A DNA stretch of 64,000 nucleotides, taken from Watersipora subatra (taxonomy: Eukaryota; Bryozoa; Gymnolaemata; Cheilostomatida; Watersiporidae). Every line of letters starts with the position of its first letter. The first letter of the stretch is position 1. Where the stretch lies: positions 59,934,248 to 59,998,247 of the forward strand of contig NC_088711.1 in NCBI RefSeq assembly GCF_963576615.1, given 5' to 3'. The translations under genes were made by a program, and so were the position numbers. Below, in pieces: positions 1 to 64,000 of this stretch. The notes beneath the pieces are model-generated. The model searched no databases. It had not been told where the DNA came from and saw only the letters and a list, made by a program, of their open reading frames with translations.

Positions 1-605
1 CGACCAAACGAGCGGAGCGAGGTTTGAGAGTTTTTATGATAAATGCATGTGCACACAACTTACGAAAATTATTCATCAACAATGAGACGAACCCTTGTCT
101 CGAAATTTCATCAACAAATTTAACCATCGTTTTGTAAAGTCGTTAAAGTATAATAACGATACAAAACACAAACAAACCTATTTAAATATGTTACCAAGTC
201 TTTGTAAACCATTGTTATTATCTTAAAACTTACCCATCTGATCGGATTAAACACAAATAGACAGATTTATTTGAACGAAAATTGCCACAAAACGCTTGAA
301 AATCTCGGTTTAATAAAAGTTAAGACCGAAAATTGAAACGCCAATAAAGCCGTGCGACAGATAGTAGAACTATTTAGCAGTGCGCATTTTACGAGAAAAC
401 CGTGCTCATTTCACCAGTCTATGGCATTGTTTACTTGTAATTCAATTTATTTGAAGGTTTCTGTAATAAACATAGACCGTTTGAGGCGTAGACCGATTTA
501 CAGGTACGAAATTGCGGTACACAGTTTATTAGCCTATGTTTTTGTCCAATCACCGAAGGTTTCATTATTTAAAACGTTAGCCGAAATTTTTTACAACTTA
601 TGTAC
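1..605 (-). repeat. Inverted copy of the 33,720-34,345 block
   Basis: Read on the minus strand, this stretch matches 33,720-34,345 almost along its whole length with modest divergence and small indels. Both copies share a CTCGCT(C/T)CGCTCGT-type GC-rich end followed by TTTGGTCG. In copy B that end sits directly beside the large direct duplication. Here it sits at the window edge in opposite orientation, about 1.8 kb from the matching sequence. I see no coding sequence. It is either an independently mobile repeat or the trace of a local inversion. Confidence 0.8.
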
Positions 606-640
606 AAACTAGGGCCGAACTACAATGCCCCTTCATGACA

Positions 641-1785
641 AAAACATTTTTTATTTTGCTGCAGTTTGCATAAAACTTTCAGACTCGTGAATGCTCATAC
701 TTGCTTTCTGCGAGTATACTTTCTTCGCATACTTGCTTTCAGACTGCTATCAAACCCATTCTACATTCAACGCAACCAACTTTCAAACTGTGTATAGTAC
801 ACAGTAGCGTGCCATTTTACTTCTAATTTTGCATTTTAGAGTTATGATAAATATTATTTCTTATTGTTGTCGAACTACATACATTACAGTAGATTAGGCC
901 TACAGCCTTATAACACTTTAATAACAGCTTTTATTTTGCTGCAGTTTGAAGAAATCTTCCAGACGCGTGAACGCTCATTGGTTTTCTATTATTACTGTAT
1001 TACTATATTAACAATATTGGTTATTCTAATAATATCAGTGCATTTTACTTCTAATATTGGCCAATATTGCATTTCTCCTATTGCAGGGGAGAGATATAAA
1101 CATATAATCTTTTCCTTTCATTATTGCTGTTTTTCATGACCAAACACTTTAAATAAATTTTCTAAAAATCTTTATAAATATCACAACTTCTCAATATTGT
1201 TAGCTATGACGTTTTGAAATGTAAACAAAATTGTACATTGGTTTTCTAGTATTACTATATTAATAATATTGATTATTCTAATAATATCAGTGCATTTTAC
1301 TTATAATATTGGCCAATATTGCATTTTTCCTATTGCAGGGGGAAAAATATAAACATATAATCTTTTCCTTTCATTAATGCTGTTTGTTGTATATAATAAC
1401 ACTCAGACCCAGTACATTACAGCTACCATTGCAGTTATCCTGTCGCGCTGCATTGCCATTTGACTGCTAATATTGCATTTCTCAACCATCAGTACCCTTT
1501 CTTTTTTTCCAATATCACTTTGGTCGTGGGCTGTATGACAGTGGAATTTCTAGTTTATATTATAGGCCCACTGTGTAACTGCAACAGTTAAACAGTTACC
1601 ATCTGCACCTATAAACTTAGAGATGGTCGCAAACTCTCATATAATGTGAGACATGGGAGTTGTATAATTCACAGACTTGTGTATGAAAAGAGCCGGGAAT
1701 AAAAAGCTACAGAGTATAATTTAAAAGAATCACTTAGCTACAGCAATTACTCAAAAACTATTCATAACTTTAGATATGAAAACTC
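641..1785. repeat. Non-coding stretch with a 145-bp direct duplication
   Basis: No gene is seen. Two diverged direct copies of a block of about 145-155 bp lie at 977-1,133 and 1,238-1,387. They share the TATTGGCCAATATTGCA palindromic core and a following AAACATATAATC segment. The core is itself a perfect inverted repeat around GGCC. The stretch is not matched in copy B of the segmental duplication. Confidence 0.6.
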
Positions 1786-3090
1786 CAAAAGGCAAAGCCA
1801 GATGAAATGAGTGAAAGATGTAAAGACATACATTTAGTTACACTTAAACATACATCACAGGTATAGGGTATTTATCACAGTTTTTAGTACCACTCTCTGC
1901 TTTAACAACTAGGAAGCTGCTATTGTGTTATGTTTATCTATAAACTTTGTCTTGCATCTTGTGATACGTTCATTTTAAAAATTTAAAGTTTTACAAAAAC
2001 TTTAGTCGAAGAAACTAATCATTTTTAAACTAAGATTTTTAACTAAAAGGCGTGTTGTTTTTATGCAAAAATATAAAACTATTACGGACATGATTCATCA
2101 AGTTGAAGTTTTTTCTTGTAAAGGTCGATCAAATCCATCCATCAATCAAAAAATGACAAGTTGTTTTGACTTTTGGTGGAAGCTGGCACTGTGTTTTATA
2201 TTAATTATAGATATTTATATGTGTTGGTAGAATCTGTAAATGTAATTATTGTAGAGCAGACATTTATTGTTCATGCTGATGAATTTGATGGGACCAAAAT
2301 TTTCAGCTATTCGCTAACCAGTCAGACTCTTCTTATCAAGTATATAATATTTTTTTAACCTGTTTCCAAGTTTTTGTTTACTTTCATTTTACACTCAGAC
2401 AAGAAATGGTGAAGTTAGTGCAAGTGTTAATAGTTAATCCTTCAAACTCATTGGCAGTAGACTTTCTGTTTACATGACCTATAAACTGATAATAAAGTTA
2501 TACAATCATTCAAGTTACCATGGTTTTAAGTTAACATTATAGTAGATTTTACATTGGGAGAAGCTCTTTTTAAGGTTATACGATCCTTTTATCAACTTTT
2601 TTTATTACGTCGAACACATTTGTTTTTAGGAAAAAGTAACTCCAATAATATTTTATTGCTTAGCTACAGTCTATCAAACAGTTGGCAGATCTTTCTAATA
2701 TTTATTTAAAAGCAGACAGATTTGATAAAACACTTTCATCAAACTAAAAAAACTAGCATTTAATTTATCTTGCTCGTGTAGCAACTCATTTTGCTATAAA
2801 GCATTAATTACTTTTAGAAGCAGGTGAAGATAACTCTCTAATTGTGTATTTAAACATTCATGACCTAGAACTGGTAGTAGTAAGTGACAACTCAAAGTCA
2901 GAACATCAAATGTCTTTCACAAAAAATAATAGTAGGTGTAGATAACTCTCATTATGATCTATTTTCGTTCTGCATTATAGTTAACTAGTTCTTCGATTTT
3001 AGAAAATTCAAAACTATATCAGTTAAAAGCGAAAGTTTTGGTTTAGAAGCTAACATGCGAATGCCAGAAAAATAAAACGGAAACAGAAAA

Positions 3091-6000
3091 ATGGGCGCCA
3101 GCATCAGCACCTATAAAGATAATAACAAGGATGATAGGGAAAGAGCTCCAAGCATTCCAAGCTATGTAAACTCTTATATACTTCCCTGTGAGAATGATGA
3201 AGATGTTGAGGAGATGCATTTCGGTGAAAGCGGAAGTCATCGAAATTTTTATGATGAGGTATCTCTTGGCTATATAAACCAGTTTACATTGTATGAATAT
3301 TCTAAATATATCAGCTACTCTTATACAAACCTGTATATATTAGACTGAAGTCCTCCAAATCTCAGTAAAACAGACAAACTATATAGTCTACTTTTACCTT
3401 AAATACAAAAAACTAGCTTCAACTATTATCAGTATTAATTTCATTATCACTTAAAGTATTTTCTCTATAAATATAACTTTCACAGCAAGTCTAACAAAAG
3501 GTGACTAAAAAGCTAAGTTAACTTACTTCAAGGTTACAATTATTGTATTAAAATCATAAACTCTAATTTATATTTTAAAAATCTGTTTTTTTAGAAATCT
3601 GAAAGTTTGCGTTTCATGGTTAAATCAACTCATATTTTTTTATGATCAACAGACATCAATTTATTAAGGACCTTCTAATATTAATAACAGAACATCTACA
3701 ACAGACTATTTATGAAGCCATAAAAAGGCAGTTATTTGATTTTTAATATTTTTATGCGTAAAAGGCAATTTAGGAATGTATAATAAATTCTCCATTTATT
3801 ATACATTCTGTAGTAATAGAATAAAATATTAATACTTGTATGTATGCTGACATTCTCATTTCCTGACAAATAAAAGTTGTGTTTTCATAACACTTTGTTT
3901 TGCATTTAGTGTTTTCTGAATCGATTATATTTTTCAGCTGTATTGCAATGTATCTCCACCTTCTACTAAAAGCAGGAATTCAAATATACGTGCACCTGCA
4001 CCACCTCATCACATACCTCCAATACGGCCTTCTGATGATGAAGACAGTTCTCTGGGAGAGCCGTAAGTCAGTGTGGAGACTAAAAAATTAAAAACTACAT
4101 TCTAGAAAACAATTGTACAATTTGAGTTTTTTGTTTTATTGTTGTATTGATAGCTTGTTTATTTGATACTGGTGTACTCAGTTTGCTTTATTATCGTTTA
4201 TTGATGAACTCTTTAAAAGTTTTAAAGTATATTCATATATTCACAGAGACTATTATGAATACTTTGAAGTGGTACAATCAAACTCAACAGTGCCTAGTAA
4301 TGATCAGGAGAGATATAAAGCTGATGCTGCTATTGCTCCATTTGTGTCATCCACCACCTTCCTACCAACCCACCATAATAATGATGATGATATAGATGAG
4401 CCTCAGGTTCAGCAGGGAGCGTAAGATCATTTTATAACTAAATAAATATACAGTTTTTCAAAAATTAGCTTTTTCTCTCAAATACTTAATCAATTTATTT
4501 CTTATACATTAGATTGGTAAACTTGAAGTTTATTCAGTTTGCTACCATCTGCTGTTAAAACAACAAGCAGTCAGCACTGTTATATGAATCTGTTTAGTAT
4601 TTCAAATTTCCTAACACTTTCTTTCAATATTTCTACTAAAATCTTCAGTAGTGAAAGTGACTTTAGTAACCCTCTATGCGATTAATGTCAGATATATTTG
4701 TTTTACTTATACCCTTGTACAATTCAACATCTGCGTCACAATTACGTGTTTTTATTTAATTTTTTGACCATTGTCTTTAAAAGATGCTCCTTTTAGAGAT
4801 AATACAAAGGTACTTTTCAACCAAAGTTTTATCTTAGCAACATTGTATTTGAGTTTCCAGCTAAAACATTTTTGAATCAACTTTCTGCAGCTGATATGAA
4901 TATGTCGACAGCTGATATGAATATGTCTACAGCCGATATGAATATGTCCACAACTGATATGAATATGTCTACAGCTAATATGAATAAGTCTACAGCTGAC
5001 ATAAATATGTCTACAGCTAATATGAGTATGTCTACAGCTGATATAAATATGTCTATAGCTAATATGAATATGTCTACAACTGATATGAATATGTCTGCAG
5101 CTGACATGAGTATGCCTGCAGCTGATATGAATATGTCTACAGCTGATATTAATATGTCTACAGCTGATATGAATATACGTTTACAGCTGATATGAATATT
5201 TCCACAACTGATATGGATATTTCTACAGCTGATGTGAATATGCCCGCTAAAGCAAAGATATAAGTTCTGTGGATGAATTTTCGAATAGAGAGAAAAAGTG
5301 AAATTAGACTCAGAGGGAGAGAGGAGGTCCTCTTGGACTAGACAGCTGTCTAATATTAGTAACTGTTATTAACAGAGTAATGAGTATTACCCTCATACAT
5401 TGGTAGCTGACTGAAACATCTAGTTCTATAGTTTATACTCTGCTGAATGATATAAATCAGTGAGATATACATTTAGTAGCTAGTATCTACCTGCTGAGGA
5501 TAATTTTTACAGATGAGACCAATATGTCAGCTGAAGAAAACATACTCTCTGTGGCAAAATTTTAAAATAAAGAAAGAAAAAGTGAAGTTAGGCTAAGAAG
5601 GAAAGAGGAGATCATCTTAGACTAGACAGCTGTCAACTATTAGTATCTGATGATAACAAATTGATGACTATTACACTGTTTACTCATACTTTGGTAGCTG
5701 ACTGAAACTTCTAGCTCTATATTTTATAATCTGCTGAATGAAATAAACCAGTGAGATATTCATTCATCAGCTTGTAGTTACCTGCTGAGGATGATAGTTT
5801 GTCGATCTGCTTGTTTTTAAATGGTCGAACTAGTATCATTGTTACTGAACATTTTGAAAACATTTTTAGCAATATTGTAGGCCTCACTCGAGTCTACCTG
5901 ATAGCAGTAAGGAATTGAATATTGGTCATCCTACACATAATAACTATCCTGCAGCTCCTGCCATAGTACCTCCAGAAGTGCCTGGTGAGAGAATAGCTGA

Positions 6001-6906
6001 AGAGCAGGATGTTGAGTATTACAATGTGTAAGTAAATATTTTGTTCTTTTGTTGGGATCTAAATGTCTAAATAAGTATGTAATAAAATGTGTGACCACTT
6101 CTCTTCCACATGCAAATATCTTTATTATATTCTGTCATGTATTTATATGAAACTTTAAATATAACTTTAAATATAATAAACACACATTAGACTTTGATTG
6201 TTGTTTTTTGAATCAGATCACAAAATAGAATGTTCAAAACATGAAATTTTTTATTATTCTTACTTTCAGGGTACCACAACCCCTCGAGCATGATAATGTA
6301 GATAACCTGCAACTACGGTAAGTACAACTTTAGGCACGTACTTTGTTTTTGTTTTATGAGTATGGTAAGTTAGTGCTTCTATTACTGAAAGCAGGCTGCT
6401 GCATCAGTATTACAAAAAACTGTAAAGTGCATGTAGATTGTATGACAAATATCTTCCAGAAGCTTTAGGAAGTCTTGCATTATTAACCTTAGGAAGCTTT
6501 GCCTTATTGGTGATTAACTAAAAATTTTGAGTAAATCTTAGAGAAGTGCATGTATACATGTACGCGCTTTAAAAACATGTAAGTTTATTAACAACTTTAA
6601 AATATGTTTGTGTTCACAACTTTCATACTCAATAGTGCACAACAACTATTAAGTATTAATTTACTTATTAGCTTAACATTCAAGTACTATTGATTATGTT
6701 AGCAGTTTATAGGATCATTAGAGTGTTAGACAGTAAAACACTGACCTAGTTTATGTTTGTGTTATTACTTTGTCTATTATTTGTCTTTACATAAATATAT
6801 GTTCATCTTGTTTGACCTTACAATGATATGATTGTATTGAGTCATTCTGATAATGTTGAAATTCTTTCAGAGAGGAAAAGCTCTGTCCCTGTCGGTGCAC
6901 AATACA
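3091..6906 (+). CDS. Putative N-myristoylated acidic Tyr/Pro-rich protein (six exons, 3' end unresolved)
   Basis: I do not recognise this gene. Reading splice sites gives exons 3091-3258, 3938-4062, 4247-4420, 5881-6027, 6270-6317 and 6871-6906, all with GT..AG borders. The first intron is phase 0 and all later ones phase 2, so the frame stays open for 232 codons. An in-frame TAA 15-18 nt upstream fixes the start. The product begins MGASIS, which fits an N-myristoylation signal (Gly2, Ser6). It is otherwise low-complexity: clusters of Asp/Glu, Pro runs such as PAPPHHIPPIRP, and tyrosines in acidic settings (YCNV, DYYEYFE, EYYNV). The last exon ends in a CPCRC cysteine cluster. A membrane-anchored scaffold or adaptor is an inference from these features only. 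The terminal exon could be 8,175-8,211 (inside a MITE) or 19,050-19,107; both keep phase. Copy B of the duplication has lost all six exons. Confidence 0.65.
4889..5262 (+). repeat. 21-bp minisatellite in intron 3
   Basis: About 17 units of GCTGATATGAATATGTCTACA with point variants. Because the period is a multiple of three it reads as a long open frame (repeating ADMNMST). The upstream exon ends in phase 2, and joining it at the CTGCAG acceptor at the array's left edge gives an immediate TGA. A 6-bp insertion near 5,178 also breaks the pattern. It is therefore intronic repeat and not an exon. Confidence 0.85.
5240..5800. repeat. Tandem duplication of a ~280-bp unit in intron 3
   Basis: Two diverged tandem copies, about 5,240-5,515 and 5,520-5,800. 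Both contain an AAGTGAA(A/G)TTAG(A/G)CT segment, an ACTAGACAGCTGTC segment, TTGGTAGCTGACTGAAAC and CCTGCTGAGGAT. The block directly follows the 21-bp array, and the second copy starts with a leftover of that array's GAATATGTC-like sequence. No coding potential is seen. Confidence 0.7.
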
Positions 6907-8095
6907 GTAAGTGAAAACAATAAAATCACTAATTGCAATAAAGATTACAAAGACTGAGAGAGTATAGAAGAAAGCAGAGGCATACAAGTTTGGTATATAA
7001 AGTTTAACAGTTATGGCGTGTTAGTGAAAGTAACTTTGCTATCAGAACTTGTTACATCTATTTGCAATTACTAGTGTCATGAAATCTTTCTTCATTTGCT
7101 GTGAACACTGTGCAAAACAAACACTCATGCAAGCTTTGACTAATCTTAATTTTCTTAAATTTACAGTTCATTTGTAATCAGTTTTAACATTTTAATATCC
7201 TTTAGAGTAATTATATGGCACTTTTTCATTTAAGTGTTAATTTTGTGATTATGTATTTTTAGTTAAATATTAATAGAGCTAACAGTTTATTATTAATATT
7301 GTCTTGTCTGATATTCATTGATTCATTCATGTTCATAATTTGTCTGCACATGTAGAATTTTGGAGTTATCTACACATAACGTGTATAGCTAACAAAAATG
7401 TTCATTATAAAGCTGCACAAAAAGAATTCTAAACCGCATGTTAAAATGTTAATCACAAGATAATAAATTATGGAGGTAGGTAAAATTTTAAGCCTATTTT
7501 TAGCACTTTGAAAATGCATCTTCAGGCTATAAAATCAGTGTTCTCAACCTTTTCTTATTGCATACCATCAGTTTCTTTTATGTAATATCAATTATCATCT
7601 AATCCCAAAATAACTTATTTTGTTTATTTTACTATTAACATCAATAAATAAACAAATAAATACAATTTAATGTGACAGATGCAACTGTTTCTTCTGCACA
7701 GGCTGCTTTATCCTTGACACAAACATAATCACAGCATACCTGAGATCATGTGCAGGCTCTGGGAGAAAACTCTAGCTATTATTAAGTTGTAGCCATTAAA
7801 GCTGTGAGCCCTTGTATTCATTATTAAGTGAAAAAAAGTCCTGTAACTGACAAATAGCTTTTAGGGTTAGCATAGTGTTAGTGCAATCAATGACCTGGCA
7901 AAAATCTATGAAAAGGTATTTTTTGCATATTTGGAGTTGTTGCCACATGGTCACTTGAAAGCAGAATGCAATAGAATAAACTCTGCCGACTGATATCTTT
8001 ATTTACCAGTTATAAAGTTACCATAGTTCAGGAACAGCTGCTGTAGATGATCAACAAAATAGAGTTGTATTTTATTATAGTCTATTTAACTTTAA

Positions 8096-8970
8096 AGGTT
8101 GACTTGCAACAGAATTCACATTACAGTTATTTGATATCAAAAGATTTACCATGTCTTACTCTGTTGTGTTGTAGGTGCAAAATATGTGGAAATGTGATTA
8201 CAAGCTCTTAAAAGCTCAAAAACGAAAAGCCGCCGTAGATTGGAATCTTTTTATTTCTCTGGCGTAGTCATAACAGTTTGGTTATTGTCTTGTCACGTGA
8301 TGCTCTCACGTGAATTGAAAGGTCAATAAAAAGCTCAATACAAAACTAATCGTAGCATTAGTTTATGACAAAAACTGGGTTTTACCAAAGACCCCATATC
8401 AAATATAAATGCTCGCTACTTTACAGCTTTGTTTCGGCATTATCTAATCGTCAGTCGTAATCTGATCATGTGACCCAATACTTCGCAAACAATTTTTGCA
8501 GCACTTTTTGATTATCACAGGTGACAAACAGGCTCATCTTGATTATCAGACAATGATATGTACTCATTCGAGGCAAGGTTAAAAAATTAAATGAATTTTT
8601 ACGGTAAGTTATAAGATATCACTGCTAAAATTGACAGCATTACAATGATGATAAAACAGACGCGTAAGAACAATAGACACGGTTTTAGTGAGTGCGTGAA
8701 ATATATTTGTGAAAATATTTCGACGAATAAGGTTGCATGAAAGTGTAAACAGAAACCATCTCCTACAAATACGTTACTTTTGAGCTGTTTTGGAAAGAGA
8801 TTCCAAACTACGGCGGTCTCGTGTGGCTGCGATTAACTGTTCGTTCTTTAACTTTTAAGAGCTTGTAATCACATTTCCACATATTTTGCACCTACAACAC
8901 AACAGAGTAAGACATGGTAAATCTTTTGATATCAAATAACTGTAATGTGAATTTTGTTGCAAGTCAACCT
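8096..8970. mobile_element. piggyBac-like MITE with long terminal inverted repeats
   Basis: The element is flanked on both sides by TTAA (8,092-8,095 and 8,971-8,974). It has inverted repeats of about 125 bp beginning AGGTTGACTTGCAACA, with roughly one mismatch, followed by less perfect inverted sequence. It has no transposase ORF, so it is non-autonomous. The TTAA target and TIR arrangement fit the piggyBac superfamily. Copy B of the segmental duplication (around 35,740) lacks the element, which gives an empty site. A second, truncated family member lies at 32,930-33,440. The near identity of the arms suggests a fairly recent insertion. Confidence 0.88.
8175..8211 (+). CDS. Candidate terminal exon formed inside the MITE arm
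   Basis: A pyrimidine- and TG-rich acceptor ending TTGTAG precedes 8,175. Joined to exon 6 (ending at 6,906, phase 2), it reads Q-CKICGNVITSS and a TAA at 8,209-8,211. The product would be 244 aa and would extend the CPCRC cluster with a CKIC motif. The whole exon lies in the left inverted repeat of the MITE, so if used it is an exonised transposon end. The competing terminal exon is at 19,050. Confidence 0.3.
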
Positions 8971-10944
8971 TTAACAATTAATTTTATTACATTTTTATCA
9001 TCAACAAGCAAGCTGCTGATTTATAACAAAACAAATTAAAATATTAAAGTTATTTATTGGAGCCAAGTACAAGATACAAAAGGGAAATGTTTTAGTTTTA
9101 ATCTTATGATAGCGGTATAACAGACAAGAAACAGTAGGAGAGTACACATGTTTATCAGATATGATCGGTTGTCCAACAACAGCATAAATTAGCATGATGA
9201 CAAAATCCTTACAGAGTTAGTCAACATGGATGATGGTGGTGATTACCATGGGCTAATATTGGTAGTGTTAATAGAGTACACAACAGACATGTATACCTTC
9301 TATATTAAACCATACAATGAAACTTGGTAGTATATTGTTAAGTAGATGAGCATATAGATAATGTTACACTGGTACACTTATCTTACAGTTATATTAACTG
9401 TTGTTGTTGTTAACTATGTCAGGACTATTTTTAAATAATTTGACATTACATAAAATTATTGTAAGTTGTTTACAATATAAGTATAAGTAATGTAAGTATA
9501 TTACTAAAACATATTTCGTGAGTTAGAATACGTTCTTGATAACGCAACTCGAAAGAGCTTGCTAATTTAGAAGTTATCTTATTTTTAGTAAGGTAATGCA
9601 ACTCCGCTTATTTGTCACTAGCAACAATAACATCTGTAGTCACTAAATTGATAGTGATATTTGCCGATAAGAAACTTGTCAAATAAAGGTCTGCCTTACA
9701 GAGACTGTTCTAAAATGGTTAATATCTTATGATTTACAGGCTGTGAATGTGTTTGGATTTAATCATAGAGAAAACAGCTTCTAACTATTATGCTTGTATA
9801 GTGAATACGTAACATTATGACGTATCATTTTCGTTTAATTTTATTTGTCAACAGAGTGAGAACCTTTATGAAAAAAGACAAAATTATATACCAGTATATA
9901 CATGGAAATACTACCTATCATTGAGTGATACTGTATCAGAGCATTCTACGCCACTAATAAACATGTTTAATTGTGAACTTACTGCACAACCTTTTATATA
10001 ACCAATATTTCATATGTTTTAATGTTTACTATAAGAGATCATTTGGTATAACAAAAACTGAAAAGTTTTATACATTAGTTCTCATCTCTTTACAATTAAG
10101 TAAAATACCTAAAATGCCAGAAAATACAAAGTAAACTGCGGAATATCACGCACTTGCTATCAACTAGGTTAAAAGGTTGCAAGATTTCAGCTCCTGAGTA
10201 TGAGTTCTTTACCTTTTGACAGTAGATAAGATTTAATATTACTCAATAACAGCTTATCCTTATTGGTGGGTAAGAAGAGTACTTTTTTGTCCTATTGATT
10301 TCTCTAAAGTTAAGTGATTGAAACTGTGCTGCAGGTAAATCCCATAGATATATCAATATGTCAACGCTTATTTACCCGCTGGTCACAGTTTTTGGATACT
10401 TTCTCTACTTTAGGCTTAACATGTCCAGTACTAAAGTTCTCAAATATTAGAAGGTTTAACAAACACTTCTGTCATATTAGAAACCTTCCTTTGTACTAAG
10501 AATATTAATACTGTCCGTGCCGCAATAAAAGAGAAATCTCTCTGCTGTTGAAGTAACACACATGCAGATTAATTTATATCTCTACAACTCAGAGCCCTTT
10601 GTTACAAGAGGGCCAGGACTACAGCTGTCACAAGCTTTGCAGAATTTGAAAAAATGAAAAGCGGTGTCTGTTTTTCTTTCAATGTCTGGGGTAGTTCTTG
10701 CAACACCTTAGTTTTATAATATCAGGTGGTGTGCTTATTAATATCTCTTTCTGTAAGACTACTAGGCTAAGGCTAAGTGTAATGAAAAAACATGCAATCT
10801 TGTAATAAGAATTGTTCTTAGTGCAATGAGCTTTTACTCTTCCTGCTCACTGCTATCAGAGCTTCTTCATTATTTACATGTATAATAAAATTGCAAAATT
10901 TATATCATTTCGGCCTTTTTATCAGGTCACGATTATTTAGGCTA

Positions 10945-11100
10945 TCAACTTGAGTCAAATATTGATTGGAAACAAGAAAATCATTTCTAGTCAAATATAG
11001 ATTGGGGACAAGAAGATCAGCTCTAATCAAATATTGCTGGAATACCAGAAAATAAATTCTAATCAAATAATGATTGGGGACTAAAAGAAAGTTGTCCTTG
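10945..11100. repeat. ~36-bp minisatellite, four units
   Basis: Four diverged units built on AGTCAAATATTGATTGG plus an AAGAAAATCA-like segment. The matching place in copy B (about 37,605-37,650) has a single unit, so the array expanded in A or contracted in B. It creates a spurious minus-strand open frame. Confidence 0.7.
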
Positions 11101-11391
11101 ATGTATGTTTTTTGCAAAGACAAGAAGACAATGATGATTTGCTAAATGCACAGATGTAACGGTATGAGCAGAGGTTTTGCAAACATTTATAAGAAAATAG
11201 CTACAAAGGTTACTATAGGACAACTCATCAAGTGTCAAATTATTTACCCGTAATGAAAAGTACCACCGAAGACGAAGATATGTATTGTGTAACTCCCATG
11301 CTCATCTCAAGGGCAGGTGATGGTGATGTACAGTTAGATACAATGATGAACATCTGACAGAGTAATGTCTGACTAATGGAATGGCTTATAC

Positions 11392-11928
11392 CAGCCGTGG
11401 CCAAATAGCGGATCTAAATCCGGATTCGGATCTTTGTAGCATTTTTGTGGATCTTCCATGTGGGCTGTCGAAAAAAATTTTGAAACATTTTTTTTTAAAA
11501 TTTAGTTTGAAAAAAATTGGTGGAAACTTTTCTTAAAATTTTTGTAAATTCATTGTTTTCAGTAGTGAGTTTTGTTAAAAACAATCATAGAAAAGACTCA
11601 CAAGTACTCATCTTCATGAACATTAAAAGTCTCTGTAAGTAGCAGGAAACCGAATTTTGATAATATTGTGAAATTAAAGCTCACTCATCATTTTTCTCAC
11701 TGACATCAGACATATTTATTAAAGCACATTCATTCACTGATTTATCGCCAAATTACGTGTAATAATAAAAAAATTTAAATTGTATTTGAAGCCTTTTTTC
11801 AAGATGTACATAAACAATTGCATGTTTATGTATGGTGAAAACAATGCACTTCTTCAGCTTGTTGTGGATCTTTAATTTGTCAGATTTGACTGTAACGGAT
11901 CATTTCCAAAATCATTTGGCCATCCCTG
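11392..11928. mobile_element. hAT-like MITE with 8-bp target site duplication
   Basis: The 8-bp direct repeat GCTTATAC flanks the element at 11,384-11,391 and 11,929-11,936. The ends are inverted: CAGCCGTGGCCAAAT on the left and, read inward from the right, CAGGGATGGCCAAAT. An 8-bp duplication with CAG..CTG ends fits the hAT superfamily. There is no transposase ORF in 537 bp. Copy B near 37,935-37,955 has an uninterrupted version of the site, which confirms the insertion boundaries. Confidence 0.88.
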
Positions 11929-12889
11929 GCTTATACCTTTATCTGACAAAAGGAAAGTGTCATATTATATATGGACGTGGAACTGTAAATGCTTAAAGAT
12001 GCATGATCAGTATGAAGAGAAATTCACAAACCAGCTTAGTTAAATAAGCTCAAAACTGTCAAAGTTAAATCACTGACTGCTACTAGACCCTTAGAAAGAT
12101 TAGTCAGTGTATGTATTCTTTACCTTTACTTTTCTCGGCATAAAACTCTCACCGTAAATTATTCTGTTGCTCTCTCTGTTTTAAGTCTGCAAAAGTTTTT
12201 TAAATATGTATTGTTGCTCAATTTAAATTTCCTTATTTTCTTTCTTAGCAACTATTGTTTATACTCCAAGATAATATAATAGATATTTACTTTTTGTAAT
12301 TTTCACTTTAGAAACTTTTGGAATTTTTATAACTTTCACTTCATGTTGGTAGTACGCGTGTCAACTAATAAACATAGATTGGTAAAATAGTAAACTTAAT
12401 GTTTATATTACAAGTATGTCGTACATTCTATTAGCTTTTCAGCCATCAGTCATTTAAAACTACAATATATACATAAAATGCTTGTAATAAAGTTTTGTAT
12501 TTTAGTAAGGCAGTGTGATGGTGGAAATGAGTTAGCTGAGAAATGAATTAAACTTGCAGCAATTCCAGGTTTTATTTGCTGCCATAAACAAATAAGATCT
12601 GAACACTTACATCTATTGAGTATTTTATTGTCAGCTATAGCAACTAAGAAATAAAAAATTGAAGTGCTTAGAATTCTTTGTTCACTGATTTGTTGTTGTG
12701 AGCAATTTCATTGATGTAATTGGTCAGTAGTGTGTTCCCACTAACTGGAAGAGATGGAATTAGCCTAATCTTTCATGAAATCATTATTTTTAAGGATGCT
12801 GCATGAAGCATGATATTTTAATTAAGGAGCATTTAAGACTGGCAGGTGCATATGTGCTCAATTATTTTGTAGCATAGTCAAATGGACTA

Positions 12890-13040
12890 GGAGTGTAGTG
12901 GTTAGCTCGTCTGTCTCAAAACTTGAGGTTCTGAGTTCAAATTCAGTGTGAAGCCAATTTATCATTTTCAGATTTTATGGCTATAACTGTACATACAAAC
13001 AACAGACAACAAACAAACAGACACTGAGATTTATGTAGTT
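12890..13040 (+). mobile_element. tRNA-headed SINE (family B), copy A
   Basis: A TAGTGGTTAGC segment resembles a Pol III A box, and GAGTTCAAATTC about 40 bp later resembles a B box. The 3' part ends in an A/C-rich ACAAACA-type tail. Related heads occur at 38,890 (duplicate), 21,150-21,310 and 24,905-25,035 (both minus strand). The head does not fold into a complete tRNA by eye, so I call a SINE and not a tRNA gene. Confidence 0.65.
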
Positions 13041-13484
13041 GGACAGCTATTTGTTCAGCAGTAGTTGACATGGCATAAATGAATCATTGTACACTAGACC
13101 AATGAAACAAATCCAAATTTGGTTCAGGGTAGGTCAAAAAGCAAGTGATGGTTTCTTTTTGCTAATTACACCAACTCTAAATGAAATATGAAACCACTCT
13201 AGTGGCTGTCCGGTTGTCATCAGACTAAGAACATTTCTTCCTCAAATGTTTTCATATCTAAAAAAATATGTTTCATTATGTTTTAGCATTCAAACTTAGG
13301 TAGACTGTACCATCTCATCAAAGCTCACATCTACTCACACTGTTGATAACTTCCCTGTTATTATGTCTGATTTTAATTTTTTTTTAATCAACCTTTAGTG
13401 GGTGTCTCCAATATACATTGCAACAAATTGACAAAATTCTATAGAGTAGTAATGCATGTATTGCTTGTTATCAAGTAATAAAAA

Positions 13485-15262
13485 ATAGCGTCTGCTCATC
13501 GCAACCATTATAGTTCTATTGAGTAGTATTTGCCTCAATTCATTACATAATCTCACTCTACCATAATGGAAGTAATTTACTAAGTTCATCCAGTTATACA
13601 AAAAAATTGATGCAATAAGATGGATGTTTGCTCATCGCAACCATTATAGTTCCTTTGTGTAGTATTGGCGTCAATTCATAACATAATCTCACTCTATCAT
13701 AGCAGAGGTAATTTACTGGGTTCATCCAGTTATACAAAAAGTTAGATATAATAAAGGGGATTTTTTCTCATCGTAACCGTTATAGTTCTTTTGTGTAGTA
13801 TTGACGTCAATTCATAACATAATCTCACTCCATCATAGCAGAAGTAATTTGCTAAGTTCATACAGTTATACAAAAAATTAGATATAACAAAGTGGATTTT
13901 TTATTATAGTTCTTTTGTGTAGTATTGGCGTCAATTCATAACAAAATCTCACTCCATCATAGCAGAAGTAATTTACTAAGTTCATCCAGTTATACAAAAA
14001 ATTAGATATAATAAAGTGGATTTTTTATTATAGTTCTTTTGTGTAGTATTGGCGTCAATTCATAACATAATCTCACTCTATCATAGCAGAGGTAATTTAC
14101 TGGGTTCATCCAGTTATACAAAAAGTTAGATATAATAAAGTGGATTTTTTCTCATCGTAACCATTATAGTTCTTTTGTGTAGTATTGACGTCAATTCATG
14201 ACATAATCTCACTCCATCATAGCAGAAGTAATTTACTAAGTTCATCCAGTTATACAAAAAGTTAGATATAATAAAGTGGATTTTTTCTCATCGTAACCAT
14301 TATAGTTCTTTTGTGTAGTATTGACGTCAATTCATAACATAATCTCACTCCATCATAGCAGAAGTAATTTACTAAGTTCATCCAGTTATACAAAAAATTA
14401 GATATAACAAAGAGGATTTTTTATTATAGTTCTTTTGTGTAGTATTGGCGTCAATTCATAACATAATCTCACTCCATCATAGCAGAAGTAATTCACTAAG
14501 TTCATCCAGTTATACAAAAAATTAGATAAAATAAAGTGGATTTTTTTCTCATCGCAACCATTATAGTTCTATTGAGTAGTATTTGCCTCAATTCATTACA
14601 TAATCTCACTCTACCATAATGGAAGTAATTTACTAAGTTCATCCAGTTATACAAAAAAATTGATGCAATAAGATGGATGTTTGCTCATCGCAACCATTAT
14701 AGTTCCTTTGTGTAGTATTGGCGTCAATTCATAACATAATCTCACTCTATCATAGCAGAGGTAATTTACTGGGTTCATCCAGTTATACAAAAAGTTAGAT
14801 ATAATAAAGTGGATTTTTTCTCATCGTAACCATTATAGTTCTTTTGTGTAGTATTGACGTCAATTCATGACATAATCTCACTCCATCATAGCAGAAGTAA
14901 TTTACTAAGTTCATCCAGTTATACAAAAAATTAGATATAATAAAGTGGATTTTTTCTCATCGCAACCATTATAGTTCTTTTGTGTAGTATTGACGTCAAT
15001 TCATGACATAATCTCACTCCATCATAGCAGAAGTAATTTACTAAGTTCATCCAGTTATACAAAAAATTAGATATAATAAAGTGGATTTTTTCTCATCGCA
15101 ACCATTATAGTTCTTTTGTGTAGTATTGACGTCAATTCATAACATAATCTCACTCTATTATAGCAAAAGTAACTTACTGGTTTCGTCCAGCTATACAAAA
15201 AAATTGATACAATAAGATGAATGTTTGCTCATTGCAACCATTATAGTTCCTTTGTGTAGTAT
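13485..15262. repeat. 136-bp satellite array, about 14 units (copy A)
   Basis: Units of about 136 bp (some 120-128 bp, lacking a TCTCATCGCAACC segment) each hold TAGTTCTTTTGTGTAGTATT, GACGTCAATTCAT, ATCTCACTC and TTCATCCAGTTATAC. Unit starts are spaced 121-138 bp apart. The distinctive pair of units at 13,494-13,640 recurs nearly unchanged at 14,548-14,690, so a block of about 1.05 kb was itself duplicated. Copy B has only about four units (39,410-39,890). Confidence 0.9.
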
Positions 15263-16149
15263 TACTTTATTGCTTATTTAACTACCTGCTCTTGTTGTCA
15301 ATTCATTTACAGTCAAGCTTACTCTCACTCAGCCACAGGAAAAGGTAGGCTACAGGGTTTCATGTATAGAGCAAACCTATGAAAGTGTTGAATTTCTTAC
15401 TAATTAGAACTCATCAAATAAAGCTTGTATAGTAGTACTAACTACTGGTTTACATTGTCTTGCATCGTGCAGGCTTTTATTAGAGGATGTTTTATCAGAG
15501 AAATATCATTAGACAGTGTAATAGTCTCTGTCATTTACCTATTGTGTTCCATGTCAACCATACCGGATAAAATTGAAACGCAAAGCCTGTGCTCCAACAT
15601 TGTAACAAAGTACAATATTTAAAAAGCAATATCAATTAGTATAGTCTAGTATCTTTCTTTTTAACATTTTCTTAAATTTGGATATTTTTGGTAATGTATT
15701 TTTACTGTTAATCACTGGCAGCTGTTTTCATTGCTAACTTGTTATCATAGAATAAATAATACTCTAATGTGACAATCAAATAAAGTAATGAACACAAGAT
15801 GTCATTTAGCTATTTTTTGCATTTTCTCTCGAGGTTACAATACCAGCTAGTTGCAAAAACTTTGTATCATTGGTTTAAAACATAGTATTATGTTTTATTT
15901 GTGGTATTTAAAACCCTGCGTGTCTCATTTTTGAAAATTAGCCACGGTTCTCAGTTCCGGTTTACTTTAACTGAGAACAGTGGCTCAAACTCATTTAAGA
16001 CTTTAGTCTAGTACCGTAAGTTAAAAATCTAATAGATGCTACACCAGGGAGCACATTGGATATTGTACCGTTGATTGCTACAGTCCAATGATAGAGTTTT
16101 AGCTTATCAAAAAAAGCTATTGATTCTTTAGCATGATCCAATGATTCAA

Positions 16150-19028
16150 TACACATTCAACTGATCATTATAATGTACACATCTAACTGATCGTTATAAT
16201 GTACACATCTAACTGATCGTTATAATGTATACATCCAGTTGATCATTATAATGTACACATCTAACTGATCGTTATAATGTACACATCTAACCGATCGTTA
16301 TAATGTACACATCTAACTGATCGTTATAATGTATACATCCAACTGATCGTTATAATGTACACATCTAACTGATCGTTATAATGTATACATCCAACTGATC
16401 ATTATAATGTACACATCTAACTGATCGTTATAATGTACACATCTAACTGATCGTTATAATGTATACATCTAACTGATCATTATAGTGTATACATCTAACT
16501 GATCATTATAATGTATACATCCAACTGATTATTGTAATGTATACATCCAACTGATCATTTTAGTATATACATCTAACTGAGCATTGTAATGTATACATCC
16601 AACTGATTATTGTAATGTACACATCTAACTGATCGTTATAATGTACACATCTAACTGATCGTTATAATGTATACATCCAACTGATCGTTATAATGTACAC
16701 ATCTAACTGATCGTTATAATGTATACATCCAACTGATCATTATAATGTACACATCTAACTGATCGTTATAATGTACACATCTAACTGATCGTTATAATGT
16801 ATACATCTAACTGATCATTATAGTGTATACATCTAACTGATCATTATAATGTATACATCCAACTGATTATTGTAATGTATACATCCAACTGATCATTTTA
16901 GTATATACATCTAACTGAGCATTGTAATGTATACATCCAACTGATTATTGTAATGTATACATCTAACTGATCATTTTAATATATACATCCAAGTGATCAT
17001 TGTAATGTATACATCAAACTGATCATTATAATGTATACATCTAACTGATCATTATAATGTATACATCCAACTGATCATTATAATGTATACATCCAACTGA
17101 TTATTGTAATGTATACATCTAACTGATCATTTTAATGTATACATCTAACTGAGCATTGTAATGTATACATCCAACTGATTATTTTAATATATACATCCAA
17201 GTGATCATTGTAATGTATACATCAAACTGATCATTATAATGTATACATCTAACTGATCATTATAATGTATACATTTAACTGATCATTATAATGTATACAT
17301 CTAACTGATCATTATAATGTATACATCTAACTGATCATTGTAATGTATACATCTAACTGATCATTGTAATGTATACATCGAACTGATCATTATAATGTAT
17401 ACATCTAACTGATCATTGTAATGTATACATCTAACTGATCATTATAAAGTATACATCTAACTGATCATTGTAATGTATACATCTAACTGATCATTATAAT
17501 GTATACATCCAACTGATCATTATAATGTATACATCTAACTGATCATTATAATGTATACATCTAACTGATCATTATAATGTATACATCTAACTGATCATTA
17601 TAATGTATACATTTAACTGATCATTATAATGTATACATCTAACTGATCATTATAATGTATACATCTAACTGATCATTGTAATGTATACATCGAACTGATC
17701 ATTATAATGTATACATCTAACTGATCATTGTAATGTATACATCTAACTGATCATTATAAAGTATACATCTAACTGATCATTGTAATGTATACATCTAACT
17801 GATCATTATAATGTATACATCCAACTGATCATTATAATGTATACATCTAACTGATCATTATAATGTATACATCTAACTGATCATTATAATGTATACATCT
17901 AACTGATCATTATAATGTATACATTTAACTGATCATTATAATGTATACATCTAACTGATCATTATAATGTATACATCTAACTGATCATTGTAATGTATAC
18001 ATCTAACTGATCATTATAAAGTATACATCTAACTGATCATTATAATGTATACATCCAACTGATCATTATAATGTATACATCCAACTGATCATTATAATGT
18101 ATACATCTAACTGTTCATTATAATGTATACATCTAACTGATCATTATAATGTATACATCTAACTGATCATTATAATGTATACATCTAACTGATCATTATA
18201 ATGTATACATCTAACTGATCATTATAATGTATACATCTAACTGATCATTTTAAGGTATACATCCAACTGATCATTATAATGTATACATCTAACTGATCAT
18301 TATAATGTATACATCTAACTGATCATTATAATGTATACATCTAACTGATCATTATAATGTATACATCTAACTGATCATTATGATGTATACATCTAACTGA
18401 TCATTATAATGTATACATCTAACTGATCATTATAATGTATACATCTAACTGACCATTGTAATGTATACATCTAACTGATCATTATAATGTATACATCTAA
18501 CTGATCATTATAATGTATACATTTAACTGATCATTATAATGTATACATCTAACTGATCATTATAATGTATACATCTAACTGATCATTATGATGTATACAT
18601 CTAACTGATCATTATAATGTATACATCTAACTGATCATTATAATGTATACATCTAACTGACCATTATAATGTATACATCTAACTGATCATTATAATGTAT
18701 ACATCTAACTGATCATTATGATGTATACATCTAACTGATCATTATAATGTATACATCTAACTGATCATTATAATGTATACATCTAACTGATCATTATAAT
18801 GTATACATCTAACTGATCATTATAATGTATACATCTAACTGATCATTATGATGTATACATCTAACTGATCATTATAATGTATACATCTAACTGATCATTA
18901 TAATGTATACATCTAACTGACCATTGTAAGGTATACATCCAACTGATCATTATAGTGTATACATCTAACTGATCATTATAATGTATACATCCAACTGATC
19001 ATTTTAAGGTATACATCTAACTGATCAT
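16150..19028. repeat. 26-bp palindrome-rich satellite, about 110 units (copy A)
   Basis: The consensus unit is ATCTAACTGATCATTATAAT followed by GTATAC. Each unit holds three perfect palindromes when unmutated: TGATCA, ATTATAAT and ATGTATACAT. The left third is enriched in variants (GATCGTTA, GTACACAT). Higher-order repetition is visible: a variant string at 16,517 recurs at 16,855 (338 bp, 13 units), and the rare AAAGTATACAT variant at 17,434 recurs at 17,746 (312 bp, 12 units). It may be intronic to the gene at 3,091 if the 19,050 exon is used. Confidence 0.95.
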
Positions 19029-19049
19029 CCTCTTTTCTTTATTTCTAAG

Positions 19050-19107
19050 TGCGCTGCTTGACACAGACCAAGACATTAGTCATCATCACTTATTTGTAAG
19101 AAGCTGA
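19050..19107 (+). CDS. Alternative candidate terminal coding exon of the 3,091 gene
   Basis: A strong acceptor (TCTTTTCTTTATTTCTAAG) borders 19,050 on its left. Joined to exon 6 in phase 2, it would add H-ALLDTDQDISHHHLFVRS and stop at TGA 19,105-19,107, giving 251 aa. The acceptor, reading frame and stop are all kept in copy B at 43,440. This requires a 12-kb intron containing all the copy-A satellites. A polyadenylation signal lies 273 nt downstream. The alternative terminal exon is 8,175-8,211. Confidence 0.35.
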
Positions 19108-19109
19108 CA

Positions 19110-19226
19110 ATGCGATTTGTCGAACCTGACAGAGATGATGGTCCCGAATTTCCAGTAGATGTGTCCGAACCAAATCCATCAGAGCCACAAGAGCCTAATA
19201 ATCCGCCTCCATCACAACCCAATTAA
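19110..19226 (+). CDS. Small acidic, proline-rich ORF (38 aa), copy A
   Basis: The ORF starts MRFVEPD and ends in a Pro-rich PPPSQPN tail. I do not recognise it. The copy-B version (43,497-43,616, 39 aa) differs by indels that sum to multiples of three (6 and 3 nt) and by a few substitutions, and it keeps the same start and stop. That hints at translation. An in-frame TAG lies upstream, so the ORF is not a simple continuation of an upstream exon through the 19,050 acceptor. It could be an independent small protein, a second cistron in a 3' UTR, or chance. Its Asp/Glu/Pro composition resembles the 3,091 gene. Confidence 0.35.
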   Translation: MRFVEPDRDDGPEFPVDVSEPNPSEPQEPNNPPPSQPN

Positions 19227-19379
19227 GATAAAAATGATGCCGTTTTACACAGTTACAAACTCATTTAAGTCTTGTGCTACTTTTTCTCGCTTTTTATTTT
19301 TTACTAATTGTGCTCATCACTAATATCAGTTCTTTTTTTAATTTACTACTAAATGTCTGGCATTTCATGAGTAGTAAAT

Positions 19380-19385
19380 AATAAA
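19380..19385 (+). terminator. Polyadenylation signal AATAAA (copy A)
   Basis: An AATAAA hexamer lies 150 bp downstream of the small ORF stop. It is conserved at 43,770-43,775 in copy B inside the best conserved part of the duplication, which supports a real transcript 3' end here. Confidence 0.5.
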
Positions 19386-19472
19386 AGGCCTTCAGAGAAA
19401 ATTTATATTTAATCAACATATGTAACATTTATCATTCTAACTTTTAAATGAAGGTGTTTATTTATTACTGTC

Positions 19473-20896
19473 TACTGTGTACATACTGTGTACATACTGT
19501 GTACATACTGTGTACATACTGTGTACATACTGTGTACATACTGTGTACATACTGTGTACATACTGTGTACATACTGTGTACATACTGTGTACATACTGTG
19601 TACATACTGTGTACATACTGTGTACATACTGTGTACATACTGTGTACATACTGTGTACATACTGTGTACATACTGTGTACATACTGTGTACATACTGTGT
19701 ACATACTGTGTACATACTGTGTACATACTGTGTACATACTGTGTACATACTGTGTACATACTGTGTACATACTGTGTACATACTGTGTACATACTGTGTA
19801 CATACTGTGTACATACTGTGTACATACTGTGTACATACTGTGTACATACTGTGTACATACTGTGTACATACTGTGTACATACTGTGTACATACTGTGTAC
19901 ATACTGTGTACATACTGTGTACATACTGTGTACATACTGTGTACATACTGTGTACATACTGTGTACATACTGTGTACATACTGTGTACATACTGTGTACA
20001 TACTGTGTACATACTGTGTACATACTGTGTACATACTGTGTACATACTGTGTACATACTGTGTACATACTGTGTACATACTGTGTACATACTGTGTACAT
20101 ACTGTGTACATACTGTGTACATACTGTGTACATACTGTGTACATACTGTGTACATACTGTGTACATACTGTGTACATACTGTGTACATACTGTGTACATA
20201 CTGTGTACATACTGTGTACATACTGTGTACATACTGTGTACATACTGTGTACATACTGTGTACATACTGTGTACATACTGTGTACATACTGTGTACATAC
20301 TGTGTACATACTGTGTACATACTGTGTACATACTGTGTACATACTGTGTACATACTGTGTACATACTGTGTACATACTGTGTACATACTGTGTACATACT
20401 GTGTACATACTGTGTACATACTGTGTACATACTGTGTACATACTGTGTACATACTGTGTACATACTGTGTACATACTGTGTACATACTGTGTACATACTG
20501 TGTACATACTGTGTACATACTGTGTACATACTGTGTACATACTGTGTACATACTGTGTACATACTGTGTACATACTGTGTACATACTGTGTACATACTGT
20601 GTACATACTGTGTACATACTGTGTACATACTGTGTACATACTGTGTACATACTGTGTACATACTGTGTACATACTGTGTACATACTGTGTACATACTGTG
20701 TACATACTGTGTACATACTGTGTACATACTGTGTACATACTGTGTACATACTGTGTACATACTGTGTACATACTGTGTACATACTGTGTACATACTGTGT
20801 ACATACTGTGTACATACTGTGTACATACTGTGTACATACTGTGTACATACTGTGTACATACTGTGTACATACTGTGTACATACTGTGTACATACTG
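19473..20896. repeat. Near-perfect 11-bp repeat, about 129 units
   Basis: TACTGTGTACA is repeated about 129.5 times with no variant that I could find. The matching position in copy B (43,863-43,878) has about 1.5 units, so this is a recent, extreme expansion. Each unit contains the palindrome TGTACA and, on the + strand, TGTACATA. Since 11 is not divisible by 3 and the unit lacks stops, the array is open in all six frames, which explains the very long repetitive ORFs. Confidence 0.98.
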
Positions 20897-21149
20897 GACC
20901 GACTGCAGCACTTACTATACTGTATATAGATCTATACTGGTTGCAATAGTTTTGTTGGCCAAGTGAGTTTAAACATTTTTTTCACGCGTTGGCATGGATA
21001 TTATAGCTAGCTGCAGTGGGGAGCGTGAAGCCATGAAAGATTTGCATGGGCAATAAGTTTGCAAACAAACCCGCGGACGAGCCGACGAACGGAATAGCGA
21101 ACAAGTGGACTAGCAGACAAACATTGATATATCTATATACGTGTAGTTT

Positions 21150-21310
21150 TGTATATAAACTGCAGTATTAGCCTGTTGTCTGTCATCTGTTATTTGTCAG
21201 TCCAGTGATTGCTGTAAAGTTATAGCAACCAAAAGTCACCTTTGTACTGAATTTGAACTGACGACATTCAAATCACAAGTTCACTAGCAATTATGTGTAA
21301 CAACAAGGCC
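21150..21310 (-). mobile_element. tRNA-headed SINE (family B), minus strand
   Basis: Read on the minus strand it has a GTCAGTTCAAATTCAGT segment resembling a Pol III B box, then GGTTGCTATAACTTTACAG and a tail containing ACAGATGACAGACAAC. This is the layout of the 12,890 SINE. It sits just past the end of duplication copy A. The flanking sequence up to about 21,440 shows no gene. Confidence 0.55.
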
Positions 21311-22030
21311 AAGCCGTTTTTATCACACTTACCGCTCACACCATATACGATATATCTTTTTTGCGACTGCCCAGGCTAAATGTGCACTTTTTAATACTGC
21401 ACATGATACATGGTAATGCTAAATTTTATTGCAAATCATAACCACTAAATCAGGCCTGATTCCCTGGTTGCAAGTTGGGGCTGCAAATGCTAGGCGACTA
21501 GTTATGAACACCTTGGAGTTTGGGGGGCGGTGTAAGCCCCCAACGAGGTTTAGGGCAGCGCCCCAAAGCTGTGGACCTTTTAAGCATCAACAACCCCTAA
21601 AGTATGCATAAATGCAATTAATTGTAAGTATCAAAATCTACATAAATATATTGTTAATGATTTATGGTAGGCAAAACTTTTTCTTAATTCAACGAACGAT
21701 ATGAAACTCATGACACTACAGATTTCTGTAAGGGACATTGACATAACAAGAGTTATTACTTTTTTATTGCAATAGCTCTTGTTCTGTCAATCTGTCCATG
21801 GCAGAAATTTTTCACAACTGATTATGTATCTATTTCAACCTCTTTATACATGTGTAGTATTAGAAGATTATTTAGACGAGCCTGCTCCATCGAGCTCCTC
21901 ATCGATGTTTTGATCGCTTCAATGCAGAAAAGGATTTCTCCACTCACTGCAGTGGTGGCAGGCAAAACCAATCCGACATTAATGAGCCTCTCCACACCAT
22001 CGCTAAAGCACTAGTAGGCTCTTCTTAGTA

Positions 22031-23217
22031 CCCTAGGACACTTATATTTCACTAGTATTTAGTTTCGTGAGTAGCATACAGAGTAAAATTTCGCTGCAAC
22101 TTAGTTTCGCAGCTCTGATGAGTGCGAAAATATAGTGATGTGAAAATAAATGCAGTGGAACAAACATCATTAGATTCCTCAGGTCCAGTTCACTGGTACG
22201 AAATATGTTTCAATTTGGGACTACAGTACTTTTCAGACTATAAAACGCACCTCTATATAAGCTGCATCAGCTTTATTTTCCAATAAACGATAATAAAACA
22301 ATACATAAGCCGCACCTTTGAATAGGCCGCAGAACTAAGGACTATGCTTTTTAACGTGGCAGCAACTTTCCTGTTTAAAACGGAACAGTCGAGAGTGGCA
22401 CCGTTTCGTATTATCCGACGCTTTTTAACTTAGTGCTTAACGGGACAGTACCGTGAGGCATTGTTTCGTATTTTCTTTCACCGCTAGAAGCGCACTAATT
22501 GGAGATTCCCGTTAGTGCGCCCTAGTGGTGAAAGAAAAAGCCACAGATTAGCTGCATGGCTCAAATCATCAGAAAAAAGTAGCGGCTAATAGTCCGAAAA
22601 GTACGGTAGTTTTTATTTGTGAACCACAGGTAGAAATGTGTAGGCGATATCAATAATGCAATTTGATAGCTTGCTGCCATTTGTTTCCTGGACTATCAAT
22701 GACATCAAGGTCCCTGACGCAGTGACCTATGTGGTACCGATATTAGAATTCAAGTATTTATAACACGCGGTGGCCATGGCTCCAGGTTGTTATTGCTTCG
22801 GGTTGGTAATAAAATTCATCACCACAATAATTATTATTCAATTTTATGACTTTCCCTATTAGACTGTCATCCTCATCAGTTACAAATTCAATGACTAAAC
22901 TAATATCATCATCTTCCTAATTTGTCTAGGCTTTTCCAAAAAAACTTATTATCTTAATTTGTTTGGCCATGCTGCTCAGTCGGTGTATTAGCTATAATGA
23001 GTTTAGCAAAAATTACCCAATGAGCCAACCACACACGAAACTTGCCTGCATTTCTAATATGACGATTTTATTGTGAATATCAATGAACAAAGCCATTTAA
23101 TTTCGCGTTTCCGCTTGTTCGTTATGATAGTTTAGTTTCGCTCATGAAATTTTCGCGAGAGTATGCTGCCGCGAAAATGCGAAAGTTAGATGCCGCGAAT
23201 ACATAAGTGTCCTAGGG
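22031..23217. mobile_element. TA-flanked non-autonomous DNA transposon
   Basis: Terminal inverted repeats CCCTAGGACACTTAT and ATAAGTGTCCTAGGG are flanked by TA on both sides (22,029-22,030 and 23,218-23,219). Inside the ends, TTCGCG/CGCGAA-rich sequence is also inverted. A TA target fits the Tc1/mariner group, but no transposase is present. It is split by the insertion at 22,224-22,606. Confidence 0.7.
22224..22606. mobile_element. Inner MITE with TA target and internal hairpin
   Basis: The ends are inverted: CAGTACTTTTCAGACTA and, read inward from the right, CCGTACTTTTCGGACTA, with TA on both sides. An internal inverted repeat of about 23 bp (22,477-22,542, CTTTCACCGCTAGAAGCGCA against its complement) gives a stable hairpin. 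It is non-coding and the most recent of the three nested insertions. Confidence 0.75.
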
Positions 23218-23385
23218 TAGTTGGAAATTCCAAGTGAATGAGCTTAGACTGCAATTCTTAGTATTCAGCCGCCAAAAATCACTAAAAGGTTGAGACGGTT
23301 CAGCAGCCCAGCCGCCGAAAATCACTAAAAAGTTGAGGCCGTTCAGCCGCTTAGCCGCCCCAGGGAATACGAGCCTAAAATACAC

Positions 23386-24904
23386 TAAAGTTATTGTAGG
23401 TAATTATGCTTACTACAGTTAGCATATTATTTTGTTACTAATTTTTAATATATATACGTATATAAAACTTTAGAGATTTTACTAGAGGATGTTTGCATTA
23501 GATAATCACTATGGGTTTCTATACCACTTTATGTGACATTTTCCCTTTACAATGCCAACACTGAAATGACTTGAAATCATATAATCATACATATAATAAT
23601 TCTCTTCTCATTGCAATCGTAATAAAACAGACTTTTTTTAGTCATTACTTGCTAATTATTTCACATTTACATTTAAACACCATCAGTGTTGTTTCATCTT
23701 TTCTTAATTTGGCGCAGCTGCAGGAAACACCTTTTTCATAAGATAAAATTAAAATGTTGCAATGGTTTGAAAAGGTTCGGAAACCTTGCAGTCGTTTTAT
23801 GATTTTCTCAAATTGTTTGAACTGTACAAAAACCTTTTTCATGTTATGAAGTTTTAAAGTTAGAATGGTAACTGTTGTTATGTTTGAATAAAAAAACTGT
23901 ATAGATTTCTTTCTTATTTAGACAATGCCATGCATTTACCTAATAAATTTATATATAGATTAACTTCAAGATAAACTGTTCAATTTTTTCAGCATGTTTG
24001 TTGTTAAACCAAGAGTTAGCTGCCAGTTGTAGCGTTAACTAGCTGTTTTTATTTAGCGGTAGGAGATAATGTAGTTGCCGTCGGCTAAACTTGTTCTCCA
24101 ATGGATTTGAGTAAATAAAGCAAATAAAATAAAAAAATGTGAAAATGTGTAAATGAAAAAAATAAACATAAGAAATAAGATTGTGCGCAAGAATCATTGG
24201 AAAAATTGAATCAGGAAAAATTGTGCTATAATCGTGACACATGATGATCTCTCACACAATCATTATCTTCAAGCTTGCTAGCAAGCGTTGTACCGCGCAA
24301 AAACTTTTTCGTTACATATACCATACATATTATTATATATATATATATACACTCATAATTTACTATGCACAAATTGCTTGCTGTATAACCAAAATATGTT
24401 AGTCATATGCATAACCAAAATATGTTAATCATATATATAACCAGAACATGTTAAGTACCAGCTGTAAAAAATGCCTTTCAGCTGAATTTTTATTCAGTCG
24501 GTTAGTCTTTTGGTAATATTTTTAACACTATAAGCAAATTACTTAGTGCACATGATAAGGTTTCTCTGATGGCTTCAATATCAGGGGCTATTTTAATTTA
24601 CAAGAGATTAACTAACTACTATAGGTATTTGGGTGCTGGATGCAACTTTCAACATGTGAGTCGCAGATATGTCTTCCTTTTGATGCAGCTCACAATTCTG
24701 GTTTAATGTGAGCTTTTGGTAATTACTAAGGGTACAGCAAAACCAGATATACAAAGTAAAGATATGGAGCCCTAACAATTATTATAGCAGTCTGCTGGCA
24801 TTTTCTTTCATAATTGTTTTAAGTATGTTTTGTCAAAAGTAGTCTTTACATCCTCAAAACTTTTAAAGATAATTCATCTTTGCTATGAAAAGAGCTATAT
24901 TCAT
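23386..24904. other. Intergenic stretch, nothing recognised
   Basis: AT-rich with a short (TA)n run at 24,333-24,350 and a tripled AACCA(A/G)AA(T/C)ATGTTA-like motif at 24,388-24,455. Open frames are short and show no splice-supported coding pattern. Confidence 0.5.
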
Positions 24905-25035
24905 CAGTCTGTCTGTTTGAAGCCATCTTAGGCTACAAAGAAAGGTTCCACTGCATAGGATTCAAACTCTGGTGCTTGAATTCCAAGCCCTCGCACACCG
25001 CTATTTGCAGCGTTCAACCAATTGTCCTCATCTAA
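24905..25035 (-). mobile_element. tRNA-headed SINE-like sequence, minus strand
   Basis: On the minus strand, TTGGTTGAACGCTGCAAATA is followed by GAGTTTGAATCCTATGC, an A box/B box-like pair about 45 bp apart. A CTGT-rich tail remnant follows. It is too diverged for a functional tRNA. Confidence 0.5.
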
Positions 25036-28000
25036 AAATATTTGTGTGCATAGTTATTACACCTGAGGATTTTTCACAGCTCACGGTGCTGAAAACATAC
25101 TACTAATTTCAATTATTCAATTTCAAATTACTAATTTCAAGAATGCCATTTAAATGTGAACTAAAATATTTTTGTTAACTTACATTTACAAAAATAGGAC
25201 CAATTGTGTACTCATTGACGACTCAATAAAGTAGAATAGAGCAGATATTTAATGTAACTAAATATCTGATCAAAACATTTAAAATAATGTTTTTCAGACT
25301 TTTTGCTTTTTTTTTAGTTTTCATTTTAGGTCTCCTAACATAGATAAGTAAATAGATAGATACAGTATATATAAACATCAAACAGTTTGTTATCAATGGT
25401 TAATGCCAATAGTAGTGGGGTTATGGGCCAAACCGGGATTCTCCTAAATGACATTATAGATCACATGATGGATTATGGGCTAAACTGCAAAGTCCCCTAA
25501 ATGGCTTTATAGACCATATGATGGGTTATAGGCAAAAGGGGACTTTTCTAAATAGCAATATAGAACTCTGATACATTAGAGATCGGACAAGTTCTTATGA
25601 CCTTTGTGCTCGATGACCTTTGTATTTAATGACCTTTGTAAATTACCTTGGTATTCAATGACCTCTGTACGTGATGACCTTGGTACTCCATTTTATCCCT
25701 ATTTTGAGGGTATTTAAAAATTAAAATTCATTTTTGATTATTAAAAACATTAAAAAGTTAATAGCAAAATTATAAAATAGGAATTATACAAGTACAAAGG
25801 TCATTAGCGACAATTAAGCCAACCCTCGCATACTACTTTAGCCAAATTTGAGATTAGACACAACTTACAAGCATGGATAGCAAGATAACAAGTGTAAGAT
25901 AACACGGTGCCGAATTTAAAGCAAGCACTGAGCCGATATACAAACTAACTACATGTAAATCAAATCACTCCTTACACCATTGTACACCAGCCAACCCTTA
26001 ACCAACTAAACATAATTCGTATATAGTCACAATTGGAAATGACAATAATAGCAAAGAATTAAGTTTTTATGCCGAAATACATAGCCAATTAAGGTACACC
26101 CAGTGAGAGATTCAAATATACAACGGCTTGCAACTTTGTATTGTGAGCTAATTATTAACTAAAAAATGATAAAGTTACTATCAATATTTGAATTTATATT
26201 AAAAATGTTTTTCTATTGTTCAAATTTATACAATTAAGGTGATAGAATTGCAGTTATTTGTTTTGTTGAAATAGCTCACTTTTGAGATAGCCTCTGTCCT
26301 GGCTTAGGAATCTCATTTCAATTTTTAAACTTTGTAAGTCACCTATTGCTGCTTGACCATATGCCTTATCTTGATGGCAGCCTTTAGAATCTTTCGGCAC
26401 TGGGCTTTTACTTTTGCTAGTTGTCTTTGAAACTTGAAGACATCCAGAGAGTTTTCTTATATGGCCTCTTTTTGCAGAAACTCTGCTGTGCCTCGATACA
26501 TGTCACCCATTGGAGGGGGACTAAACATTACCGCTAACCTTGTTATATTATTGTGTATGAGGAAAATAATAGATTCAGTGTTAGAACAGCTTTGTAGCAT
26601 TTTATAAGCTGTAGGCTATCAGTTTAATGAGTAACCAATAAGTATTATCTTTTAAAGCTAAAATTTTTAATAAAAGTATTGCTTTCAATGTTCACTATTA
26701 GTCTAAACATAACAATGCTTTAAATAACTTGAATACGCAACTCTCTACATCATGTTTTACAAAATGTTACTAAATATATCTTCAGCTATGATCGCTAGTT
26801 GTTTTAAAATACATTTATTTTAGGCCAAAAATTTTATTCTGGTTATGACCAAAATGTTTTAACCGAAGATTTTTTTAATTTGAGAAACGCGTATGCTAAG
26901 TGATTACGGAATGAGAAACAACTACCTCGGTTGTTATAACTATCGAAAAAAATGGCGGCATCCGTGAAGAGCAGTGTAGTAGTGTGGTGTGTTGAGTTGA
27001 TTAGTTTAGAGTGTTGTGATTAATATTTTTGTTACACACTCGTAAACCAATTATCTTAGTCACTTCAAATCTTTGGAGTAGAGCCACCCTCAGAATACGA
27101 TTTTAATTAATTTCAGCGTTGGCATTGAATGAGGAAAAATTGTATGAAGGGGTATAGAAACCATAGTAATTACATAATGCAAACGTTCCCTGGTAAAAGC
27201 CATCAAAATTTTCTGTAATACTGCACATATTAAACATTAGTAGCAAGATAGTATGTTAACTTTAGTAACTTAGTTACTTACAGTAACTTTAGTATATTTA
27301 GTGTATTTATTGGTTAGGATCTGCAATAAAATGCAACAGTACAATGTGCTATGTGCAGTTACGTACCATAAAGAGTTCTTACCTTCAAGACAGACATACG
27401 TATGACATAATTTTTGAATTTGCCTTAAATAAGTTTAACTTGTTAAACACATCCTTAAAGGCAAGTTTTATTATGTATTTTCAACCATTTTATTGAATTT
27501 CAACATTTTATCACTAAAATTTTATCACCTATCAGTTTCTGGCTTCGTTTTCACTATAATTGTAGTTGACCTCAGTAAAACCTTTTTCAACCGAATTCGG
27601 CAAGAAATCCCGCACGAAGCTACTTTTGTAATGAAATGAATGTTTGTTAAAAATATGGAAAGTTGTCTTATCTCTAACGTTCAAGTAGATCGCAACTCTA
27701 ACTTTACTACTAAATTTGGCAGAAATTATTATATACCACTTTTCATACGAGGAATGCCGAACTGTGAAAAATCAGTCATCGTATCTCTCAGGTGTTTTGA
27801 GAAAGTTTTCTGCAAAGGAATATTGGCATCTGTGTTATTTCAACGTATGTTATGAGCTTAGCAACTGCCAAATTTGAACTTGAGTGAAAATTTTGTTGAA
27901 TCAGTATGGTGAGATAAGATTCTTATAGCAAGGTGGAAAAATCATGAGGTTCCACTTCATAAGGTGAAAAAATCGTATAACAGGGCAATGGTACCCCGAG

Positions 28001-28860
28001 GTAATATTTATACACGTGTATATATAAATATATATACAGCTATGTATTTATATCTTTAAATATATAAATATATATTTATATATGTATTATATATATAGTC
28101 TATATATATAAATATATATTTAGATTTCATATATAATTTATGAAGTAAATATATACGTTAACTAAAATTGATGTGTATTAAAAGTTTCTGTATAATAAGG
28201 ATGAACCATAACAATGCAAAACGGACCAAAGACCTTGGGTCATATGTACATATGATAGAGATCAACCCAAAATTATTCATTCGAGTACTCATAATGTGCA
28301 CTCCTTCTAAATAGAAGAGGGATCTCGTTCTATTGCTAGAACAATTGTAAATTATTTAAATTTGTCTACATACACTAGATTACAACATACATTTGCAATG
28401 GTATTTAAATATGATAAACTGAGATATTTTAAAACAAACATTGAGAGTACCTATTCATGCTCTTATTCAGTTTAAATTTGGCAAATCGGGAGCTACTTTT
28501 TATGAGCCCACACTGTAGAGGTTGATATTGTATTATTAAATAGGTCGTAGGGTGGCTCTAAAAGTGGAACAACAAACCCTGTTACCAAATTGGATTTTCA
28601 AAAAATTGTTTAGTAAGAGTTGAAAACTCGAATCAAATGTGTGCAACGATATCCAGTTTAGTCTGTTTTTATAACGCTATTAATCATTCAAGACAAAAAG
28701 ACATAACTAAAAAAGGTAGAAACTTTCAAAATACAACAGCTCGTGAAACTTGTAAAGTGATAGGACACTAATGACTTATAAAAACTTGCACAAGTTAGTA
28801 AAATATTTTTAACTATTTTAAAATATTTAAACTGAAAGAAGCGTAGAATTGTAGATAATC
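25036..28860. other. Intergenic stretch, no supported gene
   Basis: Short local repeats occur: a tripled ATGGGTTA/GGATTATGGGC-type motif at 25,420-25,540 and repeated GATGACCTT(T/G)GTA at 25,598-25,690. An AT-rich TATATAAATATA region lies at 28,015-28,160. A YY1-like AAAATGGCGGC at 26,949 could mark a start site. The 71-codon frame at 27,640 has no family resemblance that I can see. Confidence 0.4.
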
Positions 28861-28869
28861 TCCTCAAGG

Positions 28870-31706
28870 TCACTTGTTGTATGACACCTCCGAGTAATAC
28901 TCCTGGAATAGGTGATTTAGGATTATATTTGCTCAAATTTGGTGAACATTATCACGCTGTTATAAATCCCAAAGACATAGAAAAGGTAATGGTACAGATT
29001 ACTTTTACGCGTTCTGCAACATTTATATGAGCAAAAAAATTGCAATTGTTGCAATTCTAAATGCTCAAGATGCAAAACCGCTCTTCACAATTGTGGAGAT
29101 AAATGTACGATACGCAACAAGTGATTATGCAATAGATGAGTTCCCAAGTGCGAAGAAGTACCTAATAAAAATATTACACAAAAATCGAATGCTGTGTGGT
29201 GTATGCGATGTTTCCTACCTCAAGGTAAATAAGCATAACTGCTTTCCTATCTCAAACTAGATAAGCATAACTGCTTTCATACCTCAAGGTAGATAAGCAT
29301 AACTGCTTTCCTACCTCAAGGTAGGTAAGCATAACTGCTATATTACAAGGTTTCCGTGTTGTAAAGAAACTGTGTACAACGGTGACCCGTATTTTATTTA
29401 AAAAATTTTCTCTGAGAATGTCAGTCATAGACTACAAATGCTTCACCGACAACTACCTAAATCAATATGTACATGTATCTAAACGAAAGCAATTTCGTCA
29501 TTGTCCATAAACAACGATACTGGTTCTGTAAACATTGATGCAGATGGTACAGTGTATCGAACGTTTTTTTCAACTACGAAATTTGTGATTGGTTGGTTAA
29601 CATACCCGTTCAAACAACAGCTGTAGCTTTCAACGGAGGAAAATATGATTGCATATTTATCATCAACTACCTTTTATGAAGGGTATTATTCCTGACATTG
29701 TTTTAAAAAGTAGCGACATTAAACGACTCCAATATAAAAAGATTACTGTATTAGACAGCTATGCTCACATACCCGTAGCACTGAGAAAATTTACTAGTAT
29801 ATTTGGCATAGAAGAAACCAAACAAGATAGTTTTCTTCTAAAATTTATATCTCAATGCAACAAGGATTGTGTAGGAGGAATATCAAGCAAGTAATGGTTT
29901 TATGATGACGCTCCTGAATGTCGGAGTTGAGATGACAGTTTACTAAAAGTGGTATTGTAGTCATTCAAAAGGAAAATATTTGATTATTGTAAAAGTGAAG
30001 TAAGAGTGATGTACAAAAAGTGTGAAAAGTTTAAAAAACTATTTTTAAACTTTTTGGTTCAGATCCTTTCGCTTATGTTACCTGTGCCTCACACGGTCAA
30101 GCAATATACACTACGCTGTATTTGCCAAAAGTTCTATTCTAATATTGCAAGACAAATTTAATGAAGAGTACAAGTGTTATAAAAAAGAAAAACAATGAAT
30201 TAAATTCATAGACTACTAAAATGGTGAGAATCACACCCAAATATAAAATACGAATACATGAGTAAATGGTTGTTATGGAAAAAATATATACATGTTTTAC
30301 GAATGCTTTTGACATGGATGCAAATGATGTTTTGCAACTGGTACCAATAATGTTAACACAAAGTCATTTAATTACTTGTAAGCCTAAGCTCTGAACATTT
30401 TCAATGAACTAGGAAAAAGTACAATGTGGTACATATTCGGGAAAATGAGTTTAATAAACTCGCCAAACTAAACCAAGATAAACGAGTTCGATCTATCATT
30501 AAATTCTCACCATGCAATGTTTGATGGAAGGACTGAGACATTTACCTCTTATAAAAAAGCTAGAAACCTACATTATTATGACTTTGTCTGCTTGTATCCA
30601 ATGATAAACAAGCACAATTACATTAGTATACATCAGGTAAATGCAACATGTTAAAAAATCTAACAATTGGTAAGCCCGACTGGTTTGGATTTCCTACTGT
30701 TACAGTCACTCCACCGAATGACCAAGAAATATCAATATTGCCAGCTAGAGGTGAAATATTCACATTTGTACTGTGACCAAAAAAGGTACATTGGTATGCA
30801 AGGAAATATTGTGCGTGCTAACAAGAGGGTTACAAAGTTTACAAAGTAATGGTAATGATGAAAATATAGTCAGTTTATTTAAAGGTCATTTAGATAATTT
30901 TGTGAATATTAAAATTGAAGGAGGTAAGCTATTAAAATCATGGAATGAGAGTACACGTAAATATGTCGATTATATTTTGGAAAAGTCAAAAATCAAAGCT
31001 GACCCTGACAAAATAATGCATAATGAAAGTCTAAGATATGTTACCAAGCTGCGTCGGAATTTTCTCTGGGGGAAGATTGGACAAAATTTGAATAGAGATG
31101 AGGTATCCTACGTTAATAGCAAATTAGAATATTTAAAGTATTTTGAAAAGATGAAACACAATGAAATACTAACTGAAAAGATAGTATATCTATGACGATT
31201 GTGGGAGATGAAAGGCCTACATTTAGGGTGTCCATGTGCGTATCAGCTTATCTAACGGCACATGCTAGGATTAGACTACATTAGCTGATAATGTCTATAA
31301 ACGTGCAAGGTAAAAAATGTATTATTATGATAGGAATAGTGTCATATTTAGAGCTACTGTAGCTTCTGATTAAGCTCCAAATGAATTATCACCAGGAGAA
31401 TATATTGAAACATTTTTGTCAGTTGGTGCAAAAGCGTGCGCCTATAAGACCAACACGGGTAATCAGACCATCAAATTAAAATGAATATTCCTGAGAAGCA
31501 GATCAGAACTCTATAAAAAGATGATTGCCATAATCAAAGAAGAGTTAAAAGATGTTAGAGTGTCAACTGGAGCTACATTCAGAGTCAGCAGTTTGTTCAA
31601 AATACGTACGGAACCAGCAAGCAAAACCATAACAAAAACTTTGAATAAAAGAGTTTTTTTTAAAGATGGTACATCATTGCCATTCGGTTATAAAAATATT
31701 AAATAA
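28870..31706 (+). pseudogene. Polinton/Maverick protein-primed DNA polymerase B, decayed
   Basis: Fragments in all three + frames follow the order of Polinton PolB. A possible N-terminal piece lies at 28,890-29,230. The exonuclease-domain region at 29,630-29,895 includes GGKYDCIFI-like sequence, then ITVLDSYAHIPVALRKF and FGIEETK. A linker region (30,060-30,120) includes PFAYVTCASHGQAIYTTLY. Motif A (30,572-30,603) reads YYDFVCLYPMINK. A TVTPPNDQ-ILPARG region lies at 30,700-30,760. Another segment runs through FKGHLDNFVNIK to motif B (KLRRNFLWGK, about 31,050-31,080). A SAYLTAHAR segment (31,230) follows, then motif C at 31,319-31,340 and a C-terminal KRVFFKDGTSLPFGY (31,640-31,695). Several frameshifts and stops separate these pieces. 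Motif C reads YYDRNS where the family has YxDTDS, so a catalytic Asp is lost. It is a dead copy; no integrase, ATPase or capsid genes are seen beside it. Confidence 0.88.
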
Positions 31707-31936
31707 TAAATGGTAATTTTTCTAATGTGTATGTATCTATTAACCTATAAAGAAGTAGCTTTAGGTGAACTCTGTTGGAGAGTTGCGAGTGGATGCCAGT
31801 TCATAATAAATAAACCAGCTTTAAAGTCACCTCACTGCTGATATTTTCTGTATATATAAATGACAGAAGCGATAAATAATTCATATTTTAGCCTTGAGGG
31901 ATCAGCACCATTGAATCCACTCGTTTTTAGAAAAAA

Positions 31937-32365
31937 ATGAAAGCCTTGAGGGATCAGCACCACTGGATTCACTCGTCTTTAGAAAAAATGATAGCGTTAC
32001 GAAAAGATTTGCAAAATATAGTAAAAAATAGGTCTTTATATAAAAAATACACAGAGGCGATTAACGCTTGTGAAGGCTTGGCAATGATATATAGTGTTAT
32101 TACTTTAGGAAGTTCCACACATTGTACAGTTTGGGGTTGCACAATGTTTGGTATATTAACGGCTATACCATTAGGCATTTTAAGAGCGGTATGCGCCGGT
32201 GGTACCATTTCCGATACAGTATCTAGAGAAAAAATGATCAAAACACTCCGCTATCGCACCGGGATCGAATTTAAGTACTTCGATTGCCAACCAGACATGC
32301 CACCATCTGCAGCACTCAGCCACCTTTTTGCATTTGAGAATAGTTGTTCACACAGTTACAACTGA
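31937..32365 (+). CDS. Polinton-associated hydrophobic protein, intact ORF (142 aa)
   Basis: The ORF starts 230 bp after the PolB remnant on the same strand. Residues about 1-45 are charged and helical (Lys/Arg-rich). Residues about 48-90 are hydrophobic and Gly-rich with two likely membrane-associated segments (LAMIYSVITLG and FGILTAIPLGILRAVCAGG). The C-terminus is more polar. Small proteins with a basic helix followed by Gly-rich hydrophobic stretches occur beside PolB in Polintons of several invertebrates, which is the basis of the call; a function is not known. Unlike PolB, the frame has no break. A 45-bp direct duplication (31,893-31,985) covers the 5' end, including the candidate start. 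An alternative start is the Met at residue 18. Confidence 0.5.
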   Translation: MKALRDQHHWIHSSLEKMIALRKDLQNIVKNRSLYKKYTEAINACEGLAMIYSVITLGSSTHCTVWGCTMFGILTAIPLGILRAVCAGGTISDTVSREKMIKTLRYRTGIEFKYFDCQPDMPPSAALSHLFAFENSCSHSYN

Positions 32366-32929
32366 TGATCTCTAATGGCCCATCGGGCTGCCAGAGTTAT
32401 TAGTACAGTAGATTATTGTTTTCAAAAATATCATATCACTGCGCACTAAATATATTCTTGTTCTTTGGCATTTGCAAAAAGAGTCAATTTGATCAATTGG
32501 GAACTCGTTTGCTGTGTTTATAAAATAAAATAAAGCTTGGTATTTGATGTAACTAAAGACCTGTTTCAAACATTTAAACCTTTTTGCATAACTTTTTCTC
32601 TTTCGTCTTTTTAATTCTGAAACTCCTTAAACATAATCTCTATTTGATCAATCAATAAATTTTATCCAATTCTGAATTTACTAACTGGTTGTCTTATTAG
32701 TACTTGAGAGATCATCGGGTGTAATAATTATCTGCATTGATTGGTTTTATTGATTGCAGTGATTGATTGGTACAGGCGTTTGCACATCAGTACATGAGTA
32801 CATCAGCCCGCAAATCTGAATGGAGTGAGTTTGAATGCTGTGCGATGCAATCTTTTTTCCACAACATCCAACTTTGCTTTTAGACAGACAGACACAGCTC
32901 TCACGATAGCGTTAAGACACTATAACCTT

Positions 32930-33440
32930 AGCTCAAAGAAGTGCATATCATTCTCTGATAAACATGACAAGCCTGTTGGTCACCCGTGATAGTCAAAAAA
33001 TGCTGCAGAAATTATTTGCGCTGTTTTGCAGGAAGTATGGGTCACATGATCAGATTACGACTAGACGATTAGACCAAGCCCAAAAAGAACTGTAAAGTAG
33101 CAAGCATTTATATTTGATACGGGCTTTTCTGTAGAACCCGAAGTGTTTGTGATAAACTAGTGCTACGAGACATTTTATATTGAGCCTTCTATTGGCTTTT
33201 CACTTCACATGAGAACATCATGTGTAAAAACAATAACCAAATGGATTGACCATGTCAGAGAAATACACTGATTCCAATCTACAGCAGTTTCATGATGGCG
33301 GCGATTAACGGTTCGTTTGTGAGCTTTTAAGAGCTTGTAATCGCATTTCCACATATTTTGCACCTACAACACAGCAGAGTAAGACATGGTGAATCTTTTG
33401 ATACCAAATAACTGTAATGTGAATTTTGTTGCAAATCAAA
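32930..33440 (-). mobile_element. Truncated second copy of the piggyBac-like MITE
   Basis: The sequence from about 32,930 matches the minus strand of the 8,096-8,970 element. Shared segments include CTGTAAAGTAGC(A/G)AGCATTTA and GGTCACATGATCAGATTACG. It ends at 33,440 with one inverted-repeat arm. The outermost bases of this arm and the whole opposite arm are missing or degraded. Divergence from the first copy is clearly higher than between that copy's own arms, so it is older. Confidence 0.75.
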
Positions 33441-33589
33441 ATTCGATCAATGCAAATTAAAGTTCTTTAGAGCATCTAGTAGGTAATAAGCTAAGCTTGT
33501 AGTGAAAATAGTATTTTGTCTAAGCGCTTCAAGCCTGCATATTGTAACTGGTGTAATAAGTATTACCACAATTGTTCTCTTGTAAATCA

Positions 33590-33665
33590 ATTTAGCCGCT
33601 TGCCTTAGTAGATAGAACATATGCCTAAAGACCTGGAGGTTCTGACTTAAGGTTCTGACTGAAGT
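33590..33665 (+). mobile_element. Possible degenerate tRNA-derived SINE head
   Basis: GCCTTAGTAGATAGAACAT followed about 30 bp later by GGAGGTTCTGACTT has A box/B box-like spacing. It is short and degenerate. It sits immediately left of the inverted-repeat block at 33,720. Confidence 0.25.
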
Positions 33666-33719
33666 TTTCTGCAAACTGGAGCAAAATAAAGAAATTTTCT
33701 TGTCGTAAAGGGGCATTGT

Positions 33720-34345
33720 AGTTCAACCCTAGCTTGTAGATAAGATGTAAAGAAATTTGGCTAATGTTCTAGATAATTTAATGAAACCTTTGGTAATTGG
33801 ACAAAAAAACATAGGCTGATAAACTGTGTACAACATTTTCATACCTGTAAATCAATATTGAAATGTCATAATGTTACGATTTACTGAAGGTAAAACAATC
33901 GGTCTACGTTTATTACAGAAACCTTTGTCAATTGGACAATGCCATAGACTGGTGAAATGTGCATGTTTTTCTATTATCTGGTGCACGGCTTTATGAGCGT
34001 TTTGTGGGCTAGTTTTAATTTTGATTAAAAAGGCTTGTCAGGTTTTAATGGCGACTTTAGGCCAAATGAATCTTTCTAGTTATGTATCATCCGATCAGAT
34101 GGGTACGTTTTAGGATATCGTCGAACATTTTTAAAGATTTAGTAATACATTTAAATAGGTGTACAGGTGTTTTGTATCATTATTATACTTAAACGACTAC
34201 AAAGAAAAATGGTTAAATCTTTTGATGGGATTTCGGTACAAGGGTTCGGGCATGGTTGTTGGTGGATATTTTTCGGGAGTTGTGTGCACATATGCATTTG
34301 TCATAAAGCTCTCAAACACACTCGCTTCGCTCGTGTTTGGTCGTG
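33720..34345 (+). repeat. Block repeated in inverse orientation at 1-605
   Basis: The match to the complement of 1-605 covers nearly the full block, including AATAGGTG(T/A)ACA-like and CGATCAGATGGGTA segments and the CTCGCTTCGCTCGTGTTTGG end. It abuts the left border of duplication copy B. The two overlapping open frames at 34,159-34,385 have no support beyond being open. Confidence 0.8.
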
Positions 34346-37300
34346 GAAAAAACAAACGCCAAATGAAGTGAGTATAAGATGTTAAGTGAAGACATGTATG
34401 TAACTATACTTAAACACACATCACAGGTAGATAGTATCTATCACAACTTCTATTACTACCTATTCTCTTCCTTTAACAACTAGGAAGCTGCTAATATGTT
34501 ATGTATATATCCATGAACTTTGTCTTTTATTTTGTGATAAACTTTTTGTAAGAATTCCGAGTTTTACAAAAACTTCAGTAGAACGAACTAACCATATAGG
34601 TTTTAACTAAAGTATGTTTTGTTTTCATGCAAAAATATAAAACTACTATGAACATGACTCAGTTTTTTGTAGCGGTCAATTAAAACCATCCATCAATCAA
34701 AAGTGACAAGTTGTTTTGAGTTTTGGTGACAGCTGGCATCGTGTTGTATATTAATTATAGATATTTATATCTGTGGTAGAATCTGTAAATGTAATCATTG
34801 TGGAGCAGATATTTGTGTTCATGCAGATGAATTTGATGGAACAAAACTTTTCAACTTTTTACTAAACAGTCAGACAGTTGTTATCAAAACTATGTAATAT
34901 TTTATTAACCTGTTTCCATGTTTATATTTACATTTATTTCACATCTACTCAAGGTTATGGTGGAGTTAGTACAAGTGGTAATTAATAGCCTTTCAACCTT
35001 ATCATCAGTGGAAACTTTATTTGCAAAACCTATAAACTCACAAAAAAGATATACTATCTCACAAGTTACAACAGTTTTCAATTAAAATTCTAGTAGAATT
35101 TGGGGAATTTCTTTTTAAGGTCATATGAAACTTTTCTCAACTCCGCTTATCCTGTCAAACTTATTGTTTTTTTTTAGGATAAGGTAACTCCAAAAATATT
35201 CTACCCCTTAGCTACAGTCTATCAAACATTTGGCAGATTTTCCTAATATTTATTTAAAAGCAGACAGATTTGATAAAACCCTTTCATCAAACTGGAAAAA
35301 CTAGCATTTAATTTATCTTGCCCATGTAGCAACTCATTTTGCTATAAAGCATTAATTACTTTTAGAAGCAGGTGAAGATAACTCTTTAATTGTATGTTTA
35401 GACACAACTTGATAAGGGTTGCAGTAGGCGACAGGTTAGTATCAGAACATTTAATGTATTTCATTAAAAGTCATGGTAGGTGTAGATAACTCCTACTATG
35501 ACTGACTTTCATTCAGCAGTATAGTGAACTATTTTTTTTATTTTCAGTTTTTCTTTTTTATGATAAGGCATTCTTTACACAGTCAAAGTTGTTGCCACAT
35601 GATCACGTGAAAGCAGATTGCAAGAGAATATACTCCACCAATTAAAATCTTTGTGTATCAATTATAAAGTTACCACAGTCTAGGAATCGCTGCTGTAGAT
35701 GCTCAACAAAATCGAGTTGCATTTTATTATAATCTATTACAATTGATAATTAATTTTGTTACAATTTTATCATAAATAATCTTGCTCCTTAATTATGTTA
35801 ATACAAAACAAATTAAAATATTAAAATTAATTATCGAGGTTAGTTAACACGCCTGATGATGGTTATTATCATGTGCCGATATTGGTAGTCTTAATCAGTG
35901 CACAACAGACATGTATACCTCCTATATTAAACCTTAAAATGGAAATTGGCTGTGCATTGTTATGGATGTGGATGAGCAAATAAATACTATTACACTTATA
36001 CTACAGTTTTACTAACTGTTGTTGTTAACTATGTCAACACTATTTTTCAATAGTTTGACATTACATAAAGTTATTAAATGTTATTTAAACCATTTTAAAA
36101 AGTATAAATATGACAATTGCAGGATATTTATTTGTGTGATGTGCTGATGCAACTTTTATCTTAAACACAATATTATGAAAACATATTTTTTGACGTAGAA
36201 TATTTTCTTGATGACACAACTTTAAAGATCTTGCTAATTTAAAAGTTATCTTTTCTTTTAGTAAGGCGAAACAACTCTGTTTATTTGTCACTAGCAACAA
36301 TAACATCTGTAGTTACTAAATTGATAGTAAAAATTGCCAATAACAAACTTATCAAGCAAATTTTGTTTTACAGAGGTTGCTCTCACCTGGTTAACACCTT
36401 ATGATTTACAGACTGTGAATGTGCTTGAATTTAATCATAGAGTAAAACGGCTTCTAATTATTACGCTTGTATAGGAAGTATGTATAATTATGAAGCCTCA
36501 TTTTTGTTTAATTTTATTTATCAACAGAGTGAAAACCCTAATGAGAAAAACAAAATGCTATACCAGTATATACAATGTACATATAAATACTGCCTATCAT
36601 TGATTGATATCAGAGCATTCTATGCCTCTAATAAACATGGTTAATTGTGAACTTACTGCACAACCTTTTATATAACATATATTTCATATGTTTCAATATT
36701 TACTATAGAATGAGGTAAATGGGTATTACAAAAAACTGAAAAGTTTTATAAAATAATTCTCACTTCTTTACAATTAGGCCAAAAGACCTGGAATGTTAGA
36801 AAACACACAAATAAACTGTATGGATTATCAACTAAATTAATAGGTTGCGAAATTTCAGCTCCTGAATGTGAGTTCTTTACCTTTAGACAGTAGATAATAT
36901 GTAATATTACTCAATAAAAGCTGATCCTTATTGGTGGGTGAGTAAGCTCATCTTTTTTCCTATTGGCCACTCTAAAGTTAGGTGATTGAAACTGTGTTGT
37001 AGATAAATCTCATAGTTATATCAGTATGAGAGCACTTATTTATTTGCTTGTCACAGTTATTAGTTACTTTTTTCCCTTTTGGTTTAACATTCCGAGCACT
37101 AAAGTTCTCAAACATTAGAAAGTTCAGCAAACACTTCTGTTATATTAAAAATCTTCCTTTTTATTAAGAATGATAATACTGTCCGTGCCACATCAAAAGA
37201 GAAATATTCCTGCTAATGATGTAACACGCATTCAGAGTAATTTATATTTCTACAACTCAGAGCCCTTTGTTACAAGAGCGCCAAAAATACTGTTACAAGT

Positions 37301-38889
37301 TTTGTAGAATTAAAAAAATGAAAATCATTGTCAGTTTTTTTATGTCTTGTGCAGTTCTTGCAGCAACTTAGTTCTATGATATCAACTGGTGTGTTTATCA
37401 ATATCTCTTTCTTTGGGACTACTCCCAGTATCTAAGGCATGCATAATAAAAAGCTTGTAATCTTGCATTAAGAAATGTTCTTAGTGCAATTAGCTTTTAC
37501 CTTTCTTGGTCACTGCCATCAGGAGTTTTTCATTACTTATTATAAAATAACAAAATTTCTCTTATTTCAGTTCTTTTTATTGGGTCAAGATTATTTAGGC
37601 TATCAACTCTAGTCAAATATTAATTGAGGACTAAAAGAAAGCTGTCCTTGGTGTATGCCTTTTTTCAAATACACAAGAAGACAGTAATGATTTGCTAAAT
37701 GCACAGCTGTAACTGTATGAGCAGAGATTTTGTGGAAATTTGTAAGAAAATAGCTCCAAAGGTTACTATGGGACAACTCGACAAGTGTCAAATTATACAC
37801 ACATAATGAAAAGTATCCCTCCTAAGACAGAGTTTTGTATTGTGTAACTCCGGTGCTCATCTCAAAGGTAGGTGATGGTGATGTAGAGTCAGACACAATG
37901 ATAAACATCTGACAGAGTAAAGTCTGACTAATGGAATGTTTTATAGCTTTAGCTGACAAAAGGAAGGGGTCATATTATACATGGGCGTAGAACTGTAAAG
38001 GTTTACAGGTGCATGATCAGTATGAAGAGAAATTCACACATCAGCCAAGTTCATCTTTAGAAACCTCATCACGTTTTCTCAAAACTTTCAAAGCAAAACT
38101 AGGCCCATAAAAAGATTAATCATTGTATCGTCTCTTTACTTTTACTTTTCTCGGTATAAAGCTCTCACTGTAAATTATTCTGTTACCCTCTCTGTAAATT
38201 CCAAGTCTGCAAGTTTTTTAAACATGTATTGTTGCACAATTTAAATTTTATCACTTTTTATTAGCAAGTATAGTTTATAGTTCAAAATGATATAATAGAT
38301 TTTTACTTTTTGTAATTGTCACTTTAGGAACTTTTTTGAACTTTCTCTTCATGTTAGTATACGAGTGTAAACTATTGGACATAGACTGGTAAAATAGTAG
38401 ACTTTATGTTTATATTGCGAGTATGTCGTATATTCTATTAGCTTTTCAGCCATTAGTCATCTATAACTACAGTATATAGATGAAATGCTTGTAATAAAGT
38501 TTTGTATTTTAGTAAGGCAGTGTGGTGGTGGAAATGAGTTAGCTGAGAAATGAAGTAAACTTGCAGCAATTCGAGGTTTTATTTGCTGTCAGTAACAAAT
38601 AAGATCTGATCACTCACATCTATTGAGTATTTTATTGTCAACTCTAGTAACCAGGAGGTAGGAAATAAAAATGCTCAGGGTTCTTTGTTAGCTGGTTGGT
38701 TGAGTGGACAATTCTATTATGTAATTGGTCAGTGGTGTGCTCCCACTAATTGGATGTGATAACAATTAGCATGATCTTTCATGAGCTCATTATCTTTAAG
38801 CATGCTAGCTGAAGGGTGAAGCATGCTATTTGACTCAATTGGGATTAAAGATTGTAAGGTGTATAAGTATGTGCACAAGTATTTCTTAG

Positions 38890-39060
38890 TAAACGTAGAT
38901 GGACATGTTATGGTTTGCTTGCTTGTCTGCAAAACTTAAGGTTTTGAGTTCAAATCCAATGTGAAGTCAGTTTTTTGTTTTTAGATTTTCGTTTTAACTG
39001 TGCATACGAACGACAGACAAACAGAGAACAAGCAGCCGCTGAGATTTATATAGACAGACA
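38890..39060 (+). mobile_element. tRNA-headed SINE (family B), copy B
   Basis: Duplicate of the 12,890 SINE. A GAGTTCAAATCC B box-like segment is kept, while the A box-like part has diverged (TTATGGTTTGC). The tail has ACGACAGACAAACAGAG. It was present before the segmental duplication. Confidence 0.6.
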
Positions 39061-39409
39061 GTTATCTGTTAAACTGCAGTTGACAGCGCATGAAGTTATT
39101 TTTGTGCTACAAACCAACAAGACAAATCTAACCTTAGTTCAAAATAGATCAAAGAGGAAGTGATTGTTTTTTGTTACAACTTACATCAACTTTATAGAAT
39201 ATGAAAACACTTTATTGGCTATCTGGTTGTCATCAAACTAAGAACCTTTCCTCCGAGGCTGTTTTCATATCTAAAGAGATGTGCATGCTTCATTATTTGA
39301 TGAATTGTAAAAATTTGCCAAAATAGCATAAAATGCTATTTATGCATTTGATAAAATGCTATAGGGTAGTAATGCTTGTATTGCTTGTTATCGAGTAATA
39401 AAAAGTAAT

Positions 39410-39890
39410 GTTCACCCATCACAATCATTATAGTTTTTCTTTGTGTAGTGTTGACGTCAATTCATGACATAACCCAACTCTACCATAGCAGAGATAATTT
39501 ACTGGGTTCATCCAGTTAGACAAAAAATTAGATACAATAAGGTAAATAGTTTTTGTTTCAAGTGACCATTATAGTTCTTTTGTGTAGTGTTGACGTCAAT
39601 TCATGACATAACCCAACTCTACCATAGCAGAGATAATTTACTGGGTTCATCCAGTTAGACAAAAAATTAGATACAATAAGGTAAATAGTTTTTGTTTCAA
39701 GTGACCATTATAGTTCTTTTGTGTAGTGTTGACGTCAATTCATGACATAACCCAACTCTACCATAGCAGAGATAATTTACTGGGTTCATCCAGTTAGACA
39801 AAAAATTAGATACAATAAGGTAAATAGTTTTTGTTTCAAGTGACCATTATAGTTTTTTTGTGTAGTGTTGACGTCAATTCATAACATAAT
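39410..39890. repeat. 136-bp satellite array, about four units (copy B)
   Basis: Three nearly identical units of about 137-138 bp and one partial. They share TTTTGTGTAGTGTTGACGTC and GGTTCATCCAGTTAGAC with the copy-A array. The units are more alike here than to copy A, so they were homogenised after the duplication. Confidence 0.85.
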
Positions 39891-41105
39891 CTCTCTCTGA
39901 GCGAGTAACAATAATTTGCTTGGTTTAATACCCAGTATATTAAACAGCACAGTTTACCTTATAAAAACATTGCAATACAATAAGGTGGGGTTTGTTTATA
40001 GCAACAGTTATAGTTTCTTTGTATTATAGTATTAGCTGTTTGCTTATTTAACGGCCTGCTCTTGTTGTCAATTCATTTACAGTCTAGTATAATCTCACTC
40101 AGCCATAGCAAAAGGTAGGCCACAGGGTTTCATGCATAGAGGAAACCTATGGAAGTGTTGAATGTCTTACTAATCAGAACTCATCAAATAAAGCAGGTAC
40201 GTACTACTAACCACTGATTAACAATGTCTTGCATCATGCATGCTTTTATTAGAGGCTGTTTTATCAGAGGAATAGTGTTAAACAGTGAGCTAGTCTCTGT
40301 AATCTACTTATTGTGTTTCATGTCAACCATATTGTATAAATCTGAAATGCATAGGCAGAATACCAGCCTTATAACAAAGTCCAATATTTATAAATCAATG
40401 TCAGTAACATGTAGTGCAGTCTAATATTTTTCTATTTAACATCTGCTTTGAGTTTACCTGCAATAATTCTGATACTGTATTTTCTACTGTTAATCACTAG
40501 TAGCTGTTCTTATTGTTAACTTGTTGTCATAGAGTAAATAATACTTTATTGTGGCAATCAAATAATGTACTGAACATTGCTAGTTTTGCATTTTATCTCC
40601 AGGTTACGATACCAGCTAGTTGCAAGCATTTTGTATCATTGCTTTAAAACATTGTATTATGTTTCATTTGTGATATTTCTAACCCTACATGTTTTATTTT
40701 TTATGTTTTGCCGCTGTTCTCAGCTCTAATGTACTTGTACGACCACCCACGCTCAAATTCATTTAGTTTTTTAGCCTGGTAATTTAAATCTTTGACGGAT
40801 ACTGCACTAGGAAAGCATCAAATGATACAATTATAGCCAATCACAAAAGGTCTTGATTCTTTAGCAATTTTTTCATCCCCAAAAATCATTTGAATTTAAA
40901 CAAATAGAAGATCAGAGGTGTTCACCAATTGCGAAGGAGTTGTCAACTCCACATGGCTAAAATTCGCTTGATATTTAATGCTATGGCAGCACAAGTTAGT
41001 AAACAGCATCATGATACTTACCTCAATACACTTTGTAGTAGTGTAATCAGAAAATGATTAGAGCAACTTATTACTGTAATTATCAAATGCTTCATGTGGA
41101 GCTTT

Positions 41106-43414
41106 TACGGTGTACATCCAACTGATCATTATAATGTATACATCTAACTGATCATTATAATGTATACATCTAACTGATCATTATAATGTATACATCTAAC
41201 TGATCATTATAATGTATACATCTAACTGATCATTATAATGTATACATCCAACTGATCATTATAATGTATACATCTAACTGATCATTATAATGTATACATC
41301 CAACTGATCATTGTAATGTATACATCTAACTGATAATTTTAATGTATACATCCAATGATCATTATAATGTATACATCCAACTGATCATTATAATGTACAC
41401 ATTCAACTGATCATTATAATGTATACATCTAACTGATCATTGTAATGTATACATCTAACTGATCATTATAATGTATACATCCAACTGATCATTGTAATGT
41501 ATACATCTAACTGATAATTTTAATGTATACATCCAATGATCATTATAATGTATACATCCAACTGATCATTATAATGTACACATTCAACTGATCATTATAA
41601 TGTATACATCTAACTGATCATTGTAATGTATACATCCAACTGAGCATTATGATGTATACATCTAACTGATCATTATACAATACACATCTAACTGATCATT
41701 ATAATGTATACATCCAACTGATCATTTTAATGTATACATCCAACTGAGCATTATGATGTATACATCTAACTGATCATTATACAATACACATCTAACTGAT
41801 CATTATAATGTATACATCCAACTGATCATTATACAATACACATCTAACTGATCATTATACAATACACATCTAACTGATCATTATACAATACACATCTAAC
41901 TGATCATTATACAATACACATCTAACTGATCATTATACAATACACATTTAACTGATCATTATACAATACACATCTAACTGATCATTATCCAATACACATC
42001 TAACTGATCATTATACAATACACATCTAACTGATCATTATACAATACACATCTAACTGATCATTATACAATACACATCTAACTGATCGTTATACAATAGA
42101 CATCTAACTGATCATTATAATGTATACATCTAACTGATCATTATATTGTATACATCTAACTGATCATTATGATGTATACATCTAACTGATCGTTATAATG
42201 TCTACATCTAACTGATCATTGTAATGTATACATCCAACTGATCATTATAATGTATACATCCAACTGATCATTATAATGTATACATCCAACTGATCATTTT
42301 AATGTATACATCTAACTGAGCATTATAATGTATACATCTAACTGATCATTATAATGTATACATCCAACTTATCATTATAATGTATACATCCAACTGGTCA
42401 TTATAATGTATACATCCAACTGATCATTTTAATGTATACATCTAACTGATCATTATACAATACACATCTAACTGATCATTATACAATACACATCTAACTG
42501 ATCATTATACAATAGACATCTAACTGATCATTATACAATACACATCTAACTGATCATTATACAATACACATCTAACTGATCATTATACAATACACATCTA
42601 ACTGATCATTATACAATACACATCTAACTGATCATTATACAATACACATCTAACTGATCATTATACAATACACATCTAACTGATCATTATACAATACACA
42701 TCTAACTGATCATTATACAATACACATCTAACTGATCATTATACAATACACATCTAACTGATCATTATACAATACACATCTAACTGATCATTATACAGTA
42801 CACATCTAACTGATCATTATACAATACACATCTAACTGATCATTATACAATACACATCTAACTGATCATTATGATGTATACATCTAACTGATCATTGTAA
42901 TGTATACATCTAACTGATCATTATGATGTATACATCTAACTGATCATTATATTGTATACATCTAACTGATCATTATGATGTATACATCTAACTGATCGTT
43001 ATAATGTCTACATATAACTGATCATTGTAATGTATACATCCAACTGATCATTATAATGTATACATCCAACTGATCATTATAGTGTATACATCTAACTGAT
43101 CGTTATAATGTATACATCCTCCTGATCATTATAATTTAGACATCCAACTCATCATTGTAATGTATACATCCAACTGATCATTATAATGTATACATCCAAC
43201 TGATCATTATAATGTATACATCTATCTGATCATTTTGATGTATACATGCAAATGATCATTGTAATGTACACATCAAACCTATCATTATAATGTATACATC
43301 CACCTGATCATTATAGTGTATACATCTAACTGATCATTGTAATGTATACATCCTACTGATCATTATAATTTAGACATCTAACTGATCATTGTAATGTATA
43401 TATCTAACTGATCA
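41106..43414. repeat. 26-bp satellite, about 89 units (copy B)
   Basis: Same 26-bp unit as at 16,150. Two blocks (about 41,660-42,110 and 42,440-42,860) consist of an ACAATACACATCTAACTGAT variant that is absent from copy A, which lacks the ATGTATACAT palindrome. This variant spread after the duplication, while copy A spread its own variants. Confidence 0.95.
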
Positions 43415-43496
43415 TTCTCTTATCTTCATTTCTAAGTGTGCTGCTCGACACAGACCAAGACATTAGTCATCATCACTTATTTGTAAGAAGCTGACA

Positions 43497-43616
43497 ATGC
43501 GATTTGTCGAACCTGACGATTCTGACGGAGATGGTTTCAATTCTCCAGTAGATGTGCCCGAACCAAATCCATCAGAGCCACAGGAGCCTGATAATCCGCC
43601 TCCACAACCTAATTAA
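43497..43616 (+). CDS. Small acidic, proline-rich ORF (39 aa), copy B
   Basis: Counterpart of 19,110-19,226, starting MRFVEPDDSDGDG and ending PPPQPN. The indels relative to copy A are in frame. It is preceded by the same strong acceptor (CTTCATTTCTAAG at 43,435) and a conserved short upstream frame. In this copy no upstream exons of the 3,091 gene remain. It is either an orphaned 3' exon or a free-standing small gene. Confidence 0.35.
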   Translation: MRFVEPDDSDGDGFNSPVDVPEPNPSEPQEPDNPPPQPN

Positions 43617-43769
43617 GATAAAAATGATGTCGTTTTACACAGTTACAAACTCATTTAAGTCTTGTGCTACTTTTTCTTGCTTTTTATTTTTTACTAATTG
43701 CGCTCATCACTAATATCAGTTCTTTTTTTAATATACTACTAAATGTATGGCATTTCATGAGTAGTAAAT

Positions 43770-43775
43770 AATAAA
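43770..43775 (+). terminator. Polyadenylation signal AATAAA (copy B)
   Basis: Same hexamer and surroundings as at 19,380, 154 bp after the small ORF stop. Confidence 0.45.
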
Positions 43776-44162
43776 AGGCCTTCAGAGAAAATTTATATTT
43801 AATCAACATATGTAACATTTATCATTCTAACTCTTAAATGAAGGTGTTTATTTATTACTGTCTACTGTGTACATACTGGACCGACTGCAGCGCTTACAAT
43901 ACTGTATATAGATCTATACTGATTGCAATAGTTTTGTTGGCCAAGTGAGTTTAAACATTTTTTTCACGCGTTGGCATGGATATTATAGCTAGCTGCAGTG
44001 TAAAGCGTGAAGCCATAAATAAACCAATCTTAAACGGGTTTTTGGGCTCAAGGCTTCAGCTGACTGTACATTATAATTACCTTTTCATCAGCTTGGGAGT
44101 AAATGTTCACATGGAAGTAAATGTTCACATGGTAGTAAATGTTCAATTTGAACCTTGTATCA

Positions 44163-44168
44163 TTTATT
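44163..44168 (-). terminator. Polyadenylation signal of the 44,313-49,686 gene
   Basis: TTTATT on the + strand (AATAAA on the minus strand) lies about 145 nt downstream of the TGA stop, a suitable distance for a short 3' UTR. The intervening 44,020-44,312 holds a tripled GTAAATGTTCACATGG motif (44,098-44,145) and no other gene. Confidence 0.5.
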
Positions 44169-44312
44169 ATTTACATCATTGGCTGTAAGATTTCAGTAGT
44201 ATAACAGTCAGTTTAATCATACCAACACTTATAACTGTTTTAATACACAATTTTAAATACTCTAGTGTTCATGCCTTTGATGCGCAAACAGCAGCAATTT
44301 CAGTTCTGAATG

Positions 44313-47300
44313 TCAATTTGCAGGCAGTGGGACATTTGCAAGACTTGCTACATTTTGGTCATTCCAGAAAAGTTCTCTTATCTGTGGCTGACTTTGTTTT
44401 CTCTGGTCGTACGAATCAGAATTAGATTGCTGTGAGTTGGCTAAAGAGAACCGTTGGTTTTTTTTACTGTCACCTGATCCTTTTCGACCTCTTGATGATG
44501 ATCTTCTGGATCTTCTGCGTTGAGGTTGAGAGCTAGTAGATAACCTATGTGGTTCTTGATATCTGCTTGACCTCCTTGAACTTGTTGATAATGACCTCTG
44601 GTGGTTCTTCGGCTGAACATCACTAAATCTTTTTGAAGTCCCACTAAATTTCTTCGAGCTCTGGGAAGGCCGGCGTTGTTGTTTTGGTTTTAAAATGCTG
44701 GACCTTTTACTGTTTTCTGAGTAAGTCTGTGGTTCTTGACATTCGTCAAGTGACCTTTGACCTTTTGACAATGACCTTTGTCGCTGCCGGTTCTCACTTG
44801 ATTTTCTTGAACTTTTTGATTGTGATCTTTGTTGTCTCGGCTTAGAAGCACTAAACCTTTTCCCATTTTCTGAAGACAAGGATTGGGGCTGATGACAATC
44901 AACAAGTGTTCTTTGATTTCCTGACAATGATCTTTGTCGCTGTTGGTTCTCACTCAGTTTTCTTGAACCTGTTGAAAGTGATCTTTTCTGCTTTGGCAAA
45001 GAAGCACTATATCTTTTTGTATTTTCTGATGGCAACCCCTGTGGCGTATTACAATCACTCGATTTCCTCATTGACACCTTCTGCTGTGGAAAATCACCAG
45101 ATTTCCTTGAACTTCTAGACATTGATCTTTGACCACTGGGTTTCCTTGAACTTCTAGACATTGATCTTTGACCACTAGGTTTCCTTGAACTTCTAGACAT
45201 TGATCTTTGACCACTGGGTTTCCTTGAACTTGTTGACATTGATCTCTGGCCACTAGGTTTTCTTGAGCTTATTGACATTGTCCTTTCTTGCGATGGAGCA
45301 CCACTAAATTTCCTGATAGATCCTGTCTTCTGTGACGGATAGCTCTGAGATGGATGTCTTGTGGATTGTGAGGTAAGGCGTCGTTGGGTTTTTATAGGCG
45401 GTATCCAACGCTTTGCAGTTGCTTGAGATGTACTGCACTCACATGCATCTGTGACTGTTTCAGGTTGTTTTTCGGCTTTTGTCAGCCATTTGTTATCATC
45501 TGCTAACTTGATGTCAGACCGATACTGTCCATATAGAACTTTGTTAACTGGCTCAGCTTCAATTGGCCATGAGTGAATGTTGGGTAGAATTGAGCTTTTA
45601 GTTCTGCTGTTAGCTGTTTTGAACATCTCCTCTTGTAATGTCAAACTCGCTCTTTGAAACTCAGCTGTAATAAAACATTACAATATTAAAAGCCAGAAAA
45701 TTAACTTTTAACTGTTGTAAAGAATATTGTAACACCTTTTAACTTAGCATTTAGGAGTTGTTCTTTCTTGGAATTTTATTCTGAAATGTCCTTTGTTCAG
45801 AAATTTTTTACACATTTATTTAAAAGTATGTAGCCCTTTTACGTTCTGAATGTTGACTTTTTTTATAATAACTAATTACAGAATTTTAGAGCTGTTCTCA
45901 ATTTTATTCGTAAAACTATTGTGGCGGACGCTAACTAACGGCCACCAACTAATTTTGGTCATTATATTCTCATAATATCCGCATATAATCACGTTTATAT
46001 ATTTTGCATTACTATTTGTATATTTTTCTGTTTTTATTATACGTTTATATTGCTAATAGTTTTTAACGCTTATAATTTGGCCATAACTAAGCCAACGTGT
46101 TAGCGATCACATTAATTATCTTTCTTATACGGTTTTCCGTTGGTTTCGTTATACGGTACGGGGGAAATTCATATATATCGAGAGCACTTTTGCTAGGAGA
46201 GCAGCGTAGTAGCCGCTACGCCACCAATGGGAATTTCTTCAAATAAAACAAACGAAACCATTCTCACTTCTTTTACATTTTATGCAGCAATTATTGCGAT
46301 CTAGAGCGCGACTGAGTGAAGGTCAGCATAATCATCTACACTATTTTATTCATTTGCTTTAGTTTACAAAATTGGCTGCTCACTAAAAATTAAATCTAGG
46401 TAAACACAAATTTGTAAATTTAAACATTACAACATAAATTTAATGTAGAAAAAATATTGGTTAATACATATAACTGAATATTGGCCAACACAAGAGTATA
46501 CAAGAGCACACAATTCATAATTTGTGGCTTATTGCTAAGCGCAAATGTTCAACAACTTCACTATGTTTTATATTTTCAAGATTTTAAAATTTTATAATTA
46601 TCAAAAATATTTATTTCAAAATGTTATTGTTGGAAAACACAAAGAAAAACTAAATTTTGGCTAACCTTAATATTTACATTTTTTTCTTCCTATTTTTTGA
46701 ATAAACTGTGAAAAGCCAGTCAAGTTGATGTATTCAGAGAAAACTTTCTACTAAATCATCGACTTTAAAAAGAATATCAAATTTTATTTGAGTAATCAGT
46801 GATTTAAACATTTCATTCAAAAATTTGTTATACTTCATCGATTAAAATAGACCAAAAAAAAGCTTGAAGTAACCTTAAAAACTCAGCAATAGTTATTAAA
46901 AGCTATCACTAGATTGGTTTGGTCGTATATAATATGTATGTAATATTTCATACGTAATTTGTCATATGTATGTCATATGTAATATGTCATATGTAATATG
47001 TCATATGTATGTAATATGTCATATGTAAAATGTCATATGTCATATGTATACCATTTTGCTAGTTTTTTAAAGCTTGACAAATTAACCTGTTAGTTCAAAG
47101 TTAATTGTGAACGCTTTTGTTTACTTAAATAGCTGATGTTTACGTATTTAGTTTTGTGGCGGGCAAAGTAGAAAGCATTTAAACAAATTCTTGCCAGTTA
47201 AAAAGAAGCCAGCCACACTGAAACTGTTTCTCGTTTAAAATAGTGGCAATATATAACTGTTTAATGTTTCTTGGTAACTCTTCTCATAGACAAAACTATT

Positions 47301-49686
47301 TGTTTCAACATAAATCATTAAATTATGGCAGTTTTAGGAAAAGTAGTTTTCTGATACTTTTACAAATAATAGTTCAAAAAGAGCACCTACATGTACATGT
47401 ATGCAGCACTCAGATCAACGCTGCTCAATTTGAGTATTTTTAAAAAAGATTTATGCGACTGTCAATTATAAAAACATAAAATGTGTTTTCCATAGAAAGA
47501 AGTGATTATTTTTATAAAAGACTACTTGCTAAGCATATTTGACTAGCAGTAAACCCGGCTGTGGATGTTTAAAAGACTGGTTCCCAGGAACCAAATAGAG
47601 TTTTAAAACAATAAAATATGTTGGCAACCTGGCAGAAGGCAGGGAGAATAGGTGCATGAAGTTTGTACAAAAACACACAAGAACTGTGGGAAAACTTAAC
47701 GTTTATACAAAAAACTAGATACACAAGGATAAAGAGTAGTTTATAGTAGGTAGATACAGCAAAGTAAGTTCTGGTATGCTGGATAGCTAATATGAATCTC
47801 CACGTATAATAAGATCAGTGTCTGACCGTCTGTCTGTTTGTCTGTCTGTCCATCTGTCTGTTCGTCTGTCTGTTTGTCTGACTGCAACCTCACTAATAGT
47901 TTTAGAAAGAAAGATTGCCTTGCAAAGTAATCAATTCCGGACACGTTGACATTTGGGACTTTCGCACCGTACAGCTTCCAAGAATAATTCTTCATATATC
48001 GATTCCTCATGACAATATCTCCCAGTGTACAAGACTAACATTCATACTAGTATTTTTAATTTTTATATGATGAGTAGAGAGTCAAACATATGTCTCTAAA
48101 CTGGCGTCGCTGATGCAGTCAAACTCAGTCTTAATACTTAGTCTTAAGACTTAGTCAAAATCAAACTTTCATGCATTCAACAGAATCACTCTGATTGCTA
48201 ATCAAAGTTCTTCATATTTCAATTTACCTTATATATTATTAGAATCAAACCTGCGAGCAAAATTTAAAATGTACAACTGTATAGAGTGGTACAAAAAGTT
48301 ATACAGCTGTACAGGGTGGTACAAAAGGACATACACCTGTATAAAGCGGTACAAGAAGACATGCAACTCCATAGGGTGGTACAAGAGGACGCTCAACTGT
48401 ATAGGGTGATACAAGATAACATACAACAGTATAGGGTGGTACAAGAAGACATACAAATGTATAGAGTGATACAAAAACATACAACTGTATAGGGTGGTAC
48501 AAGAGGACACTCAATTGTATAGGGTGGTATAAGAGAACGTAACACTGTATAGAGTGGTACAAGAGAACATACAACTGTATAGGGTGGTACAAGAGGACAC
48601 TCAATTGTATAGAGTGATACAAGAGAACATACAACTGTATAGGGTGGTACAAGAAAACATACAACTGTATAGGGTGATACAAAAACATACAACTGTATAG
48701 GGTGGTACAAGAGGACACTCAATTGTATAGAGTGATACAAGAGAACATACAACTGTATAGGGTGGTACAAGAGGACACTCAATTGTATAAAGTGATACAA
48801 GAGAACATACAGCTGTATAGAGTGGTACAAGAGGACACTCAATTGTATAGGGTGGTACAAAAGAACGTACAACTGTATAGGGTGGTACAAGAAGACATAC
48901 AACTGTATAGAGTGGTACAAGAGAACATACAACTGTATAGGGTGGTACAAGAGGACATATAACTGTATAGAGTGGTACAAGAGAACATACAACTGTATAG
49001 GGAGATACAAGAAAACATACAGCTGTATAGAGTGGTACAAGAGGACACTCAATTGTATAGGATGGTACAAGAAGACATACAACTGTATAGAGTGGTACAA
49101 GAGAACATACAACTGTATAGGGTGGTACAAGAGGACATATAACTGTATAGAGTGGTACAAGAGAACATACAACTGTATAGGGTGGTACAAGAAGACATAC
49201 AACTGTATAGGGTGATACAAGAGAACATACAGCTGTATAGAGTGGTACAAGAGGACACTCGATTGTATAGGATGGTACATGCGAGAGATTTTTTAAAGTC
49301 GCTTGCATCAGAATTAGTTGTGACCTGACATTTGACCAGACGAAACAAATTGAACTAATGTTTTGTCTTTGTGGCAGACAGCAAACCAGTAAGACGTTTG
49401 AATTAAAGTAATTGCTAAATATAAAACTAAACTGATGTCTATGTTTATGGAAAAGCTTGAAAAAGGTCAAAGAGTTTATGGTAAAGTCATCATCACCTCC
49501 TCTTTCATTCAAGCGTTTCTTATCAGCTTGCAGGCGTTGAAGTGCCATGTTGTACTGTTCAATGTCTTCATGCTGTGGACCTTTAGCCTTTAAGTGACTG
49601 TCAGCATTCTGGCCGCCAAATGATATTCTGGTTGGATACGCTCTGTACCGCTGCGGTGGTCTTTCACCCGAGGCTGAACACCCCAT
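44313..49686 (-). CDS. Putative lipid-anchored Ser/Arg/Lys repeat protein (two exons, 513 aa)
   Basis: Exon 1 is 49,686-49,497 and exon 2 is 45,664-44,313. The donor GGAG|GTGATG and acceptor TTTTATTACAG|CT join in phase 1 to make an Ala codon. The protein starts MGCSASGERPP: Gly2 and Ser6 fit N-myristoylation and Cys3 could be palmitoylated. Residues about 36-85 are charged and coiled-coil-like (ALQRLQADKKRLNERGAEF), crossing the splice junction. From about residue 165 it is Ser/Arg/Lys/Gln-rich. Five 13-residue units (RSMSxSSRKPSGQ, encoded by a 39-bp DNA repeat at 45,097-45,290) are followed by longer degenerate units with RSLS, RFSAS and QRSQS. This is a likely heavily phosphorylated, disordered tail, not a splicing-factor RS domain. 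I recognise no family; a MARCKS-like membrane-bound phosphoprotein is only an analogy. The 3.8-kb intron carries a 30-bp minisatellite. Confidence 0.7.
45900..46930. other. Intron sequence of the 44,313-49,686 gene
   Basis: No exon is seen. A GGAGAGCAGCGTAGTAGCCG segment near 46,196, read on the minus strand as GGTGGCGTAGCGGCTACT, looks like half a tRNA-derived head. The remainder is AT-rich and without structure that I can name. Confidence 0.35.
46930..47050. repeat. TCATATGTAATATG simple repeat
   Basis: Imperfect repetition of GTCATATGTA(A/T) units, rich in the palindrome CATATG. Intronic. Confidence 0.75.
47822..47890. repeat. CTGT-rich microsatellite
   Basis: Imperfect (CTGT)n with GTCTGTCTGT and GTTTGTCTG variants. 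The complement, ACAGACAAACAGAC, resembles the tails of the SINE B family, so it may be the tail of a degraded SINE. Confidence 0.7.
48262..49283. repeat. 30-bp minisatellite, about 34 units
   Basis: Unit ACAACTGTATAGGGTGGTAC plus AAGAGAACAT, with two main versions (GAGAACATAC and GAGGACACTC). It lies in the intron of the minus-strand gene about 200 nt past exon 1's donor. The period is divisible by three and free of stops, so several frames stay open, including the one continuing from exon 1. Confidence 0.95.
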
Positions 49687-51100
49687 AATTAAACATATGA
49701 TAGAAATAGTATTCGAAATGTCATAATGAAGTGCCCTTCTGGTACTTATGCATATTCTGATGATGTCATTGATGCTTCAGAAAGAATCCTGATAAACAAC
49801 TTGTTATGTTAGCATTCATCTAGTAGGTTGAGATATTTTGTTGAGTTTGGTGTCTTTTTGAATCCTTTATTTCTTCCTAATTACTTTTAAATCATCAAGA
49901 TAGCATTGTGACATTTATCAAAAAGTCATAAATTTATGATAGTGTGTAAGTGTACTCATTTCATTTAACATACTGGCATTGTAAATGCATGTGTTTATTA
50001 ATAAAAAAATTATTTATTAGCAGCTAGTAAAAGTACCAGCTGCTGCTGAAGTTCATACTTTTACCCTTTAAATTTTTTTTTTTTCAGTGCTGCTGGACTC
50101 TCTAAAAAAACTCTCTTTTGAAAAACTATGATATGATTGTTTATGTACTTTAGTTCCTTTACATTGGAAATATATTCAGTTCTGATAGGTCTAATTTTAA
50201 AATCTTACAATAGTGGAGTGTAATTTTTTACCCTTGAAAAGGAACAAGCACTTCACAATTGAAATACTGGTATGCTTGATTATTTTACATTGAACGTGTT
50301 TTATGCTAAACTCTCTAAAGCATTGTGGACAAACTGCAAAAACAGACAAACAAACTTTGAAATTCTATTGCATTGCAGTGTGAAATCTGCAAAGCAAAAA
50401 CTTTAAAGCTATTGTAAGCAAATCATTTTTCAATTGTACATGTACAATTGAAAAATGCACCCTGCACACTCGGTAATATTTTAATAGAAAGAGAAGCTTC
50501 GTATCAAACAATTTTTTTGCAGTCATTTTATTTTAATAATTGACGACTGTTTCTCTTGTAACCTTGAAATCCCATCAGGTCAATGTTTAGCAGATTGATT
50601 GATAAAAGGCAGTATAATCATAAACCATGTCGCAGGTCAATGGAAAATTACCTCTAAGTTTCAGCCATTTGGTTGTGAAAAAGGGTTTCCAAAACTATGG
50701 CTTTCCTGCAAAGCTAAGGCTTTTTAGCAAAGCTGATAGTTTTCTAGAAATTTGATGGTTTTTAAAAAGTTTTTGGCTTTTTAGCAAATTTATAGCCTTT
50801 CAGCAAAACAATAGTTTTTTTGTAAATCTATGATTTACTAGCAAAGTCACATCTTGCTAGCAAAGCTATGACATTCTCGCAAGGCTACAACTTCCTAACA
50901 AAGTTATGGCTGTTTAGAACAGCCAGAATATTTCAGAAAATCTTCAGCTTTTTAGCCAAGTTATAGCTTTATAGAACTGCTGTAGTTTTTAGGAAATATC
51001 TGACTCACTAGTTTAATATAGCCTTTTGACCAAGCTATAGCTTTGTTAAAATGCTATATCTAGTAGCCGTTTATACACCATGCTTTTTTATCCATGCAAA
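49687..51100. other. Intergenic region with a diverged repeat near its right end
   Basis: The 5' flank of the MGC-start gene; no clear core promoter was recognised. From about 50,690 to 51,060 a degenerate repeat of about 25-35 bp built on GGCTTTTTAGCAAAGCTA recurs some ten times. A perfect inverted pair CATTTTTCAATTGTACATG / TACAATTGAAAAATG lies at 50,427-50,458. Confidence 0.5.
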
Positions 51101-51300
51101 AGAAGCAGCCATGGTCTTAGAGCTTCTGACCTCTGACCCCTGAACAACAGCCCTGGTCTCATTGCTCAAAAATAGCCAATAATGGTGACAAGAAGGTCAG
51201 TTTACCTAAGTGCCTCTTGCTGCCAAACCTACCCATGCAGAGCGGCCTACAAGCTGATGGGCAATTGCCTAACTCAGGTTTAGTGAGAAATTGCATTAAA
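51101..51300 (+). mobile_element. SINE-like element (family A), first copy
   Basis: About 200 bp starting AGAAGCAGCC and ending TTTAGTGAGAAATTGCATT. It is about 85% alike by eye to 52,680-52,878. The other copy's TGACCTAGTGGTTTAG resembles a Pol III A box. The body has CAAAAATAGCCAAT and ATGCAGAGCGG segments. No coding frame. Confidence 0.65.
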
Positions 51301-51971
51301 ACTTCTTGATAATATTCAAATTTTTATTTAAATATTTTTTGTTCATGAACTTTAAATCAAACTTCTCAAGAATAAGTCTTTAAACTTTTATGAATGACCA
51401 ACTGTGTTCTGTGAGGCTTTTGTAATATTCTGTACAGCTTCCCACCACTAAAAGTAGGGCTTTTATACATGTATAAAATTATTTGTACAATCGTTGGGGC
51501 TCTTGTTTCATGTTGTGAATACCGTGCTACTATTTTAATAAACTTATTAAGGAAGTGAACATAAAGTGACCAAGTCTAAGTATTGCTAAAGCATCCGTGC
51601 CTAATCGTGAGATTTTATTTTATTTTATGTTGAAATGCTAAATGAGAATTTGGTGGGTTCAACAATTAAATTAGAGCTTTACATGTATATTGAATCAAAT
51701 ACAAGGTAAATAAGTGTAGTTATAATTGTTAAATGCTAAAATAAGTAATAAATAAAATAAATAAATAATGCTATTTTATTAATTATTTGCTCAGAAGTTC
51801 TTCGTCTTGAATGTATAAAAGAATAACAAAATATTTTTTTGTTTTTAACCTTATTTTTGAGGCCAAAAATAAGGTTAAAATATAAAATTGAGCAACTAAG
51901 GTGGTATAACTAAAGTACTTCATCATCTAAATGGGCTGCAGTTAAACTGCACTATAATTGGGTTTCCAACA

Positions 51972-51977
51972 TTTATT
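51972..51977 (-). terminator. Polyadenylation signal of the 52,035-58,347 gene
   Basis: AATAAA on the minus strand, about 58 nt beyond the TGA stop at 52,035-52,037. Confidence 0.6.
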
Positions 51978-52034
51978 TTTCACAGAAACAAAAACAACTT
52001 TTGGCAATTTTTTTTCTGAATATTAAGACATGAG

Positions 52035-55000
52035 TCATCTCAGGTATTGGTGATACGCTCTCCTCTGTCTTTCTCGCATTTGCTGAAACTGCTGCAGACG
52101 TTTCTCACTAGATTGTCCTATTGCTGTTTCTCTTAACCTATCATGCAAATAGTTTGATGTTGCCGTGTTGCTTTTATCGCTTGGCTTCGGAGTTGTGTTC
52201 TCATCCAAAGCAAGTTGTGTTATAAATACATTTGGTGAGCTGATTTTGAGTTTCACTGATTTAGCGAGCTGCCGACGTGTTTTGGTCTTTGATGCCAGCA
52301 GCTGCTGCATAGACTCTTCCAATCTGCTCACCGGTCTGCAAGTACAATACACGAAAAATGTTATGTAAGTGGAGATAACTCCATGCTTTTAGGTCAAAAA
52401 CTATTTTATTTTTACACAGCATTCTAATGTTATATACAGAGTGTTTGCTACTCCCTCTGAGTTAAAGATAAAACATTAAAGTCAACCAGGCCAAGTGTAA
52501 GTCAGTACATAGTAAATGTACTTTAGGAAATTAAAAGAACGACATCAGAAAAAAAGTTGCCTTCATCTAGACATATTCGATAACAGGTGTCCTGTATACA
52601 TGTATATGGTGTAAGTTGCAGATTTTCTGTTAACGTTGGTTTCTATTTTGAGAAATTTAACCTTTTTATTCATACATTAGAAGCAGCCTTGACCTAGTGG
52701 TTTAGAACATCTGACCTCTGAACAACAATCTCAGGCTCATTTCTCAAAAATAGCCAATGGTGGTGACTAGAAGGCCAGTTCACTTAAGTTGCCTTTGCTG
52801 CCAAAGTTACAAATGCAGAGCGGTCTACAAGCTGATAGGCAATTGCTTAACTCGAGTTTAGTGAGAAATTACATTGAACAAAATTTTTTAATTCCTTAAC
52901 TTGTCAAAGAATTGATTTGAAGTTTTCTGTTTGTAGAGAAAATAGATCTATAACTTTGCAAATGTTGACCACTCAAATACTCATTTGGCTCTTCTAATAA
53001 ATGCAAGTTTTGTATTGACACGTTGTGCAAAGATTTCATAGAAAACTTGCAACAAATCAAAATGAAACTTTATTTGCACTAGTGTGTTTAAGGTTGTGCA
53101 TTCTTTCCTAGGCAGTGTTTAATATATATTCATAACTTAGCGAGCTGTGTAACCAGCTGTATTCATAGACATGTTGGTTCAGCTGTATCCAAAGACATGT
53201 TGGTTCAACTGTATCCATAGACATGTTGGTTCAACTGTATCCATAGACATGTTGGTTCAACTGTATTCATAGACATTTTTGTTCAACTGTATCCATAGAC
53301 ATGTTGGTTCAACTGTATCCATAGACATGTTGGTTCAACTGTACCCATAGACATGTTGGTTCAACTGTATCTATATATAAGTTGGTTGAACTGTATCTAT
53401 AGATATGTTGGTTACATGGCAGCTGAAGATTGGAAAGTTTAGTGAAGCTTTTGGGTTCCAAAAAGACAGGAAATTATGTAACTGAGTTTATAGAATTACT
53501 TTTGCTTTGGCACCCCATATTGACATCGACAGTTATGACCAGCGTCTAAATGCTCTTAACTCTGAGGAACTAACTGTGTTTTAGACATTTGTTGTTTAAA
53601 ATACTCAAATCATATCTTTAATTAATCCATTACATTTCTAATTCCCCAAAAAACACTACACCTTATATCAAACACCAGCACCTTGCCAATTAACATTATA
53701 AAACAGAGTTGTGAAAAAATACCTTCTTTTCTATAACACCTTTTTAAGGAAAAAGACCTTTTTTTCAATACACATACCGTAATTTACTTTGCTACTTTTT
53801 TGTTTTATAGTCTAATTGCTTTAAATCACATTGACCAGAGTAAATAAAGTTAATATTTATTTATCCTAAAAGTTAGATAGTTAAAGAATGTCTAGTATTC
53901 AGTACTTGAATTGATTGTCACAATAGAGTATTATTTATTCCATGGTAATTTGTTGAAAGTATTAGAAAATAAGCAGCTAGTAATGTCCTATAATATTTAA
54001 TTAAGCTTTATCAAAAGAAACAATACCAATAGCTGTAAAATTTAGCTCAATCAGAAAATATGGTTTTAAAATAAATGCGAAAACAAAATGACTTTAAAAT
54101 ATATTTTATATGACCATTGGTATAATCTTCCTCAAATTTCTATTCGCTAGACAGATTGTTTGATTAAGTATGATGTTCAGTGAAATCACCTGAAGAATTT
54201 CAACCCTTCTAAAGTGCCTTGTCATAGGGGACAAACTAGCTTGATGAGCAGCTTGTCATTACACTTTCCAAGAGCTGGAAACTTTATTATAAATAAAATA
54301 TATTCAATATCTCCTACTTCTAGAAGCACAATCACAGTGTATAATAGAGTTACTATTGTTACTATAAACTTTAAAATAACTGTTACCACAAATATTCACT
54401 TAATTTTATAACTTTCATCCATTTATGAGAGTTGCACCCTCTCATTCATCATTCATTCATTTATGAGAGTTACACCATCTCATTCATCATTCATCCATTT
54501 ATGAGAGTTACACCGTCTCATGAATGATCATAATTATCTAAATATATTAACTACCTACTATATCTATAGATAGTAACTACCAGCATATTCACATGGAGTA
54601 GTAGATAATACATCATGAATCTCAAGCATGAACGCTGCTAGCAATATCTGGCACAGCTTGTCATCACAGGAAATAGATCTTTTATATGAAGAACATTTGT
54701 ATTATTAACAAATATTATGTATATTGGTTCTTCTGAAATGTTTTTGTTCATGAGTTTTAAGTACTCCATTCTCTTACTAGCTCAACCAAATGTAATTTCC
54801 TTTAGATCTTCAATTGTATAAATGGATATTTTGGTTGCAAAAAGAAAAGATTAAATATTACCTTCTGCTCCACAACAAAAATTGTATTTATGAGCTATTC
54901 TCTTTTTGAGAACAAAATAATGGCACAAAAAGTCGTGCTTAAACTTGCAAATAAGATTTTTTTTCAGTTTTCTCAAACTGTGTTATTAGAGCCTGTCATT

Positions 55001-58000
55001 GTTGAGTTTATTGCAATTACCCTTTGGGCAACATTATATGTCATGTAACAAGTTGATCTGAGGCTAATAGATCAATTGCTAGTCTAATTTGATTATTAGC
55101 AAATTGATGTTTCTGTTCAAAAAGTCATAAAAACCATCAAACATATCAGCGTAGAAAACCCCAATGTGCAGGTTTCGTGTATTCATCATAAAGCAGAGCT
55201 CAGTAATTACTCTAGACAAGCAGTGTTTTATCGATATACATGTAGGTAGAATGTATACAAGTTCTATTCTGTACTAAACCCGTATTCACCGTTATTAATC
55301 GTCATGTGTAATATATTGAAATAGCTTGGTAGAACAATATTTCACAATAAAAATGTACTTAAATGCTGTTAAACTCTCTAACTTGATATCTCAAACACTT
55401 GCACCATAGAATAACTAATTGAGAGGTGAATAAGTGACAAAAAGCTAAAATTTAGCGGTTTTATTATCTTTTGTTGCTCTAACTCAACAAATATAGAATA
55501 TTTTGTATGATGCAATAGAGCATAATAGTAAATGTGTTAATGGGTTTCTAGTTATGTGCCATCACTTATTTGCTGATGTTTAACCGTGAGAAAGCTGTAT
55601 TTCTGTGTCAAGGCTGTGTTTCAATCAACAACAAATAAATAATTTAACCCAAACATATAAACACTACCAGTGAGCTATGGCGCTCATTCCACAGTGTCCA
55701 TCTTTGAGTGCCCTCATGTTTGTGTGTGCCCATCTTTGAATGTCCACCCCTGAGGGTACCCACTCTAAAAGGTGTCCACTGCCCTTTTTGAACTCCTTTT
55801 GGATTCACTTCCAAAGCTACAGTCTAGGTACATTAGTCTACATAGACATTTTCATTTAGGTAGTTCATACCTGTACAGGGTCCAACCTTTATCCAAATCG
55901 CACTGTTCATCTGATGTCAATGGAGGAGAATTTAATATGATGCTCCTAAATTGTTTACTTAAACCTTTAACATCGTAGTTCTGTTCCCATAAATTTCTTT
56001 TCCGCTTACTAATCACTTTGAACGCATCAACTTTGGGTAGAGGAGAATATATGGGAAGAGATTGTTTCTGCTTTATATCTAAAACAGTAGACCTTCAGCA
56101 AACGTTCTGTCTAAAACCAGACTGCAATGAAAGTTGAAACAATATTAATTTGTATCTTAGGCATATTTTTTCATTAGGCCTACATATACTATATATACAA
56201 TATATATATATTATATATATTGTATATTGTATATATATTCATATATTACTTTATTGTCAGGTATTAATTCCTGTGTACGTTTAACTACTTTAATATACAC
56301 TAATTGGCTGACGAGAATTTTTGTAATAAACTCCCTAGTATGTGATCCATAAAGTAAGTTGCTAGGACGTAGCTTTGTCATATTCCAACATCGGAAAGAC
56401 AACTCTTTAAATATATGGCTTGTAGGTATTAATTACATCTCATTATATCGTACCTACATTGATTGACATATTTTTATTCTATTAAAGCATTAAAAAAACA
56501 ATTCTTTATATTATCCCAAGAACTAACATTAGAAAGACGACTCCTAAAGATAAAAGCAATGACTGAGGCTTGTTTGCGGAGACTCACATACCGCATACAA
56601 ACATTTCTATCTAAAGAATTTAATGGTGCAGCTGTAAGATTATTTTGTGTCAGCATTCTTACCTGTCATGTAATGGGGAGTAGTGCTGCCATCTTTGGTA
56701 GGATTCCTGAGAGATGCCGGTCGCTCAACAACTATCGTAGGGTTGAAGTTGTAGATGAGACCTTGCTTTTTAAATAACCTTTGTTGGTTGTCAGTTAAAG
56801 CAAGGTTTCTCCGTTCGTCAGCTTTAAATCGTTCAACTTGTATTTGTAAATGTCTGTCAGGTAGCTTATTCTCCTCTAGCAGAGTCTACAATCGATTATT
56901 AGTATTTCAAGAATTATTATCACTGCAATTAGTGTTCAGTTTATCTCATGATATACAGCTTCTATTTGTGTATAGTTGATGTAAATGTGTGCAATGGAGT
57001 TAAGTGAAAAATGGTTTTGTCACAACAGGAAGAAACAATTTCTATAAAGGCTGAAACTACAACTTATATATTCAATGTACAGGGCCATTACCAAATTTCT
57101 TGTTGATAACGTGATGTTAAGTCGCACTGATTATATCATAATTGCCAGTCTGTTAACTTATTTGTCAGTTCATGCTTTGAATACAGCAAAAAAATTAGAA
57201 TGCTCAAGTTAATTTTATGTTTCAAGTACTCACAGCTGGAGAACTTTAGATCAGGCAGAAAGTTGTGAGAACAGAGCAGTCATAGTCAACGACCAAAACT
57301 TTGTAGAAGTTAATAAGCTATACAAACATACTTAGTAAGTACTGTAAGTATTACTTACAGTTTCATACCATAATAAATGTGTACACCAACCTGATAACTA
57401 GCAATTGGCAATCAGTTGACAAATAGCAATCGGCAATCAGTTGACAAATAGCAATTGGCAATCAGTTGACAACTAGCAATTGGCTAGTGAAAAGGATCAG
57501 TTTTCATAACAAGTAATAAATGAGTACACCAGCCTGATAACTAGCAATTGGCTATGATCAGTTGACAACTAGCAATTGGCTAGTGAAAATGATTAGTTTT
57601 CATAACAAGTAATAAATGAGTACACTAGCCTGATAATTAGCAATTGGCTACGATCAGTTGACAACTAGCAATTGGCTAGTGAAAATGATCAGTTTTCATA
57701 ACAAGTAATAAATGAGTACACCAGCCTGATAACTAGCAATTGGCTATAAATGAGTACACCAGCCTGATAACTAGCAATTGGCTATGATCAGTTGACAACT
57801 AGCAATTGGCAATGATTGGTTGAAAACTAGCAATTGACAAGTGAAAACGATCAGTTGACAACTATTAACGAGCTATTAACAATAAATGACTAACAAAAAC
57901 CCAACAGTTATTAAAAAACTAGCTTATGTTTACGTCATGTTAAATAACAGTCTTATTAGGGTCACAGCTCACATGTCAATAGTTTAACAACACAATTCAT

Positions 58001-58347
58001 TAACGCGAAAGTTATTTATGGTTGATGCATAGGCTAGAGAAGGCAGTGATTGAAGTTTGGCCCCTTAAGAGTTTCGAAGCCAGTGATTATAACCAAAGCA
58101 TATCTACAGAGCGCATATCATAGATTCACAGGCTATTCATAAAACTAAACCACTGCAGTCAGTCAAATGATTTCCAGTTTGTGGATTATATACCAACCTC
58201 GTAATCTATTTCACTCAGCTGCGTGTTACTTACCTTTGCTATCTTGCTGTTAAGGACATTTCTAGCAGTGTTCAGTGCATGCTGCCTTTCCATCTTGTGA
58301 CATCGGCAGCATTGTTCAGAAGTCAATAGCGATATCTGTCTTAGCAT
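52035..58347 (-). CDS. Uncharacterised basic protein (four exons, ~281 aa)
   Basis: Exons are 58,347-58,234, 56,885-56,663, 56,078-55,871 and 52,335-52,035 with GT..AG borders. Phases 0, 1 and 2 match exactly at each junction, the last two completing Asp and Arg codons. An in-frame TAA lies just upstream of the first ATG. A second Met at residue 19 has the better Kozak context (AAGATGG) and would give 263 aa. Near the N-terminus there is a short SEQCCRCHK cluster, then a helical, charged stretch (ARNVLNSKIAK, VERFKADERRN). Residues about 80-180 are polar with isolated hydrophobic motifs (GLIYNFNP, SLPIYSPLP). The C-terminus is basic and Gln-rich (KRLQQFQQMRERQRRAYHQ). No signal peptide or membrane segment. 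I do not recognise the family. It lies head to tail between tropomyosin and the MGC-start gene. Confidence 0.75.
52680..52878 (+). mobile_element. SINE-like element (family A), second copy
   Basis: Second copy of the 51,101 element, here inside intron 3 of the minus-strand gene and opposite to it in direction. TTGACCTAGTGGTTTAGAAC at its left end is the best Pol III A box-like segment in the window. Confidence 0.65.
53150..53415. repeat. 26-bp minisatellite in intron 3, about ten units
   Basis: Unit AGACATGTTGGTTCAACTGT plus ATCCAT, with increasing variants at the right end. It is unrelated to the 26-bp satellite of the left half. No coding role. Confidence 0.85.
54415..54525. repeat. Short tandem repeat, three units
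   Basis: Three copies of a segment containing CATTTATGAGAGTT(A/G)CACC, interleaved with TCTCATTCATCATTCAT. Intronic to the minus-strand gene. Confidence 0.7.
57395..57865. repeat. AGCAATTGGC-based complex repeat in intron 1
   Basis: Repeated ACTAGCAATTGGCTA and GATCAGTTGACAACTAGCAA units form irregular higher-order blocks of about 120 bp that also contain AATGAGTACACCAGCCTGAT. Many units carry the palindrome CAATTG. Only the first intron of the gene is affected. Confidence 0.8.
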
Positions 58348-58849
58348 AACAATTATAGACACTTATTGATATAGTCTTTTGTTATGAACAATCAAGGTGC
58401 TTAGAGTCTTAACTAGTCATAATCCTTGAATAACTCTGTCGCCTTAGTGGGATCAGTTTACCGATTGCACACATAAATGCTGCACCCTGTTTACTTAAGA
58501 AACGACATCTATTGTGTCATTTAAGATCTGCTTATTGTGTTTCAGCAAACACTTCAAAACAAATTACTCTTTCAACCGTCCTCGCTCTTGTCAGTGTTTA
58601 AATATTGAGAGTTGTCTTCCTACCAAAACTAAGCTATTCATCAGCATGGAGTTGCTCAGTATTAGGAATCATGAGTCCGTGCATATCAAACTATCTTAGC
58701 CTGTGGAGTGGCAATAACTGCAGAATTCTGTTCTATCAGTGATGGTTAATATTGTTGCTTTTCATAAGTGAAAATTTTTTAATTGTACATTTGAAAGCTG
58801 TCAAAAACCTGGTACTGAATGTTAACAACTTTCAAATAGTGAATTGTAA

Positions 58850-59045
58850 CTAATAATGGTAAACTGGCAACTAGTGATTGGCAGCTAACAATCATCAACA
58901 GACAACTGGTAACAAGCAATGATCAACTAGCAACTGATAACTGGCAAGTAGCAATCACTAACAGGTAACTGATAATAAGCAATGATCAACTAGCAACTGA
59001 TAACTGGCAACTAACAATCACTAATAGACAACTGGTAACTAATAC
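58850..59045. repeat. AACTGGCAACTA-type degenerate tandem repeat
   Basis: Units of about 35-70 bp with ACTAGCAACTGATAACTGGC and CAATCA(C/T)(T/C)AACAG, between the two minus-strand genes. Vocabulary is shared with the 57,395 repeat (GATCA, AACTAGCAA), so they may be related. Outside this block, 58,348-59,795 holds nothing else that I can name. Confidence 0.7.
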
Positions 59046-59478
59046 CTGAGAACTGCATTACTCAGATATTTTTGTGGTTATATGAGTGATCGACTGCATA
59101 TTTCAAAACTTTCAATAATATTTATTAAAAAGTGAAAAGTCATTAGACCACTTTAGATAAATTCAATGCTTACACACTATAACAGTGCGCACATTCATAT
59201 GAACCTTCCCAACCTCGATTAGGTAGACCCCAAATGGTTATGATCAACTTACTAAACTGGAAGTACGGGGTTATCAGTATGAACCACATCGATTCTATTC
59301 TAGCACAGCTTGGGCTGAACTTCAATTCTTACCTAACTTAGCGCATGACTAAAATACAAGCACTTCTAGAAGTGTTTCTGACAACTCTGTGAAAATAAGG
59401 CAAATCCGAAATGTTCCACATGAAGATAAAGGCCACCAACTGTTTGTAGGAATAAAAATATATTTGTGTATACAAAAT

Positions 59479-59484
59479 ATTTAA
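59479..59484 (-). terminator. Possible tropomyosin polyadenylation signal (ATTAAA)
   Basis: ATTAAA on the minus strand about 312 nt beyond the tropomyosin stop; no AATAAA is closer. Confidence 0.3.
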
Positions 59485-59795
59485 TAGGTAGTATTATGTA
59501 ATGCATCATGATAGCACAACAAGGTTCACGCTTACTAGCAGCAAAAAGTCACGTTCAAATCTAACGAGACAGCAAAGGTTTTGTTTGGAAAGGTAAAAGC
59601 GACTACTAATCCAAAATTCAACAAAAGCCCAATATCACTGTCTGCAGGTAAAACATACTGACTGGTCTGTGGCTGTTGTTTCGTGTCAAAAATGAAATAC
59701 CTACAATCAGTGTCTTTCAGGCTACAGGCTGTTAACGAGTGATAACATAGCCTGTAATTCCAAATCTATGGTTGTGGTGAAGGTTGGGGGTACGG

Positions 59796-59878
59796 TTACA
59801 TTCCGCTGATGTCTGTAAGGGTAGACTCCAGTTCATCGGACAGGACCTTGTATTTCTCCTTGGCCTGCAGCAGCTCAT
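59796..59878 (-). CDS. Tropomyosin terminal exon (residues 258-284)
   Basis: Reads (D)ELLQAKEKYKVLSDELEST through to an LTDISGM C-terminus and TAA. The DELxxxKxKYKxxSDELExT pattern is the tropomyosin end that overlaps the next molecule head to tail and binds troponin T in striated muscle. The acceptor is TTTATTCTAG. The final SGM differs from the TGY common in molluscs, annelids and flatworms. A second terminal exon is not seen in the window. Confidence 0.92.
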
Positions 59879-62137
59879 CTAGAATAAAGCACCTCTGTTA
59901 GAGTTGAACTATTTTAATTGGAGCTACTAATTTGCTCTGGAATGACAGCCAACACTTCAACAAGAAGATCCTAAAACTAAAACTAAAATTCTAATACCAA
60001 ACAGAAATAATCAGGTTTGATTATGCAATCTAAACCTCATTTCTGATATATTATAGACTTTTACAGTTTTATTTCTAATAAATTAATTTTATTCCCATTT
60101 CAAACTGAAAGTAATGTAATAAACACCAGAAAGTATCCATATGTCAAACAAAAGTAACTTAATGCCAGAATTACAAACAAAATTTTTAAAAAATCTTTAA
60201 AGAAAATTTTGGGTTTATCAAATTATTCATAACAAATTCACTCATCTACCAACCAGAACAACCAATAGTTAGTGGCACACAAAGCAGCGAGGGGTTAATG
60301 AGGCCATAAGCAGCAACTTTGCGAGCAATGACACTCATTGAAATGAAATCACAGCAGAAAACCACACCGAGGAAGATAATAATATTAACCGGTATTAACA
60401 GTAATGTTAACCGATAACATCCCAGCATGCATGGTAGTTCAAAATGATATGGCCTGAATTTTCTCCTGATCTCAAGCAAGAATGGTGAAACATGTGTAGG
60501 CAGGAGTTCGGCTTTAGTGAAACGCAAAAACAACTTAGAGGTTTTTGCCTGATTAGGATAATTGGGAGTTGTGTTACCATCTAATAGCATATTTTCATTC
60601 TCAATTGATTGAGACTTTCTTTCAAATTCTTTGGTTTTCAGATCAGCCTGCAGATAAATGTCTAACACGTGTGGCAGCAATTTCTCATGCAATATGAATA
60701 CTGTCGTAAATTGACTGTACATTGTGAGTAAGAAAGTGCTGAGAATATAATCTCCGTTCAATCTCTCTAAGAGGACAGTGACAACTTTCACAGATTTAGA
60801 GAAACAAACAGGTGAGTAGTTGGAAATAGCAATAAAAAGAGGTGTAATCTATCATCTCACCCTTGCGATGCTGGTTATAGAACCATTATAAACTCACCAG
60901 ATCAATGATGATTAAATATCTTATAAATTAATACTTTTAATATTAGTAATTAGGAGTTCGCTAAAAAATTCTCTACTTTTTTAGATTCAGTGTTCCCATA
61001 GCGAACAAGCGAGCTGTTACTTACGAAAGAAGAAAGGCTTAGACAAGACTAACAGAGAAAGATATAGAGCCAAGCAGATAACTATCAACTGCTACTAGTA
61101 AACCCAAAGGCGTGCGTGTTACGCTAATAGCTTCAAATCCTAGCAGCAAATTTACCATCCATTTTGTCATTCTCATTTTGCAACTTTTTCACTTCGCCCT
61201 CTGCGGTCTGTGCTCTATTTTCTGCCTAATTGAAAGCAGGAGAAATATGCGTGATTGAAGGGCAGGTGGAAATATTACCAGCCACCTGGGAACAGGAGAA
61301 TCTACGGTGTGGTGTGCGGGTGTATAGCAGTCTCGAGACTACAAGGTTTTAGCACACTCGGCATCAGAAAGGAGAGAAAAAGGGAGTAGAGAAAATTACC
61401 ACTACGGGGGAAAAAAGAACCAATCAGATGACGCTCATTCTCAGATGGCTTATGCTGCCGTGCGAGTGAGATCGCGCTGCACAGAGCATGGGATCACATC
61501 TAATTACCTTCGAGAGATTCATTCTCTTTCTGCATTTTGTTGGTTTGTCGTTCAAATTCAGAAGCCCTGTTTTCAGCCTAAAAGTGTCTAAGAGCATAAG
61601 CATGCGGGGGAAATAGTTAGTCATTTGTTTAAAAACCTTATGATTACAGTTAGTTTTATTGAATTGAAATTTTAACTGACCGACTAATTTTCCTATCATT
61701 ACAATAAAAAATACCATAAATCGATATAGCTAACTTCGTCGTTGCAACTGGAATTGCAATCTCAGTAAGCAAGAGAGGACAACTCCTAGCTATTCATCAA
61801 AATGTTTTTCAACATGTTAACTAAAAAAATAAAGTGTGATGAAGTCACTAGTCGAAAGCAAATATTTTATGGTTGTCACCAAAGAATCAGTATGCTCAGA
61901 TTACAGTAATGCTGCTGACTTACATTTTTCAGACAATTTTTAAGCGCACAGACAAAAGATTCAGTTTTTTGAACTTAATTTTAGTATAGTAATAACTGTG
62001 CATCTATTACGATTTTCTTGCAATGGTTTTCCAAGTAATAAAAAAGGTCAAGCAGGAATTAGAGCAATACGTACGTCTTTTAGCCGCTCGTTCAGATCCC
62101 GGATTGTCTCTTCATAAGCTTCCTCTCTCTGGGATGC
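59796..62137 (-). CDS. Tropomyosin, 3' part of gene with three alternative exons 8
   Basis: Actin-binding coiled-coil protein that lies along thin filaments and controls myosin access. Only the end of the gene is in the window: exon 7 (62,137-62,075), three candidate exon 8 cassettes (61,577-61,508, 61,225-61,156 and 60,647-60,578) and the terminal exon (59,878-59,796). Exon lengths (63, 70 and 83 coding nt) and the order of encoded blocks match the conserved tropomyosin layout for residues 214-234, 235-257 and 258-284. Each cassette keeps the heptad pattern of hydrophobic residues. Exon 7 ends in phase 0 and the terminal exon starts by finishing a codon opened by a final G of exon 8, so exactly one cassette must be used. 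The first six or so exons lie to the right of 64,000. Confidence 0.93.
60578..60647 (-). CDS. Tropomyosin alternative exon 8, third cassette
   Basis: Acceptor TTTATCTGCAG and donor GATG|GTAAC bound a 70-nt exon encoding ADLKTKEFERKSQSIENE then NMLLD. It shares EFER and ENE with the first cassette but has an unusual ADLKT start in place of AENRA. It is hidden inside a longer 181-codon open frame, most of which is intron. Confidence 0.8.
61156..61225 (-). CDS. Tropomyosin alternative exon 8, second cassette
   Basis: Acceptor TTTCAATTAG and donor GATG|GTAAAT bound a 70-nt exon. It encodes AENRAQTAEGEVKKLQNE then NDKMD, close to the animal pattern AExRAxxAExxVxKLxxxxDxLE. Of the three it most resembles the usual constitutive exon. 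Confidence 0.88.
61508..61577 (-). CDS. Tropomyosin alternative exon 8, first cassette
   Basis: Acceptor CACTTTTAG and donor GAAG|GTAATT bound a 70-nt exon encoding AENRASEFERQTNKMQKE then NESLE. It lies 497 nt downstream of exon 7 in transcript order and 282 nt before the second cassette. Confidence 0.88.
62075..62137 (-). CDS. Tropomyosin exon 7 (residues 214-234)
   Basis: A 63-nt exon reading ASQREEAYEETIRDLNERL then KD, between TTTTAACAG and GAC|GTACGT. It matches the family pattern xSQREExYExxIRxLxxxLKE and its 21-codon length exactly. Confidence 0.9.
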
Positions 62138-64000
62138 CTGTTAAAATAGATGAATGATGCACGAAGTGGTAATCAATTTACGACCACTTAAATCTTGTTG
62201 GTTCTGAGTCATATTACAAACCCACACAGCTTGCACGTCATAGAGATAGACAATTTTCATTTTTAGTTTAGCAGATTTGCTTGAGTGACCAAAAAATTTG
62301 TGAATGAAACAGAAAATTTGGCTGATTTTATAGCCTCAGCAAAACTAGCTTACGATGCTATAAGTTGACAAGCACCAAACAATTTTATATTTAAAACACT
62401 TTCGCAACTTTTACCAAATGTCGACTTACAAAATACAAGTTGCAACAATGAAAGTGGTTGTGTAATTTGTTTATTTATAACATTTCATAAGTAGAAACCA
62501 TAGCAACAGTTTTGTTTACTAAAATGTTCTTGGCCAAAATTTAACAGCAAACCAAAAAGAATTGTGTGCAATAATTTTCTCAACACCGTGCGTGACTTGG
62601 TTGGCTACAGTTTAAATTTATAAGAAAATGAATATTAAAGATAGCTTGACTACTACAATATGATGCCTTCCTTGGCTCATGCTTGCCATTTCTTAATATT
62701 TTAACTTTTCAGTCGTTGTTCACACTGATAAACAAAGATCCTCTTGATGATTTGACCTTCTTGTGGTCAAAAGATTATTCCTCAAAAAATGTTACTTCCC
62801 AGTATTTAAATTTTTTATTAAACTCAGTATACCACAACAGATATTTGTCTGTTTCAATAGTCTCCTATCTTATTTCAGACTCTGGATATTATAGAAACCT
62901 TATGCCAATTTTGAATAATAGACATTTTAAAAATTCCTGCTGGAGTGCAAAACAGCCCAAATACAGCTACAGAGTATATCTACTTAGAGAGTTGACACGT
63001 GATGGACAGGTTACATTTAGGTTCGCCTTAATGTAAATGAATGGTTATGCAAAGAGCAGACAATTTCAAACTGAAGGTCTGATGAGATGGCGAGCGCATG
63101 CTGGAAAGACAAAGCTAGGGTACAGGAGTGGGCTGGAATGAAAAGGGCATGCTGGGAATAATAAAAACATGCTCTAATACAGGGTAGACTTCTGTGAGCA
63201 TTCGTATAACATCAATGTCAATAAGTCAGAACTTCACGTCAAACACAAACTACTGGAATGCGTTGTAGTATTAATTAGGAGATTTTTGCCATAGTTGCTC
63301 TCATAAACAACTGCTGCTACAGGCATCATGTTAACGATGCTAAGAATTGCCACAGATACAGGAATTTTTTAAACTACAAAATCACAAAATTAAGCTGTTG
63401 ATTTACCGAAGTGTGAAACTGGAAGAAAGATGTATGGTTCACGATTAGCTACAACAGCAAAAGCTGTCTTTGTTTTAGTTCAAGGCAGTGTATAATTCTG
63501 AAGCAAGTACAACTGATGTCAGGATCCAAAAGTTAATGCATTTTACTAAATGAAAGCAGCACATGCTTTTAAACAAAAACTACGCATCTTATTAAACAGA
63601 AGTTATACATATTGATAAACAAAAGTCACACATTATATTAAACAAAACCTGCATTTTATTAAACTAAAACTCCGTATTTTCAAACTAACTTTTTTATTAG
63701 TTTGTGATCAATGACCTTTGACCTATTTACACCTTCAGCAAATATTTCAGACAGGGTTTTGAGTGAAATGATGAGTATTGACAAAAAAACACTTCAAAAT
63801 ACAGGAGTATTCTATAGAGAAGGCGGAGCAACCTAACCAAAAGTTTTTAAAAAATCATTCTTCCTTCTGTTGCTATTATACTGACTGGTTTGATATACTG
63901 TTAGCGGCCTAAATCATAAGCAGCCAATAGCAAGTTCACAAACACCAAAGCAACCAATAGCGCATCAACATGCACGAGAGCAACCAATAGTAAACCGATG
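62138..64000 (-). other. Tropomyosin intron, nothing recognised
   Basis: No exon 6-like sequence was found on the minus strand. A 117-codon + strand frame at 62,683-63,036 is unsupported. Near the right edge a CAACCAATAG motif recurs three to four times (63,920-63,995), and a degenerate TTAAACAAAA repeat of about 32 bp lies at 63,570-63,675. Confidence 0.5.

Follow-up and report, generated by a model that had tools for sequence, protein, structure and literature searches.

Three tandem exon 8 cassettes, probably mutually exclusive, in a muscle-type tropomyosin gene

Tandem arrays of alternative exons are already well known in tropomyosins. One source counts 13 tandem exon events across the four human genes, 7 across two genes of the fly, and six alternative events besides the N-terminal one in the lev-11 tropomyosin (PMC9741552). 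Vertebrate variation is described as confined to exons 1, 2, 6 and 9 (PMC4426136), in agreement with a preliminary description of the present locus, which had set exon 8 apart from the varying vertebrate exons. The features by which a mutually exclusive cluster is recognized are neighbouring exons of equal length, with the same phases, homologous sequences and compatible splice sites (PMC3228551); these are the features displayed by the three exons 8a, 8b and 8c described here. The three are homologous versions of exon 8 in a muscle-type tropomyosin gene and probably form a mutually exclusive cluster.

The window analysed comprised 64,000 nucleotides (C4:59934248-59998247) of a 784-Mb assembly in 239 contigs; adjoining C4 sequence and three further places with tropomyosin matches, on C1, C5 and C7, were also examined. 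The right end of the window carries the 3' part of a minus-strand tropomyosin gene, with only exons 7 to 9 inside, and exon coordinates beyond the window end are given in extended window coordinates (Table 1). Its identification as a tropomyosin in the preliminary description was borne out by exons 1-9, found in order over approximately 19 kb and matching exon by exon from end to end with their phases kept, by PF00261 matches above the cut-off in two C4 exons, and by phmmer, which aligned exons 7-8a-9 without gaps to solved vertebrate tropomyosins (best 2d3e, E 8e-12). Exon lengths of 126, 134, 118, 71, 76, 63 and 70 nt are consistent with the vertebrate phases. Arrays of two copies were found at exons 4 and 5 and arrays of three at exons 6 and 8, so that 2 x 2 x 3 x 3 = 36 forms are conceivable on paper; the array exons at 4, 5 and 6 measure 118, 71 and 76 nt, none a multiple of three. 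Because they lie mostly outside the window, the arrays at exons 4, 5 and 6 and the paralogue considered below were absent from the preliminary description. Scanning by similarity from 62000 to 52100 gave no second terminal exon, although a dissimilar one would escape such a scan.

Table 1. Positions of the tropomyosin exons and candidate motifs on C4
Feature	Details	Position	Strand	Basis or coordinate system
Exon 1		about 78751-78638	minus	extended window coordinates
Exon 2		76647-76522	minus	extended window coordinates
Exon 3		70378-70245	minus	extended window coordinates
Exon 4	two copies	67994-67877, 67515-67398	minus	extended window coordinates
Exon 5	two copies	66926-66856, 66730-66660	minus	extended window coordinates
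Exon 6	three copies	64956-64881, 64517-64442, 64303-64228	minus	extended window coordinates
Exon 7	63 nt, ASQREEAYEETIRDLNERLKD, residues 214-234	62075..62137	minus	gapless phmmer match, exons 7-8-9
8a (cassette 1)	70 nt, Arg at 244	61508..61577	minus	open-frame scan, shuffles, splice scores
8b (cassette 2)	70 nt, Gly at 244	61156..61225	minus	open-frame scan, shuffles, splice scores
8c (cassette 3)	70 nt, most diverged	60578..60647	minus	open-frame scan, shuffles, splice scores
TGCATG	candidate RBFOX-type, 38 nt upstream of 8c acceptor	60686..60691	minus	motif match
TGCATG	candidate RBFOX-type, 146 nt downstream of 8c	60426..60431	minus	motif match
Exon 9	terminal coding, includes stop codon	59796..59878	minus	similarity

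Elsewhere in the window, an 11-bp satellite (TACTGTGTACA) occupies 19473-20896 in about 130 copies with 100% match, and accounts for the long open frames seen in all six readings at 19441-20981. Two long arrays, about 22 kb apart, share one 26-bp unit in different register (16159-19028, ~110 copies; 41113-43416, ~89 copies). On the plus strand, an open frame at 30755-31195 gave a weak match to DNA polymerase type B (PF03175, E 2e-4), below the curated cut-off.

For detection of exon 8 homologues, the interval from exon 7 to the last exon was scanned for AG followed by 70 nt open in frame 0 and then GT or GC. Of the five candidates obtained, three had GT donors and are the cassettes; the other two had GC donors, and their similarity to vertebrate exon 8 scored negative. 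The cassettes have open frames that begin in phase 0 and end in phase 1, and they match tropomyosin residues 235-257 without gaps; they encode AENRASEFERQTNKMQKENESLE (8a), AENRAQTAEGEVKKLQNENDKMD (8b) and ADLKTKEFERKSQSIENENMLLD (8c), each with one further base, and the introns that separate them measure 282 and 508 nt. Compared with vertebrate exon 8 by BLOSUM62, 8a, 8b and 8c scored 45, 45 and 13, with a best value of 10 in 1000 dinucleotide shuffles of the exon 7-exon 9 interval; between cassettes they were 55, 44 and 30, compared with 26 for the best pair among shuffled candidates. A chance origin was rejected, as such scores were reached in 0 of 1000 shuffles. Among 164 open AG-70-GT candidates in 107 kb (both strands), the three cassettes ranked first, and no fourth copy, intact or decayed, rose above shuffle level when the scan was repeated without splice-site demands. 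Leave-one-out splice scores, from a small training set of 26 acceptors, one of which (exon 9) is shifted by one base, placed the acceptors of 8a, 8b and 8c at the 85th, 95th and 95th percentiles of local AGs; for the donors, the corresponding percentiles among local GTs were 99.5, 92 and 97. The three tandem 70-nt exons with good splice sites reported in the preliminary description were thus recovered with identical outer coordinates (61577 and 60578), and its assignment of all three to residues 235-257, phase 0 to 1, agreed with the gapless alignment and open frames.

Joining exon 7, any one cassette and the last exon gave, in all three cases, 71 residues ending in DISGM-stop, with a 27-residue C-terminal segment identical for 8a, 8b and 8c. 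With two cassettes, the frame ran into a stop where the second one begins, 62-68 nt short of the last junction; with all three it did so inside the second cassette, 132 nt short of that junction; and skipping all cassettes shifted the frame to a 48-residue foreign tail with its stop in the last exon. The 70-nt length therefore allows only one cassette in the full-length frame. By the 50-nt rule for NMD, which derives from vertebrates, double or triple inclusion products are possible targets; the skip-all message escapes the rule because its shifted stop sits in the last exon. It had been proposed that this layout enforces a one-of-three choice, because using none or two would shift the frame of the terminal exon. 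Only single inclusion does give the full C-terminus, but the splicing choice itself is not enforced, the other products being merely faulty; likewise, skipping all cassettes does shift the last exon, whereas pairs stop within the second cassette.

A diverged paralogue was located on C1 (segment starting C1:48985000, plus strand), with two copies each of exons 4, 5 and 8 and three of exon 6; its exon 8s encode AQEKAVDFEKQAAEKQKNNEQLE and AEKRADDAEGSCKRLMKENEKLE, and one exon 9 was found. Pairing these collinearly with 8a and 8b scored 122, compared with 82 when crossed, and collinear pairing was obtained in 99.95% of column bootstraps (column-swap p 0.031). Support for collinear pairing was 92% for cluster 5 and 88% for cluster 4, with p 0.004 for clusters 4, 5 and 8 pooled; the second and third members of cluster 6 (6y and 6z) scored 219 collinear and 220 crossed. 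For exon 8, the four-point topology in which exon duplication precedes gene duplication received 90%. Replacement differences between C4 and C1 were 0.291 for the nine paired cassettes and 0.293 for constant exons 2, 3, 7 and 9 (0.338 for the exon 8 pairs), from which the paired cassettes appear about as constrained as the constant parts; silent differences, near saturation, were 0.85, 0.76 and 1.0, respectively. Conservation in the related gene was thereby seen for 8a and 8b and not for 8c, for which a similarity scan of the C1 paralogue against shuffles found no counterpart. Two further tropomyosin-like genes (C5:29955000-29964999 and C7:19014000-19023999) end in ADLNNV, with a last exon that fuses the exon 7-9 regions; because a single exon there encodes both the exon 8 region and the C-terminal segment, these genes cannot vary the former in the same way.

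The least certain of the three cassettes is 8c, and the rather unlikely reading that only 8a and 8b are working alternatives, with 8c rarely used or a decaying duplicate of an 8a-type exon, draws on its low similarity to vertebrate exon 8 (13 against 45, with 5 of 23 residues identical) and on its absence from the C1 paralogue. Nor does 8c have a clear silent-site excess against the other four exon 8s (silent 0.43-0.92, replacement 0.42-0.53; 0.43 and 0.53 against C1 8b), and there is precedent for a rare cassette in C. elegans lev-11, where E7c is used approximately 1/5000 as often as E7b (PMC10512467). Against this reading stand an acceptor at the 95th and a donor at the 97th percentile, the exact length, an open frame free of proline, and hydrophobic or small residues at six of seven core positions together with Asn at 253, a residue common to all seven invertebrate exon 8 versions. 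It is also doubtful that the cassettes simply mark cell type (muscle versus cytoplasmic isoforms) by transcript choice with little mechanical difference. Such marking would be consistent with the net charge of -2 in each of the three C4 cassettes and with lev-11, in which E7a and E7b leave actin binding unaltered (PMC10512467), but core and surface residues differ among the cassettes (242 is Phe or Ala, 244 is Arg or Gly), and the 8a/8b signature is kept in both genes. We favour the reading that a choice among the three cassettes is made, and it is likely to be tissue- or stage-specific.

With regard to how one cassette is selected, Dscam-like competition between docking and selector RNAs in the introns, whose pairing would bring one cassette to exon 7, was considered. 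Three or more cassettes are typical of this mechanism, so that the number found here fits, and simple steric exclusion is unlikely across introns as long as 282 and 508 nt. Steric exclusion, which needs shorter introns than these, was itself rejected. When complementary docking sequences were sought between the cassettes, as the preliminary description had advised, no pairing above shuffles was seen: duplex energies for all six pairs of the four introns were within those of shuffles (24 each), as were local pairing scores (200 shuffles each), the observed value being reached in 19 of 200 shuffles at the lowest. Selection by docking and selector RNAs is accordingly very improbable for these cassettes.

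A protein-based selection was examined through motif counts, with those for STAR, CELF and YGCY in the four introns compared with single-base shuffles. TGCATG came from a list of six motifs tried, making the RBFOX case post hoc, and is present in both introns flanking 8c. Sense and antisense copies numbered 29 and 5 in the C4 gene and 11 and 3 in the C1 gene, compared with 26 and 28, and 12 and 10, outside the genes (0.30 per strand-kb). Ten of the 29 C4 sense copies sit in one 26-bp tandem array (68406-68033, extended coordinates) immediately ahead of the first exon 4; when this array is counted once, the C4 strand bias of 20 to 5 gave p 0.004, or 0.016 allowing for TG/CA bias. Corresponding values were 0.057 or 0.090 for C1 alone, and 0.0003 or 0.003 for both genes. 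The two tropomyosin-like genes that lack the exon 8 array, both partial, showed no such pattern, with sense to antisense counts of 0 to 2 (C5) and 5 to 2 (C7).

TGCATG occurs within 60 nt before 6 of 27 acceptors, namely 4x, 6x and 8c in C4 and 4x, 6x and 8b in C1; 4x and 6x are thus common to both genes, and the exon 8 cassette concerned differs. None was found within 60 nt upstream of constant exons 2, 3, 7 and 9 in either gene. Six acceptors compare with 0.45 expected from the flanks (p 8e-6); measured against in-gene density, the excess gave p 0.012, 0.046 and 0.11 at 60, 80 and 100 nt, where TGCATG ranked 24, 63 and 172 among 4096 hexamers. Against a Markov model its rank was 16 in C4 and 334 in C1. 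Only two of the 4096 hexamers, TGCATG and TATTCT, occur upstream of at least two matching exons in both genes, and TATTCT looks like splice-site composition. In other systems, one member of a mutually exclusive FGFR2 exon pair is repressed by UGCAUG lying upstream of it, and Fox-1/ASD-1 acts with SUP-12 on the mutually exclusive exons of egl-15 (PMC2880598); Rbfox1 influences the C-terminal exons of Drosophila Tm1 (PMC8742874). Steering of cassette choice by an RBFOX-family protein through upstream UGCAUG is a tentative candidate on these motif positions, and somewhat less likely than not.

Core positions of the cassettes were assigned with the heptad register of tropomyosin, giving A-A-F-T-M-N-L for 8a, A-A-A-V-L-N-M for 8b and A-T-F-S-I-N-L for 8c. 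Residue 244 (TPM1 numbering) is Arg in 8a, 8c, the C5 and C7 genes and vertebrates, and Lys in C1 8a; Gly occupies it in 8b of both genes, and the remaining five invertebrate versions in the comparison lack it. For human TPM3 R244G/R245G (the name depending on numbering), a review table gives wild-type/mutant EC50 ratios of 0.46 and 0.45, or about half the normal calcium sensitivity (PMC5035734), and a second review describes the TPM3 Arg-to-Gly mutation as reducing both calcium sensitivity and the affinity for troponin (PMC10629095). We infer that this mutation occupies the position of Gly244 in 8b, a register supported by the fact that TPM3 E241K and R245G both fit the vertebrate letters at an offset of one. 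By analogy, 8b might give a thin filament less calcium-sensitive than 8a or 8c, although this is the less expected outcome. A troponin-family exon was matched once elsewhere in the genome (C1:22180991-22181200, E 1e-7).

In the mechanism proposed, one cassette per transcript would set coiled-coil residues 235-257, just before the C-terminal overlap segment, and the exon 8 cluster would act as one of four in the gene (exons 4, 5, 6 and 8). Where UGCAUG precedes a cassette, an RBFOX-family protein binding there would repress that cassette and so steer the choice. Taken to its full extent, the exon arrays of both ancient tropomyosin genes would form a combinatorial code of at most 36 and 24 forms. 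Its reader would be an RBFOX-type factor that recognizes UGCAUG ahead of the first exon 4, of the first exon 6 and of a single exon 8 cassette, and 8b would provide a physiological low-calcium-sensitivity filament by an Arg-to-Gly change at 244 of the TPM3-myopathy type; as a whole, this is improbable. Provided that the cassettes are in use, the stretch preceding the tropomyosin overlap, which is fixed in vertebrates, becomes switchable in this animal, and one gene could yield many tropomyosin variants. The Arg/Gly contrast at 244 in two paralogues would make a human disease site a natural comparison, testable with recombinant isoforms, and two genes with matching arrays offer an internal replicate for how one exon of several gets picked.

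In the literature searched, no array at tropomyosin exon 8 (residues 235-257) was found; the principal survey of the subject, outside that set (Irimia et al. 2010, MBE 27:1504), may report such arrays, and we therefore make no claim of their absence from print. Among described systems, exons 6a and 6b of vertebrate TPM1-4 belong to the same gene family, with the same exon boundaries and homologous tandem exons as here; the vertebrate genes vary exons 1, 2, 6 and 9 (PMC4426136), whereas here exon 8 (three cassettes) and exons 4 and 5 vary. C. elegans lev-11 is likewise an invertebrate tropomyosin with several arrays, including the three-way internal E7a/b/c, but its three-way exon encodes residues 188-234, and E8 carries no letter in the isoform formulas examined (PMC10512467). 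The exon 7a/7b pair of Drosophila and tarantula tropomyosin I is, as here, an alternative exon in the C-terminal third; it corresponds to residues 214-234 (PMC2674065), the exon preceding exon 8 of the present gene. In the muscle myosin heavy chain of lophotrochozoans and arthropods, a different protein and thus a parallel only, a single sarcomere gene again holds several mutually exclusive clusters, which have been gained and lost in parallel (PMC3912159).
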